From an uncultured Clostridia bacterium (lineage in GTDB: Bacteria > Bacillota > Clostridia > Christensenellales > UBA1242): a DNA stretch of 50,167 nucleotides. Below are positions 1-50,167 of the stretch, in pieces. How positions within the stretch are numbered: position 1 is the stretch's first letter; each line of letters starts with the position of its first letter. The notes under the pieces were generated by a model. That model was not told the DNA's origin. It made no database searches and was given only the letters and a program-made list of their open reading frames with translations. Location: the NCBI GenBank assembly GCA_947366545.1, contig CANBAL010000001.1, positions 1 through 50,167 on the forward strand, given 5' to 3'. Both the position numbers and the translations under genes were made by a program.

Positions 1-101
1 CAATTTCCTATACCCCCAATTTAATTTTGAAAGTCTATATCCCTTATGAAATAGGACAAAAACAACTTAGGTGCAAAATACCATTCAAAGAGAATAGAAT
101 T

Positions 102-146
102 TTGGTAAGGCGGAGGTCACGGGTCCGATTCCCGTCATCAGCTCCA
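102..146 (+). pseudogene. tRNA-Thr(GGU) 3' half, putative attR of an upstream element
   Basis: Reading back from CCA (144-146): discriminator T143, acceptor 3' strand CATCAGC (136-142), T stem ACGGG/CCCGT with loop 124-130, variable loop AGGTC, anticodon-stem 3' strand GGCGG (109-113) and anticodon loop TTGGTAA (102-108), giving anticodon GGU. The anticodon-stem 5' strand should be CCGCC but reads GAATT, and no D arm or 5' acceptor precedes it. The copy therefore starts at the anticodon loop, exactly the layout of the tRNA-Leu fragment at 21613. This is what a tyrosine integrase leaves at the distal end of an element inserted in a tRNA gene. The intact tRNA would lie upstream of the window. 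Confidence 0.75.
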
Positions 147-147
147 T

Positions 148-173
148 AAAACTTGCTTTTAAGCAAGTTTTTT
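148..173 (+). terminator. Terminator after the tRNA-Thr fragment
   Basis: Nine-base-pair stem AAAACTTGC/GCAAGTTTT (148-156, 163-171) followed by a T run. It probably once ended the tRNA-Thr transcript. Confidence 0.75.
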
Positions 174-193
174 ATTTGCTTTGCAAATAAGCA

Positions 194-224
194 AAAGCCC
201 TGCTTTTGCATGGAGCCTATCAGC
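194..224. repeat. 31-bp repeat, copy 1
   Basis: Identical to 297-327. The repeat starts AAAGCCCTGCTTTTGC and ends CCTATCAGC. In this copy the flanking bases complete a hairpin GCAAAAGC-cct-GCTTTTGC (191-209). Function unknown. Confidence 0.8.
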
Positions 225-296
225 GTTCACTTTCGTTCACTGAACAGCTCCAGTTCTTTAGGACAATGATTTTTTATTTATACCATCACAATAATC

Positions 297-327
297 AAAG
301 CCCTGCTTTTGCATGGAGCCTATCAGC
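297..327. repeat. 31-bp repeat, copy 2
   Basis: Second perfect copy of the repeat at 194-224, 72 bp further on. Its hairpin arm is slightly shorter (CAAAGC-cct-GCTTTTG). It lies just upstream of the terminator of the convergent gene. Confidence 0.8.
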
Positions 328-342
328 ACTCCTAACAATGAT

Positions 343-371
343 AAAAAAAGCGAAGATAACTTCGCTTTTTT
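343..371. terminator. Terminator (nucleotidyltransferase gene)
   Basis: Hairpin AAAAAAGCGAAG/CTTCGCTTTTTT with a four-base ATAA loop. It is A-rich on one side and T-rich on the other, so it could act on both strands. It sits at the stop codon of the minus-strand gene starting at 1257. Confidence 0.85.
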
Positions 372-1257
372 AATATAATTTGGCGGGGTATTTTCCTTCG
401 GTTTTCATATCTTTAATTGCTTGTTTGAAATCTTCGAGTTCCTCCTTATAGGTGATGCCATACCACTTGGCTGGAGTAGTTTGTACATAAAGCGTTGCTT
501 CCTTGTCTTGCATCATATTATTTACTTCGTCTGGAAGGAGAAATTCACCTTTTTCAAGTTCTACGCTAGGCTTTTTAAAAAATTTATAAAAATCTTTTTC
601 TATCCTTTCCATAAGTTTTCTTGAAAATCCAAACATTGTCATAGAAACAAGTGTATCTGGAGAAATCTTTTTCCAAGCATCTTGTCCGAGTGGTGTTGCC
701 TCAATATTATTACCCCGTTTTTCCACCTGACTTTCTATGAGTTTTACGGCCTTACCATCCTTTAAAGTAAAGATTCCTCGTTTTACCATTCCTTTATCGG
801 TGATTGTATTTTTTACATAATATCCCGCACTGATAAACTCATTTTCTTTGCTTGTTTTTAAAAAGTCAGCAATGATTTTAAAGGACTCATAACCATAAAA
901 ATCATCAGCATTTATCACCGCAAACCTATCGCTTACAAGGTCTCTTGCTGCGCGAAGTGCATGAGCAGTACCCCATGGTTTTACTCTTTCGGGGCGTTTA
1001 AACCACTCTGGTACATCATCAATCTTTTGAAAAGCATAGAGTACTGGCACAACCTTTTCAAGTCGTTTGCCCACTCTTTCTTTAAATAATTCTAAGTTTT
1101 CCTCTTTGATTATCAAAATTACTCTATCAAAGCCGGCTTTCACCGCATCATAAATGGAATAATTTAAAATAAAATTTCCTTCATCATCTATTGGCTCAAT
1201 TTGTTTTAAGCCTCCAAATCTACTGCCCATACCGGCTGCAAGTACTACTAAATCCAT
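370..1257 (-). CDS. Sugar-phosphate nucleotidyltransferase-like protein
   Basis: 295 residues with the nucleotidyltransferase (GT-A/Rossmann) fold signature at the extreme N-terminus, LAAGMGSRFGGLKQ (about residues 7-20), and a metal-binding NADDFYG segment near residue 117. Enzymes of this family join an NTP to a sugar phosphate or similar substrate; the substrate here cannot be told from sequence. A strong Shine-Dalgarno (aaaggagg) lies upstream of the ATG. The M60 protease gene ends 11 bp upstream on the same strand, so the two may share a transcript that ends at the 343-371 hairpin. Confident about the family, not about the pathway. Confidence 0.8.
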   Translation of the reverse strand: MDLVVLAAGMGSRFGGLKQIEPIDDEGNFILNYSIYDAVKAGFDRVILIIKEENLELFKERVGKRLEKVVPVLYAFQKIDDVPEWFKRPERVKPWGTAHALRAARDLVSDRFAVINADDFYGYESFKIIADFLKTSKENEFISAGYYVKNTITDKGMVKRGIFTLKDGKAVKLIESQVEKRGNNIEATPLGQDAWKKISPDTLVSMTMFGFSRKLMERIEKDFYKFFKKPSVELEKGEFLLPDEVNNMMQDKEATLYVQTTPAKWYGITYKEELEDFKQAIKDMKTEGKYPAKLY

Positions 1258-1268
1258 ATTTCCTCCTT

Positions 1269-4200
1269 TTATTTTACTGCAACACTATCTAAATTGATTG
1301 CACCCTTGCTTACAAGTGTAACTTTATGTTTCCCCTCAGTTAAGGCCTCCGAAATATAGGTGGTCTTTATCTTTTTAGAATTATCACTTAGGTTTACATA
1401 GGCTACCTTTTTGCCATCAACATATATATCATAGCCGCCATAGTCTTTTGACACATATGAATTTAATGCAAATTGTGTACCAGTAAATTCAAGTTCCACC
1501 TTTGCCTTCATTTTACACAAGTAGATGTGACCAAAGTTTGAAAATTGAGATTTTTTCTCCCACAGGCCATAATATTTAATCATGGTGCTATCTGGAGATA
1601 TTAAATTTGCATTCAAAATTGATTTATTATTAGACATCTCTATTTTATTAAGTGCCACATATTTGTTGCTACTTGTTTTTGTAACTACTATTTTATAATA
1701 TCTAAGTCTTTGTTTATCAAAAGTTACAACAACTTTATCATCATTTATAGACAAATCATTAAATACACCTATTTCTTTAAACTTTGAATTTAAGTCCTCG
1801 CTACCATAAAGAGTGAATGAAATCGGTATGGCAGAATTAGTGCCATGAAATTTGGTGTATGCATATAAAGTCAAATAATTTACATAGACTACTTTCCCAA
1901 TATCTACCACCATTTCAAAAGGATTATCTGCACTAATCACATTTTTGGAACACATATTATTTGTGGCATCATCATCAAACAAGTTTTCTATCTTTAGTGT
2001 GTCATCCCATGGACTAAAACCACTATATGAAACAAGTGATTGCTTGGAATAGGTGTCTGTTTGACTTGCTGATACATTGTACTTCCTTTGTATAAAGTAA
2101 TCGGTTTCAAATTTATCTGTTTGAAACTGATAAGAATTTCGATATGATGAAGCGTAGGTTATATTGATAGTAGGCTCTGTAGTATCGCCACCTATGAAAT
2201 TACCATTCTCATCAAACACACCTGTAGGAGGCTCCCAGCGTCCCCAACCAACACCAATAAAACTACTTTGATAGGTGACGAGCAGTACTGCTTTATAATA
2301 CACCCATTGACCTACTTTTAGGTTTTTAAGCATTTCGTCATTAGTATTCCCTGTCAAGAAGTTTGCACTTGAAGTATTATTTGTCATATCAATAGCAAGT
2401 TCATATGTCTTTCCGCCATCAAGAGAAATATATAATGCTGCATACTTTCTACCTCGCAAGGCTATACGGTAATCACCAGCCGTCCCGACATATATCTTTC
2501 CGCGAAGTTCCATGATTGTATTTGAAGTATTGCCATGCAGTGCCCAAATTTCAGAATTAGCATTTTGCACCAGTCTGCCGTCTATATAGTTATTATTATC
2601 TTCATCTGTTTTGCTTTCATAATTTCCATAATTTGCTTCATACGCTTCCACTGGACTTGTAAACATATTTTCTGGGCTATATTTATATGTAGTACGCTGT
2701 ACTATGGTTTTATTAAGTTCATGTGACTGCTCAAACTCAAGAACTAAATCAACATCCTCCACCTCAAACTCGCCATCATCTTTTGTAATTTCAATAGTGG
2801 CTATTATTTTCCCAGAACGCATATGATTTCTATCTGGTACATATGTATAAACGCCCTCAGTATCGGTTGTAACTATCTTTCCGTATTCCGGCTGAGTTAT
2901 GCCCTTCACTTTTACACTGAACCCCTCTGGAGTAGCAATACTGCCATTAATATAGAAGTTTCCATCAAAAGTGTATTTCCTTAAATCTATCGTAAAATCT
3001 TGATTATAAATTATTGTATATGGTTGAGCAGTTTCCACATACTTCTTTACCCCGTCATACATATAACTGCATCCCGTTTGATAAACCGATGCCACCGGTA
3101 CATACATTGGATAGTTTTTCTCTGCCATCGCATTCTGAGCAGGTTCTGACAAGGCTGGCATTCCATTTACTTTAGCCCTAACAAGTGATTCAAAATATCG
3201 CATATCGTTATGGGTAAGGTCTGCCCACTTTGTATAATATCCGTCTACACCTGCCGATCTTGTGGAACTAATAAAGTTCTGTTGCCCAAAAGAATGAAGC
3301 AAGGTGGCGTATATTGACAAAGCGTTGCTCATAGAGCCGCTTACCTGTCTCACCGTCCATGACGGATTTGTGTAGGCATTCCAGCCGCCCAAACCTTCCG
3401 CCACTGAGCCTATATGTCTTGCAGCAGAAATCCGTGTAAACAAACTGTATTCGACAAGATTTAGTGCATTGTTGGTTACCTCGCCACCACCGGGTAGTCC
3501 CCAGCCTTGAAAATTATGATTGTATTCATGCATATTTCCCCATGCACCAGAATTGACAAAACTTTTATAATTTAATGAGCCACCCATCCAACCCGCTGGA
3601 CAATTTACTGAATTTCTGCCTGGGAATGCAACCGCAGCACCAGCAGCAACAAAAGGATCGTACAAAAATACTATTCCACAAGTGGTACCCTTTACCGCTG
3701 TCGACACCAAACTTATTTTCTCCCAAAGAATTGCTGCATCATAAAGTTCTTCATAACTAAAATTTTGAGCATACGCTTTTGGACCCGAATGAAGAACACC
3801 ACTATCCCAAACCATTAAATCAAAATATGGTGCGGAAGAATTTTTATTTCTATTAAATTCTTGTGGCGTTGTATAACCCAAAATAAAATGTGAGTATGCC
3901 ACCCCGCCACTTATTGTTGTGGAAAATGTAGCGTTTGTATGCCCCGGTTGTATGTATATTGGCCCGCCTAAGAATGAACCCACATAAAAAGTGTAATTTC
4001 CATCTTTATCCACTTCCGCTGTGGTGGTGTTTGCATTCACTACCATCATATTTAATATAATTGGCATTCTATTAAAATTTTTTGATTCCCAGATATTATT
4101 CGCTTGGCCATTATAAAGTGCCTGACCGATATAGACAACAAGTCCACCCGTAGCCGCGACATCCTCTTTACTCATTTCAATTTTTATGACTTCACCAGCA

Positions 4201-4814
4201 GGAGCATAAAGACCAGTAATCAAATAGCCTTGCCCACCACCTCTACCTTTCATGGTGAATTTTTTTCTAAGCGCTGGCTCATTATCACTGATATTGCCAC
4301 CATACAAACCCACCGAGCCTGTATGTTTGTATAGTTTTCTTTCTAATCTTTCTCCCCTTAAATATAGATTACCTTCACTGTCCATACTATCATATGTATT
4401 TTGAGCAGAAAGACTTACATCCACCCTTGTACCTACACCGCACAAACTTCTATTTTCCGCTATCATTTCGGTTTTTTGTTCCTGCGTAAGCGAAAGTGTC
4501 CTACCATATGTAGGATAGCCAGTGGTCATTCCGCCATCTTGGGTTGTCTTTGGAATATTGTTTCTCTTATATGTGCCTAGATATTCTGCATGATAACCTA
4601 CACTTGTTGCCGATGTATAAGACTTAGCGTATGTAGGGTATGAAATAAGTTCATTAATAAGAATTGGCATTCCAGTAAAAAATAAACACAAGGCAAGTGT
4701 AATGCTTGAAAAAATTATTCTCTTCTTTGTTTGAGGAGACATTGGTTTCCTTTTTGGCTTTACAGATTGTTTTTTACCACTCCCTTTCTGTATTGTACTT
4801 TCTTTTTTTACCAT
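1269..4814 (-). CDS. Membrane-anchored peptidase M60 (enhancin-like) metalloprotease
   Basis: 1181 residues. A Lys/Arg-rich cytoplasmic start (1-32) is followed by one hydrophobic segment (about 33-55), so the protein is an uncleaved or signal-anchored surface protein. The zinc site is H429-E-Y-N-H433 followed by a glutamate at 445 in GGGEV, matching the M60 pattern HExxH-x(8-28)-E. After the catalytic domain come a PA14/jelly-roll-like segment (around 760-870, with RIALRGRKYAALYISLDGG), an F5/8-type-C-like (discoidin) domain (around 940-1080) and a C-terminal beta-sandwich that may bind carbohydrate. M60 enzymes cleave mucin-type O-glycoproteins, so a role in host-mucus degradation is inferred. 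The start is supported by GGGAG about 6 bp upstream and a TATAAT box further up. Confidence 0.85.
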   Translation of the reverse strand: MVKKESTIQKGSGKKQSVKPKRKPMSPQTKKRIIFSSITLALCLFFTGMPILINELISYPTYAKSYTSATSVGYHAEYLGTYKRNNIPKTTQDGGMTTGYPTYGRTLSLTQEQKTEMIAENRSLCGVGTRVDVSLSAQNTYDSMDSEGNLYLRGERLERKLYKHTGSVGLYGGNISDNEPALRKKFTMKGRGGGQGYLITGLYAPAGEVIKIEMSKEDVAATGGLVVYIGQALYNGQANNIWESKNFNRMPIILNMMVVNANTTTAEVDKDGNYTFYVGSFLGGPIYIQPGHTNATFSTTISGGVAYSHFILGYTTPQEFNRNKNSSAPYFDLMVWDSGVLHSGPKAYAQNFSYEELYDAAILWEKISLVSTAVKGTTCGIVFLYDPFVAAGAAVAFPGRNSVNCPAGWMGGSLNYKSFVNSGAWGNMHEYNHNFQGWGLPGGGEVTNNALNLVEYSLFTRISAARHIGSVAEGLGGWNAYTNPSWTVRQVSGSMSNALSIYATLLHSFGQQNFISSTRSAGVDGYYTKWADLTHNDMRYFESLVRAKVNGMPALSEPAQNAMAEKNYPMYVPVASVYQTGCSYMYDGVKKYVETAQPYTIIYNQDFTIDLRKYTFDGNFYINGSIATPEGFSVKVKGITQPEYGKIVTTDTEGVYTYVPDRNHMRSGKIIATIEITKDDGEFEVEDVDLVLEFEQSHELNKTIVQRTTYKYSPENMFTSPVEAYEANYGNYESKTDEDNNNYIDGRLVQNANSEIWALHGNTSNTIMELRGKIYVGTAGDYRIALRGRKYAALYISLDGGKTYELAIDMTNNTSSANFLTGNTNDEMLKNLKVGQWVYYKAVLLVTYQSSFIGVGWGRWEPPTGVFDENGNFIGGDTTEPTINITYASSYRNSYQFQTDKFETDYFIQRKYNVSASQTDTYSKQSLVSYSGFSPWDDTLKIENLFDDDATNNMCSKNVISADNPFEMVVDIGKVVYVNYLTLYAYTKFHGTNSAIPISFTLYGSEDLNSKFKEIGVFNDLSINDDKVVVTFDKQRLRYYKIVVTKTSSNKYVALNKIEMSNNKSILNANLISPDSTMIKYYGLWEKKSQFSNFGHIYLCKMKAKVELEFTGTQFALNSYVSKDYGGYDIYVDGKKVAYVNLSDNSKKIKTTYISEALTEGKHKVTLVSKGAINLDSVAVK

Positions 4815-4898
4815 ACAAGCTCCCTATTAGTTTCATTATACCAAATGCAAATTCTTTTTTCAAATAAATATATTATTTTTTAGTAAATTATGATAATA

Positions 4899-4927
4899 AA
4901 AAAAATCGCTAATTAAAGCGATTTTTT
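4899..4927. terminator. Terminator of the nfeD-SPFH operon
   Basis: Stem AAAATCGCT/AGCGATTTT with an AATTAA loop and a T run in the minus-strand direction, immediately after the last gene of the operon (stop at 4931). Confidence 0.85.
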
Positions 4928-4930
4928 CAT

Positions 4931-5416
4931 TTATTTTCTTTTCATAAGGTTTGAAACTAGATAGATAGCATAGCCAAGGGTTAATACGATTGCTAAAATC
5001 ATATTTACTATTACCGCCCATCCAGCAACAATGGTAGAGCCTGTTACAAGTTCGCTAGCAACTACTGAAAGTGATGCCACCGTTGTCACAAGAAGTACAA
5101 GCACTGAAGCTATTTTAATTCCTCCGATTAATTTCTCAAATTTCTTGGTTTTTAGCACGCCAAAATCACCAAGTAATGAGATTAAACTGATTAAAATTAA
5201 AACTGCTGAGAATATACATAAAAGTATTAAGCAAACTGCATGAAAATCATGAACTCCACTTCCCTCAAAGGTTATTAAATCATACCCGTTAGCCGCACTT
5301 CCGCTACCAAGCGAGCCTGCAGAAACAGTGACATATGATTGTGACATAAACACAAAGAATAACACTGGGCATACAAGCAAAACAACATTCATTAGTACAT
5401 GTTTTAAATTTTTCAT
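4931..5416 (-). CDS. Four-TM membrane protein, paralogue of its neighbour
   Basis: 161 residues with about four hydrophobic segments (roughly 8-25, 58-82, 100-120, 130-153) and a Lys/Arg tail. Its first third matches the upstream gene product closely in layout: both have FxFMSQ.YVT near residue 25 and then a GYxLI.FE motif in the first extracytoplasmic loop. I do not recognise the family. It overlaps the upstream gene by four bases (ATGA), so the two are translationally coupled and most likely arose by tandem duplication. The gene is the last of an operon starting with nfeD, so a membrane-quality or microdomain role is a guess from context only. Confidence 0.65.
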   Translation of the reverse strand: MKNLKHVLMNVVLLVCPVLFFVFMSQSYVTVSAGSLGSGSAANGYDLITFEGSGVHDFHAVCLILLCIFSAVLILISLISLLGDFGVLKTKKFEKLIGGIKIASVLVLLVTTVASLSVVASELVTGSTIVAGWAVIVNMILAIVLTLGYAIYLVSNLMKRK

Positions 5417-5886
5417 TTTTTATCTCCTTTTATATTTTTATTTTTATCTATACTTGCCCTTGACAAGTTATAGCCAACAAATGCCCCAAAGGCAAGGCAA
5501 GGACACACTATTGCACCCCAACCAACAGTTACGACATTCTCGCTGCCACTAATACTTTTTGAGATTAATATCGCTGTTGCCACTGTGGCTGCCATAAGCA
5601 GTAACAATATAAGCCCTCTAAATATACCTGGGCGAGAATTTTTAAATAGTCCTATAATTGAAGTAAGTACCATTATCCCTGCAAGCGCAAGTGTCACGAC
5701 CACAGATATTGTGATTGCAAGATCCATCCCTTCTGCCTCAAAGTTTATAAGGCTATATCCATCTGCGTTACTTACCACCGCTTGTCCAAGTTTTAGTGTC
5801 ACATAGGGTTGCGACATAAAAGCAAATACAAGAGCAGGACAAGCAAACATTAATATATTATATATTGAATTTAAGATTTTCTTCAT
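5413..5886 (-). CDS. Four-TM membrane protein, paralogue of its neighbour
   Basis: 157 residues with four hydrophobic segments and a basic C-terminus. It shares FxFMSQPYVT and GYSLINFE with the following gene, so the pair forms a tandem paralogue set. Its start codon overlaps the stop of the SPFH gene by one base (taATG), which ties it to the nfeD-SPFH operon. No catalytic motif is visible. The family is unknown to me; it could be a small partner of the SPFH oligomer, but that rests on gene order only. Confidence 0.65.
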   Translation of the reverse strand: MKKILNSIYNILMFACPALVFAFMSQPYVTLKLGQAVVSNADGYSLINFEAEGMDLAITISVVVTLALAGIMVLTSIIGLFKNSRPGIFRGLILLLLMAATVATAILISKSISGSENVVTVGWGAIVCPCLAFGAFVGYNLSRASIDKNKNIKGDKK

Positions 5887-6830
5887 TATTTCTCCTTTGT
5901 TTCTTTCTTTTTACTTTCTGGCTTTGTTGGAGCCGACGGCTCTTTTATCGTCTCCGTTATACTTGCAAGCAATCCTGCCACATTTTGTATTTCACTTGGT
6001 ACGATAATCTTTGTGGATTTTCCTTCCGCAAGCACTTTGAGTGCCTCAAATCCCTGCATTGTAACATAGGCTGGAGTAGGTTTTGCCTTATTTATCAAAT
6101 CTATGGCTTGACTTTCACCTTCCGCTGTGGCAATAAGTGCGGCTTTCTTTGCCTCGGCTTCAAGTATCTTGGCTTGTTTATCAGCCTCAGCACGAAGTAT
6201 CTTAGCCTGTTTTTCACCTTCTGCAACTAATATGCTTGATTTCTTTTCACCTTCTGCTCGCAGGATTTGCTCTCTTCGTTCACGCTCAGCACGCATCTGT
6301 TTTTCCATGGCATCTTGGATGTCCTTTGGTGGAAGAATGTTTTTAAGTTCGACACGATTGATCTTTATTCCCCATGGATCGGTGGCCTCATCAAGAATTA
6401 CCCTCATTTTTGTGTTTACCGTATCTCTTGATGTAAGAGTTTCATCAAGTTCAAGTTCACCGACAATATTTCTTAGCGTTGTTGCTGTCAAATTCTCTAT
6501 CGCTTTGATTGGTGAGTCTACCCCGTATGAGAATAGTTTTGCGTCCGTGATTTGGAAATATACTACGGTATCAATCTGCATAGTAACATTATCCTTTGTT
6601 ATCACTGGTTGTGGCTTGAAGTCCGCCACTATTTCCTTAAGTGATATTGGCTTGCTTGTTCTATCAAAGAAAGGTATTACAAATCTTATTCCTGTTTCCA
6701 GTGTTTTGCAATATTTCCCTAATCTTTCAACAACAACCGCCGTTGCTTGTCTTACAATTCTGATGGAAAGTGCAAATGTAACGAGTAATAACACTCCAAA
6801 TACTATCAATACAATTCCCCATGCTGGCAT
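5886..6830 (-). CDS. SPFH/band-7 (stomatin/QmcA-like) membrane protein
   Basis: 314 residues: one N-terminal membrane segment (about 5-25), then an SPFH domain beginning VVVERLGKYCKTLETGIRFVIPF-like around residues 32-55, then a long Ala/Glu/Lys-rich coiled coil (about 170-240) with repeated AEGEK/AEADKQAKIL units, and a Pro/Lys-rich tail. Proteins of this type oligomerise in the membrane and scaffold microdomains or regulate membrane proteases. It lies 3 bp downstream of a NfeD-like gene, the partnership typical of bacterial stomatin operons (established for the family). Confidence 0.9.
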   Translation of the reverse strand: MPAWGIVLIVFGVLLLVTFALSIRIVRQATAVVVERLGKYCKTLETGIRFVIPFFDRTSKPISLKEIVADFKPQPVITKDNVTMQIDTVVYFQITDAKLFSYGVDSPIKAIENLTATTLRNIVGELELDETLTSRDTVNTKMRVILDEATDPWGIKINRVELKNILPPKDIQDAMEKQMRAERERREQILRAEGEKKSSILVAEGEKQAKILRAEADKQAKILEAEAKKAALIATAEGESQAIDLINKAKPTPAYVTMQGFEALKVLAEGKSTKIIVPSEIQNVAGLLASITETIKEPSAPTKPESKKKETKEK

Positions 6831-6833
6831 TTT

Positions 6834-7274
6834 TTATCCCTCCTTTTCCACCTTTTCGACTACAAGTTTATTACCGTCTATCTTTACTACTTTTACCTGC
6901 GTGTCTTTTTCAAGCGGCTCATTTGCGACAGCACTCCACACAACTCCATTTATTTTGATTGATCCAAGATTTTCCCCATCATAAGCCGTCAGTAATTTAT
7001 ATTGTCTTCCTATGAATGCCTCTGCATTCGTTTTATGATTTAAACCTTTTAAAAGATATTTTTTTGCAAGCGGCCGCAAAAGAACAATAAACAAACACGA
7101 CAAGGCAACAAATAATACAACTTGAATAATCCAACTTATCCCGCCAATCGCCGACAAAATAAATGGTATAAAAGCCCCAGCCGTAAACCAAATTGAAGTA
7201 GTGTCCATGGTGGCAAATTCTAAGATGGCAGTAACAACTATAATCCCAAGCCATACCCAAAACATTACATCCAT
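6834..7274 (-). CDS. NfeD-like membrane protein
   Basis: 146 residues: three to four hydrophobic segments in the first half (about 5-25, 28-48, 50-72), then a small C-terminal OB-fold-like domain with the NfeD pattern G..Y.L...DGENLGSIKINGVVWSA. The start at 7274 is chosen because GGAGGGG lies 4-5 bp upstream; the longer reading from 7286 would put that ribosome-binding site inside the gene. It is the first gene of an operon with SPFH and two paralogous membrane proteins. This is the short NfeD form without the ClpP-class serine protease domain. Confidence 0.85.
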   Translation of the reverse strand: MDVMFWVWLGIIVVTAILEFATMDTTSIWFTAGAFIPFILSAIGGISWIIQVVLFVALSCLFIVLLRPLAKKYLLKGLNHKTNAEAFIGRQYKLLTAYDGENLGSIKINGVVWSAVANEPLEKDTQVKVVKIDGNKLVVEKVEKEG

Positions 7275-7341
7275 AAGCCCCTCCAACTAATGAATTCTAT
7301 TTTCATAACAATTATATGATATACAATATAAAATGTCAACA

Positions 7342-7363
7342 AAAAAAGTGCTAATGCACTTTT
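7342..7363. terminator. Terminator of proS
   Basis: AAAAAGTGC-taat-GCACTTTTT, touching the proS stop codon. It has the runs to work in either direction. Confidence 0.8.
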
Positions 7364-8787
7364 TAGTATTGTATTCCCCAGTAAACCATATGTTTTGCTT
7401 TCTTGCCGCAAACCACACAGGTATCAGAAAGGTGTTCCTCCTCGAATGGAATGCAACGAGATTTCATACCACGGAGTTCTTTCATCTTGAGTTCGCAAGC
7501 TTCATCCCCGCACCACATTGCTTTGATAAAGCCAGGGTGAGCATTTATCGTCTCTCTTGCCTCCTCAAAAGTTTTGCATACATAGGTTTTACTTTCGTTT
7601 CTTTTCTTAGCGGTGTCAAACATATTCTTTTGAATAGCATCAAGAAGTTTACTTATCGCTGGCACTACTTCTTCTGAAGTGACAACACTCTTCTCATGAT
7701 TATCACGGCGAGCAAGAGTAACCTTATCTTCCGCAAGATCCCTTGGACCAATTTCAAGACGTACTGGCACGCCGCGCATTTCATGTTCTGCGAATTTATA
7801 GCCTGCACTCTTATCGCTATCATCAATCTCTACTCTGACGCCTTCTTCTTTCAGTTCGTCAGCGAGTTCATGGGCTTTTGCAAGCACTTCTTCGGTATTT
7901 TTAATTGTAACTATAACCACTTGTGTTGGTGCAATCTTTGGTGGCAAGACAAGTCCATTGTCATCCCCATGCACCATGATTAGTCCGCCTATCATTCTTG
8001 TAGACGCACCCCATGATGTTTGATATACATACTCAAGTTCATTATTTCGTCCAGAGAATTTAACATCAAAAGGTTTTGAAAATTTTTGACCAAAATAGTG
8101 GCTTGTTGCACTTTGAAGAGATACGCCGTCATACATAAGTGCTTCGGCAGTAAGAGTATATTCTGCTCCCGCAAATTTCTCTTTCTCAGTTTTTCTTCCA
8201 GTAATAACTGGTATTGCCATATAATTTTCAAACAAATCCTTATATATATTAAGCATCCTCATGGTTTCTTCTTCTGCTTCTTGTGCAGTTTCATGAGCAG
8301 TATGTCCCTCTTGCCACAAAAATTCACGGGTGCGAAGAAATGGACGAGTATTTTTCTCCCATCTTACTACACTGCACCATTGATTACATAGTTTTGGCAA
8401 ATCTCTATACGAATTAATTGTCTTTGCATAATATTCACAAAATAGTGTTTCCGAAGTAGGTCGAACACAAAGCCTTTCTTCAAGTGGATTATTCCCTCCA
8501 TGGGTCACCCATGCCACCTCTGGAGCAAATCCTTCAACATGTTCACCTTCCTTCTTTAAGAGACTTTCAGGTATAAACATAGGCATATATAAATTCTTAT
8601 GCCCAGTCTCTTTAAATTTTTCATCAAGTACCTTTTGTATGTTCTCCCAAATAGCGTATACATAAGGCTCAAACACAATACATCCTTTTACACCAGAATA
8701 TGTAGCAAGATGTGCCTGTTTTACAATATCTGTATACCATTTTGCAAAGTCTACATCACGAGAAGTAATTTTTTCGTTCTTTATCAT
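7363..8787 (-). CDS. proS: Prolyl-tRNA synthetase, archaeal/eukaryal-like type
   Basis: 474 residues, the length of the ProRS type that lacks the bacterial editing insertion. Class II motifs are visible: motif 2 around [24 protein letters not shown] (about residues 143-166) and motif 3 near [21 protein letters not shown] (about 259-279). The C-terminal zinc-binding region has [12 protein letters not shown] and [18 protein letters not shown], ending in the Tyr typical of this type. It charges tRNA-Pro with proline. The ORF starts at ATG with GGAG 8 bp upstream. It is monocistronic, with its own terminator at 7342-7363. Confidence 0.95.
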
Positions 8788-8841
8788 TTTCTTATCTCCA
8801 AAGTAAGAAAATTATAACCCCTTTACAGTGCTATTGTCAAC

Positions 8842-9234
8842 TTATTGAACAAGAATAGCGAAAACAATTTTACCTTCTTCTTCATAACAATCAAACTTAA
8901 ACCCTTCCACTGAGAATGTGGCAAGTTCGGGCTTTATATCTTCCGCTGGCAAAGCGTCATCTGCGTTCACTCTTAGGTAAGCCTTATCTGATAAAATTTC
9001 ACTCTCATATTCTTCTGCAAAAACGAAACTTCCATCAAGAAAATTCTTCAAATCTTTTATCACCTCTGTGAAATCCACTTCTTCTTTTGGCTCCTCTGGT
9101 GCTGGCTCCTCTGGTGCGGGGTCAACTGGCTCTACTATCTCACTTCCATTTGAGTTGTTATCTCCACAGCCTACTGTTACAATCCCTACAATTGCGATAA
9201 AACACAAAGATAATGCTAATAATATCTTTTTCAT
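8842..9234 (-). CDS. Small acidic lipoprotein, function unknown
   Basis: 130 residues with a lipoprotein signal peptide: Lys-Lys start, hydrophobic core and lipobox TVGC (Cys about residue 23). A low-complexity Pro/Glu linker follows (PVDPAPEEPAPEEPKEE, about 37-53), then a globular domain of about 75 residues. The linker would hold that domain away from the membrane or through the wall. Shine-Dalgarno GAGGAGG lies 5-6 bp upstream. No family recognised. Confidence 0.75.
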   Translation of the reverse strand: MKKILLALSLCFIAIVGIVTVGCGDNNSNGSEIVEPVDPAPEEPAPEEPKEEVDFTEVIKDLKNFLDGSFVFAEEYESEILSDKAYLRVNADDALPAEDIKPELATFSVEGFKFDCYEEEGKIVFAILVQ

Positions 9235-9491
9235 TTCAACCTCCTCGGCTTAAAATTATAAATATTTCGACATATATCGCGAAATACTTTTCTACTAAAA
9301 ATATCCATTTTTTAAGAAAATTTATACTTTTAACGGCAAAATACCGTCACTTTGCCGTCAAATTCACGAGTTTTATGGTTTTTGCATATATTTTTCTATA
9401 TAAAAAAAGCCATAACAAAAAATTTTAAAAATAAGGTAAAAAATAGTTGCTTTTTTCTTTTTCTTTTGTTATATTATTAAAGCATAGTTAT

Positions 9492-9566
9492 GCGGGAGTG
9501 GCTTAGTGGTATAGCGCAACCTTGCCAAGGTTGAGGTCGCGGGTTCGATCCCCGTCTCCCGCTCCA
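9492..9566 (+). tRNA. tRNA-Gly(GCC)
   Basis: Acceptor GCGGGAG/CTCCCGC, T loop TTCGATC, anticodon loop TTGCCAA, discriminator T and encoded CCA. First of three tRNA genes in a row. The AT-rich 257 bp upstream (9235-9491) contain no gene. Confidence 0.97.
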
Positions 9567-9573
9567 TTATAAA

Positions 9574-9607
9574 TGAAACCCCAAAATAATTGGGGGTTTT
9601 ATTTTTT
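9574..9607 (+). terminator. Terminator after tRNA-Gly
   Basis: Stem AAACCCC/GGGGGTTT with an AT-rich loop followed by a run of T. Confidence 0.85.
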
Positions 9608-9664
9608 TAGTAGACTTTCTAACATAAAGTGCATAAAATTTTATTAAAGACAATAAAAAACAAT

Positions 9665-9693
9665 TTGACATTCATTTTTAACTATGCTATATT
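9665..9693 (+). promoter_or_regulatory. Promoter of tRNA-Cys (and tRNA-Leu)
   Basis: Consensus TTGACA (9665-9670), 17-bp spacer and TATATT (9688-9693), 15 bp before the tRNA. Confidence 0.85.
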
Positions 9694-9708
9694 TAAATAG
9701 TCGACTAT

Positions 9709-9783
9709 GGTACCATCGCCAAGTGGTAAGGCAAAGGTCTGCAAAACCTTTATTCCCCAGTTCAAATCTGGGTGGTACCTCCA
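9709..9783 (+). tRNA. tRNA-Cys(GCA)
   Basis: Acceptor GGTACCA/TGGTACC, anticodon loop CTGCAAA (GCA), T loop TTCAAAT, discriminator T and encoded CCA. Confidence 0.97.
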
Positions 9784-9912
9784 ATAGGCACACCCCCACT
9801 GCATAAATGGGGCACCCCGAAAACACCTTGCGTGTTTTTGGGGAGAGGAGCAACCAAGTGCCCGTCTCAGCACTTGCGTATAGCAAGTCGAGAAAAACGA
9901 AGGTTGCGACGA
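9784..9912 (+). other. Structured spacer between tRNA-Cys and tRNA-Leu
   Basis: Three hairpins in 129 bp: CCCC/GGGG (9794-9812), a 12-bp stem (9815-9826 with 9832-9843), and GCAACC/GGTTGC (9850-9855 with 9902-9907) enclosing AAGTGC/GCACTT (9856-9861 with 9870-9875). No T run follows, so these are not simple terminators. They could guide tRNA precursor processing or be an extragenic palindromic element. Confidence 0.6.
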
Positions 9913-9998
9913 GCCGGTGTGGCGGAATGGCAGACGCACAGGACTTAAAATCCTGAGTTCGCAAGGACGTGTGGGTTCGACTCCCACCACCGGCACCA
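9913..9998 (+). tRNA. tRNA-Leu(UAA), integration target
   Basis: Class II tRNA with acceptor GCCGGTG/CACCGGC, anticodon TAA in loop CTTAAAA, long variable arm, discriminator A and encoded CCA. The 3' 57 bases (from 9942, in the anticodon arm) are repeated exactly at 21613-21669. Integration therefore replaced the tRNA 3' end with an element-borne copy and kept the gene functional. Confidence 0.97.
9942..9998 (+). repeat. attL core, 57-bp direct repeat
   Basis: Perfect match to 21613-21669 from the anticodon stem through CCA. The flanking bases differ on both sides, which defines the limits. Confidence 0.95.
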
Positions 9999-10005
9999 CA
10001 ATTTT

Positions 10006-10050
10006 AAACGCTATATGCCTTATTTTTAAAGGCATGTAGCGTTTTTCTTT
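10006..10050 (+). terminator. Terminator downstream of tRNA-Leu, inside the element
   Basis: Fourteen-pair stem AAACGCTATATGCC with GGCATGTAGCGTTT (10006-10019, 10031-10044), one G-T pair, then TTCTTTTT. It would end tRNA-Leu transcription in the lysogen in place of the original terminator, now at 21671. A shorter relative, AAACGC-ctgta-GCGTTT, lies at 21587-21603 next to the other end. Confidence 0.75.
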
Positions 10051-10114
10051 TTGACACAAAATTTCAGGGCAAATTTTACAAGTAAGGTGAAAATCGGCCT
10101 TCATTTTTGCATTT

Positions 10115-10137
10115 TTTGAGTCAAATTTTGAGTCAAA
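10115..10137. promoter_or_regulatory. Left arm-type integrase sites (two TTTGAGTCAAA copies)
   Basis: Perfect 11-bp palindromes at 10115-10125 and 10127-10137, 12 bp apart centre to centre, between attL and the integrase stop. The same word occurs twice near attR (21506-21516, 21540-21550). Paired repeats flanking the core are the usual layout of arm sites bound by a tyrosine integrase N-terminal domain. They could also govern integrase transcription. Confidence 0.65.
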
Positions 10138-10144
10138 TTTTATT

Positions 10145-11356
10145 CTAAAATATATAATACAGGTTATTATATATTTTAAGCAGTTTTTCTTTGCTCAGGT
10201 GATAGTCAAGGTCAGTATAATTATCTTTTGTAATTTGGCTTGTTGAGTGTCCCATCTGTCTTGAGATAAACAGTTCAGGATTACCCAAGTAAAAGTTGTT
10301 TGTAGCAAAAGTATGCCTCAAATTGACAATACTTCCGGAAATGTCAAGTTCTTTGAGTATTTCAGCAAAGCGACGATATACAGTTTCATCATCCCACTTC
10401 TTCAATAACTCGATATTATTTTTTATCAGCAAGAAGCCTTGTTTTGTAAGTTTTATATATTTGTAACGTTTCTCACGGTTCCTGCCCTTAAGATTGAGCG
10501 CCTTGAGAATGAGATCTTCTGCGTAAAGGTTTTGTTCTATGTTTTTGAAATCAAGTTCTCGACGTCTTAGGCCGGTGATTAAATAAATCAGGATGATTGG
10601 TTTTATCTCTTCACCCTTCAGGCGTTCCAAGATGCGCACCTGTTGTTCGTAAGTGAATGCCGGCTTGCGTACAAACTTACGAGGCTTCACCACTATACTT
10701 GCAAATGGATTCGCCTTTATCATCCCCTGGTTAAACATTGCTTTAAAGAAGGCCCTTAAATATAAAATAACTTTTTCCTTTGGCCTACCCTCTTCGATTT
10801 TATTTAGTAACTTCAGCAGAACATCCCTACCCACCTTCACAAGTGGAAGATGATGCAGCTCCTCGACCTTGTCGCGCACACGTTCGATATCATCCGCCGT
10901 TTCTTTTACTACAAACGGCTTTTTATTTTGCTCATACCATTTGTCCCAACACTCAATAAATGTTTTTTGACATCTGTGTGCTTTTGTATATTTGCCACCA
11001 GCCACCTTGGCCAAAACTTCTTTGAGTTTGTCCAGGCATTCTTTTTGTGTATGGCCATAAACGGTGTATGTGTGGCCATTAATCATTTTCCTTCCAATAT
11101 AGCGGTGATCCCTATATCGATATTGTACATTTTTCAATTCTATATCTCCTTTTGGTTTTAGTTTCGATATAGAATTAGCGATTTTTGTTTTTTCCTCTTC
11201 TTTTGGTTGTTGTACCTCTACCACATCTCTTTCAAATTCTTGTTGTCTTTGATATTCTCGGCCAGTTTCGATGCTGAGCCATTTTAAAAGCCAATGTGCA
11301 ATCTCTACAATCTTTAGAAGTCCATCATTGGCATCTTGTACAAACTTTGCATCCAT
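10145..11356 (-). CDS. int: Tyrosine recombinase (phage integrase)
   Basis: 403 residues. An unusual helical N-terminus (1-75) is followed by a Lys/Arg-rich arm-binding segment (about 80-120, IGRKMINGHTYTVYGHTQKE), a SAM-like core-binding domain (about 125-220) and a catalytic domain with ITGLRRREL (catalytic Arg, about 265-273), NLRHTFATNN, RQMGHS and the nucleophile Tyr in KDNYTDLD near the C-terminus. The first His of the usual HxLRH box is Val here; the rest of the active site looks intact. It should catalyse integration and excision at the 57-bp tRNA-Leu core. Shine-Dalgarno GGAGGG is 6 bp upstream. The stop lies 147 bp from attL, normal for an integrase. Confidence 0.93.
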   Translation of the reverse strand: MDAKFVQDANDGLLKIVEIAHWLLKWLSIETGREYQRQQEFERDVVEVQQPKEEEKTKIANSISKLKPKGDIELKNVQYRYRDHRYIGRKMINGHTYTVYGHTQKECLDKLKEVLAKVAGGKYTKAHRCQKTFIECWDKWYEQNKKPFVVKETADDIERVRDKVEELHHLPLVKVGRDVLLKLLNKIEEGRPKEKVILYLRAFFKAMFNQGMIKANPFASIVVKPRKFVRKPAFTYEQQVRILERLKGEEIKPIILIYLITGLRRRELDFKNIEQNLYAEDLILKALNLKGRNREKRYKYIKLTKQGFLLIKNNIELLKKWDDETVYRRFAEILKELDISGSIVNLRHTFATNNFYLGNPELFISRQMGHSTSQITKDNYTDLDYHLSKEKLLKIYNNLYYIF

Positions 11357-11412
11357 TGTATTCCCTCCAGGAAAATACTAACTTGCAAAGTTGGAAATTT
11401 CAAGACTTAAAT

Positions 11413-11757
11413 TCAAAACGGCCTTGCTGGCGCAATCTGTGTGTCCGGCAACTTCATGATGATAGAAAGTTGGCCCAAAGCAAATGTGGCTTGTTTTTCA
11501 TCCATTCTTATTGCCAGGTTAATAATTTGTTTTTGTTCCTCACGCAATCCGTCAAGTTGAAGTGTATTGGCAGTTTGGTGGCCTAACAAGTAATCGATAC
11601 TGCAGCCGAAATAGTCGGCTAGTTTTATGAGAGTGTTATATTTCATTTGACTTCTTCCACTTTCATACTCTTGATAACTTCTTAGCGGTATATTAAGCGT
11701 TTGGGATACTTCATACTGTGATTTATTTTCTTGCGTTCTTAGTTTTTTTAAGTTCAT
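11413..11757 (-). CDS. XRE-family (cI-like) repressor
   Basis: 114 residues. N-terminal helix-turn-helix (about 1-60; SQYEVSQTLNIPLRSYQEYESG forms the recognition region), then a short helical C-terminus that could dimerise. The start at 11757 follows AAGGAGG by 6 bp; an upstream ATG at 11775 would overlap that site. It is divergent from the early gene at 11907 across a 149-bp region carrying two 16-bp inverted repeats, so it likely controls the lysogeny switch and probably represses its own promoter. It lies 56 bp upstream of int on the same strand, so both may be co-expressed. Confidence 0.88.
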   Translation of the reverse strand: MNLKKLRTQENKSQYEVSQTLNIPLRSYQEYESGRSQMKYNTLIKLADYFGCSIDYLLGHQTANTLQLDGLREEQKQIINLAIRMDEKQATFALGQLSIIMKLPDTQIAPARPF

Positions 11758-11812
11758 TTTTAACCTCCTTTTCAATAAACTCCACCTAAATTGTATTTTT
11801 TTTATAAAAAAT

Positions 11813-11891
11813 ACGCAAAAACTTGCGTCATTTTGTTGACAACTTCATTATTTTTGCGTTATTATATAGCCATAAACGCAGATTTATGCGT
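11813..11891. promoter_or_regulatory. Lysogeny switch: rightward promoter with repressor operators
   Basis: Two 16-bp inverted repeats of form ACGCA-N6-TGCGT: ACGCAAAAACTTGCGT (11813-11828) and ACGCAGATTTATGCGT (11876-11891). A half site TTGCGT lies at 11854-11859. A rightward promoter TTGACA (11836-11841) - 18 bp - TATTAT (11860-11865) sits between the two full sites, with the half site abutting the -10 box. Repressor bound here would block rightward early transcription. The leftward promoter is less clear. Confidence 0.75.
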
Positions 11892-11906
11892 AAAAAGGAG
11901 GTAAAA

Positions 11907-12164
11907 ATGGATCAAGACGAAATTTTGCACCGCATTGAAGTGCTAGACGAGGAGTATGACCACTACAATTCATACTTAAATATCATGCGTTCAGTTATCA
12001 ATACTTCTTATGCCTATGACAACATTGAAGCGTTTCGCAATGTTTTAATTAAGGATTATGATCAGTCAGCGGAAGTTATAAATGCAATAGTTGATAAATT
12101 AAACTTCTTGAAATCTGAAGTGCCAGATGATTGCAACGAAAGTCCAACAGATACCGAAGAATAA
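11907..12164 (+). CDS. Small acidic helical protein, first rightward early gene
   Basis: 85 residues with no recognised family. It is strongly acidic and predicted helical (DQDEILHRIEVLDEEYDHY start), so it is not an obvious Cro-type HTH protein. The start at 11907 is preceded by AAAAGGAGG; a longer reading from 11823 would run through the promoter and operators. Its position directly behind the switch promoter and before a bidirectional terminator makes it a one-gene early unit, possibly an antirepressor or regulator partner (inference from position). Confidence 0.7.
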   Translation: MDQDEILHRIEVLDEEYDHYNSYLNIMRSVINTSYAYDNIEAFRNVLIKDYDQSAEVINAIVDKLNFLKSEVPDDCNESPTDTEE

Positions 12165-12198
12165 AAAACGCCCCAGCGTGGGGCTGGGGCTGTTTTTT
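12163..12198. terminator. Bidirectional terminator
   Basis: Stem GCCCCAGC/GCTGGGGC (12170-12177, 12183-12190) with an A run before and a T run after, between two convergent genes. Confidence 0.9.
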
Positions 12199-12202
12199 AA
12201 AA

Positions 12203-12490
12203 TTATTTCTTCTTAACGACTCTCTTTTGAGTTTTTACTGCAACCTTTGGTTGATGAACTCCATAGGTTGTTTGCTTAGAGGATTTGAAAGAGTCACTAA
12301 TTGTAGTTTGCTTAACATCCACCTTGGTTCCAGGATGTTGTGCTTGAAGTTCAAGGAAATCACAATAGGCATAATTAGTCTTTGCCTTCTTCATTGCTCT
12401 TGAACTTCCAGTAGTTTTAGCCTTTTTAAAACTATCACTTGCTGTCTGCTTATGCTTTGCATAATCCCTAGCCTCAGCATTCTTGTACAT
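12203..12490 (-). CDS. Basic Lys/Thr/Ser-rich protein, function unknown
   Basis: 95 residues on the strand opposite to the late genes. It is highly basic, with a Lys-rich C-terminal end (KTQKRVVKKK) and repeated A/S-D-S-F-K units (SDSFKKAK, SDSFKSSK). AAGGAG lies upstream of the ATG, supporting expression. Being outside the rightward operons and facing the switch, it may be expressed in the lysogen. No family recognised; nucleic-acid binding is only suggested by charge. Confidence 0.65.
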   Translation of the reverse strand: MYKNAEARDYAKHKQTASDSFKKAKTTGSSRAMKKAKTNYAYCDFLELQAQHPGTKVDVKQTTISDSFKSSKQTTYGVHQPKVAVKTQKRVVKKK

Positions 12491-12605
12491 ACACTTCTCC
12501 TTATGTAAATTTTTCTGGCATAGGCAATCGACATGCCGTTAAGCCCATAAAACAATATACCAAAGAAAACCCATGAAAACCTTTCAAACAACAAAATTCG
12601 ACAAA

Positions 12606-12659
12606 CAGCCCTGACGAGTCTTTGAAAATTAAGACGAAACACCCTACCGGTGTCGGCTG
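12606..12659 (+). ncRNA. Hammerhead ribozyme (type I), self-cleaving
   Basis: Every invariant core element is present in order. Stem I 5' CAGCC (12606-12610); core CUGACGA (12611-12617; consensus CUGANGA); stem II GUCUU/AAGAC (12618-12622, 12631-12635) with an 8-base loop; core GAAA (12636-12639); stem III CACC/GGUG (12640-12643, 12649-12652) with a 5-base loop; UC (12653-12654; consensus UH); stem I 3' GGCUG (12655-12659), a perfect complement of the 5' strand. Stem I is open, so it is type I. Predicted cleavage follows C12654 and would leave a 26-base leader with 5'-OH before the ATG at 12681. Read directly from sequence; activity is inferred. Confidence 0.9.
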
Positions 12660-12680
12660 ACAAGCCTTAAGGAGGTAAAA

Positions 12681-12833
12681 ATGACAAAGGAGCAAATAGA
12701 AAAGTACATAAGCGAAACAATGGCATATTTTCGCTTAATTGACAAAGAAAGCACAGAAGAAGATTTTAAGTGGCAAGAAAACTATATTCGTAAATGCCTG
12801 TATAAAAAATACAACATCGTGGAGGTAGTTTAA
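12681..12833 (+). CDS. 50-residue helical protein, first gene after the ribozyme
   Basis: Starts MTKEQIEKYISET and ends NIVEVV; charged and predicted helical. AAGGAGG lies 5 bp before the ATG, within the 26 bases left after ribozyme cleavage. It overlaps the next gene (taATG), so it is the first cistron of the replication operon. No family recognised. The leader CCTTAAGG is self-complementary around the ribosome-binding site and could modulate translation once cleaved. Confidence 0.75.
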   Translation: MTKEQIEKYISETMAYFRLIDKESTEEDFKWQENYIRKCLYKKYNIVEVV

Positions 12834-13108
12834 TGAAAACTCTCCAATTAGCAAAAATTAACAAATTAATTAAAGCCAGTGAGAAAAAAATGACATCGTC
12901 ATTTTCTATTCCCGCTGGCGATTTTATTTTATTCGCAATAAGGGACCTTGAGACAAAACATATATTAGCCGTAAGTACAATACTTCCCCTTCCATCCGAG
13001 GTTAAAGATTTTGCCCTTGAAAAAGGTCGACATGTGGAAGTTATAGCGCGAGGCATAAAACTTTTTGACACAAGGTGGTATCTACCAAACATGGAGGTGG
13101 CAATATGA
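12833..13108 (+). CDS. Small beta-rich early protein, function unknown
   Basis: 91 residues. After a basic helical start (residues 1-20) it alternates hydrophobic beta strands (DFILFAIRDLETKHILAVST, GRHVEVIARGIKLFD). Coupled at both ends: it starts at taATG and ends ATGA into the replication gene. In filamentous phages a gene of this size next to the replication gene often encodes a single-strand DNA-binding protein, but I see no motif proving that here. Confidence 0.7.
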   Translation: MKTLQLAKINKLIKASEKKMTSSFSIPAGDFILFAIRDLETKHILAVSTILPLPSEVKDFALEKGRHVEVIARGIKLFDTRWYLPNMEVAI

Positions 13109-13836
13109 GTTACTGGGCATCCTACCCTAAAAAAGTGCTGCACTTAAAAAGTCTCACTGACGGCGAACTAAGACTATGGCTACTAATTAGTGACAACTTA
13201 ACGCCGGCCGGCTATTGCAAACTCACAAATGCGGAAATCTCGAAGGCGCTTAACAATTTATCACAACAAACTATCTCCGCGCGCATTTCATCCCTGGTAA
13301 AAAAGAAGTTCATAAACATTGTTCAAAACAATCACAAGCATGAGCGCTGGATGTATGTGCATATTCCAAAAGAGCAGGAACTGTACGCAGAAGAAAAACC
13401 AACTGATGAAAAACTAAGCGCACAAATGCTCGCCATACAAGAAGCATTTAAAACGGCCGTCATTTTTGGCAGCGCTGAGCCTGACTTGCTCCTGGCACGC
13501 ATCAAGGAATCACCAGTGCTTAATGATATCAAAGACAACTCGATTCAATATGCACTCACACTTGACCATGTAAAATTTCTTGCTGAGTTCATGTACAACT
13601 ACCCTCATAAAGCGATTGACTGTCAAGTGGCATCTTACACCGGACTTGATTATGACATGTTACTAAATGAGATTAAAAATAGCGACCTATTAGTTAAAGA
13701 CAATTTATCACTCAAATGGTGCATAGAGCATTCAAGCGAAATCCTAGTTGGAAAATATCGCAGGTTAGAAGAAAAACAGCAAAATGAAGAAAGTGCAGTA
13801 CAACGCGCAATAAGAAGGCTGGGAGGTGTTGAATGA
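13105..13836 (+). CDS. Winged-helix replication-initiator-like protein
   Basis: 243 residues from ATG 13105, chosen because GGAGGTGG lies just upstream and the start overlaps the previous stop (ATGA); a 10-residue extension to 13075 is unlikely. Residues about 10-90 form a winged helix (LTDGELRLWLLISDNLTPAGYC, then NAEISKALNNLSQQTISARISSLVKKKFI), like N-terminal domains of phage and plasmid replication proteins of the DnaD/RepA type. The C-terminal half is helical and Lys/Arg-rich. No HUH, Rep_trans or primase motif is present. Followed by a helicase-loader-like gene, it likely binds the origin. Confidence 0.7.
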   Translation: MSYWASYPKKVLHLKSLTDGELRLWLLISDNLTPAGYCKLTNAEISKALNNLSQQTISARISSLVKKKFINIVQNNHKHERWMYVHIPKEQELYAEEKPTDEKLSAQMLAIQEAFKTAVIFGSAEPDLLLARIKESPVLNDIKDNSIQYALTLDHVKFLAEFMYNYPHKAIDCQVASYTGLDYDMLLNEIKNSDLLVKDNLSLKWCIEHSSEILVGKYRRLEEKQQNEESAVQRAIRRLGGVE

Positions 13837-14375
13837 AAAAAGAAGAACTTCCTCTTGTTTATGGCTTTGCTGGATGTATTTGGTCTAGTTTTAAAATGCC
13901 TAGAGATGCACTTGAAGAAAAAATATTTGACACCGTTTGGTTTGGCACGCTTAAGAACTTCAATTTGAAAATGATACTGGCCGCAATGCAAGAATACGCT
14001 ATGACCAACGACTTCTGCAACATCACAAAAATAGGGCTGCTTTGCAAGAAATACACACAAATGCTTGACGGCACCTTCATTGATGAGGAATTAACAATAT
14101 CTCACATTCAAGCCGCAGTATCTTGGGACAAATGCAGAGAAAATTTTGAAAGGCTAACACCATTTGAAAAAGAGATTGTACAGGGACCGCATATGTTGGC
14201 CCGTTGGGCTAGAGACGATTCATTTAGTAGTGTTATCGTCAGCAACCTACGAAAGACGATTAGAAATAAGTTAGAGTTCCAGAGGGAGCAGGAAATGTTA
14301 CAAATAAGTAATTTTCAATGCTCAAATCTTGAGATAGAAAACACCGAAAGAAAGGAGTTAGGATATGGGAATTGA
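13833..14375 (+). CDS. Helicase-loader-like protein
   Basis: 180 residues, overlapping the previous gene by ATGA. The N-terminal 100 residues are helical with W..L......I..A...Y..T.DFCNITKIGLLCKKY, resembling the N-terminal domain of phage replicative-helicase loader/inhibitor proteins (SPP1 G39P-type), which are small and lie next to initiator genes. The C-terminal part (about 110-180) is charged and helical. If correct, the element recruits the host DnaB-type helicase. The resemblance is from pattern only, so confidence is moderate. Confidence 0.55.
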   Translation: MKKEELPLVYGFAGCIWSSFKMPRDALEEKIFDTVWFGTLKNFNLKMILAAMQEYAMTNDFCNITKIGLLCKKYTQMLDGTFIDEELTISHIQAAVSWDKCRENFERLTPFEKEIVQGPHMLARWARDDSFSSVIVSNLRKTIRNKLEFQREQEMLQISNFQCSNLEIENTERKELGYGN

Positions 14376-14478
14376 CACAATCAAAAAGTTTATTGCCTGG
14401 TGCAAAGACCATGGCAAAAATCCAAGCCATGTAGAATCACTTGACGAGTACAACCTATCATGCGCAAGAAACAGTTAA
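14365..14478 (+). CDS. 37-residue protein at the end of the replication operon
   Basis: Starts MGIDTIKKFIAWCKDHGKN and ends after CARNS. AAAGGAG lies 7 bp upstream and the gene overlaps its upstream neighbour by 11 bases, so translation is likely. Function unknown. Confidence 0.55.
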   Translation: MGIDTIKKFIAWCKDHGKNPSHVESLDEYNLSCARNS

Positions 14479-14579
14479 GAGCAATTCAAGTTGGAATGTT
14501 TGGTGATATCGATTACATAACCCTCAATCACTTAGTGGCGAAAGATAAACGCAAGGCTAGTCGTCAGGGCTCCTTTTAA
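14460..14579 (+). CDS. Possible 39-residue basic protein
   Basis: Overlaps the preceding small gene in another frame and lacks a clear ribosome-binding site. It reads MRKKQLRAIQVGMFGD and continues to SRQGSF. It could be a real coupled cistron or the remainder of a gene frameshifted around 14460; weakly supported. Confidence 0.3.
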   Translation: MRKKQLRAIQVGMFGDIDYITLNHLVAKDKRKASRQGSF

Positions 14580-14593
14580 AAAATATAGAAAAC

Positions 14594-14620
14594 AAAAAAA
14601 TTTCCTCCTGAAATTTTTTA
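14594..14620 (+). terminator. Terminator of the replication operon
   Basis: Stem AAAAAATTTC/GAAATTTTTT (14595-14604, 14610-14619) with a CTCCT loop; weak but well placed 15 bp after the last small gene. Confidence 0.55.
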
Positions 14621-14672
14621 AACCAAAATTCATACACAATATGCCAAAAATTGTTCATTTTTAACTCCGCCT

Positions 14673-14774
14673 ACCTGCTCTCCTGATGCGCAGGTTTCCG
14701 GTGGTGCAAGGCCACCGGCTAAGTTATGGGAATGCAAAGCACATGCTGTTGCTGAGTTCAAAACTCGAGTTCCC
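14673..14774 (+). other. Structured leader ahead of the coat-like gene
   Basis: ACCTGC/GCAGGT (14673-14678, 14690-14695); a 7-bp stem CCGGTGG/CCACCGG (14698-14704, 14712-14718); then a possible three-way fold closed by GGGAA/TTCCC (14728-14732, 14770-14774) with AGC/GCT and GAGTT/AACTC inside. No T run follows. It is GC-richer than its surroundings. Candidate mRNA leader, packaging hairpin or origin. Confidence 0.6.
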
Positions 14775-14803
14775 ACAAAATTTAACAAAAGGAGGGATGC
14801 AGT

Positions 14804-15025
14804 ATGACGAAATATCAAAAGTGGATTATTGGTATCGCAGTCACAGTTGTTGCACTCGGGCTATTTGCTTTAGGTGTCTACATCGCGGCTCTTTGTAAAG
14901 ATTTGACATGGATTGAAATGTTCAAGCAAATGTTTGGTATTGCCCAAAAAGCGGTCGAAGATACTAGCGGAACTGGCGCTGATACTGGAACAGAAGTTGT
15001 GCAAGCGCTTAGATTATTTATGTAA
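14804..15025 (+). CDS. Small single-TM protein, candidate major coat protein
   Basis: 73 residues: short basic N-terminus (MTKYQK), one hydrophobic span (about 8-30) and an amphipathic, mildly acidic C-terminal part rich in Gly/Thr. AAAGGAGG lies 6 bp before the ATG, among the strongest ribosome-binding sites of the element, with a structured leader upstream, as expected for an abundant product. Size, single span and position after the replication module fit a filamentous-phage major coat protein. The charge layout (basic end at the N-terminus) is not the classic one, so a holin-like protein remains possible. Confidence 0.5.
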   Translation: MTKYQKWIIGIAVTVVALGLFALGVYIAALCKDLTWIEMFKQMFGIAQKAVEDTSGTGADTGTEVVQALRLFM

Positions 15026-15077
15026 ATATCTTGGCTTGGCTCACTCGTTGGGCCTAGCCAATTAAAAGGAGCCTAAC

Positions 15078-16256
15078 ATGGCTAATACAAAAAAATGGTT
15101 ATGGGCATATTTACCTGTATTTATTATATGCTTAGCACTTAACATTTGGGGTATGTACTTTGAGATGTTTCTTAAGAATAATGTTGCTGTAGTAACAGGC
15201 TATGTTGGTGATGCAACTTATAGTGATGAAACAAAGTATTTTATGAATGTAGAATACTTTTCAAATGAAAATGCTAATGGTATTGAAAACTTTGGTTTTT
15301 GGTTTAATTATTACACTGATACTGAAATTCCTGATAAAAAAGAAGATGGTAGTTATGGTAGTAAATACATGTATTCTTCAGGTGTTCAATTTGCAAATGG
15401 TTATCAATATGGCGCATCTGTTAATACTGATTATTTTACTTATAGTTATGCTGGTTATGCAATGCAAAATTGTGTTTATTATAATGCAGATACAAATTTA
15501 AGTTTCTATGCTACAAATTCTTTAGAAAATCAAAATAAATGGGTTTATGATATTGGCGGAAAATTATTTGTTATTAAAGAAAAAGGTGAAGTTAAAGAAT
15601 TTAATACTTTATGGGTTTCAAGAGGTACAAAATATGACACTTCAATGCTTTTAAAAGATATATATCAAATAGTAAAAGGACTTCCAGAAGGCGAACATGT
15701 AGTTAAGATGGACTTGTCTAAATTTTACAATGTATATCCTTATAACGAAGAAACTCGTCAATTTGATTTGTCTCAAAATGTTATTGAAGAGCAGTTTGTT
15801 TTTGTAGACGTTTATATAAATAAAACAAATAATGGTTTAGTTGCAGCAAAGCAATCAAATTTTAAGTTGTATATGAATAACCGTAATTGGACTTTATATG
15901 GTGATGAAGTTAATGATAGTTATTGGCAAGCAAACGCTGAATATAATTTAACTTTAAGCGATTTTACATTTGTGTATGAAAATGGTGGCTATTATTTAAA
16001 ACTTCAAGCCGGCTGTATAAATTATTTGTTAGAGTTTAAAAACTTAAGAATTTTAGTGAACATAGATATTGATAACATTTACCTTGGTAATGAAAAGTTA
16101 AAGATTGAAGGTTTTAGTCATGATGCTTTTGGTAAATTGAAAATAGATAAAGTGACTTTAAAATCAAATGAAACGCGTTCATTTATTGTTTATGACAAAG
16201 CATTAAATATTGAAGTTCCTGATAATATATCTGTTGAAATTCGGGAGGTGGTATAA
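15078..16256 (+). CDS. Membrane-anchored virion/surface protein, unknown family
   Basis: 392 residues. One N-terminal membrane segment (about 8-30, LPVFIICLALNIWGMYFEM) without a clear cleavage site, then a large extracytoplasmic part rich in Tyr, Asn and Asp with beta-strand periodicity. AAAGGAG precedes the start. It is followed with taATG overlap by another N-terminally anchored protein. Codons end mostly in A or T, unlike the GC-richer replication genes. In a filamentous-phage reading these are minor coat or assembly proteins; no family recognised. Confidence 0.6.
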   Translation: MANTKKWLWAYLPVFIICLALNIWGMYFEMFLKNNVAVVTGYVGDATYSDETKYFMNVEYFSNENANGIENFGFWFNYYTDTEIPDKKEDGSYGSKYMYSSGVQFANGYQYGASVNTDYFTYSYAGYAMQNCVYYNADTNLSFYATNSLENQNKWVYDIGGKLFVIKEKGEVKEFNTLWVSRGTKYDTSMLLKDIYQIVKGLPEGEHVVKMDLSKFYNVYPYNEETRQFDLSQNVIEEQFVFVDVYINKTNNGLVAAKQSNFKLYMNNRNWTLYGDEVNDSYWQANAEYNLTLSDFTFVYENGGYYLKLQAGCINYLLEFKNLRILVNIDIDNIYLGNEKLKIEGFSHDAFGKLKIDKVTLKSNETRSFIVYDKALNIEVPDNISVEIREVV

Positions 16257-16879
16257 TGGACTGGCTAATTACTTGCGTTGTAATTGTTATGGTTGTACTT
16301 ATGATTATAGCCATGATAAAAAGTGAACACGCGCGACCATACTTGATATTTGTATTTTGTTTAGGTTGGTTTTTCTTGGGAAGTTACAATGCTTTTACAT
16401 TGAATAGTTATCTTAAAGCGCACTCTAGAACTTATGGTGAGCCTGAAATACATAATCCTTATGAAGATTTCGATTACTATGAGTACAACTTAGATGATAT
16501 AGCATGGTTTATTGATGAAGAAGATGGAAGTTATTACTATCAAACAACTTATGCTACAAGCATGGAATTTGACGGAACGGATAATGAATACACCCTTCTT
16601 ATAAATAATAAGCCTTGTGAAACTTCCTCTGCTTATGGAAAACTACAAGGCCACCAAGCAATATATTTTAATGATGTTGACGGAAGTTATAAAAATACAA
16701 TAGACCTTGATGTTGTTTTTACTTTTTATGCATCTACTATAAATTTGCTGGTAGAAACAAATGCAGATAATGAAAGCGTTGGTTTGCTTAATGAATATAT
16801 CAAAGTTAATAAATTTAATTTAAGAATTATAGACAAAGTCTATACTTCATTTCCGCTTTTAACGGAAGTTGCGGATTAA
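16256..16879 (+). CDS. Membrane-anchored protein, unknown family
   Basis: 207 residues with two N-terminal hydrophobic segments (about 3-20 and 28-46) separated by a short charged turn (KSEHARP). An extracytoplasmic domain with Tyr/Asp-rich stretches (YEDFDYYEYNLDD near 71-83) follows. The same general layout as the preceding product suggests related roles. Coupled to its neighbour by a one-base overlap, with GGGAGG upstream. No family recognised. Confidence 0.6.
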   Translation: MDWLITCVVIVMVVLMIIAMIKSEHARPYLIFVFCLGWFFLGSYNAFTLNSYLKAHSRTYGEPEIHNPYEDFDYYEYNLDDIAWFIDEEDGSYYYQTTYATSMEFDGTDNEYTLLINNKPCETSSAYGKLQGHQAIYFNDVDGSYKNTIDLDVVFTFYASTINLLVETNADNESVGLLNEYIKVNKFNLRIIDKVYTSFPLLTEVAD

Positions 16880-16890
16880 AAGGAGTAAAT

Positions 16891-18426
16891 GTGAAAAAAT
16901 TTTTAATTGGGTTATTAATTTGTGCTTTTCTTGCAAGTTCAGGTTGTGCTATATATTATGGCATTCAGTATAACAATATAGATCAAAATCAAGTTACTGA
17001 TAATTCAGGACTTGTTCAAACAGTTAATGAACTTCGTGAGACTATAAAGAAAATAACACAGGAAAAAGAAGGCTTATCTGTTGAAGTTGCAAATTTGCAA
17101 AAAGATAAAGCCGGTCTTGAGGCTAAACAAGATGTGGATGCTCAATTAATTGCGAGTCTTCAGGCTGATAAGGCATCCTTAATTCAAGCAAAGGCTCAGG
17201 TAGATAGTAATCTTGCTACTGCGCAAGAAACAATTAATTCACTTAATGCACAAATTGCTGAAAAAGATAATGCTATAACTGCACTTCAAGCGCAATATGA
17301 TGCACGTGGTGAAGAGATTAATAATTTAAACTCTCAAATACTTAGTTTGCAAAATGAGATTACAAGATTGAATGGACTACTTGCATCTTATGAATATCTT
17401 GCAAATGAGACATTTGAGGTTAATTTCTACAATGGGGAAACTTTAGTTACAACTAAGGCGGTTAGAAATAACACGAGTTTAACCGAAAGTCAAGTTCCAA
17501 CTTTAACTGATGAAAAAGATATTTTTCTTGGTTGGACAAAAACTCAAAATGGTACTGAATTGGTAACAGTTGCTAATGAAGTTGTTACTGCAGATATTAC
17601 ATATTATGCAGTATGGACACGCAGGGCTGAAGTTAAATTTGTTGATGGTGACAATGTTATAGATACTTCTTTGAAAGTGAAGGGAACTAATGTTGTTGCA
17701 CCTGCTAACCCTTCTAAAGCCGGCTTTGAGTTTCTTGGTTGGGCAAAGTCACCAAATGGTGAAATAGTTCTAGTTACTGAAGAATTGGTTACAGAAGATG
17801 TAACTTATTATGCAGTATGGACTGAAAAGTATGTTGTTACATATGTAGACGGAACTACAACGCTTAGTACAGAGGAAGTTGTTGCCGGCAATAAGGCTAA
17901 TGTTCCTTCAGCACCTACAAAGTCTGGTTGGACTTTTGATGGTTGGTATAGGAATGGTGTTAAGATTACTACTTCTAATTTCAAGCCTACCGCTGATACA
18001 ACTCTTAAGGCACAATATTATAAGTGGAATTCACTTAATATGTCTCCTTCTTATGGTGCAAGTATAAAAGATTTGTCTACTTACACTATTAATGGCTTAA
18101 AGGCCGGTGATAAGGTTAGGGCTACATTTACAGTAGGTGTTAGTTATTATACTGATGAGGATGGTAACTGGGCTTCTTATACATATACCACTAATAATCA
18201 ATTTGCATATGGTGGTACAGCAAAACATATTACAGAAACTTCATTTTATGCCAGTGGGCCAGTTTATAGCGGTGATTTTAGTGTATCTATATCTTTTTCA
18301 TGTAAAAGTGCTAATACATTAAATATTTCACAAAGTGCTAGTGTTACTAATCCTGATAATGATATAAATATTTCTTCTTTATATCTTTATGGCGTTGAAG
18401 TTCGTCAAAACTTGTATACATTGTAG
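16891..18426 (+). CDS. Lipoprotein with coiled coil and three InlB-type repeats, candidate adsorption protein
   Basis: 511 residues from a GTG start (AAAGGAG 5-6 bp upstream). Signal peptide with lipobox SSGC (Cys about 19); long coiled coil (about 45-170, repeated QADKASL/NSLNAQIAEKD-type heptads); three InlB B-repeats (about 175-245, 246-313, 314-376), each ending Y-Y-A-V-W or similar and containing F.GW; then a unique beta-rich C-terminal domain (about 377-511). The stalk, repeat and tip layout is that of a surface adhesin. Inside a phage-like element it would suit a receptor-binding protein, or a lysogenic-conversion surface protein. No LPxTG or C-terminal membrane anchor is visible. Confidence 0.7.
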   Translation: MKKFLIGLLICAFLASSGCAIYYGIQYNNIDQNQVTDNSGLVQTVNELRETIKKITQEKEGLSVEVANLQKDKAGLEAKQDVDAQLIASLQADKASLIQAKAQVDSNLATAQETINSLNAQIAEKDNAITALQAQYDARGEEINNLNSQILSLQNEITRLNGLLASYEYLANETFEVNFYNGETLVTTKAVRNNTSLTESQVPTLTDEKDIFLGWTKTQNGTELVTVANEVVTADITYYAVWTRRAEVKFVDGDNVIDTSLKVKGTNVVAPANPSKAGFEFLGWAKSPNGEIVLVTEELVTEDVTYYAVWTEKYVVTYVDGTTTLSTEEVVAGNKANVPSAPTKSGWTFDGWYRNGVKITTSNFKPTADTTLKAQYYKWNSLNMSPSYGASIKDLSTYTINGLKAGDKVRATFTVGVSYYTDEDGNWASYTYTTNNQFAYGGTAKHITETSFYASGPVYSGDFSVSISFSCKSANTLNISQSASVTNPDNDINISSLYLYGVEVRQNLYTL

Positions 18427-18436
18427 AGGTTAAATA

Positions 18437-18775
18437 ATGAAAAATAAACCTTTTAAAATAAAAATTGTACGCGCCGGGGAATTTTGGAGTATCAATGATG
18501 CAAAAACAAGGGGCCATAAATCACAAATAACTAAAAATAAAGGCTCTAAAGTTGAGCATATCCCAATTACTCACTCCCCCACCACAAGAAATATGAAAAA
18601 TATCAAACTTAAAGAAAACCCTCAACCGACAGATAAACGTGCAAGTTACGCCGTTCCCAAGGTGCAAACAAGTTCTACCAAGTACATAGGTAAAAAACAA
18701 CCTGATATGAAAATAAAAAATGCCACTGATAAATCAATCATGAGGCATATCAAAAAAGAGCATAAGAGAAAATAA
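18437..18775 (+). CDS. Highly basic protein 1
   Basis: 112 residues, very rich in Lys, Thr and Asn, low in hydrophobic residues and probably disordered. It ends HIKKEHKRK. GAGG lies 9 bp upstream and it follows the lipoprotein gene by 10 bp, so it belongs to the structural operon. Charge suggests nucleic-acid or envelope binding; no family recognised. Confidence 0.6.
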   Translation: MKNKPFKIKIVRAGEFWSINDAKTRGHKSQITKNKGSKVEHIPITHSPTTRNMKNIKLKENPQPTDKRASYAVPKVQTSSTKYIGKKQPDMKIKNATDKSIMRHIKKEHKRK

Positions 18776-18905
18776 AAAAAGACGGGATGTCGATGAATGC
18801 AGTAAAGCAAACTCGCTCCGTATCCCTATCTTTAATTACATTATATCACAAAAGAAGAAAAATGCAACAAAAAATTTAAAAATAATTAAAAGAGAGGAAA
18901 ATAAC

Positions 18906-19148
18906 ATGAAAAAACAAGTAAAAAACACAAAAAGAGCAACAAAACCGGTCAAAAAGGCCACAAATTGCAAAACTAGGGCAAAAACAGCCCCAAAATCGCC
19001 CGTAAAGCCTAAGACGACTAATAAGTCGACCACTGCCAAAAAAGTGACAAAAAAGCCCACTACACAAGGTCGAATTTCCAGCACTTCCAACTTAAAGGTG
19101 CAAAGAGTGCAAGAAAATAAAAATGGCATAACAATCTACTTCAAATAG
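18906..19148 (+). CDS. Highly basic protein 2, histone-H1-like composition
   Basis: 80 residues, of which the first 60 are almost entirely Lys, Thr, Ala, Pro and Asn in repeats such as KPVKKATN and TTAKKVTKK. A short ordinary segment (NLKVQRVQENKNGITIYF) ends it. Composition resembles the Lys/Ala/Pro tails of histone H1 and of bacterial nucleoid proteins. AGAGAGG lies 7-8 bp upstream. It directly precedes the ATPase gene, so a role in condensing or presenting the genome for export is a reasonable guess. Confidence 0.65.
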   Translation: MKKQVKNTKRATKPVKKATNCKTRAKTAPKSPVKPKTTNKSTTAKKVTKKPTTQGRISSTSNLKVQRVQENKNGITIYFK

Positions 19149-19157
19149 GCGGTGCGG

Positions 19158-20054
19158 ATGAAGACTTATGAGAATTTGCAACAAATTTTTGCGGATGAAC
19201 TATTTAATCATAGTGAAATCTTAGTTTTTTGGGGCAAACGCCGGAAAGGTAAGAGTTCACTTAAGGCACGATTTGAAGTTGACTGGATGCAACCGCGCAA
19301 TGCAAAAGCAGATGTTCGAGAATGTGCAGCCATTTGTGAACAAATAAATCAAACCGGCCTTAATCTTCATCCCCCTAAGGACCACTTAGTATTTGTAAAT
19401 ACATACGCAGAAAGTATAGGCCCTCACCTCAAGAAGACAAAGGCATATACTTTCAAAGACATTGAGTTTGGCCTGCCAAATGCAACGCATCCAACAGGCC
19501 TGCTCGTGCCTATTGGTAAATATTCATTCGATGAGTCGCAAGACCTGTTTGACAGTCATATGGGACAGTTGGCAACCTTTGTATCGAAGGGGGTTGAACT
19601 CTCCGGCCAAATTGGCCTAACACTTATGATTGCAGTACAACGGCCAAAGCGCGTGCCTCAAGATATTAGAGACCTTGCAACATTTATTGAGTGTATTTCT
19701 TTTAAAGAGATTAGAAACAAATATGGCCGTATTGTACGCGACGAATGGGTTTGCAATATCATTTATGATAATGCGAATCTAGAGGCTTATCTTGGCTCTC
19801 GAGATAAGAAGTATGTAGACAAGACGGTGAAGTTCGTTTTTAACGGCAATATACGCAGGTGCTACAATCATAGATATTTTGCTTTGATGTTTTATAAGCG
19901 CTACGAGAAAACGGCTGTAGAAACAGATTTTACACTCGAGCGTTGCAGTGACGTGGAGTATACACCTAATGGCGCTAAAAAATACTTTGATAATCACTCG
20001 ATAGAGATTCCAGAAACTTATCGAGGAAAGAAGAAAAAGGAGACAAAGTCATGA
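19158..20054 (+). CDS. Zot/FtsK-HerA-like morphogenesis or packaging ATPase
   Basis: 298 residues. Walker A GKRRKGKS (26-33), Walker B-like segment ending in D125-E126 (YSFDESQDLF), and a sensor-like AVQRPKRVPQDIRDLA (about 159-174) in which a glutamine follows a strand, the arrangement seen in Zot/pI proteins and other FtsK/HerA ATPases. Zot/pI drives filamentous-phage assembly at the membrane. Unlike classic pI, no membrane segment is evident, so it may need a partner, or it may be a packaging ATPase of another tailless virus group. ATG 19158 is preferred over GTG 19152 because of the AGGCGG spacing. It overlaps the next gene by ATGA. Confidence 0.65.
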   Translation: MKTYENLQQIFADELFNHSEILVFWGKRRKGKSSLKARFEVDWMQPRNAKADVRECAAICEQINQTGLNLHPPKDHLVFVNTYAESIGPHLKKTKAYTFKDIEFGLPNATHPTGLLVPIGKYSFDESQDLFDSHMGQLATFVSKGVELSGQIGLTLMIAVQRPKRVPQDIRDLATFIECISFKEIRNKYGRIVRDEWVCNIIYDNANLEAYLGSRDKKYVDKTVKFVFNGNIRRCYNHRYFALMFYKRYEKTAVETDFTLERCSDVEYTPNGAKKYFDNHSIEIPETYRGKKKKETKS

Positions 20055-20623
20055 CAGAAAGAGAAGAACGTGAATTTGAAGTGCTTAAGACTGTAGATGA
20101 TTATGCTGATTTGATTGAGAAGTTAGACGATATGGCCGGCAATTTAAGCAATGACGAAGCTATGGACAAGGTTTTATTCCGTGTTGGTAAAGCTTTAGAT
20201 GAAAAGATAAAATATATTTTGAAGATATCAAAGCGTTGGCGTAAGAAACAAAGTTTACAGTCTCGAAGGTACGATAAGAAGATTGAAGAGCAGGCCACGT
20301 TGGGAGAACGTTTAGAGGCTATAAAGGAACTGCAAAAGGCCATTGTCTTACAAGACAAGCTGAAATTGGAATACCAGTCTAAAAAGGGCCTTTTATCGCG
20401 TATAAAAGCCTTTTTCCACCATAAACAAACTAAGGCTTTGCCGGAGTTACAAAACGAAGATGCGGAGCAAAATTCTCTTTCTCAAGCCTCGCCGAAGGCG
20501 TATGATCCTACACCAAAGGTGGAGGATGAACAAGACGAAGTGAAAGAGACTGAAGTTGTCGAAGACAACGAAGAAGAAGTAGATGACGAGTCTCCGGAGG
20601 ATGACGAAGTCCTCGACTTCTAG
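20051..20623 (+). CDS. Coiled-coil protein with acidic tail, ATPase partner
   Basis: 190 residues. A helical, Lys/Glu-rich coiled-coil body (about 1-130) includes a basic amphipathic patch LLSRIKAFFHHKQTK (about 124-138). It ends in a strongly acidic tail (about 150-190) of Glu and Asp. ATGA coupling to the ATPase gene suggests the two products act together, for example with this protein supplying the membrane or DNA contact the ATPase lacks. No family recognised. Confidence 0.6.
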   Translation: MTEREEREFEVLKTVDDYADLIEKLDDMAGNLSNDEAMDKVLFRVGKALDEKIKYILKISKRWRKKQSLQSRRYDKKIEEQATLGERLEAIKELQKAIVLQDKLKLEYQSKKGLLSRIKAFFHHKQTKALPELQNEDAEQNSLSQASPKAYDPTPKVEDEQDEVKETEVVEDNEEEVDDESPEDDEVLDF

Positions 20624-20625
20624 AA

Positions 20626-20702
20626 GTACATAAGGCGTGGAAGAAAGCGAGAGGAAAAAAGAAAGCGTATGCGTTTTTCCTCTTGATTTCAGCCTTATGT
20701 AC
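20626..20702. other. Composite 77-bp hairpin, candidate packaging signal or terminator
   Basis: Outer perfect 11-bp arms GTACATAAGGC/GCCTTATGTAC (20626-20636, 20692-20702) enclose a second 12-pair stem (20648-20659 with 20674-20685) and a small GC/GC tip. It starts three bases after the stop of the last late gene and has no T run. In filamentous phages a long imperfect hairpin in the intergenic region is the packaging signal; the match is positional and structural only. Confidence 0.6.
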
Positions 20703-20880
20703 GTGGGAAGGGTTTAAATTCAACTTTATGAAAAAGATTGAAAATAACCTTATATTTTGGACTAAAAGGACAAAATAAATGCCGAGCCCAACGGGCGAGG
20801 CCAACGCCATTTTAGCGCAAGAAAATTTTAAAATTTTTTCAAATTTTTTATTTTTAAAAATTTTTATGCCAGGAGGAATT

Positions 20881-21108
20881 ATGGGACTAAGTCTAGCAAC
20901 ACAATGTAATTTAAAACTATATTTTAGCCTGTCGACCATTGATAAAAACCTCATAAAAGAATATGGCCTTAATATGACGGTGAAGCAGTTGCGTGAGAAA
21001 GCGCGTAAAACGGCACCATTTCAGGTGTTGTACACCGGTGACGATAAATTCCAAGGCCGACAACGCAAAACTAATATTTGGCGCTATGAGGACTTTAAGA
21101 CAGCATGA
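20881..21108 (+). CDS. 75-residue protein, function unknown
   Basis: Start at 20881 chosen for a textbook AGGAGG 5 bp upstream; an in-frame ATG at 20779 would add 34 residues and has a weaker site. The product is basic, with KQLREKARKTAPFQVLYTG resembling a small DNA-binding or regulatory protein, ending W-R-Y-E-D-F-K-T-A. It lies between two structured non-coding stretches near the right end. The 50 bases before it hold nested AT-only inverted repeats. Confidence 0.6.
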   Translation: MGLSLATQCNLKLYFSLSTIDKNLIKEYGLNMTVKQLREKARKTAPFQVLYTGDDKFQGRQRKTNIWRYEDFKTA

Positions 21109-21146
21109 CAGGCTGAATTTAGACTAAAATTGAGTTAATTTAATGC

Positions 21147-21188
21147 AAAGACGGCTTTAGCGACACAGAAAAATGTGCCGTCTTTTTT
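21147..21188 (+). terminator. Terminator of the late region
   Basis: AAAGACGGC/GCCGTCTTT arms (21147-21155, 21177-21185) followed by a T run. An inner CACA/TGTG can extend the stem. Confidence 0.8.
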
Positions 21189-21505
21189 TATTCCCCTTCA
21201 CTACCCTCCTATAAAATCGATATAGGCTCCCATAAAAACCTTGTACCTCTAAAAAGTAACAAAAATTATCCTTATAAACTAACCTAAAATATTTATTTTT
21301 ATACTTGAGAAAAATATTATATATAATATTATATATATAATATAATAAGTATATTGGTTATATTAATTCTTTGCGACTAACCGGTGGATGCCTGTAAGGA
21401 TATTTTGAAAAAACTTAGCACAAGGCTAAGTTTGTGAGCGCATCCGCGCTAGGCTCCTGAAAGAGATGGTATACCAGTACTCCAACCGCATCACATTTTA
21501 CTGGT

Positions 21506-21550
21506 TTTGAGTCAAATAAAATGAGGGTAAAGTGAGTTTTTTGAGTCAAA
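21506..21550. promoter_or_regulatory. Right arm-type integrase sites (two TTTGAGTCAAA copies)
   Basis: Perfect copies at 21506-21516 and 21540-21550, the same 11-bp palindrome as the pair beside attL. They lie 63-107 bp inside attR. Confidence 0.65.
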
Positions 21551-21612
21551 TTTTTCGGGTCAAAAATCGCTAATTCCCTTTATTTTAAACGCCTGTAGCG
21601 TTTTCCTAGAAT

Positions 21613-21669
21613 GACTTAAAATCCTGAGTTCGCAAGGACGTGTGGGTTCGACTCCCACCACCGGCACCA
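21613..21669 (+). repeat. attR core, 57-bp direct repeat (tRNA-Leu 3' end)
   Basis: Perfect copy of the 3' part of tRNA-Leu(UAA) from the anticodon stem to CCA. It has no 5' half, so it is not a gene. The original tRNA terminator follows at 21671. Confidence 0.95.
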
Positions 21670-21670
21670 A

Positions 21671-21702
21671 AAAAAGAAGTGCAAAATCGCACTTCTTTTT
21701 TT
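21671..21702 (+). terminator. Original tRNA-Leu terminator, displaced by integration
   Basis: Stem AAAAAGAAGTGC/GCACTTCTTTTT with an AAAATC loop. The same core hairpin recurs at 22560-22586. Confidence 0.85.
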
Positions 21703-21703
21703 A

Positions 21704-21732
21704 TTTACAAAACGCAGTGTTTGTGCTATAAT
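21704..21732 (+). promoter_or_regulatory. Promoter of the HD hydrolase gene
   Basis: TTTACA (21704-21709), 17-bp spacer, TATAAT (21727-21732). Confidence 0.8.
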
Positions 21733-21747
21733 AATTTAGAGGTAAAT

Positions 21748-22551
21748 ATGAAATCTATTATTGATAATTTTGGTAATAAACTCTTTTTGCAAAATAAAAA
21801 TGCAGAAGAATTATATGAATATATCAGTCAAAATTTTGATATGAACGAAGAAACAATTTCAAATAAACTTTTTCACACCTTTCGTGTGGCGGATGCCTGC
21901 AAAGAGGTGGCAAAAAAGTTAAACTTGGATGAGGAACTTGCCTATAATATAGGACTTCTGCATGATTACGGAAGATTTAGTCAATGGGAAAGATTTCATT
22001 CCTTTAATGACCACAAAACGGTAGACCATGCTGATGAGTCAGTGCGGGTTTTATTTGATGAAGAAGAAATTACAAAATTTAATCTAAACGAAAGCGATTA
22101 CAACATAATCAAACTTGCAATCAAAAACCATAACAAAAAGGAAATTGAACTTGGGGACGATTCCACCCTTCTGCTTGATTATTGCAAACTTATTAGAGAT
22201 TGCGACAAAATAGATATTGTATACAGAATTAGCCGCGGGAATATCAAGGTTACCGAAACAGGAGAAGGTGTATCGCCACAGGTGTTAGAAAGTTTTAAAA
22301 ATCATCAATGCGTGGACAAAAAATATGCGGTATCACCTTTGGACAACATACTTACTTTAATTGCCTATATTTATGATTTTAACTTTAAGGAAACTTTATC
22401 TTATATCAACTTTGAAGAGTACTGGAAAGGAATAGAAGAATTTTATCTTCCCCTGCTTTCTAAAAATGATCAACAAATTCTACTAGACAATATCGGCATT
22501 ATAAAAGCGTATATTAACGAGAGACTATCAAGCCAAGACGAAAATTCTTAA
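21748..22551 (+). CDS. HD-domain phosphohydrolase
   Basis: 267 residues from ATG 21748 (AGAGGT upstream, promoter at 21704-21732); a longer in-frame reading would begin inside the attachment site. HD signature residues: H43 in HTFRVA, LLHDYGRF (H-D about 71-72), a following His pair (H..H around 86-92) and RDCDKID (about 150-156), the full metal-binding set. Such enzymes hydrolyse nucleotides or related phosphates; the substrate is unknown. It is the first host gene after the element. Confidence 0.85.
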   Translation: MKSIIDNFGNKLFLQNKNAEELYEYISQNFDMNEETISNKLFHTFRVADACKEVAKKLNLDEELAYNIGLLHDYGRFSQWERFHSFNDHKTVDHADESVRVLFDEEEITKFNLNESDYNIIKLAIKNHNKKEIELGDDSTLLLDYCKLIRDCDKIDIVYRISRGNIKVTETGEGVSPQVLESFKNHQCVDKKYAVSPLDNILTLIAYIYDFNFKETLSYINFEEYWKGIEEFYLPLLSKNDQQILLDNIGIIKAYINERLSSQDENS

Positions 22552-22559
22552 CTTATTAT

Positions 22560-22586
22560 GAAGTGCAAAATCGCACTTCTTTTTTA
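22560..22586 (+). terminator. Terminator of the HD hydrolase gene
   Basis: GAAGTGC-aaaatc-GCACTTC plus T run, the same hairpin as at 21671-21702. Confidence 0.85.
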
Positions 22587-22609
22587 TTGTTATGCTACCA
22601 AAATGAGTC

Positions 22610-22638
22610 TTGAAATTATTGGTAAACTATGTTACAAT
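22610..22638 (+). promoter_or_regulatory. Promoter of the nucleotidyltransferase gene
   Basis: TTGAAA (22610-22615), 17-bp spacer, TACAAT (22633-22638). The in-frame ATG at 22629 lies inside this promoter, which fixes the true start at 22659. Confidence 0.8.
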
Positions 22639-22658
22639 TAACTGCAGGAGAAGTAAAA

Positions 22659-23456
22659 ATGCCAACAAAAAATATAGATGAGAGTACCAAAGCTATTTTG
22701 GACGAGTTTTTAGAAAAATTTATCTATCCTAGCATATTAGACAAAGACAACCTATTAGGAGTTATTACCTATGGCTCTTCTACTACTGGCTTTTCTTCTA
22801 AAAATTCTGACATTGACCTTTTAATCATTCTAAACTATGCGGAAAAATCCACAAGGAGTGTCAAATTATTCAAGGGGCGAAAAATTGAATATTTCATAAA
22901 GCCTATCGAGAAGTTTTTATCAGAAGGCGTTAAATTTGCTAAAACAAACTGCCCGTCCCATGTTGCTCTAGAACAAAATGCTTATTTCCTTTATGATAGA
23001 AATGACCTTATAGCAAACATGTTAAAGGCAGACGCCCAATTCTACAACGAAAACAGAAGCAAGCCAAATTTGGATTTTAATATTAAATTAGTACAAATTG
23101 AAAATAGAATAGCATCACTAAAAAACATACTAGAAAGAAATGGCAAAGAATTTCATATGGTATATTTCAATATTCTTGAAATGATTAGAGATCTACATTC
23201 AAAAAACCACGAGGAAGCGGAGATACCATTTGCAAAGGCTTATAGAATTTATACAGACAAAAAATATTATGACAAGTTTGTTTCTAGCAAAGCCTCAAAT
23301 CCCCTACCAGATAAAATATTTGTAAAACTTTATACTAGGTGTGTTGAAGAATATCAAAATAAAACACAAATGATGCAAAATTTACAAGATTTATTTGATT
23401 ATGAAAAAAATCACTATTCCATAAATCCACAGAATTATGAAATAGACTACCTATAA
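22659..23456 (+). CDS. Nucleotidyltransferase-domain protein (Pol-beta superfamily)
   Basis: 265 residues. The N-terminal domain has the GS-x(10)-DxD signature: YGSSTTGFSSKNSDIDLLII (about 36-55). The C-terminal half (about 130-265) is helical and could be a substrate-binding or HEPN-like bundle, but no RxxxxH motif is evident. Similar proteins adenylate antibiotics, proteins or tRNA; this one cannot be assigned. GGAG lies 7-8 bp before the start. Confidence 0.8.
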   Translation: MPTKNIDESTKAILDEFLEKFIYPSILDKDNLLGVITYGSSTTGFSSKNSDIDLLIILNYAEKSTRSVKLFKGRKIEYFIKPIEKFLSEGVKFAKTNCPSHVALEQNAYFLYDRNDLIANMLKADAQFYNENRSKPNLDFNIKLVQIENRIASLKNILERNGKEFHMVYFNILEMIRDLHSKNHEEAEIPFAKAYRIYTDKKYYDKFVSSKASNPLPDKIFVKLYTRCVEEYQNKTQMMQNLQDLFDYEKNHYSINPQNYEIDYL

Positions 23457-23475
23457 AATGAAAGTAGTTACAAAA

Positions 23476-23512
23476 AAACAAGAGGAAATGCAAAATTAAC
23501 TTCCTCTTGTTT
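23476..23512. terminator. Bidirectional terminator
   Basis: Perfect 12-bp stem AAACAAGAGGAA/TTCCTCTTGTTT between two convergent genes. Confidence 0.9.
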
Positions 23513-23894
23513 ATTTCATAAGTAACCATGTGAAAAGTGTGGTGCAAATGGACACAAGCACTGGCAATGCAAAGGAAAACCAAAAATTGCTGAATAGTGC
23601 TTTACGATATTTTACATCGTAAATAAGCCCCTCCTCCTTTAAAGTGATGCCACTTATCATGAGGTTTTGGTTGCCATTCTTATATGTTGACACATACTCG
23701 TATGCGACCGGCTGTTTTGAAAGAGTAAGGTAACCGCCAAGTTCCAAACTTAAAAGTACTTTTGTAAGGTTTACATTTTTCCCTATTTCATAATACATAG
23801 AGTCAACAAATTTAAAGTTAAAATTTTTATCACCAAGTTCAGCATTTTTCTTTTGAAGATATTTTAATGCCTTTCGTTCACTAAAATTTAACAT
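23511..23894 (-). CDS. Small tail-anchored protein with possible winged helix
   Basis: 127 residues. The soluble N-terminal 95 residues (ERKALKYLQKK start, then helix and strand elements with GGYLTLSK and GITLKEEGLIY) could form a winged helix; a single C-terminal membrane span follows (about 106-125). It lies 13 bp after the XRE-membrane gene, so it is probably co-transcribed. No family recognised. Confidence 0.6.
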   Translation of the reverse strand: MLNFSERKALKYLQKKNAELGDKNFNFKFVDSMYYEIGKNVNLTKVLLSLELGGYLTLSKQPVAYEYVSTYKNGNQNLMISGITLKEEGLIYDVKYRKALFSNFWFSFALPVLVSICTTLFTWLLMK

Positions 23895-23907
23895 TTTGTT
23901 TTTCCTT

Positions 23908-25527
23908 TTATAGTTCTTCTGATGCGTCCCTTATTGGTTTAAGTGTAAATACTATCCAAAGATATAATAAAATTGTAAGGCCGCTTGTTATTGGTAAGGC
24001 AATTTTGGCACCCAAAGTCAAGCCTCCGAAAAATGAAAGTGCCAACAAGTAAACATTAAATAATCCTATCACTGTATTCAAAATTATACCAAAAACAAAT
24101 GTTGCGACATTTACATATCTTCCGCCATGCTGAAGGCACAAAAATACTATCTGCAAAATAAGTGCAAGCCCACTTACAAAGGCAACATATCGAAGCGTTG
24201 AATCCAAGAAGGAAAGCCCGATTGAGGCGGCAAGAAGCACTGTCATCAAGTACTGGGCAAGCACTGGGAATTTATAAGCCATAATTCTGCCCGGTTTCTG
24301 CCCCTGCACCATTTTGACTTTATGTAGGCCATTTTCATCCTCAACATAAACACTTTTTCTATGTGTATTTACGATTGGCAGTGTGCACAAGCCATAGATT
24401 GATGTAAGAAAAACCGACACATAAAAGAAGATTCCGCCTGTTGTAAAATACTCAAAACCAGTAACCGACATGATTGCAACCGCATCTACAAAAAGCACTA
24501 TACTCATTACCACCGCAAGCACATTATTCGCCGTACTCATTTTTCGGCGTACTGAGCGAGGCAGTGCGGCTACGATTATCCAGTATACAATATTAAATAC
24601 CAGCACCGCCATACATATCGCACCTAAGCCTACACTTATAAAATTGCCCTGCCATACAAAAAGAGCCTCAAACATTGAAGCATGGATTTGCTTTAACCAT
24701 ACCACGCCGTCATACGCAATTGCAAACATTAGCCCTAGTGACAATAATGCAAACGCAGAGATACCGAGCATAAACCAGTGTTTAGTTTCATAGCCACTGA
24801 CATCGACCTCATGATAGGTATACACATCTTCTCGGCTAAAGTCACCGCCTTCCAAATTCATGGCAATGAGAAGCACTAACTGTGTAACCACATTGGCAAA
24901 GAGGACTATAAATGTGATTATTCCACCAGCAGCAACTCTATCAACAAACAAAAACATTGAAATAATTGTAACTACTAAGCTTAGCCCTGAAAACACACAT
25001 AAAAATATATTATTCAGCACCTTTAACCTTGCCCGAGCATAATTGCTGAGTGCAAGAAGCACCGACCAATATATAATTTCAAACCCGAGTATCAGAATAA
25101 AAAGTACACCTAGAATTAAATAGAAAAAGTTGTTGGTCGAGAAAAATAGTTGCATTATTGACCCGACACCATTACTTACATTAAACCCTGGTACAAACAT
25201 GAGGCAAAGAGCCAAAAAGGCAATTACTGGCACCGCAATTACACTCCACCCTTGTTTCATTCCATACCTATTATAGCCGACAAGTTGTTTGCGTTTTACC
25301 TTATATTCCTCGCCAATATAATCCTTTTTCTTCTGTTTTAAGAGTTTATCTATCGAAATCTTATAGTATTGTGAGATTGTAACAAGTTCCTCCGCCGTTG
25401 GCTCCCGCGTTCCCGTTTCAAGCTCATTTAATTGTTCCCGCGAAAAAGACAAGAGTTGACTTGCAGACTCTTGACTTAAATTATGTTTTTCGCGTAATTT
25501 TATAAGATTTTCTTGAAATAGTTTCAT
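23908..25527 (-). CDS. XRE helix-turn-helix protein fused to a multi-TM domain
   Basis: 539 residues. N-terminal HTH (about 5-60: NLSQESASQLLSFSREQLNELETG) joined by a basic linker (about 62-85) to about 12 hydrophobic segments arranged as three similar four-TM blocks (starts near 95, 245 and 400). This layout suggests a membrane-tethered transcription regulator that senses a membrane signal. The promoter is immediately adjacent (TTGACA-18-TATACT, 8 bp before ATG) and no Shine-Dalgarno is visible. Confidence 0.75.
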   Translation of the reverse strand: MKLFQENLIKLREKHNLSQESASQLLSFSREQLNELETGTREPTAEELVTISQYYKISIDKLLKQKKKDYIGEEYKVKRKQLVGYNRYGMKQGWSVIAVPVIAFLALCLMFVPGFNVSNGVGSIMQLFFSTNNFFYLILGVLFILILGFEIIYWSVLLALSNYARARLKVLNNIFLCVFSGLSLVVTIISMFLFVDRVAAGGIITFIVLFANVVTQLVLLIAMNLEGGDFSREDVYTYHEVDVSGYETKHWFMLGISAFALLSLGLMFAIAYDGVVWLKQIHASMFEALFVWQGNFISVGLGAICMAVLVFNIVYWIIVAALPRSVRRKMSTANNVLAVVMSIVLFVDAVAIMSVTGFEYFTTGGIFFYVSVFLTSIYGLCTLPIVNTHRKSVYVEDENGLHKVKMVQGQKPGRIMAYKFPVLAQYLMTVLLAASIGLSFLDSTLRYVAFVSGLALILQIVFLCLQHGGRYVNVATFVFGIILNTVIGLFNVYLLALSFFGGLTLGAKIALPITSGLTILLYLWIVFTLKPIRDASEEL

Positions 25528-25535
25528 TATAGTTA

Positions 25536-25565
25536 AGTATACTCGCCTTTCCTTAGCTATGTCAA
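25536..25565 (-). promoter_or_regulatory. Promoter of the XRE-membrane gene, probably leaderless
   Basis: On the minus strand TTGACA (25565-25560), 18-bp spacer, TATACT (25541-25536), then 8 bases to the ATG at 25527. Transcription would start at or next to the start codon. Confidence 0.75.
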
Positions 25566-25611
25566 CTTTAACTTCGCCAAAAACTGACTTATTATGAAAA
25601 TTTTGTCAAAT

Positions 25612-27255
25612 TTATATTTCATTGTTTTCGTTGCAATATAAATAGATGATTTGGTAGCGGTTTGCCTCCTCTCTTATCAGTTTTCTCATGATTTCAAGCC
25701 TTTTCTCATCTAAATTCACAAAAGGATCGTCTAATATAATCACCGGCTTTTCTTTTTCATAAATCTTATCAAGAAGAGCGAGGCGTTTACAGATTAACAC
25801 TATGTCCTTATAGCCTTGACTTAAATACTCAAATTCCTTATCGCCTAAATTAGTGCGTTCCACCGCCTCAAAATTTACATTAAGTGCTATATTTTTATCA
25901 GTGAGAGTTTTAAAATATTTATCAAAACTGTTTTGCATTGGCTCTATATATCTTTGACTGACATTATTCTGTGCAAGACGCATAAGTTCCAAAGTTTTTT
26001 CTAGGAGTTTTATGCCCTTTTGCGCAGACTGCGTCAATTCTGTTTTTCTATCAAATTCGTCCTCTAGTGCCTCTAGGCGCGTGGCAAGGCTTTCCTGCTC
26101 CCTATCAATATTTTTAAGCCTTTCACTACGCAAAGAAATCTCTTTATCTAAGGTGAAATAGTCCCTTTGCAATGACTGAAGTCTACTCTCATCATATTCC
26201 TTATCTTGTAGGTAGTTTTGATATTCTTGCTGCTTTAAATAGAGTTGTTTTTGCTTTTCATTATCTATCGCCACTCTGCCCGTACGCTTTGTAATAAATA
26301 TTATTCCTACAATATAAGCCAAAATGAGAACAAGTCCGATTGCGATTGCACCCGTAAGTTCAAAAATCTTAGTTACACCAAGTGCCACGATAACACCAAG
26401 AAGAGCCATCATACCAAGTGAAAAACCTAAAATAAGCCATTTATTATTTTGTTTTACGGGAGCAGTGCTAAGTCCATTTTGAAGTGAAATTATCTCCCCT
26501 TCAAGAGCGGCTTTTTTCTTTTTATAAGCCTCAATTTCTGCCCTCTTTTCTAGTTCCCTATCAATTTCAATCTTTATTAAAGACGGGTCGAGATGATTTT
26601 GCTTTTCTAAGGACTCTCTTTCATTAGCAAGGGTTTTCATATCCGCCCGCAATTTTTCCTTCTCATATGATAGGCTTTCGAGTTCTGTTTTAGTGGCGAT
26701 TTCTTTTTTTAACAGCCTCATTTTTTCAGTGATTTTTTTCTTAGCACCTTCTAGGTTTTGCAAATCATACTCAAACTTATTTGCGCCGGTAAGATTTGCG
26801 CGCGTTTCATCATTAATATTAAAAAGCAAATTCATTTGTGGGAAAAACGCCGTTATATCAAAGGTCTCTTTTCCGACACCAAAAAGTTCTTCTCCAAGAT
26901 TTTTGGAAAATTTATCGCTTACGGTACCAGTTTTTAAATCTATAAGTTGGAAAGTGTCACCTTCGGGAGTATCGGCAAAGGTGCGAATAACACGAAACTC
27001 ACCTTCGCTGCAAACGAAATCTAAACTCCCACCATAAATTCCACCCTGCCAAGACTTGCGTTTACTACGAACAACTGCGTATGCTTTGTTATTGCCCTTC
27101 TTTGGCATACCATATAACATGGCGCCTATAAAATCAGCAAGGGTGCTTTTACCCCAGCCATTTTGCTGATGAATAGTGGTAAGATTTTCTTGCGTTTCTA
27201 GCGTTAAATCATGAAGGATGCCGAAATTTTCAATATATATTCTTGTAATTTTCAT
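25612..27255 (-). CDS. YhaN/SbcC-like AAA ATPase with central membrane segments
   Basis: 547 residues. N-terminal ABC-type half with QQNGWGKST in the Walker A position (about 33-41; the usual first Gly is Gln); coiled-coil arms (about 170-260 and 340-420); two adjacent hydrophobic spans in the middle (about 275-320); and a C-terminal half with signature-like LSQGYKDI and Walker B IILDDPFVNLD (about 505-515). SbcC/Rad50-type proteins with membrane spans at the coiled-coil apex are known from the YhaN group. It partners the calcineurin-like exonuclease gene it overlaps by four bases; the pair likely processes DNA ends. It is much shorter than typical SbcC. Confidence 0.8.
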   Translation of the reverse strand: MKITRIYIENFGILHDLTLETQENLTTIHQQNGWGKSTLADFIGAMLYGMPKKGNNKAYAVVRSKRKSWQGGIYGGSLDFVCSEGEFRVIRTFADTPEGDTFQLIDLKTGTVSDKFSKNLGEELFGVGKETFDITAFFPQMNLLFNINDETRANLTGANKFEYDLQNLEGAKKKITEKMRLLKKEIATKTELESLSYEKEKLRADMKTLANERESLEKQNHLDPSLIKIEIDRELEKRAEIEAYKKKKAALEGEIISLQNGLSTAPVKQNNKWLILGFSLGMMALLGVIVALGVTKIFELTGAIAIGLVLILAYIVGIIFITKRTGRVAIDNEKQKQLYLKQQEYQNYLQDKEYDESRLQSLQRDYFTLDKEISLRSERLKNIDREQESLATRLEALEDEFDRKTELTQSAQKGIKLLEKTLELMRLAQNNVSQRYIEPMQNSFDKYFKTLTDKNIALNVNFEAVERTNLGDKEFEYLSQGYKDIVLICKRLALLDKIYEKEKPVIILDDPFVNLDEKRLEIMRKLIREEANRYQIIYLYCNENNEI

Positions 27256-28259
27256 ATTGACAAATCATCTCCTCTTAAAGCCTCTATGGAGAGAAGACTG
27301 ATTTGACTTTTTTCGGCCTCGGTTAGACTATCATCATTATGAATAAGTGAGAGTAGTTCGGCCTTAAAAGAAAGTTTTTCTGCTTTTAATTTTTCAAAAT
27401 CCACCTTAAATTGTGTTTCATCGCGAAGTTCAAAATAAAAGTAAATATTTTTAAATCTTTCCTCTATTAAATTTAAGTATTTTTCGCTGTCTTCTGAGTA
27501 ACTACCCTTTAAAACAACTCTCACAAGGTCATTTGTAGAAATATTTTTAAGGTTATCTTCAATCTCTTTCACGATTTCATTAAATTTGACCTTATCTGTG
27601 ATATCCACGGCAACGATTTGATATTTACGCTTGGAAAACTCTACAAAATGGTGTGTCATTGTGGTGGTGTCAAGTACAACAAAACCCTTTTCGCCGCACT
27701 CATCAAAGCCATTGCCTTGAAGCGAGCCAGAGTACACCGCTTTGCCGCGGCCAAAGTCCACCTCACTATATGAATGCAAGTGGCCAAGTGCAAGATAATC
27801 CACATACTCGCCTTTTAGGGATTTAAGATTAATGTAATCATTTCCGCGGGAGTAAATGTCGCCATGGAGCATTACAATATTTTTATCTTCTTTGTTTAGT
27901 GCAACCATGTTATCACTTATAACTACATCACCAAACCTTATGCCACCACTTAGCAATACAAAATTATCAGGGGTATGCGACAATATTTTCTCTTCATCAT
28001 GATTTCCAGAAATGTATATTACGGGCTTTGCAAAATCCGCGACATAGCTGAAAAAGGTCTGTTCTATCTTTGCCGCTGTGGCAGTAGTGTGAAATAGGTC
28101 ACCAGAGATGAGGACAAGCTCAATGTCATTTTTTTTGGCGTATGAAAAAAGGTCGGAACATAGTTTTAACTGCTCAGACAAAACCACCTTTCTTTGTGAA
28201 GCATTAAGTTTTTTGTTTATTGCACCAAGGTGCAAATCAGCGGTATGAAGTATTTTCAT
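27252..28259 (-). CDS. YhaO/SbcD-like metallophosphoesterase (exonuclease subunit)
   Basis: 335 residues from ATG 28259. Metallophosphatase motifs: LHTADLHLG (D-x-H, about 4-12), SGDLFH (about 50-55), SGNHDE (about 80-85), LHGDIYS and ALGHLH (about 150-155). The C-terminal part resembles the capping domain of Mre11/SbcD proteins. The longer reading from 28382 crosses the promoter and terminator, so it is rejected. A TATAAT box lies only 6 bp before the ATG with no ribosome-binding site, pointing to a leaderless transcript. Confidence 0.85.
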   Translation of the reverse strand: MKILHTADLHLGAINKKLNASQRKVVLSEQLKLCSDLFSYAKKNDIELVLISGDLFHTTATAAKIEQTFFSYVADFAKPVIYISGNHDEEKILSHTPDNFVLLSGGIRFGDVVISDNMVALNKEDKNIVMLHGDIYSRGNDYINLKSLKGEYVDYLALGHLHSYSEVDFGRGKAVYSGSLQGNGFDECGEKGFVVLDTTTMTHHFVEFSKRKYQIVAVDITDKVKFNEIVKEIEDNLKNISTNDLVRVVLKGSYSEDSEKYLNLIEERFKNIYFYFELRDETQFKVDFEKLKAEKLSFKAELLSLIHNDDSLTEAEKSQISLLSIEALRGDDLSI

Positions 28260-28265
28260 GCTTTG

Positions 28266-28293
28266 ATTATACCATACTTGAATATTTTTACAA
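28266..28293 (-). promoter_or_regulatory. Promoter of the yhaO/yhaN-like pair, probably leaderless
   Basis: Minus-strand TTGTAA (28293-28288), 16-bp spacer, TATAAT (28271-28266), 6 bp before the ATG. Confidence 0.7.
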
Positions 28294-28367
28294 AGTATTT
28301 TTGGTTTACTTGACCCCCCCGAGTACAATAAGTGGCAGTATATCATTATGGAAATAGGATGACTGAC

Positions 28368-28396
28368 AAAAAAACACACCATTTGGTGTGTTTTTT
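28368..28396. terminator. Terminator of the truA-alaS operon
   Basis: AAAAACACACC-attt-GGTGTGTTTTT, functional in either direction. It is followed by TTCTCCACTACGGTCGAAAT, a sequence style seen in dispersed extragenic repeats; there is only this one copy in the window. Confidence 0.85.
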
Positions 28397-28452
28397 AGAT
28401 TTCTCCACTACGGTCGAAATGACAAATGTTGAGGCGAAATGAGATAAATTAC

Positions 28453-29868
28453 TTAAATTAATTTTGCTGTGATATTGCCGTTAGTGGAAATGTCTACAAG
28501 TTTTGTATCACCAGTATAACCATTGACAAGGAGTGGATTAGTAAGATTGTCTGCAACAAGGTCAATAGAAATTTTACTGCTTGTTTTTTCATACAATTTA
28601 CCAGCGCTATCTTTCATGGTAAGTTTGAATTTATAGCCACTCTTTACATACAAATTTACATTCCCAGAAGAAGAAATCACATTTGTCGTGGAATTTGGCT
28701 CATTTAAATATGTGAGGCTTATATTTCCGCTTTCGGTTGAAAAATTATGTTTAGTAAGTGCGTTATCTGAAATTTTTACATTAATATTACCATTTTTAGT
28801 TTTAATATAACTTGTTTTGGTAAGTCCAGTAGTGTCACTTCCGATTGTAATATTTCCGCCTGTGGACTCTATATTTGCCTCGCCAGCAACTTCATTTATT
28901 GTGAGGTTACTATCTTTAAGATATGGCAAACTGATATCACCGCCTACCCTGCCAACCGTGATATTTGCACGGTTTATTGTATCTTTCATATTATTGCCGA
29001 TGAAATCTTCTGTAATGTTATCAATGTTTACTTTGGCATCTTTGCAAACAAGTGAAAGTGAGCCTGACATCGTTTTTGCTGATAGTTCTCCACTGCCTAA
29101 GTTTGCCTCTATTATTCCGCCTGTTGAATGAAGCAAGTCTTTAAAAGCAAATTTTCCATTTTCTGTTGCAAGTTTTAATGATGATGCGGACAAAGAAGAG
29201 TGATCCGCTGAGCATCTACCTGTCTTTGAAGAAAGGAATAAAGAAGAAAAACTTCCATCCAAAAATTCCGTCAATCTTATATTTCCACTTTGAGTGCTGA
29301 CTGAGAGTTTTTCAATATTAAGTTGTGCGTCAGTGCCATCCTTTGTTGCAGTGTTGCCGACAACCACTGAGCCGCTTTCTGTGGAAACTACAAATTCTGT
29401 ATTCTCAAACTTATAAGTGCTTGATAGTGGAATTTGAATAACAACCTGTGTATTATTTGAAAGTTTTAAGAAACCTTGTGGCTCTGTCACATTGATTGTA
29501 AGAGCGCCGCCCGAATACTTTATTTCATGGGTGTAACTAACATTATCACTGCCGGTAGCAAAACCAAAAGACTTGTTTACAAATAACACTCTATCCTTCT
29601 CTACATCCGCTTTTTGCACGAGGACATTAGAGGAATTTGTGTTTATAACTATCTTTCTTGTGGTTTCAAAACTTAGATCTAAGCCACTATCGGTGGTCTT
29701 TTCTGCCGTCACCTGTGTATTATATGAGTAATATTGTAAGCCAAGTATCACCCTTTGTGGAAGAAACATCATTGCAATTACCCATATTACAAACAGGCAC
29801 GCTATAAACAGCAAAAAGAGGAATAAATACATTCCAAAGCCTCTTTTTACCTTCTCTTTCTTTGCCAT
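28453..29868 (-). CDS. Membrane-anchored DUF4097-type adhesin-like protein
   Basis: 471 residues. A basic N-terminus is followed by one membrane span (about 12-35); the rest is a repetitive beta-solenoid with recurring SGNI.L / TESGN.S / NGNI.V units, typical of DUF4097 putative adhesin proteins. The repeated Gly-Asn turns suggest a right-handed beta helix outside the membrane. AAGGAG lies upstream of the ATG. It is the last gene of a group with truA and alaS, which probably reflects shared transcription rather than function. Confidence 0.75.
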   Translation of the reverse strand: MAKKEKVKRGFGMYLFLFLLFIACLFVIWVIAMMFLPQRVILGLQYYSYNTQVTAEKTTDSGLDLSFETTRKIVINTNSSNVLVQKADVEKDRVLFVNKSFGFATGSDNVSYTHEIKYSGGALTINVTEPQGFLKLSNNTQVVIQIPLSSTYKFENTEFVVSTESGSVVVGNTATKDGTDAQLNIEKLSVSTQSGNIRLTEFLDGSFSSLFLSSKTGRCSADHSSLSASSLKLATENGKFAFKDLLHSTGGIIEANLGSGELSAKTMSGSLSLVCKDAKVNIDNITEDFIGNNMKDTINRANITVGRVGGDISLPYLKDSNLTINEVAGEANIESTGGNITIGSDTTGLTKTSYIKTKNGNINVKISDNALTKHNFSTESGNISLTYLNEPNSTTNVISSSGNVNLYVKSGYKFKLTMKDSAGKLYEKTSSKISIDLVADNLTNPLLVNGYTGDTKLVDISTNGNITAKLI

Positions 29869-29910
29869 AATTACTCCTTAAATTAATTTTATCACACTTT
29901 CTAACTAAAA

Positions 29911-31731
29911 TCAATCCAAAATTGCCTTTATTCTTCTTATTCCACTAGAAGATGATTCCTCTTTGATTATCTTAAAATGATGAAGGTCTTTTGTATTTTC
30001 GGCGTGAGGGCCACCGCAAATCTCTTTGCTTACATCCCCGATTGTATAAACCTTGACTTCATCACCATATTTATTTGTGAAGATACCAAGTGCGCCGCTC
30101 TCCTTTGCCTTATCTACGCTCATAACCTCCATTGTCACTGGTATAGCACGAGAAATTGCGTTGTTTACAAAATCTTCAAGGGTTTTAAGTTCTTCCTCCG
30201 TCATTTTATGGTCGAGATTAAAGTCAAATCTTAATCTTTCAGGTGTAATATTTGAGCCTCTTTGATATACCCCTTCACCAAACATTTTTCGTAGGCCTGC
30301 AAGCATTAAGTGAGTGGCAGTGTGAAGGTAAGCACTCTGTTTAGAGTTGTCAGCAAGTCCGCCCTTAAACTGTCCTGCTGAGGCTTGACGAGACTTTTCT
30401 TGGTGCTCCTCAAATTTTTCAGCAAAGCCTTTTTCGTCAACCTGATAGCCACGCTCTTTAGCAAGTTCCTTAGTTAGTTCAATAGGAAAACCAAAGGTAT
30501 CATAAAGCCTGAAAGCCGCTTTACCAGAAATGATGTTTTCAACCACTTCGCCCTCTTTCGCAAATTCCCTATGACGCTCTATACCCTTGATAGTTTTTTC
30601 AAACTCTCTATGACCTTCTTCAAGAGCCTTGGAAAATCTTTCTACCTCTTTGATAAGTTCATCCTTAATTTTTTCGCCATTGAGTTTGATATCTTCATAG
30701 TCTTGACCATATTCTTTGATATAAATATCTGCAATATCTGCAAAATATTTGGCGTCAAGGCCGATATTTCTGGCACAATTTACGCTACGGCGAATAAATC
30801 TTCTTAAAATATAACCCTGTCCAACATTGGAAGGTGTTACTCCGCGCTCATCACCTAATATGAAAGTGGAAGAGCGAAGGTGATCAGTAATTATGCGATA
30901 ACTACGCTTTGCGTTTTCGCTTTCTTCATATTTCTTTTCTGCTTTACTTTCAATAAAGTCTATCACCCGTCTAAGGCAACCAGTATCATACACACTCGTT
31001 GAGTTGTTAAGCACGAGTACAGCACGCTCCAGTCCCATACCGGTGTCGATGTTAGGGCGAGCAAGTTTTGTCGCTTTCTCCCCCGCCTTCTCTACCTTAT
31101 ACTGCATGAAAACATCATTCCAAACCTCAAGATATTTTCCGCAATCACAGGCAGGCGAACAACTTTCACAGCACTTTGGTTTGCCAGTATCAATAAACAT
31201 TTCGCTATCTGGCCCACATGGCCCTACACCGCCGCCAAGTGCCCACCAGTTGTTATCTTTTGGCAAGAAGAATATATTTTCCGCTTTAACTCCGCACTTT
31301 TTCCATGCATTAGCAGAAATTTCATCCCTTGGAGCAACCTCATCGCCAGCAAAAACGCTGACGGCAAGTCTGTCTACTGGAATGCCAAGATATTTTTTAC
31401 TCGTCAAAAATTCAAAGGAAAGAGCAATCATTTCCTCTTTTGGGCAGGTGCCTAAATACCAGTTGCCAAGCATTTCAAAGAAGGTAAGGTGGCTGTTATC
31501 TCCAACCTCATCAATATCGTTCGTCCTTATGCATCTTTGAACATCAAATATCTTTTCCCCCGCAGGATGTTTTTCACCAAGAAGGTATGGCACAAGTGGA
31601 TGCATCCCCGCAGTAGTGAAAAGTACGGTAGGGTCATTTTCTGGTATGATTGAATACCCCTGCACCTTTTTAAAACCATGTTCTTCAAAAAATTTAAACC
31701 ATAATTCTTTTAACTGTCTATCTGTTTTCAT
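29911..31731 (-). CDS. alaS: Alanyl-tRNA synthetase, compact form
   Basis: 606 residues against about 870 in most bacteria. Class II catalytic core with TTAGMHPLVPYLLG (about 37-50) and TGMGLERAVLVL (about 237-248). The editing-domain zinc ligands are present: H..H in HTATH (about 466-470) and CGGPH (about 569-573). From QASAGQFKGG the sequence passes straight to the editing domain, so the usual linking beta-barrel is absent, and it stops after GIRRIKAILD with no C-Ala domain. Compact AlaRS forms of this kind are known, so it is probably functional. The start at 31731 is set by GGAGA; the upstream ATG would add 15 residues without a site. Confidence 0.93.
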   Translation of the reverse strand: MKTDRQLKELWFKFFEEHGFKKVQGYSIIPENDPTVLFTTAGMHPLVPYLLGEKHPAGEKIFDVQRCIRTNDIDEVGDNSHLTFFEMLGNWYLGTCPKEEMIALSFEFLTSKKYLGIPVDRLAVSVFAGDEVAPRDEISANAWKKCGVKAENIFFLPKDNNWWALGGGVGPCGPDSEMFIDTGKPKCCESCSPACDCGKYLEVWNDVFMQYKVEKAGEKATKLARPNIDTGMGLERAVLVLNNSTSVYDTGCLRRVIDFIESKAEKKYEESENAKRSYRIITDHLRSSTFILGDERGVTPSNVGQGYILRRFIRRSVNCARNIGLDAKYFADIADIYIKEYGQDYEDIKLNGEKIKDELIKEVERFSKALEEGHREFEKTIKGIERHREFAKEGEVVENIISGKAAFRLYDTFGFPIELTKELAKERGYQVDEKGFAEKFEEHQEKSRQASAGQFKGGLADNSKQSAYLHTATHLMLAGLRKMFGEGVYQRGSNITPERLRFDFNLDHKMTEEELKTLEDFVNNAISRAIPVTMEVMSVDKAKESGALGIFTNKYGDEVKVYTIGDVSKEICGGPHAENTKDLHHFKIIKEESSSSGIRRIKAILD

Positions 31732-31780
31732 ATTTTCTCCGTCATTTATTTTATCACACGCTTTGTAAAATCGCAAGTAA

Positions 31781-32515
31781 TTAATACTTTGTCCACTTTA
31801 AATATAGTCCATTTGGAGGCATAGTGATGCCTGCTTTGGAGCGGTCTTGCCCGTCAAGTGCCTCTTTCGCACTTTTTTCGGTGAGTTTGCCTCTACCGAT
31901 ATCGATAAGTGTGCCAACCAAAATTCTAACCATATTGTACAAAAAGCCATTGCCTTCCACCTCAAAGGATATTATCTGTCCTTTTTTGGTGATGCGTATA
32001 TCATAAATTGTCCTTGTATAATCACTTACTGTTGCCGCTGAAGAGCAGTAGCCTTGGAAGTTATGCCTGCCTAAAAATATTTTACTTGCTTTTATCATTT
32101 TATCAATATCAAGAGGGTTTTTAACCCATGCCTCATAGCGAGACTGCAAGCATCTTTTTGTTTTTCCGTTGTACACCTTATACAAATAACATTTGCGTTT
32201 TATTGAAAAACGAGCGTGAAAGTCGTCCGTCACCTCTTCCGCCTTTTTTATCGCGATATCATCGGGAAGAAGACTGTTAAGTACATCTGCAAGCCGAGAC
32301 ACCGGAATTGGTAGATTCATATCAAAATGCGCGGTTTGGCCAAGTGCATGCACGCCAGCATCAGTACGCCCACTTGCATACACCTCACACTCGCCACCTA
32401 AAACTATCGCAAGTGCCTTTTCAAGTTCCCCTTGCACGGTACGCAAGCCTTCCTGTTTCTGCCAGCCATAAAATCCACTTCCGTCATATTGAATTGTAAG
32501 TAATATTCTCTTCAT
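31781..32515 (-). CDS. truA: tRNA pseudouridine synthase A
   Basis: 244 residues. YDGSGFYGWQKQ near the N-terminus, the catalytic Asp in ASGRTDAGVHALGQ (about 47-60), and FLYNMVRILVGTLIDIGRG in the C-terminal half (about 195-213), all signatures of TruA, which modifies U38-U40 of the tRNA anticodon arm. It is the first gene upstream of alaS (49-bp gap). No Shine-Dalgarno; a TATACT box lies 7 bp before the ATG. Confidence 0.95.
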   Translation of the reverse strand: MKRILLTIQYDGSGFYGWQKQEGLRTVQGELEKALAIVLGGECEVYASGRTDAGVHALGQTAHFDMNLPIPVSRLADVLNSLLPDDIAIKKAEEVTDDFHARFSIKRKCYLYKVYNGKTKRCLQSRYEAWVKNPLDIDKMIKASKIFLGRHNFQGYCSSAATVSDYTRTIYDIRITKKGQIISFEVEGNGFLYNMVRILVGTLIDIGRGKLTEKSAKEALDGQDRSKAGITMPPNGLYLKWTKY

Positions 32516-32522
32516 AAATTAA

Positions 32523-32551
32523 AGTATATATAATTTTATATAAAAAAACAA
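32523..32551 (-). promoter_or_regulatory. Promoter of the truA-alaS operon, probably leaderless
   Basis: Minus-strand TTGTTT (32551-32546), 17-bp spacer, TATACT (32528-32523), 7 bp to the ATG. Confidence 0.65.
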
Positions 32552-32581
32552 ATAAAACTATAATAAAAACCGCGTTTTTCT

Positions 32582-32611
32582 TTGACTAAACCGAGGAAAA
32601 GGCGGTATACT
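32582..32611 (+). promoter_or_regulatory. Promoter of the PFOR gene
   Basis: TTGACT (32582-32587), 18-bp spacer, TATACT (32606-32611), with AGGAGA 10 bp further on as ribosome-binding site. Confidence 0.8.
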
Positions 32612-32627
32612 TTCGTTAGGAGAAATT

Positions 32628-35600
32628 ATGAAAAAAATTATCGTTGACGGCTGCAGTGCTGTCGCTCAAATAGCATACAAATGCAGTGAAATTATACCTA
32701 TTTACCCAATTACACCTTCAACACCTATGGCAGAATATGCAAGCCTTATAAACTCAAAAGGTGAGAAAAACATTTTTGGCGAAGATGTGAAAATGATTGA
32801 AATGCAAAGTGAGGCAGGCGTTGCTGGAACCCTTCATGGTGCTTTGCTTTCTGGCGGGCTTTCCACCACCTTTACCGCAAGCCAAGGACTTCTTCTTATG
32901 ATACCTAATCTCTACAAAATTGTAGCGGAGTCTTTGCCTGCCGTTATACATGTTGCGTCCCGCAGTGTGGCAAGCCATGCCCTTAATATCTTTGGTGACC
33001 ACAGCGATGTTATGGCAACCCGTATGACAGGTGTAACAATGCTGTCTTCTTGCAGCGTTCAAGAATGCCAAGACATGGCACTATGTGCACACTTACTTGC
33101 TCTAAAATCTTCAAATCCCGTTCTACACTTTTTTGACGGTTTTAGAATAAGTCATGAAATCCAAAAAATTGACGGGCTGGATGACAAGGAAATTGCTAGT
33201 CTTTTCACCAAAGACCTAGTGGAAAAATCGCATTTTAAGAAGAATGCACTTTCGCCAGACCATCCTTCGCAGTTCGGTACTGCACAAAATCCCGATGTAT
33301 TTTTCCAAAATAGAGAGGCAAGTGCGGGCAAATTTAAAGATATTCCTGCGGCTTTAGAAGGCATTTTTGCCGACTTTAAAAAACTGACTGGCAGAGAATA
33401 TCACTCTTTTGAATACTTTGGATCCCCTAATGCAAGCAAGGTGATTGTGACTATTGGCAGTAGCTTCAATGTTATAAAAGCATATTTACAGAATAACAAA
33501 ATTCAAGATACTGGCGTGATAAATGTAAGACTTTATCGTCCTTTTGATGAAAAGGCTTTTCTTGCGGTGTTACCTTCACGCGTTAGAAAAATTTGCGTGC
33601 TTGATAGGACTAAAGAAGATGGCACTCTTGAGCCTCTTGCACTTGATGTGACAAGTGTGATACTTAAAAACAAGTTAAATATTGAAATAGTAAACGGAAG
33701 ATATGGACTGGGCGGAAAGGACTTTACCCCTGCCTGCGTCAGAGCAATACTTGACAATCTATCACAAACAAAACCAAAGGATGATTTTACGGTGGGAATC
33801 ATAGACGACCTTTATTCCTCCTCCCTTCCGCTTATCAAAACCTCGCTTAATTTGGGTGACAAAGCAATCAAAATCTATGGGCTTGGAAGTGACGGCTCTG
33901 TTTCCGCAAGCAAGTCCACAATAAAAATTTTAGGCGAAAGTTACAACAAATATGTCCAAGGATATTTTGAATACGACTCAAAAAAATCAGGCAGCATGAC
34001 AATATCTCATTTGCGTATAAGCGACAATCCTATTCTTAGTCACTACCTAATCGAAGAAAGCGATGTGATTTCCATCGGCAATTTCTCATTCGTGCATAAA
34101 TATGATTGTTTGAAGGGGCTCAAAAGAAATGGTATCGTTATTATCAATTCTATCTTTAACGGAAAAGAAATTGATAGAGTTTTGCCGGAGAGTTATGTCC
34201 ATACCTTGCAAGAGAAAAATGCAAAACTTTACTTAATTAACGGTCACAAAATTGCAAACAAGAATGGGCTTGGTGAAAAGATTAATATCATAATGCAAAC
34301 CGCCCTATTCTCCGCCACCCACCTTCTTGAAAAAGAAGATGCCGTGCGTATGATTAGCGAACAAATCAAAAAGACTTTTGCTAGAAAGGGGCAGGAAGTT
34401 GTTGATAAAAACCTGAGTGCAATGACAGACTCATTGGAAGCACTAGTGGAAGTAAATCCTTTCTCTTTGCATGGGGTGAAAAATAAGCATATTGACACTG
34501 GAAGCGGAAAATTTTACGAAGACATTTTTAAGCCTATTGCAAACTTAGAAGGAAACAACATTCCTGTTTCAAAGTTTACATCAAATGGATGCGTACCAAC
34601 AAACACTTCTCAATTTGAAAAACGAAATATTGCATCTCGTCTACCAAAATGGATTAAAGACAACTGCATACAGTGTGGGCAATGCGTTTTGGCTTGTCCT
34701 CACTCTGCACTGCGTGCCGTACTTGTTGAAGAAAATGCGTGCGGCGAGAAAGACATTTTTAAGGCTGCACTTGGGCTTAGAGAGGCACTTTACAAAATTC
34801 AACTCTCACCTGAAGACTGCACTGGATGTGGTGTTTGTGCCAAAACCTGTCCTGCAATAAACAAGGCACTTCAAATGGTGGAAGCTGAAGAGATTTTAGA
34901 AAAAGAACGAAAAAATTATCGTCTTTGTCAAGATTTACCAAAACTTAAGCAGACCTTGTTCAGTGATAACTTCCCTAAGGGTTGTCAGTTTAATGAGAGC
35001 TATTTTGAATTCCCTGGTGCTTGTGCTGGGTGTGGTGAAACGCCTTACATTAAACTTGCATCTATGTTGTTTGGAGATAAAATGATGATTGCCAATGCAA
35101 CTGGCTGTTCTAGCATTTATGCTGGCTCCTACCCTTCCTGTCCTTTCACCAAGAATAGTGATGGCAAAGGTCCCGCTTGGGCAAACAGTCTATTTGAAGA
35201 CAATGCCGAGTTTGGTCTTGGTCTTAAGCTTGGAAGCACATATAACTCCAGAGACGAAAAAAGTGTTTGGATTATTGGTGGAGATGGCTGGGCATACGAT
35301 ATCGGTTTCGGAGGGCTTGACCATGTGCTGGCAAGTGGCGAAAATGTGAACATTCTTGTACTTGACAATGAAGCATACTCTAATACCGGCGGACAAAGTA
35401 GCAAGGCAACCCCTATGGGTGCTAGTGTAAAACTTAATGATGGTGGTAAACTTACCCATAAGAAAAATCTTGGACAAATTGCAATGAGTTATAAAAATGT
35501 TTATGTTGCAGAAGTCGCTATTGGTGCCGATATGACACAATGCTTACGTGCATTTAAAGAAGCAGAATCGCACAACGGCCCAAGCCTTATACTTGCCTAC

Positions 35601-35882
35601 TCCACCTGCGTAAATCAGGGCTTTAACATGGAAAATAGTTTACAGGAAATGAAGAAGGCTGTAGAATGCGGTTACTGGCCACTTTATAGATACAACCCTA
35701 TTGAAGACAAACTCTATCTTGAAAGTGAATTGAATGCGGACAAATATTTTGATTTCCTTCGCGGTGAACGCAGATATGCAATCACTATGGAAAATGAAAA
35801 CAAAGCGAAACTTATTGAAGATAACAAACTACATGCAATAGAAGAATACAACAAACTAAAAAACTTAACCGATCAACAATAA
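32628..35882 (+). CDS. nifJ: Pyruvate:ferredoxin (flavodoxin) oxidoreductase
   Basis: 1084 residues, single-chain PFOR converting pyruvate and CoA to acetyl-CoA and CO2 with reduced ferredoxin, the central energy step of anaerobic fermenters. YPITPSTPMAEYA (about 25-37) starts the pyrimidine-binding domain. Two 4Fe-4S motifs follow: CIQCGQCVLACP near 679 and CTGCGVCAKTCP near 731. CAGCGE near 798 supplies cysteines of the proximal cluster. GDGWAYDIGFGGLDH near 885 is the thiamine-diphosphate/Mg site, and STCVNQGFN near 992 gives the last cluster Cys. It is somewhat shorter than the usual 1170 but has all domains. It is monocistronic with strong transcription signals at both ends. Confidence 0.95.
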   Translation: MKKIIVDGCSAVAQIAYKCSEIIPIYPITPSTPMAEYASLINSKGEKNIFGEDVKMIEMQSEAGVAGTLHGALLSGGLSTTFTASQGLLLMIPNLYKIVAESLPAVIHVASRSVASHALNIFGDHSDVMATRMTGVTMLSSCSVQECQDMALCAHLLALKSSNPVLHFFDGFRISHEIQKIDGLDDKEIASLFTKDLVEKSHFKKNALSPDHPSQFGTAQNPDVFFQNREASAGKFKDIPAALEGIFADFKKLTGREYHSFEYFGSPNASKVIVTIGSSFNVIKAYLQNNKIQDTGVINVRLYRPFDEKAFLAVLPSRVRKICVLDRTKEDGTLEPLALDVTSVILKNKLNIEIVNGRYGLGGKDFTPACVRAILDNLSQTKPKDDFTVGIIDDLYSSSLPLIKTSLNLGDKAIKIYGLGSDGSVSASKSTIKILGESYNKYVQGYFEYDSKKSGSMTISHLRISDNPILSHYLIEESDVISIGNFSFVHKYDCLKGLKRNGIVIINSIFNGKEIDRVLPESYVHTLQEKNAKLYLINGHKIANKNGLGEKINIIMQTALFSATHLLEKEDAVRMISEQIKKTFARKGQEVVDKNLSAMTDSLEALVEVNPFSLHGVKNKHIDTGSGKFYEDIFKPIANLEGNNIPVSKFTSNGCVPTNTSQFEKRNIASRLPKWIKDNCIQCGQCVLACPHSALRAVLVEENACGEKDIFKAALGLREALYKIQLSPEDCTGCGVCAKTCPAINKALQMVEAEEILEKERKNYRLCQDLPKLKQTLFSDNFPKGCQFNESYFEFPGACAGCGETPYIKLASMLFGDKMMIANATGCSSIYAGSYPSCPFTKNSDGKGPAWANSLFEDNAEFGLGLKLGSTYNSRDEKSVWIIGGDGWAYDIGFGGLDHVLASGENVNILVLDNEAYSNTGGQSSKATPMGASVKLNDGGKLTHKKNLGQIAMSYKNVYVAEVAIGADMTQCLRAFKEAESHNGPSLILAYSTCVNQGFNMENSLQEMKKAVECGYWPLYRYNPIEDKLYLESELNADKYFDFLRGERRYAITMENENKAKLIEDNKLHAIEEYNKLKNLTDQQ

Positions 35883-35922
35883 AAAGAGGCAATTGCCTCT
35901 TTTTGCGTCTTAGACGCTTTTT
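35881..35922 (+). terminator. Double terminator after PFOR
   Basis: AAAAAGAGGC/GCCTCTTTTT (35881-35904) immediately followed by GCGTC-tta-GACGC and a T run (35905-35922). The two stacked hairpins separate convergent genes. Confidence 0.85.
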
Positions 35923-38455
35923 ATTGTTTAACATACCCTTGACCTACAAGATAGTCATGCACTGTTTTAGAATCGGTAAATCCTCCAATGTGATATAGTC
36001 CTTTTTGCACTGGCAGTCCACCGTTTATTCCGTCTACAAGTGACCAGTTTGTCCATGCAGTTTCGTTACCGTACATTACCTTTGTCGTTGTGCCGTTGAG
36101 AGTACCAGAACCGTAGGTTGATAATATATTATTTGCAGTAGTATTATTACAAATAAGGTCACCATCCAATATAATAACATTTAAAACACTACAATCTCGG
36201 ATTGTAGAGTTTGTACAATCAGATATTATACCCCCAGTTGTTGTAAAACCTGTCAACGATGAATTTATTATGGAACAACTATTTACATTAGTGCCTACAG
36301 CATAACCAACAATACCGCCCGCCCATTCTGTTTCTATTTTCAAGGATTCCACTTTACAGTTCTCTATTGTACTATTAATTGCATACCCTACAACACTAGC
36401 ACCTGTATAATCCCCGTTATATTTATCTACATCAGTAATACCATCTATATTTACATTTGTAATTATTAAACTTTTTAAATGGGCAGAAGTTGTATAACCA
36501 AATAATCCTAAATATCCACAACTTTGCTTTCCTATCCTTATATTTGTAATTTTGTAAAGGTCTCCATCATAATTTCCAGCAAATGTGCAACTGCTTGTCC
36601 CAATTGGTGTCCACAAATGAGCGTTTAAGTCTATATCAGCAGTTTGCTTGAAATACTTACCTTCAAATGTGTTTGTTTGTGATTGTTTTGCAAGATATGC
36701 AAGGTCTTTGGCTGAGGTGATTAGGAATGGACTTGTTTCTGTTCCCTGTCCACTTAGAGAGGCTGAGTAATAATTGCTATCGTCTATCCATGTCTTCTCT
36801 TGCCAGTGAGCGTAAAGAGTGGTGTTGGCTGTTTTATTCCATAATCTGGCACTTGCACCTGTTGCAGTGTAATATTGCGTACCATCCGTTTGTGCATCGT
36901 AGTAACCAAGAAATGCCCAACCGTCACGAGTTGGCACTGTTATGCTTAGCATTGTCGCATCGAAAGTTGCTGTCACACTGGTTGTACCACCGCTTCCACC
37001 ATTTTGATTGAGAGTAACTGTATATTTATTTGCTGTCCAGCGGGCGTATAGGGTTGTGGCACTTGTTTTATTCCATGTGCGAGCACTTGAGCCTGTGGAA
37101 GTATAATACTGGGTGCCACCAGTGGCCGCACTTGTATCATAGTAGCCTTGGAATGTATAGCCTGCCCTTGTTGGCATTGTAACACCAGATGTAGGCATTG
37201 CTGAGTTATATGTTGCTGTTACACTTGCGGTGCCGGCAGTTGGTGTTGTAGACCCGCTCCCCTTATTTGTATTTAGAGTTACAGTATAGGAGTTGGCAGT
37301 CCATGCGGCAGTAAAAGTGATTTTACCGCCATTAGTTGGTGTCAAGTTTTTAAAGTATGTGCAATTTGTATCTCCTCCATTGTAACTAGATAAAGAACTT
37401 GACGAATTGCCTTGATATGCGGTACTTGAATTTACTCCACTTACCATCCACCTACTGAAAGTGTATCCCGTGTATATTGGATGAACTATATTTATCGTTG
37501 TATTATAATTCACACTGGTTGGATGGTAGGTGCTGGAAGTATAACCTGAAGGCCATGATCCTCCATTCAAATCGTAACTAATGCTATAAGCATTTGCTGC
37601 CCTTGTTGCTGAAGCTCCGATTGTATAAGTACTGCCTGCTGAAAGAGTTAAGCTTTTAGGAGAACCCGTTCCACTTAAACTTCCACTCCAACTACTGAAA
37701 GTGTAGGTATAACCTGTGGCGGAAGATAAAACATATCTAAAATAATATGTACCAGCAGTCAATGACACTCCGCTGGTAGAAGTCAGTTGGGTGGTCTGTG
37801 ACGAAGAACTTGTACCATAATATATTGCTGATACATTAGAAAGAGTTCCGCGTTTTAATGTTGCTGTTGCAGGATTGACTGTGACAGACTTATTTGTAAT
37901 ACTTCCAGTTCCCTCATCACTCGCTTGTCCCATTGGCGTCGTCCATAAACCAAAATAAACTTTTAGTTGTATATTTATTGTTTGTTTCCCTGTCAATCCT
38001 GTTGTGGTAAGTTTAACTGTAGCATCAGGGCTTGCAATATATGTCAACGAAGTCATATCATTTACGTCTCCTGCATCAAGCGTTGTAGTATAAGTTTTTC
38101 CACCAAAAGTAATCGTTGCTTCTATACTATAAACAAGAACAAATATATGTCCAGAGTCATACATATCTAAAACTTCTTCTTGCTCTAACTCAGATGACAA
38201 AGTTAAGGTCACCTCAGTTCCAGCAGTTACGGTGGTAGCACTTAATTTTGCATTTACGGCTAATGTCGCCGAAGTAGTAGCAGCATTACAAAAAATTAGT
38301 TCATCGCCACCCGCTGCTTCTATTTCAGCGTCTTCAATGTTTCCATAATTATTACCTAAAAATCCCCCTCCCACGGGATGGCTCATTAAAAGCACTCCCG
38401 AAAGAAAGGAGAATAAACAAAGCATCATTAAACTAAGTTTTGTAAACTTTTTCAT
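35921..38455 (-). CDS. Secreted InlB-repeat and GLUG-like surface protein
   Basis: 844 residues. A signal peptide (about 1-27) is followed by a low-complexity beta-rich region. Three InlB B-repeats with YDLNGG / NTNKGSG / NQNGGSGG starts and L-Y-A-x-W ends occupy about 290-550. A GLUG-like region follows (about 565-720: GTETSPFLITSAKDLAYLAKQ, then FAGNYDGD and IGLFGYT-like units), typical of parallel beta-helix adhesins. No LPxTG is seen, so attachment is unknown. The phage-element lipoprotein at 16891 carries the same repeat class. A TATAAT box lies 8 bp before the ATG and no ribosome-binding site is seen. Confidence 0.8.
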   Translation of the reverse strand: MKKFTKLSLMMLCLFSFLSGVLLMSHPVGGGFLGNNYGNIEDAEIEAAGGDELIFCNAATTSATLAVNAKLSATTVTAGTEVTLTLSSELEQEEVLDMYDSGHIFVLVYSIEATITFGGKTYTTTLDAGDVNDMTSLTYIASPDATVKLTTTGLTGKQTINIQLKVYFGLWTTPMGQASDEGTGSITNKSVTVNPATATLKRGTLSNVSAIYYGTSSSSQTTQLTSTSGVSLTAGTYYFRYVLSSATGYTYTFSSWSGSLSGTGSPKSLTLSAGSTYTIGASATRAANAYSISYDLNGGSWPSGYTSSTYHPTSVNYNTTINIVHPIYTGYTFSRWMVSGVNSSTAYQGNSSSSLSSYNGGDTNCTYFKNLTPTNGGKITFTAAWTANSYTVTLNTNKGSGSTTPTAGTASVTATYNSAMPTSGVTMPTRAGYTFQGYYDTSAATGGTQYYTSTGSSARTWNKTSATTLYARWTANKYTVTLNQNGGSGGTTSVTATFDATMLSITVPTRDGWAFLGYYDAQTDGTQYYTATGASARLWNKTANTTLYAHWQEKTWIDDSNYYSASLSGQGTETSPFLITSAKDLAYLAKQSQTNTFEGKYFKQTADIDLNAHLWTPIGTSSCTFAGNYDGDLYKITNIRIGKQSCGYLGLFGYTTSAHLKSLIITNVNIDGITDVDKYNGDYTGASVVGYAINSTIENCKVESLKIETEWAGGIVGYAVGTNVNSCSIINSSLTGFTTTGGIISDCTNSTIRDCSVLNVIILDGDLICNNTTANNILSTYGSGTLNGTTTKVMYGNETAWTNWSLVDGINGGLPVQKGLYHIGGFTDSKTVHDYLVGQGYVKQ

Positions 38456-38463
38456 CTAATATT

Positions 38464-38492
38464 ATTATATACACTTTTCGACAAAAAACCAA
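38464..38492 (-). promoter_or_regulatory. Promoter of the InlB-repeat gene, probably leaderless
   Basis: Minus-strand TTGGTT (38492-38487), 17-bp spacer, TATAAT (38469-38464), 8 bp to the ATG. Confidence 0.6.
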
Positions 38493-38542
38493 GAGAAATG
38501 AAACTATAATTAAAATAAAATTAAAGATATGTATGGAATAAT

Positions 38543-38568
38543 AAAAAAACGACTTCAAGTCGTCTTTT
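38543..38568. terminator. Bidirectional terminator overlapping a small gene
   Basis: AAAACGAC-ttcaa-GTCGTCTTTT. The stop codon of the 38-residue minus-strand gene lies in its loop. Confidence 0.8.
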
Positions 38569-38671
38569 TATGTTTTTTCTTCATTTTTATCTTTTTTACA
38601 ATTATCAAACCTAACATTGCTATATTTGAAAGTCCTAGCAGTATTAAAATTATTAACGCAACAATCTTCAT
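38555..38671 (-). CDS. 38-residue single-span membrane protein
   Basis: MKIVALIILILLGL start, a hydrophobic span to about residue 26, then a Lys-rich end (KKIKMKKKHKKTT). GGAG overlaps the stop codon of the upstream gene and sits 6 bp before this ATG, so the pair is coupled. The stop lies inside the terminator hairpin. Function unknown; possibly a membrane anchor or regulator for its neighbour. Confidence 0.6.
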   Translation of the reverse strand: MKIVALIILILLGLSNIAMLGLIIVKKIKMKKKHKKTT

Positions 38672-38674
38672 CTT

Positions 38675-39589
38675 CTACTCCACTATCGCCTTTATGCTTT
38701 CTCCACTTTCGGCGTCTTGATAGGTAAGCCAATAGCCAAAACCTTCATTATTTCCTCTATCTAGCGGAAACCAAATAGGATAACCAGAAAGTTGTTTTGG
38801 AGGCGTCTTTTGGTAAATGCCTGGTACTCCATAACATATATATTTTAATTTGTCATCCTCGTACAAGAGTCCTAAAACATAGTAATCGCCACCCTTATCA
38901 AATTCTACCTTCACCCATTTTGAATTGGGAATTAGATCTTGTAAATATTGCTCGGTTGGACTTGAAGAAAAAAGATTGTCAATTTGACTCTTAATCTCCT
39001 CATAAAAGGTAGGTTTCTCTTCAGGAATTGAAACTTCCTCTTCCTGCATTTTTGCACTGGATAAAGTCTGAGGCGGATTGTGTTTGAAGAAATATTCCCT
39101 ATATTTACATTTTGCACATGAATTTTTTTCAAATTCATTTTCAATGGCCTCATCTATCTCTTTTTTAAGGTCATCGTCATATTCTATTCCATTCTCATCA
39201 AGTGTCTTTTCCACCTCGGCCATTTTTGTCGTTCCTTGAAGAGCATCTATTACCGCACCATAAACACCTTCTTGGTCGCCTGCTCCATCACTATTGCCAT
39301 AGAGTATTGCATCGCTTTCGCCACCCGCAAAATTAACCACCGCACACGAAAATTCTTTTGGCATAGGTAGCGACAATGCCTTAAATGTATAAAGCATACT
39401 TGAGGTGCGGGTAAGACCCGCTTTTGTTACCTTTCCGTCAATAAAAATTCCTAAACTTATTATACCCTGAGGCTCTGATGGAAAGTTATATAATCTAAGC
39501 CTACCAGAAAGTTTTTCGCCGTCATGCTCTAGTGCCAATACGGCTTTTTGATTACCTTTTCCAGAAAGTACCAAACTTTTTTTAGTCAT
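38675..39589 (-). CDS. Hypothetical protein with CxxC motif
   Basis: 304 residues. Beta-rich N-terminal half (about 1-110: KSLVLSGKGNQKAVLALEHDG, later LRLYNFP), an acidic helical middle with CAKCKYREYFF (about 160-170) that might bind a metal, then a C-terminal domain with YYVLGLLYEDDKLKYICYGVPG (about 235-256). I do not recognise the family. No signal peptide, so probably cytoplasmic. The nearest Shine-Dalgarno, GGAG, is 11 bp from the ATG and better placed for a five-codon leader frame (ATG AAG AAT GAC TAA) starting a few bases upstream, which may reduce expression. Confidence 0.65.
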   Translation of the reverse strand: MTKKSLVLSGKGNQKAVLALEHDGEKLSGRLRLYNFPSEPQGIISLGIFIDGKVTKAGLTRTSSMLYTFKALSLPMPKEFSCAVVNFAGGESDAILYGNSDGAGDQEGVYGAVIDALQGTTKMAEVEKTLDENGIEYDDDLKKEIDEAIENEFEKNSCAKCKYREYFFKHNPPQTLSSAKMQEEEVSIPEEKPTFYEEIKSQIDNLFSSSPTEQYLQDLIPNSKWVKVEFDKGGDYYVLGLLYEDDKLKYICYGVPGIYQKTPPKQLSGYPIWFPLDRGNNEGFGYWLTYQDAESGESIKAIVE

Positions 39590-39699
39590 TCTTCATATTT
39601 CTCCTATATATAGTATACAGTTGGATTTTTAATAATGCCTCAATAATTTTAGGGAAATATGCTCTAATTAATCATAATTTGTCGAATGGCAAGCATAAA

Positions 39700-39727
39700 A
39701 AAACTTCAAACAAGTGTTTGAAGTTTT
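39700..39727 (-). terminator. Terminator of the transketolase operon
   Basis: Twelve-bp stem AAAACTTCAAAC/GTTTGAAGTTTT with a four-base loop, just after the tkt stop codon. Confidence 0.85.
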
Positions 39728-39731
39728 CTAT

Positions 39732-41693
39732 TTATCTTTCAAGTGCTTTATTTATCTTTCTTACAATTTCTTTTACGCTAAAACCAGCTTTGGAGTAAAC
39801 CTCTTCCCCTTTTCCGCTTTTTGCATAACCTTCAACACCGATAAACAAACCGTCTTCACCGATGTATTTATACCAAGTTTTATCATTTGAAGCTTCAATA
39901 GCCACCCTTAATTTTGCAGATTTTTGCAACACTTTATTTTTATAACTTGAGGATTGCTTTTCAAACTGCTCCATACATGGCATTGAAACAACACTGACAA
40001 ACTTACCTTTTAGTTCATTCGCCACTTCAAGTGCAAGAGGCACCTCACTTCCACTAGCGAAAATGACGATGTCCGCATCCTTTTCGGCTGGTTTTAAGAT
40101 ATAACCGCCGAGCAGCGCATCCTTATAACTTGTATTTGGCACTGCAGGAATCTTCTGTCTTGAGAGAGCAAAAGCACATGGTCCACTTTTTGAAAGTGCC
40201 ATTTGATAACCTGCCAAAAGTTCATTAGTATCGCATGGGCGATATACATTAAGACCGATGATATTGCGAAGTTGAGAAAGTTGCTCGATTGCTTGATGGG
40301 TTATCCCGTCTTCACCGACATGGATACTATCGTGAGTAAAGAAATAAAGCACATCAAGTTTCATTATCGCTGACATTCTTATACTTGGAAGCATATAGTT
40401 TGAAAATGCGAGATAGGTGGAGCAGAAAGGTACAAAATCATCATAAAGTGCAATACCATTGCAAATGGCTGCCATTGCATGTTCACGCACGCCAAAATGT
40501 ATATTCCTTCCACGCTTATTGCCAGCAAGGAAATTTCCACCATTTTCAATAAATACTCCAGTGGATGCGGCGACATCAGCGCTGCCGCCAATCACCTGAG
40601 GAAGTTTCTCTGCAAGTTCGTTCAAGATATACTTATTGATATCTTTGGTACTTTCACCACTCCATTTATATTCATTTTTAACGAACTTTTGTGGCTCAAA
40701 TTTCCTTCTATCGAAAAATTGTAAAAATTGTTTAAAGAGTTCTGGATTTGAATTGCTGTAAACCGCGAGTTCTTGATTCCATGTTTCATGATTAAGTCTG
40801 CCCTTTCTGGCACTTGCCATGCAAAAGTCGCGTACATCATTTGGAACATAAAAACTTTCTTTAACGCCAAGTTTCTCGTTGAATACCTTAATTTCCTCAC
40901 TGCCAAGTACGGCACCGTGAACAGCAGAAGTCCCCTCCTTATCTGTGCCTATTCCGATTGTGGTTTTAAATATAATAATGGTAGGCTTATTTAATTTTTT
41001 AGCAAAAGAGATTGCTCGTGAGCATGCCTTGTAGTTATTACCTTTCTTTACCCTTATAACAGCCCAGCCCATTGCTTTAAATTTCTTTGCTATATTTTCA
41101 CGATTTGATAAATTCAAATTGCCGTCTATTGTGACATCATTGCTATCATACAAAAGTATCAAATTCTTTAGATTTAAATTACCCGCAAGGCTGCATGCCT
41201 CCATTGCTACGCCTTCCATTAGGCAGCCATCTCCTGCAAGGCAATAGGTGTAATTATTTATTATTGGAAAACCAACAGAATTAAACCTTTCTGCCATTAT
41301 GCTTGAGGCGATTGCAAGACCTACAGCGTTTGCCACCCCTTGACCTAATGCACCAGTGGTAACTTCAACGCCACTTGTTTGACCATACTCTGGATGACCT
41401 GGTGTGCGCGAGCCATATTTTCTAAGTTCCTTTAAATCTTGAATGCTTACATCAAAACCGAACATGGAAAGAAGTGTATAATATAGTGGAGCCGCATGCC
41501 CTGCTGACAATACAAATCTATCACGATTAATAAAATCTGTATCGGCAACATCAAAATTATAATGATCCTTAAAAAGTGCGAGCATTATTGAAGAAGCACC
41601 AAGGGCTGACCCTGTGTGACCACTACCAGCATTTGAGATCGACTGCGCAGTAATTGATTTTAAATAATTTAAGGTTTTTTCCGCTATTTTCAT
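39732..41693 (-). CDS. tkt: Transketolase
   Basis: 653 residues, full length. GSGHTGSALGASSIM (about 22-36), TTGALGQGVANAVGLA (about 110-125), thiamine-diphosphate motif GDGCLMEGV..E (about 152-163), a second-domain FGVREHAMAAICNGIAL (about 405-421) and HDSIHVGEDGITHQ (about 458-471). It moves two-carbon ketol units between sugar phosphates, linking glycolysis to ribose-5-P and erythrose-4-P. It overlaps the upstream shikimate-kinase-like gene by ATGA. Confidence 0.95.
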   Translation of the reverse strand: MKIAEKTLNYLKSITAQSISNAGSGHTGSALGASSIMLALFKDHYNFDVADTDFINRDRFVLSAGHAAPLYYTLLSMFGFDVSIQDLKELRKYGSRTPGHPEYGQTSGVEVTTGALGQGVANAVGLAIASSIMAERFNSVGFPIINNYTYCLAGDGCLMEGVAMEACSLAGNLNLKNLILLYDSNDVTIDGNLNLSNRENIAKKFKAMGWAVIRVKKGNNYKACSRAISFAKKLNKPTIIIFKTTIGIGTDKEGTSAVHGAVLGSEEIKVFNEKLGVKESFYVPNDVRDFCMASARKGRLNHETWNQELAVYSNSNPELFKQFLQFFDRRKFEPQKFVKNEYKWSGESTKDINKYILNELAEKLPQVIGGSADVAASTGVFIENGGNFLAGNKRGRNIHFGVREHAMAAICNGIALYDDFVPFCSTYLAFSNYMLPSIRMSAIMKLDVLYFFTHDSIHVGEDGITHQAIEQLSQLRNIIGLNVYRPCDTNELLAGYQMALSKSGPCAFALSRQKIPAVPNTSYKDALLGGYILKPAEKDADIVIFASGSEVPLALEVANELKGKFVSVVSMPCMEQFEKQSSSYKNKVLQKSAKLRVAIEASNDKTWYKYIGEDGLFIGVEGYAKSGKGEEVYSKAGFSVKEIVRKINKALER

Positions 41694-42148
41694 ACGATTT
41701 CTCCTTTAATTTTTTGCATTGCGATATTCTCGTCTAGGTTATCTAGTTTTATTACCCGCGAGGCATTTGTTTTAAGGTACTCATCTCGTGTGGAGAAAGA
41801 TACCGCACTGATAATATCTTGCTCACTAAGATAGTGCTTATCTAATCTTAAATAACATATTGCTTGTCCATCAAAGAGAATTTTATTGCGTCTATAGAGG
41901 TCATATGATAAAAATATCACTGCATTTCGCTTTTCTAAGCAAGTTGCAAGTACACTTTCCTCTTGCCGCTCTAAATCCGCCATAGAAAAACTTTTGAGCA
42001 GAATGTTATTTCTTGCTATATCTTCGGCAATTTCATTTTTGCAATCTACATAGTCCATAGAAAATTGTTTGGCAAGCAGGCTTGATATCCTTTTGCCAAA
42101 ATTTTCATTTAAACTCATTAATATTATATTTGCTCGCTTTTTGTTCAT
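41690..42148 (-). CDS. Degenerate shikimate-kinase-like protein
   Basis: 152 residues. The opening strand, loop, helix and second strand (ANIILMSLNENFGKRISSLL, then AKQFSMDYVDCKNEIAED) follow the shikimate-kinase pattern of hydrophobic strand, P-loop, SxLLAxxL and FxDxDxxIE. The P-loop GxxGxGK[ST] has become LNENFGKRI, keeping only the last GK, and the GGG shikimate-binding turn is not visible. It is therefore probably not an active kinase. Coupling to tkt (which makes erythrose-4-P, a precursor of shikimate) is suggestive. The -10 box TAATAT lies 6 bp before the ATG; no Shine-Dalgarno. Family call is by pattern only. Confidence 0.45.
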   Translation of the reverse strand: MNKKRANIILMSLNENFGKRISSLLAKQFSMDYVDCKNEIAEDIARNNILLKSFSMADLERQEESVLATCLEKRNAVIFLSYDLYRRNKILFDGQAICYLRLDKHYLSEQDIISAVSFSTRDEYLKTNASRVIKLDNLDENIAMQKIKGEIV

Positions 42149-42154
42149 GATATT

Positions 42155-42182
42155 ATATTACCATAAAATTTGTTTTTCTCAA
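42155..42182 (-). promoter_or_regulatory. Promoter of the tkt operon, probably leaderless
   Basis: Minus-strand TTGAGA (42182-42177), 16-bp spacer, TAATAT (42160-42155), 6 bp to the ATG; an overlapping TATAAT is 3 bp closer. Confidence 0.5.
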
Positions 42183-42198
42183 ATAATATTAACCTCTT

Positions 42199-43275
42199 TT
42201 ATTTATTTTTCTTCTTTGGCACCTTGAAACCCCAAATGATAATCAAACTCATACCTGTGCAAACAATTAGTACTGGTACATCTATCTTTAATTTACCGCC
42301 TTTATCACAAAGAAGGATGGCACCTTCGTCACTTACACTCATAACAATACTTCCTTTGTCATAGGTGTATAAAACTTCGGCACCCGCCGCCTTTAATTTG
42401 GCGATTGTTGATGCCTTTGGTAAGCCATATGCATTCTTTTCGGCAGCACTTATTATCGCATAGGAAGGGCTGACATACTCCAAAAAATGCTCCGCTTTGG
42501 TAGAACTTTCCGAGCCGTGATGCCCGACCTTCAATACATCCGCTTTGATATTCTGTCCGTAAGTAGTCACAATCTCACTTTCTGCCTTCTCTTCTGCATC
42601 ACCAGTGAGTAAAAATTTTTTGCTATTGTATGTCACCATTATAATTGGACTATAATTATTATTCACCGAATATCTATCTTCAGCAGGCGACAAAAATTCA
42701 ACGCTATAATCCTCGCTGCCCCATTCAATGCCTCTTTCATTGTAATACATTTCACAGTTTTCGGCATAAACGGCGTTGATTGTCCTATCATATGTTTGCG
42801 AAGTGGAGTCCTTATAATTGCTGAGATTCTCTAAACTTGCTTTCTCGGTGATAGACAACATTTTTGGCCTATATACCGCACCAACATCAAAGTTATATAG
42901 CACCTGTGCCGCTTTACCAACATGATCTTCATCTTGGTGAGTAAGGACTAGGCGATCAATCCTATCTATTTTTTCATACCTAAATAAGTCTGATAGATAA
43001 TTAATAAGATTATTACTTTCATCATTTGAGCCACAATCCACAAGCATTGTAGTATTATCTGGAAACCGCAAGAAAATACTATCACCTTGACCAACATCTA
43101 TAAAATGTATTTCAAATGGTCTTTCACTGAAATTGCGCAGGGCTACATCACTTTGGAAAAAGTAAAGCCCTCCGCCAAGAAAAAAGGTAAGCAAAAACAC
43201 CGCTAACAATATTATTGTTAGCACCAGTCTGATTTGCCAATGGTTTGTTTCAATGACCTTCTTCTTGCGTGACAA
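42199..43275 (-). CDS. ComEC/Rec2-type metallo-beta-lactamase-fold protein
   Basis: 358 residues. N-terminal membrane span (about 14-38), then an extracytoplasmic metallo-beta-lactamase domain: HFIDVGQGDSIFLRFPD (about 53-69), LVDCGS, LTHQDEDHVG (metal ligands H-x-D-x-D-H, about 112-121) and KVGHHGSESST (about 248-258). A second span lies near 335-352. It matches the nuclease-like C-terminal domain of ComEC but lacks the multi-TM channel, so it is probably a free surface hydrolase rather than the uptake channel. TTG start at 43275, with AAGGT upstream, 6 bp after the patatin stop. Confidence 0.8.
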   Translation of the reverse strand: MSRKKKVIETNHWQIRLVLTIILLAVFLLTFFLGGGLYFFQSDVALRNFSERPFEIHFIDVGQGDSIFLRFPDNTTMLVDCGSNDESNNLINYLSDLFRYEKIDRIDRLVLTHQDEDHVGKAAQVLYNFDVGAVYRPKMLSITEKASLENLSNYKDSTSQTYDRTINAVYAENCEMYYNERGIEWGSEDYSVEFLSPAEDRYSVNNNYSPIIMVTYNSKKFLLTGDAEEKAESEIVTTYGQNIKADVLKVGHHGSESSTKAEHFLEYVSPSYAIISAAEKNAYGLPKASTIAKLKAAGAEVLYTYDKGSIVMSVSDEGAILLCDKGGKLKIDVPVLIVCTGMSLIIIWGFKVPKKKNK

Positions 43276-43280
43276 TTTCT

Positions 43281-44111
43281 TTACCTTATTACTTTAATAT
43301 CTTTTGGTATGTTCTTAAATTTTCTATGTTTTTTCTTCTTGAAAAGTTGTATTATTTGTGGCATAACATCAATGGTGGCCTTATACCCTTCCTCAATCAT
43401 TTCTTCCATACCTTCTGTACGAGTGGATTTAAAGCGTTTTGTTTCTGGCTCTATCATAATATCCGCGTTCATATAGCCACGCACAGCGTTACTTTTCATA
43501 AGTATTCTTATCGAGCACATTATAACATCAAACATCTTTGTAGAATCCGTGCCGTATAGCCTTGATTTGTTCACATCAACAGCAACTACATAATCGCACC
43601 CCATCATAAGCGGAATATCTGCGGGTATAGTGTTTTGAAGTCCGCCGTCACAAAGAAGCATACCTTCAAAATCCACTGGTTGAAATACCGCTGGCACTGC
43701 ACAACTGCCTTGCACTGCTTTTGCAAGATTTCCTTTACAAATCGCAACCTCTTTTGTGGAAATGATGTCTACCGCCACCGCAGAAAAAGGTAGCGACAAA
43801 TCCTCAATATTTATATCACCTAAGTTATTTCTAATAATATCACCTATTCCATCAGTTTTAGATGGCGAAAAGGGAATGATATTTGTACGAATGTCTTTCT
43901 CTCTTATTTTTTTTGCAGCATCATACATTTGCTGATATGAATAACCTGCAGCGTAAAACGCACCCATAATGCTGCCCGCACTTGTGCCTGCCACCATATC
44001 AAACTTTATACCAAATTCCTCAAAAGCCTTTATAGCACCAAGATGAGTGAAGCCACGCGCTCCACCACCCCCAAAAGCAATTCCTATTTTCACTTTACCA
44101 TTTCCAAACAT
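43281..44111 (-). CDS. Patatin-like phospholipase (RssA family)
   Basis: 276 residues. Oxyanion hole GGGARG (about 14-19), nucleophile elbow GTSAGS (about 42-47, Ser44), and catalytic Asp in DGG (about 156-158): the complete Ser-Asp dyad. It hydrolyses lipid acyl esters; the substrate is unknown. AGAGGT precedes the ATG and a TATAAT box is near. The ComEC-type gene follows within 6 bp, so they are co-transcribed. Confidence 0.88.
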   Translation of the reverse strand: MFGNGKVKIGIAFGGGGARGFTHLGAIKAFEEFGIKFDMVAGTSAGSIMGAFYAAGYSYQQMYDAAKKIREKDIRTNIIPFSPSKTDGIGDIIRNNLGDINIEDLSLPFSAVAVDIISTKEVAICKGNLAKAVQGSCAVPAVFQPVDFEGMLLCDGGLQNTIPADIPLMMGCDYVVAVDVNKSRLYGTDSTKMFDVIMCSIRILMKSNAVRGYMNADIMIEPETKRFKSTRTEGMEEMIEEGYKATIDVMPQIIQLFKKKKHRKFKNIPKDIKVIR

Positions 44112-44173
44112 ATTTACCTCTAATTAAATTATAACAAATACATACTAAAAACAAAAAATAAAAAGAGATAAAA

Positions 44174-44202
44174 TTGACTTATTTTTGAAATTTTGGTATT
44201 GT
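44174..44202 (+). promoter_or_regulatory. Promoter of the M16 peptidase gene
   Basis: TTGACT (44174-44179), 17-bp spacer, TATTGT (44197-44202). Confidence 0.8.
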
Positions 44203-44225
44203 GTAACTATATAGGAGGAAAAAAC

Positions 44226-45521
44226 ATGAACACAAAGGTAATCAAATTAAACGGGGGGGGGATTTTACTCCTCACCAGAGTTAAAGATGTAAATGGCGTT
44301 GATGTAGAATTTAGATTTAACGGCGGTGCTATAAATGACCCGAAAAACAAACTAGGAATAGCACACTTTGCTGAACATGCGTTATGTGAATTCACCACAC
44401 AACGCTACAGCGTGGACGAAAGACTGAAATTACGAAGAAAATTTACTATGACAAATGGTGGAACATCTTACTACATGATGAGGCTAGTATGCGCTGCTAA
44501 CAAAAATATGCTTGATGAGGCTTTTGATTTTGTACTTTCCCCTATCAGCGAAATTATTTATAACCAAAAAGACTTTGACTGGCAATATGATATAATCAAA
44601 AGCGAAATTATAACCCATAAACAATTTAATAACTGGGAGGCTAATAAAGTTTACCAAACAAATATTATCGCTGATAAAAGAGTAAGACATCTTACATCCT
44701 CACCTGCTGGAGATGTAGAAAGTTTGGGGCGAATTAAACTGCAAGATATTAAGTCCTACATAAAAAACTATGTCACTCTTAATAACTTAACGATTTCGAT
44801 TTGCGGTGATGTATCCGAAAAGAGAGCAAAAGAACTTGTAAACAAATATGTCTATAAATATATTCCAACATCAAATGTGCAAGGCATAGTTTATAAAGAT
44901 TTGGAAGGTTTGACGAAACCAAACTTCTATTTTAGGCCTGCTGTGGAAAAAGACCAAGCAAATGTACATTTTGCATTCAACATAAAGCCATATCGCGATT
45001 TTGATTTCAAGTTGGATGCTACAAAAGCTGTGCTAACCAAAATGCTACACACTATGGCTTTCAATTATTTTAGAGGCGAAAACGCACTCTGCTATCGTTG
45101 TCAAGAGTTTCTCGATCGCGAGGCAAAAATATTCCAAAACACTTTAACATTTGATGTGGAAGAAAAGAATGTTGAAAAGATTTTGGAAGAAATGCCGAAA
45201 TATATAGCCAAAAATTCAGAACTTGACAGGGAACTTTTTGATACAATAAAAAATACTATTATAAATACATTTAATTTTGATCGTGACCCTATAAATTACA
45301 TAAATAGACAGGCAATCGGACGATATCTAGGCGATGACCTTATTTATGGAGATAAGTTAAAGAAAAAAATTAGAAAACATTTACAGGCAGTAACCTATGA
45401 AGACGCAAATAATCTTTACAAAGAGTGCTTTAAAGGCAACCCATACCTAATTATTGTTTCTAACGATGACAAGTGGAAAGACTTTGATTACAAGACTTAT
45501 TGCAAAAAATTTAAGAAATAA
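44226..45521 (+). CDS. M16-family zinc peptidase (insulinase-like)
   Basis: 431 residues from ATG 44226 (AGGAGG 6-7 bp upstream). Inverted zinc motif HFAEH (about 46-50) with the downstream Glu in DIIKSEIITH (about 125-134), so the active site looks intact. The remainder has the usual beta/alpha M16 repeat with NLTISICGDVSE (about 189-200). Bacterial members degrade small peptides or process leader peptides; no precursor gene is visible next to it. Codons 10-12 are nine consecutive G (44253-44261), a possible slip site. Confidence 0.85.
   Translation: MNTKVIKLNGGGILLLTRVKDVNGVDVEFRFNGGAINDPKNKLGIAHFAEHALCEFTTQRYSVDERLKLRRKFTMTNGGTSYYMMRLVCAANKNMLDEAFDFVLSPISEIIYNQKDFDWQYDIIKSEIITHKQFNNWEANKVYQTNIIADKRVRHLTSSPAGDVESLGRIKLQDIKSYIKNYVTLNNLTISICGDVSEKRAKELVNKYVYKYIPTSNVQGIVYKDLEGLTKPNFYFRPAVEKDQANVHFAFNIKPYRDFDFKLDATKAVLTKMLHTMAFNYFRGENALCYRCQEFLDREAKIFQNTLTFDVEEKNVEKILEEMPKYIAKNSELDRELFDTIKNTIINTFNFDRDPINYINRQAIGRYLGDDLIYGDKLKKKIRKHLQAVTYEDANNLYKECFKGNPYLIIVSNDDKWKDFDYKTYCKKFKK
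44253..44261 (+). repeat. Nine-G homopolymer at the start of the M16 gene
   Basis: Encodes Gly-Gly-Gly at codons 10-12. Gain or loss of one G would end translation early. In AT-rich DNA such a tract is unexpected and resembles phase-variation tracts; an assembly error is also possible. Confidence 0.85.
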
Positions 45522-45532
45522 TAAAGAAATCC

Positions 45533-45561
45533 TTGATTTTTATGTGTAACTTTGTTATTAT
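45533..45561 (+). promoter_or_regulatory. Promoter of tRNA-Glu
   Basis: TTGATT (45533-45538), 17-bp spacer, TATTAT (45556-45561). Confidence 0.75.
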
Positions 45562-45582
45562 ATAAATGCACATAAAAATTAT

Positions 45583-45657
45583 GGCCTCTTGGTCAAGCGG
45601 CTAAGACGCAGCCCTCTCACGGCTGAATCAGGGGTTCGATTCCCCTAGAGGCTACCA
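45583..45657 (+). tRNA. tRNA-Glu(CUC)
   Basis: Acceptor GGCCTCT/AGAGGCT (first pair G-U), anticodon CTC in a CTCTCAC loop region, T loop TTCGATT, discriminator A and encoded CCA. Confidence 0.95.
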
Positions 45658-45660
45658 GAA

Positions 45661-45687
45661 AAAAAGCACCGTTAGGTGCCTTTTTAT
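45661..45687 (+). terminator. Terminator of tRNA-Glu
   Basis: GCACC-gtta-GGTGC flanked by an A run and a T run. Confidence 0.85.
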
Positions 45688-45691
45688 TTAA

Positions 45692-45721
45692 TAAAAAAGA
45701 TAGCATTTATGCTATCTTTTT
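45692..45721 (-). terminator. Terminator of rpoC
   Basis: AAAAGATAGCAT/ATGCTATCTTTT, just after the rpoC stop codon. Confidence 0.85.
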
Positions 45722-45723
45722 GT

Positions 45724-49263
<3,540 letters not shown>

Positions 49264-49341
49264 AACTTTCCCCTTTGTTGTTTTTTGTTTGCGTTGTTTT
49301 AATAAACATTATTCTTCGTAAGCCCTCGCTTCGCACGAGAG

Positions 49342-49456
49342 TTGCGACAAACCGCCAACGCAGTGCGGTTTCGTTTGGTCGCAAATAGCGAAAACTTGCG
49401 TCCAGACCGTAGAAATTTATGCAAGTAAATTTCGAGGATGTAAAGCAAGATTTTCG

Positions 49457-49457
<1 letters not shown>
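49342..49457 (-). other. Structured rpoB-rpoC spacer
   Basis: Two nested double hairpins. First: TTGCGAC/GTCGCAA (49342-49348, 49378-49384) directly continued by AAACCGC/GCGGTTT (49349-49355, 49365-49371). Second: GCGAAAACTTGC/GCAAG-a-TTTTCGC (49388-49399, 49445-49457) enclosing GAAATTT/AAATTTC (49412-49418, 49427-49433). The second touches the rpoB stop codon. No T run follows in the transcribed direction, so transcription should continue into rpoC. Confidence 0.65.

Positions 49458-50167
<710 letters not shown>

Follow-up and report, generated by a model that had tools for sequence, protein, structure and literature searches.

A type I hammerhead ribozyme with a predicted re-pairing hairpin in the replication-operon leader of an inovirus-like prophage

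The window analysed here, a stretch of 50,167 nucleotides from an uncultured Clostridia bacterium, contains a prophage of 11.67 kb bounded by a 60-nt repeat of the end of a tRNA-Leu, the copies of which are 98% identical at a spacing of 11671 (Table 1). An integrase and a divergent repressor are encoded on the reverse strand; on the forward strand there follow a complete type I hammerhead, recognised by reading the sequence at 12606-12659, a short first ORF, a DnaD-like gene and a gene for a Zot-family protein. As a preceding sequence-only reading of this DNA had proposed, the hammerhead lies in the leader of the prophage replication operon, with the repressor and the DnaD-like gene on its two sides. 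The 50-aa product of the first ORF has a counterpart with 94% identity over 48 aa in one relative (G137); the remaining contigs searched gave none at E 1e-3. A promoter search before the ribozyme gave one weak match against 1.6 expected, none convincing. Between the repressor side and the ribozyme, at 12170-12190, there is also a strong two-way terminator-like hairpin (8 bp, 7 of them G-C).

Table 1. Coordinates of the prophage features and of the elements of the ribozyme leader
Feature	Position	Strand	Basis
attL: 60-nt direct repeat, running from inside tRNA-Leu (9913-9998, ARAGORN) to just beyond it	9942-10001	+	repeat match
Tyrosine integrase	10145-11356	-	phrog_1 integrase E 6e-24; PF00589 E 1.4e-5, below its cut-off
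Cro/C1-type HTH repressor, divergent	11413-11775	-	PF01381 E 8.2e-12; homologue on 7/9 motif-bearing relative contigs
Conserved A-A directly 5' of stem I	12604-12605	+	116 dereplicated subfamily sites
Stem I	12606-12610 CAGCC / 12655-12659 GGCTG	+	sequence
Core CTGACGA	12611-12617	+	sequence
Stem II	12618-12622 GTCTT / 12631-12635 AAGAC	+	sequence
Stem II loop TGAAAATT, subfamily signature	12623-12630	+	sequence and dereplicated site set
Core GAAA	12636-12639	+	sequence
Stem III, loop CTACC	12640-12643 CACC / 12649-12652 GGTG	+	sequence
T12653, C12654; cleavage expected after C12654	12653-12654	+	sequence
Predicted post-cleavage 5'-terminal hairpin GGCU(GACA)AGCC, exclusive with stem I	12655-12666	+	predicted fold
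Shine-Dalgarno AAGGAGG	12669-12675	+	sequence
First ORF of the operon, 50 aa	12681-12833	+	translation
DnaD-like/replication initiation protein	13075-13836	+	phrog_186 E 1.7e-5, phrog_19658 E 2.1e-5
Zot-family (filamentous-phage assembly ATPase type) protein	19152-20054	+	43-47% identity to six relatives
attR	21613-21672	+	98% identical to attL

The Zot-like protein of the window has no Pfam or PHROG match by itself; PF05707 (Zot family) is matched by 8 of the 15 aligned members of its set (A1), and it is via these members, rather than the window protein alone, that a Zot/pI-type assembly ATPase can be assigned to the element. The best PDB match of the corresponding profile is 2r2a (E 4.2e-7), titled 'Uncharacterized protein'. 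The PF05707 matches bear out the earlier description of the element as filamentous-phage-like, and a Zot-family ATPase and a small integrated genome are the features it shares with inoviruses, e.g., those of gut Clostridia; because no coat gene was recognised in the prophage, 'inovirus-like' is the right strength for this designation. The prophage further encodes a 511-aa protein (16891-18426), perhaps a virion or adhesion protein; besides coiled-coil matches, it contains three Listeria-Bacteroides repeats (PF09479, E 1.2e-23).

Sequence, fold and descriptor agree on the hammerhead: the core (CUGANGA, GAAA and UH) occurs in order with stems I-III, and its 5' and 3' ends meet in stem I, 12606-12610 pairing with 12655-12659, which makes it type I. 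Folded in isolation, the 54-mer adopts exactly the hammerhead structure at -15.2 kcal/mol (z -2.84; 4 of 200 shuffles equally good), in keeping with the sequence-only reading, which had listed all the conserved nucleotides and stems of 5, 5 and 4 bp. Its spacings are likewise exact: with the first ATG at 12681, the motif ends 21 nt and the cleavage site 26 nt before the start codon. When 116 nt are folded, stem I is missing from the minimum-energy structure, which has a downstream hairpin instead. A strict descriptor (stems of 5, 5 and 4, Watson-Crick only) matches the window once on the forward strand and never on the reverse. The same descriptor found nothing in 260 Mb of random sequence (first-order Markov with the window's dinucleotides, one strand), as did a relaxed version with shorter stems and G-U permitted on the same sequence, upholding the earlier judgement that a chance match is very unlikely. 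The presence of a hammerhead at 12606-12659 is hence confirmed as an observation; its catalysis is predicted.

Standard models do not recover this hammerhead. At gathering thresholds, Rfam returns tRNAs only in the window; under lax thresholds the best hammerhead score is 18.7 bits for RF00008 (gathering 48.5), followed by RAGATH-1 (RF03152), which aligns over its full model length, core and stems included, but at 18.4 bits against a gathering value of 56.3, and so does not admit the site as a member. A search of the source genome with RF00163 gave no match, but its positive controls matched nowhere either. Across 16 site-bearing loci, Rfam called a single hammerhead at gathering (in L125). 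Its models thus seem to miss sites of the window's subfamily, which is therefore probably under-annotated. The covariance search that the sequence-only reading had suggested accordingly failed with Rfam at gathering, but a custom model (R1), from which the known sites of the genus had been left out, recovered 12602-12663 at 71.9 bits (E 4.6e-19), the next match in the window having an E of 6. R1 was built from 51 sites of IMG/VR phages and other genomes, drawn from 60 of 68 eligible sequences, with nine of the 60 omitted without a stated rule, and its IMG/VR contigs could include a phage of the window's genus.

The stems of this hammerhead also covary among related sites. In the 51 sequences of R1, about 99.6-99.7% of cells in stems I and III are paired, a count that leans toward structure because the sites were chosen for having stems; the covariation score is 0.594 against 0.108 for shuffled alignments, and 168 cells are changed on both sides where 40.7 are expected. 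A less selected figure comes from 287 core sites with enough flank, 225 of which have both further stems, compared with 2.2 for shuffled flanks and 15.1 for swapped upstream flanks. Within the genus, three of the 10 sites close stem I with an outer C-G pair and seven with U-A, and stem III is of the CACC/GGUG kind in eight and CCC/GGG in two, with a G-U pair in G032 and a single C.A mismatch in G060 as the exceptions. Pairing is thus kept through compensatory change in both the 51 stem-selected and the 10 genus sites, and the relatives, but for the mismatch in G060, give the outcome that the sequence-only reading had named as a check. An extended stem I with an internal loop was considered for the U-A subgroup by eye; since the C-G subgroup, to which the window belongs, does not form it, we make no claim for it.

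A scan of 101 genomes, the source genome included, showed the core pattern in 5 (reversed control 0), and within the order it was present in 6 of 396 genomes (7 sites). Across the genus, 9 of 112 genomes, again counting the source, carry 10 hammerhead sites; the count is nine and not 11 because two weak covariance matches were rejected, one lacking GAAA (G057) and the other lacking CUGA and looking like coding sequence by eye (G119). On 8 of the 9 motif-bearing relative contigs the ribozyme is followed by a DnaD-like homologue, and repressor and DnaD homologues occupy both sides on six (G032, G055, G107, G137, G148 and G054), while the two G104 contigs and G060 have one flank missing near a contig end. 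The two G104 hammerheads, found on separate contigs, may be one element. In G032, G055, G104, G107 and the window, a Zot gene lies further along the contig that holds the ribozyme, on the same strand. Nevertheless, Zot elements do not always carry the ribozyme: 4 of 27 genomes with a Zot-like match have the core pattern, and G035 and G024, which are close Zot relatives, do not have it. A distant Zot element from a goat colon Clostridia (L186) has a hammerhead with quite different stems at 709, ~5 kb before the Zot gene.

More widely, the core is shared by at least 120 stretches of IMG/VR and by 56 from the genome collection, whose record titles include Lachnospiraceae, Anaeroplasma, Gastranaerophilales, Elusimicrobia and Bacteroidales. 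The phage collection holds eight records with similar DNA, including crAss-like and Agathobaculum phages; the plasmid collection gave no match to the hammerhead. A search of viral contigs by protein patterns for Zot relatives matched eight stretches, none of which encodes one. For statistics, we assembled a first set, in which 299 unique core sites yielded 233 with all stems and 226 with enough flank, dereplicated to 200 sites at 60% and 188 at 65%, and a held-out set with other stem II sequences, in which 264 core candidates yielded 170 complete sites and, after dereplication also against the first set, 122. Both are samples of the collections (at least 120 matches per scan) rather than full inventories. 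The stem II loop signature of the subfamily, TTTGNNAATT, is present in 116 of the 188 sites, a share that is not a natural frequency because part of the sample was fetched with the signature itself. In these 116 sites, A stands at CTGA-7 in 97% and A or G at CTGA-6 in 98%, the window having A at both; this A-R pair before stem I possibly touches the stem II loop in a tertiary contact. Unannotated hammerheads of the same subfamily also occur in two crAss-like phage records (L390 and L392), the former with a possible hairpin GGATTA-agcg-TAATCC after it. In two Agathobaculum phages with a named cultured host (AB434P2 and AB434P3; L388 and L389), the hammerhead is followed by the hairpin GGGA-UUAU-UCCC, a Shine-Dalgarno and a gene; its core is at 1501 in both records and the gene starts at 1587.

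The leader of the window element has a further property, which concerns the strand freed by cleavage. The message is predicted to start as GGCUGACAAGCCUUAAGGAGG, and the GGCU of the freed 3' strand of stem I can pair with a downstream AGCC only if stem I is given up. The resulting hairpin would stand directly before the Shine-Dalgarno, the first 16 nt folding at -5.9 kcal/mol. All 10 copies of the genus can form such a hairpin (3 bp in four, 4 bp in five and 5 bp in one) and are therewith predicted to have a hairpin at the new 5' end followed by a ribosome-binding site. The sequence-only reading had pointed to a self-complementary word, CCTTAAGG, in this leader; the word is indeed there, but it is not a conserved feature: L182 (from G137) carries CCTTAAAGG, and the sites of the other eight relatives are without it. 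It is the GGC...GCC hairpin that is possible in all 10 sites.

Within the genus GGC and GCC are fixed, and the hairpin shows no covariation of its own; because of this invariance, it was assessed on sites with differing stem I, counting Watson-Crick helices of at least 4 bp that start at nucleotide 1 or 2 after cleavage. Such hairpins are found at 56 of 200 sites, where swapping the downstream parts among the sites gives 19.0 +/- 4.0, and at 52 of 188 against 18.9 +/- 3.5 when each site's own downstream letters are shuffled. Over the 188 sites the counts fall from 36 (11.8 expected) at offset 0 and 27 (9.9) at offset 1 to 15 (14.1) at offset 3; the excess is thus anchored at the cleavage site and reaches background by offset 3. 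A second, unexplained rise of 4-bp helices appears at offsets 13-15 (21-24 against about 12); the held-out profile spans offsets up to 11. With the genus excluded and one site taken per locus, the count is 45 of 172 (15.7 +/- 3.4 expected), made up of 18 of 107 sites with a TTTG loop (5.1) and 27 of 65 others (11.1).

The held-out sites point in the same direction, clearly more weakly, with 31 of 122 against 19.7 +/- 3.5 and 20.4 +/- 3.9; among 300 shuffles, some equal or exceed the observed 31 (maximum 33). A control with the first six letters reversed gave 29 of 188, which is above the shuffles, so that the composition of these letters may account for some of the excess. In this light, and given that 136 of the 188 hammerheads are without a 4-bp hairpin, only a minority of phage hammerheads would have the predicted hairpin, while every member of the window element's family can form it. 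Cleavage is predicted to raise the openness of the Shine-Dalgarno in eight of the 10 genus copies (in the window from 0.51 to 0.94), the exceptions being G032 (0.54 to 0.51) and G107 (0.03 to 0.02). In the uncleaved RNA, the hairpin and the active fold are about isoenergetic (-2.5 to +0.7 kcal/mol); hence, the hairpin could also slow cleavage.

A Shine-Dalgarno, start codon and open frame follow the hammerhead at 133 of the 188 sites, compared with 42.4 on shuffling, with a median distance from cleavage to start of 38 nt (26 nt in the window); the held-out set gives 88 of 122 against 24.2 expected and a median of 32 nt. An exception is the crAss-like L390, in which more than 800 nt separate the hammerhead from the gene annotated next. 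A further phage locus is L331, a 14 kb part of a 131 kb contig (IMG/VR 3300042922_000923), which between 2917 and 8574 encodes two hammerheads and eight pistol ribozymes, all on one strand, each shortly 5' of an ORF and with similar leaders around gaatttaatttaaaaggaga. Both hammerheads have the hairpin (GCTA-gtaa-TAGC and GCTA-gaaga-TAGC). By eye, the pistol at 4092 could form GGTA-gtaa-TACC. L331 is possibly a per-gene processing system, and from the equivalent positions of two unrelated ribozyme classes we argue for a common job, namely the cutting of an operon transcript into one-gene messages.

Two known systems are instructive here. The nearest case of a hammerhead in a viral early-operon leader is HHphage of the haloviruses HF1 and HF2, a core variant located 13 nt before the start codon of a helicase gene, with a mapped transcript 5' end within three nucleotides of the cleavage site (PMC3088659, Perreault et al. 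2011). With this and the other bacterial and phage hammerheads, the window shares the catalytic core, the three stems, the prophage setting and the early-operon leader; it differs from HHphage in belonging to a small Zot-encoding inovirus-like prophage rather than a tailed halovirus, in its canonical as against variant core, in its stem II loop (TTTGNNAATT) and the A-R that precedes stem I, and in the predicted re-pairing hairpin. The nearest architecture is that of the engineered RiboJ, which by analogy has the same order of a leader hammerhead, a hairpin directly downstream and then the ribosome-binding site (PMC8794103, PMC6206723). In E. coli, RiboJ led to about twofold more transcript and two- to tenfold more protein, for which its authors suggest stability via the terminal hairpin (PMC6206723). 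Whereas RiboJ adds a 23-nt hairpin after the ribozyme, the predicted hairpin of the window borrows the freed strand of stem I and excludes that stem. The word 'ribozyme' does not occur in the searched main text of two inovirus papers (PMC6813254, PMC10061712), and among the open-access papers searched we found no report joining 'hammerhead ribozyme' and 'inovirus'. To this extent the novelty anticipated by the sequence-only reading stands, but a hammerhead in a viral early-operon leader has the precedent of HHphage. Among the open-access matches listed, no title or opening of an abstract describes a natural post-cleavage hairpin, an absence that carries little weight. The ribozyme itself is of a known class; what is new is a leader in which the freed strand of stem I can re-pair, in a three-strand arrangement.

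The motif, its covariation, its placement and the competing hairpin can all be read from the sequence; from them we infer cleavage, formation of the hairpin in the cell, and effects on stability and translation. We consider it probable that this hammerhead processes the leader of the replication operon as a natural analogue of RiboJ, yielding a leader with a 5'-OH hairpin. Briefly, the early transcript would start upstream of the ribozyme, which would fold on leaving the polymerase and cut after C12654. The freed GGCU would then pair with the nearby downstream AGCC, and the hairpin so formed at the 5'-OH end would remove the pairing of stem I, help to shed the 5' fragment and hinder re-ligation. 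In Firmicutes, a 5'-OH and a 5' hairpin guard mRNA against 5'-end decay (RNase J, RppH). The mRNA would accordingly begin with a hairpin expected to resist such decay, with an open Shine-Dalgarno next, the net effect being a defined, stable and well-translated 26-nt leader, whichever the promoter. Because the two folds are about equally stable before cleavage, timing may decide between them; a cut followed by re-pairing is favoured, as stem I, the core and the cleavage site exit the polymerase before AGCC.

The near-equality of these folds also lends itself to a different reading, to which we give a distinctly lower probability: a regulatory switch in which AGCC competes with stem I, so that cleavage depends on how fast transcription proceeds, on Mg2+, on a protein or on translation. 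Uncleaved RNA would then keep the Shine-Dalgarno partly closed, and the ribozyme would gate the expression of the replication genes. The lower openness predicted before cleavage in eight of 10 copies is consistent with this, as is a 3-bp helix in the window's alternative fold between CCU at the base of stem I and AGG in the Shine-Dalgarno region. However, this anti-Shine-Dalgarno pairing amounts to 3 bp, no ligand domain or third conserved element was seen, and the emergence of stem I and the core before AGCC would favour cleavage first. Slightly less likely still is that cleavage simply removes upstream RNA or separates messages and that the hairpin has no role in the window element. The majority of sites lacking a 4-bp hairpin and the pistol ribozymes occupying the same place in L331 agree with such plain processing, whereas the hairpin being possible in every genus copy, and elsewhere enriched and anchored at the cleavage site, speaks for a role. 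The sequence-only reading had further raised the processing of genome-length transcripts of a circular form. The att repeats imply that the prophage would excise as a circle, the transcripts of which might be cut to unit length, or even an RNA-circle replicon be maintained, but we regard this as very improbable: the window has a single hammerhead copy, the ten prophage proteins scanned include no RNA-replication gene, and most related ribozymes in other phages stand just before single genes. That the motif is an inactive relic or a chance resemblance, as its failure to reach the Rfam gathering thresholds might suggest, is scarcely credible in view of the zero count in random sequence, the covariation, the R1 match, the stem enrichment and the pairing kept in the genus. 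Taken as a whole, the earlier interpretation is partly supported.

Returning to the preferred reading of a processed, hairpin-bearing leader, its extension to other phages is more tentative, and we hold it to be somewhat less than an even proposition. A ribozyme, hammerhead or interchangeably pistol, might constitute a general leader cassette placed before individual genes in unrelated phages, where it would convert polycistronic RNA into one-gene messages with standard leaders. The hammerhead versions would re-fold the cleaved strand as a 5'-OH hairpin cap, a three-strand switch serving both product release and message protection. According to a 2023 paper, it was still unknown what biological purpose lies behind the clustering of bacterial hammerhead and twister ribozymes near certain genes, those of Mu-like phages above all (PMC10085705).

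Against this backdrop, the placement and hairpin statistics frame a definite question, namely whether cleavage and the re-pairing hairpin together set the half-life and translation of the mRNA. If they do, nature would have reached the same architecture as RiboJ, a part in wide use, and the hammerhead leaders of phages would provide a set of natural leader parts. The general cassette, if true, would answer what many phage hammerheads are for.
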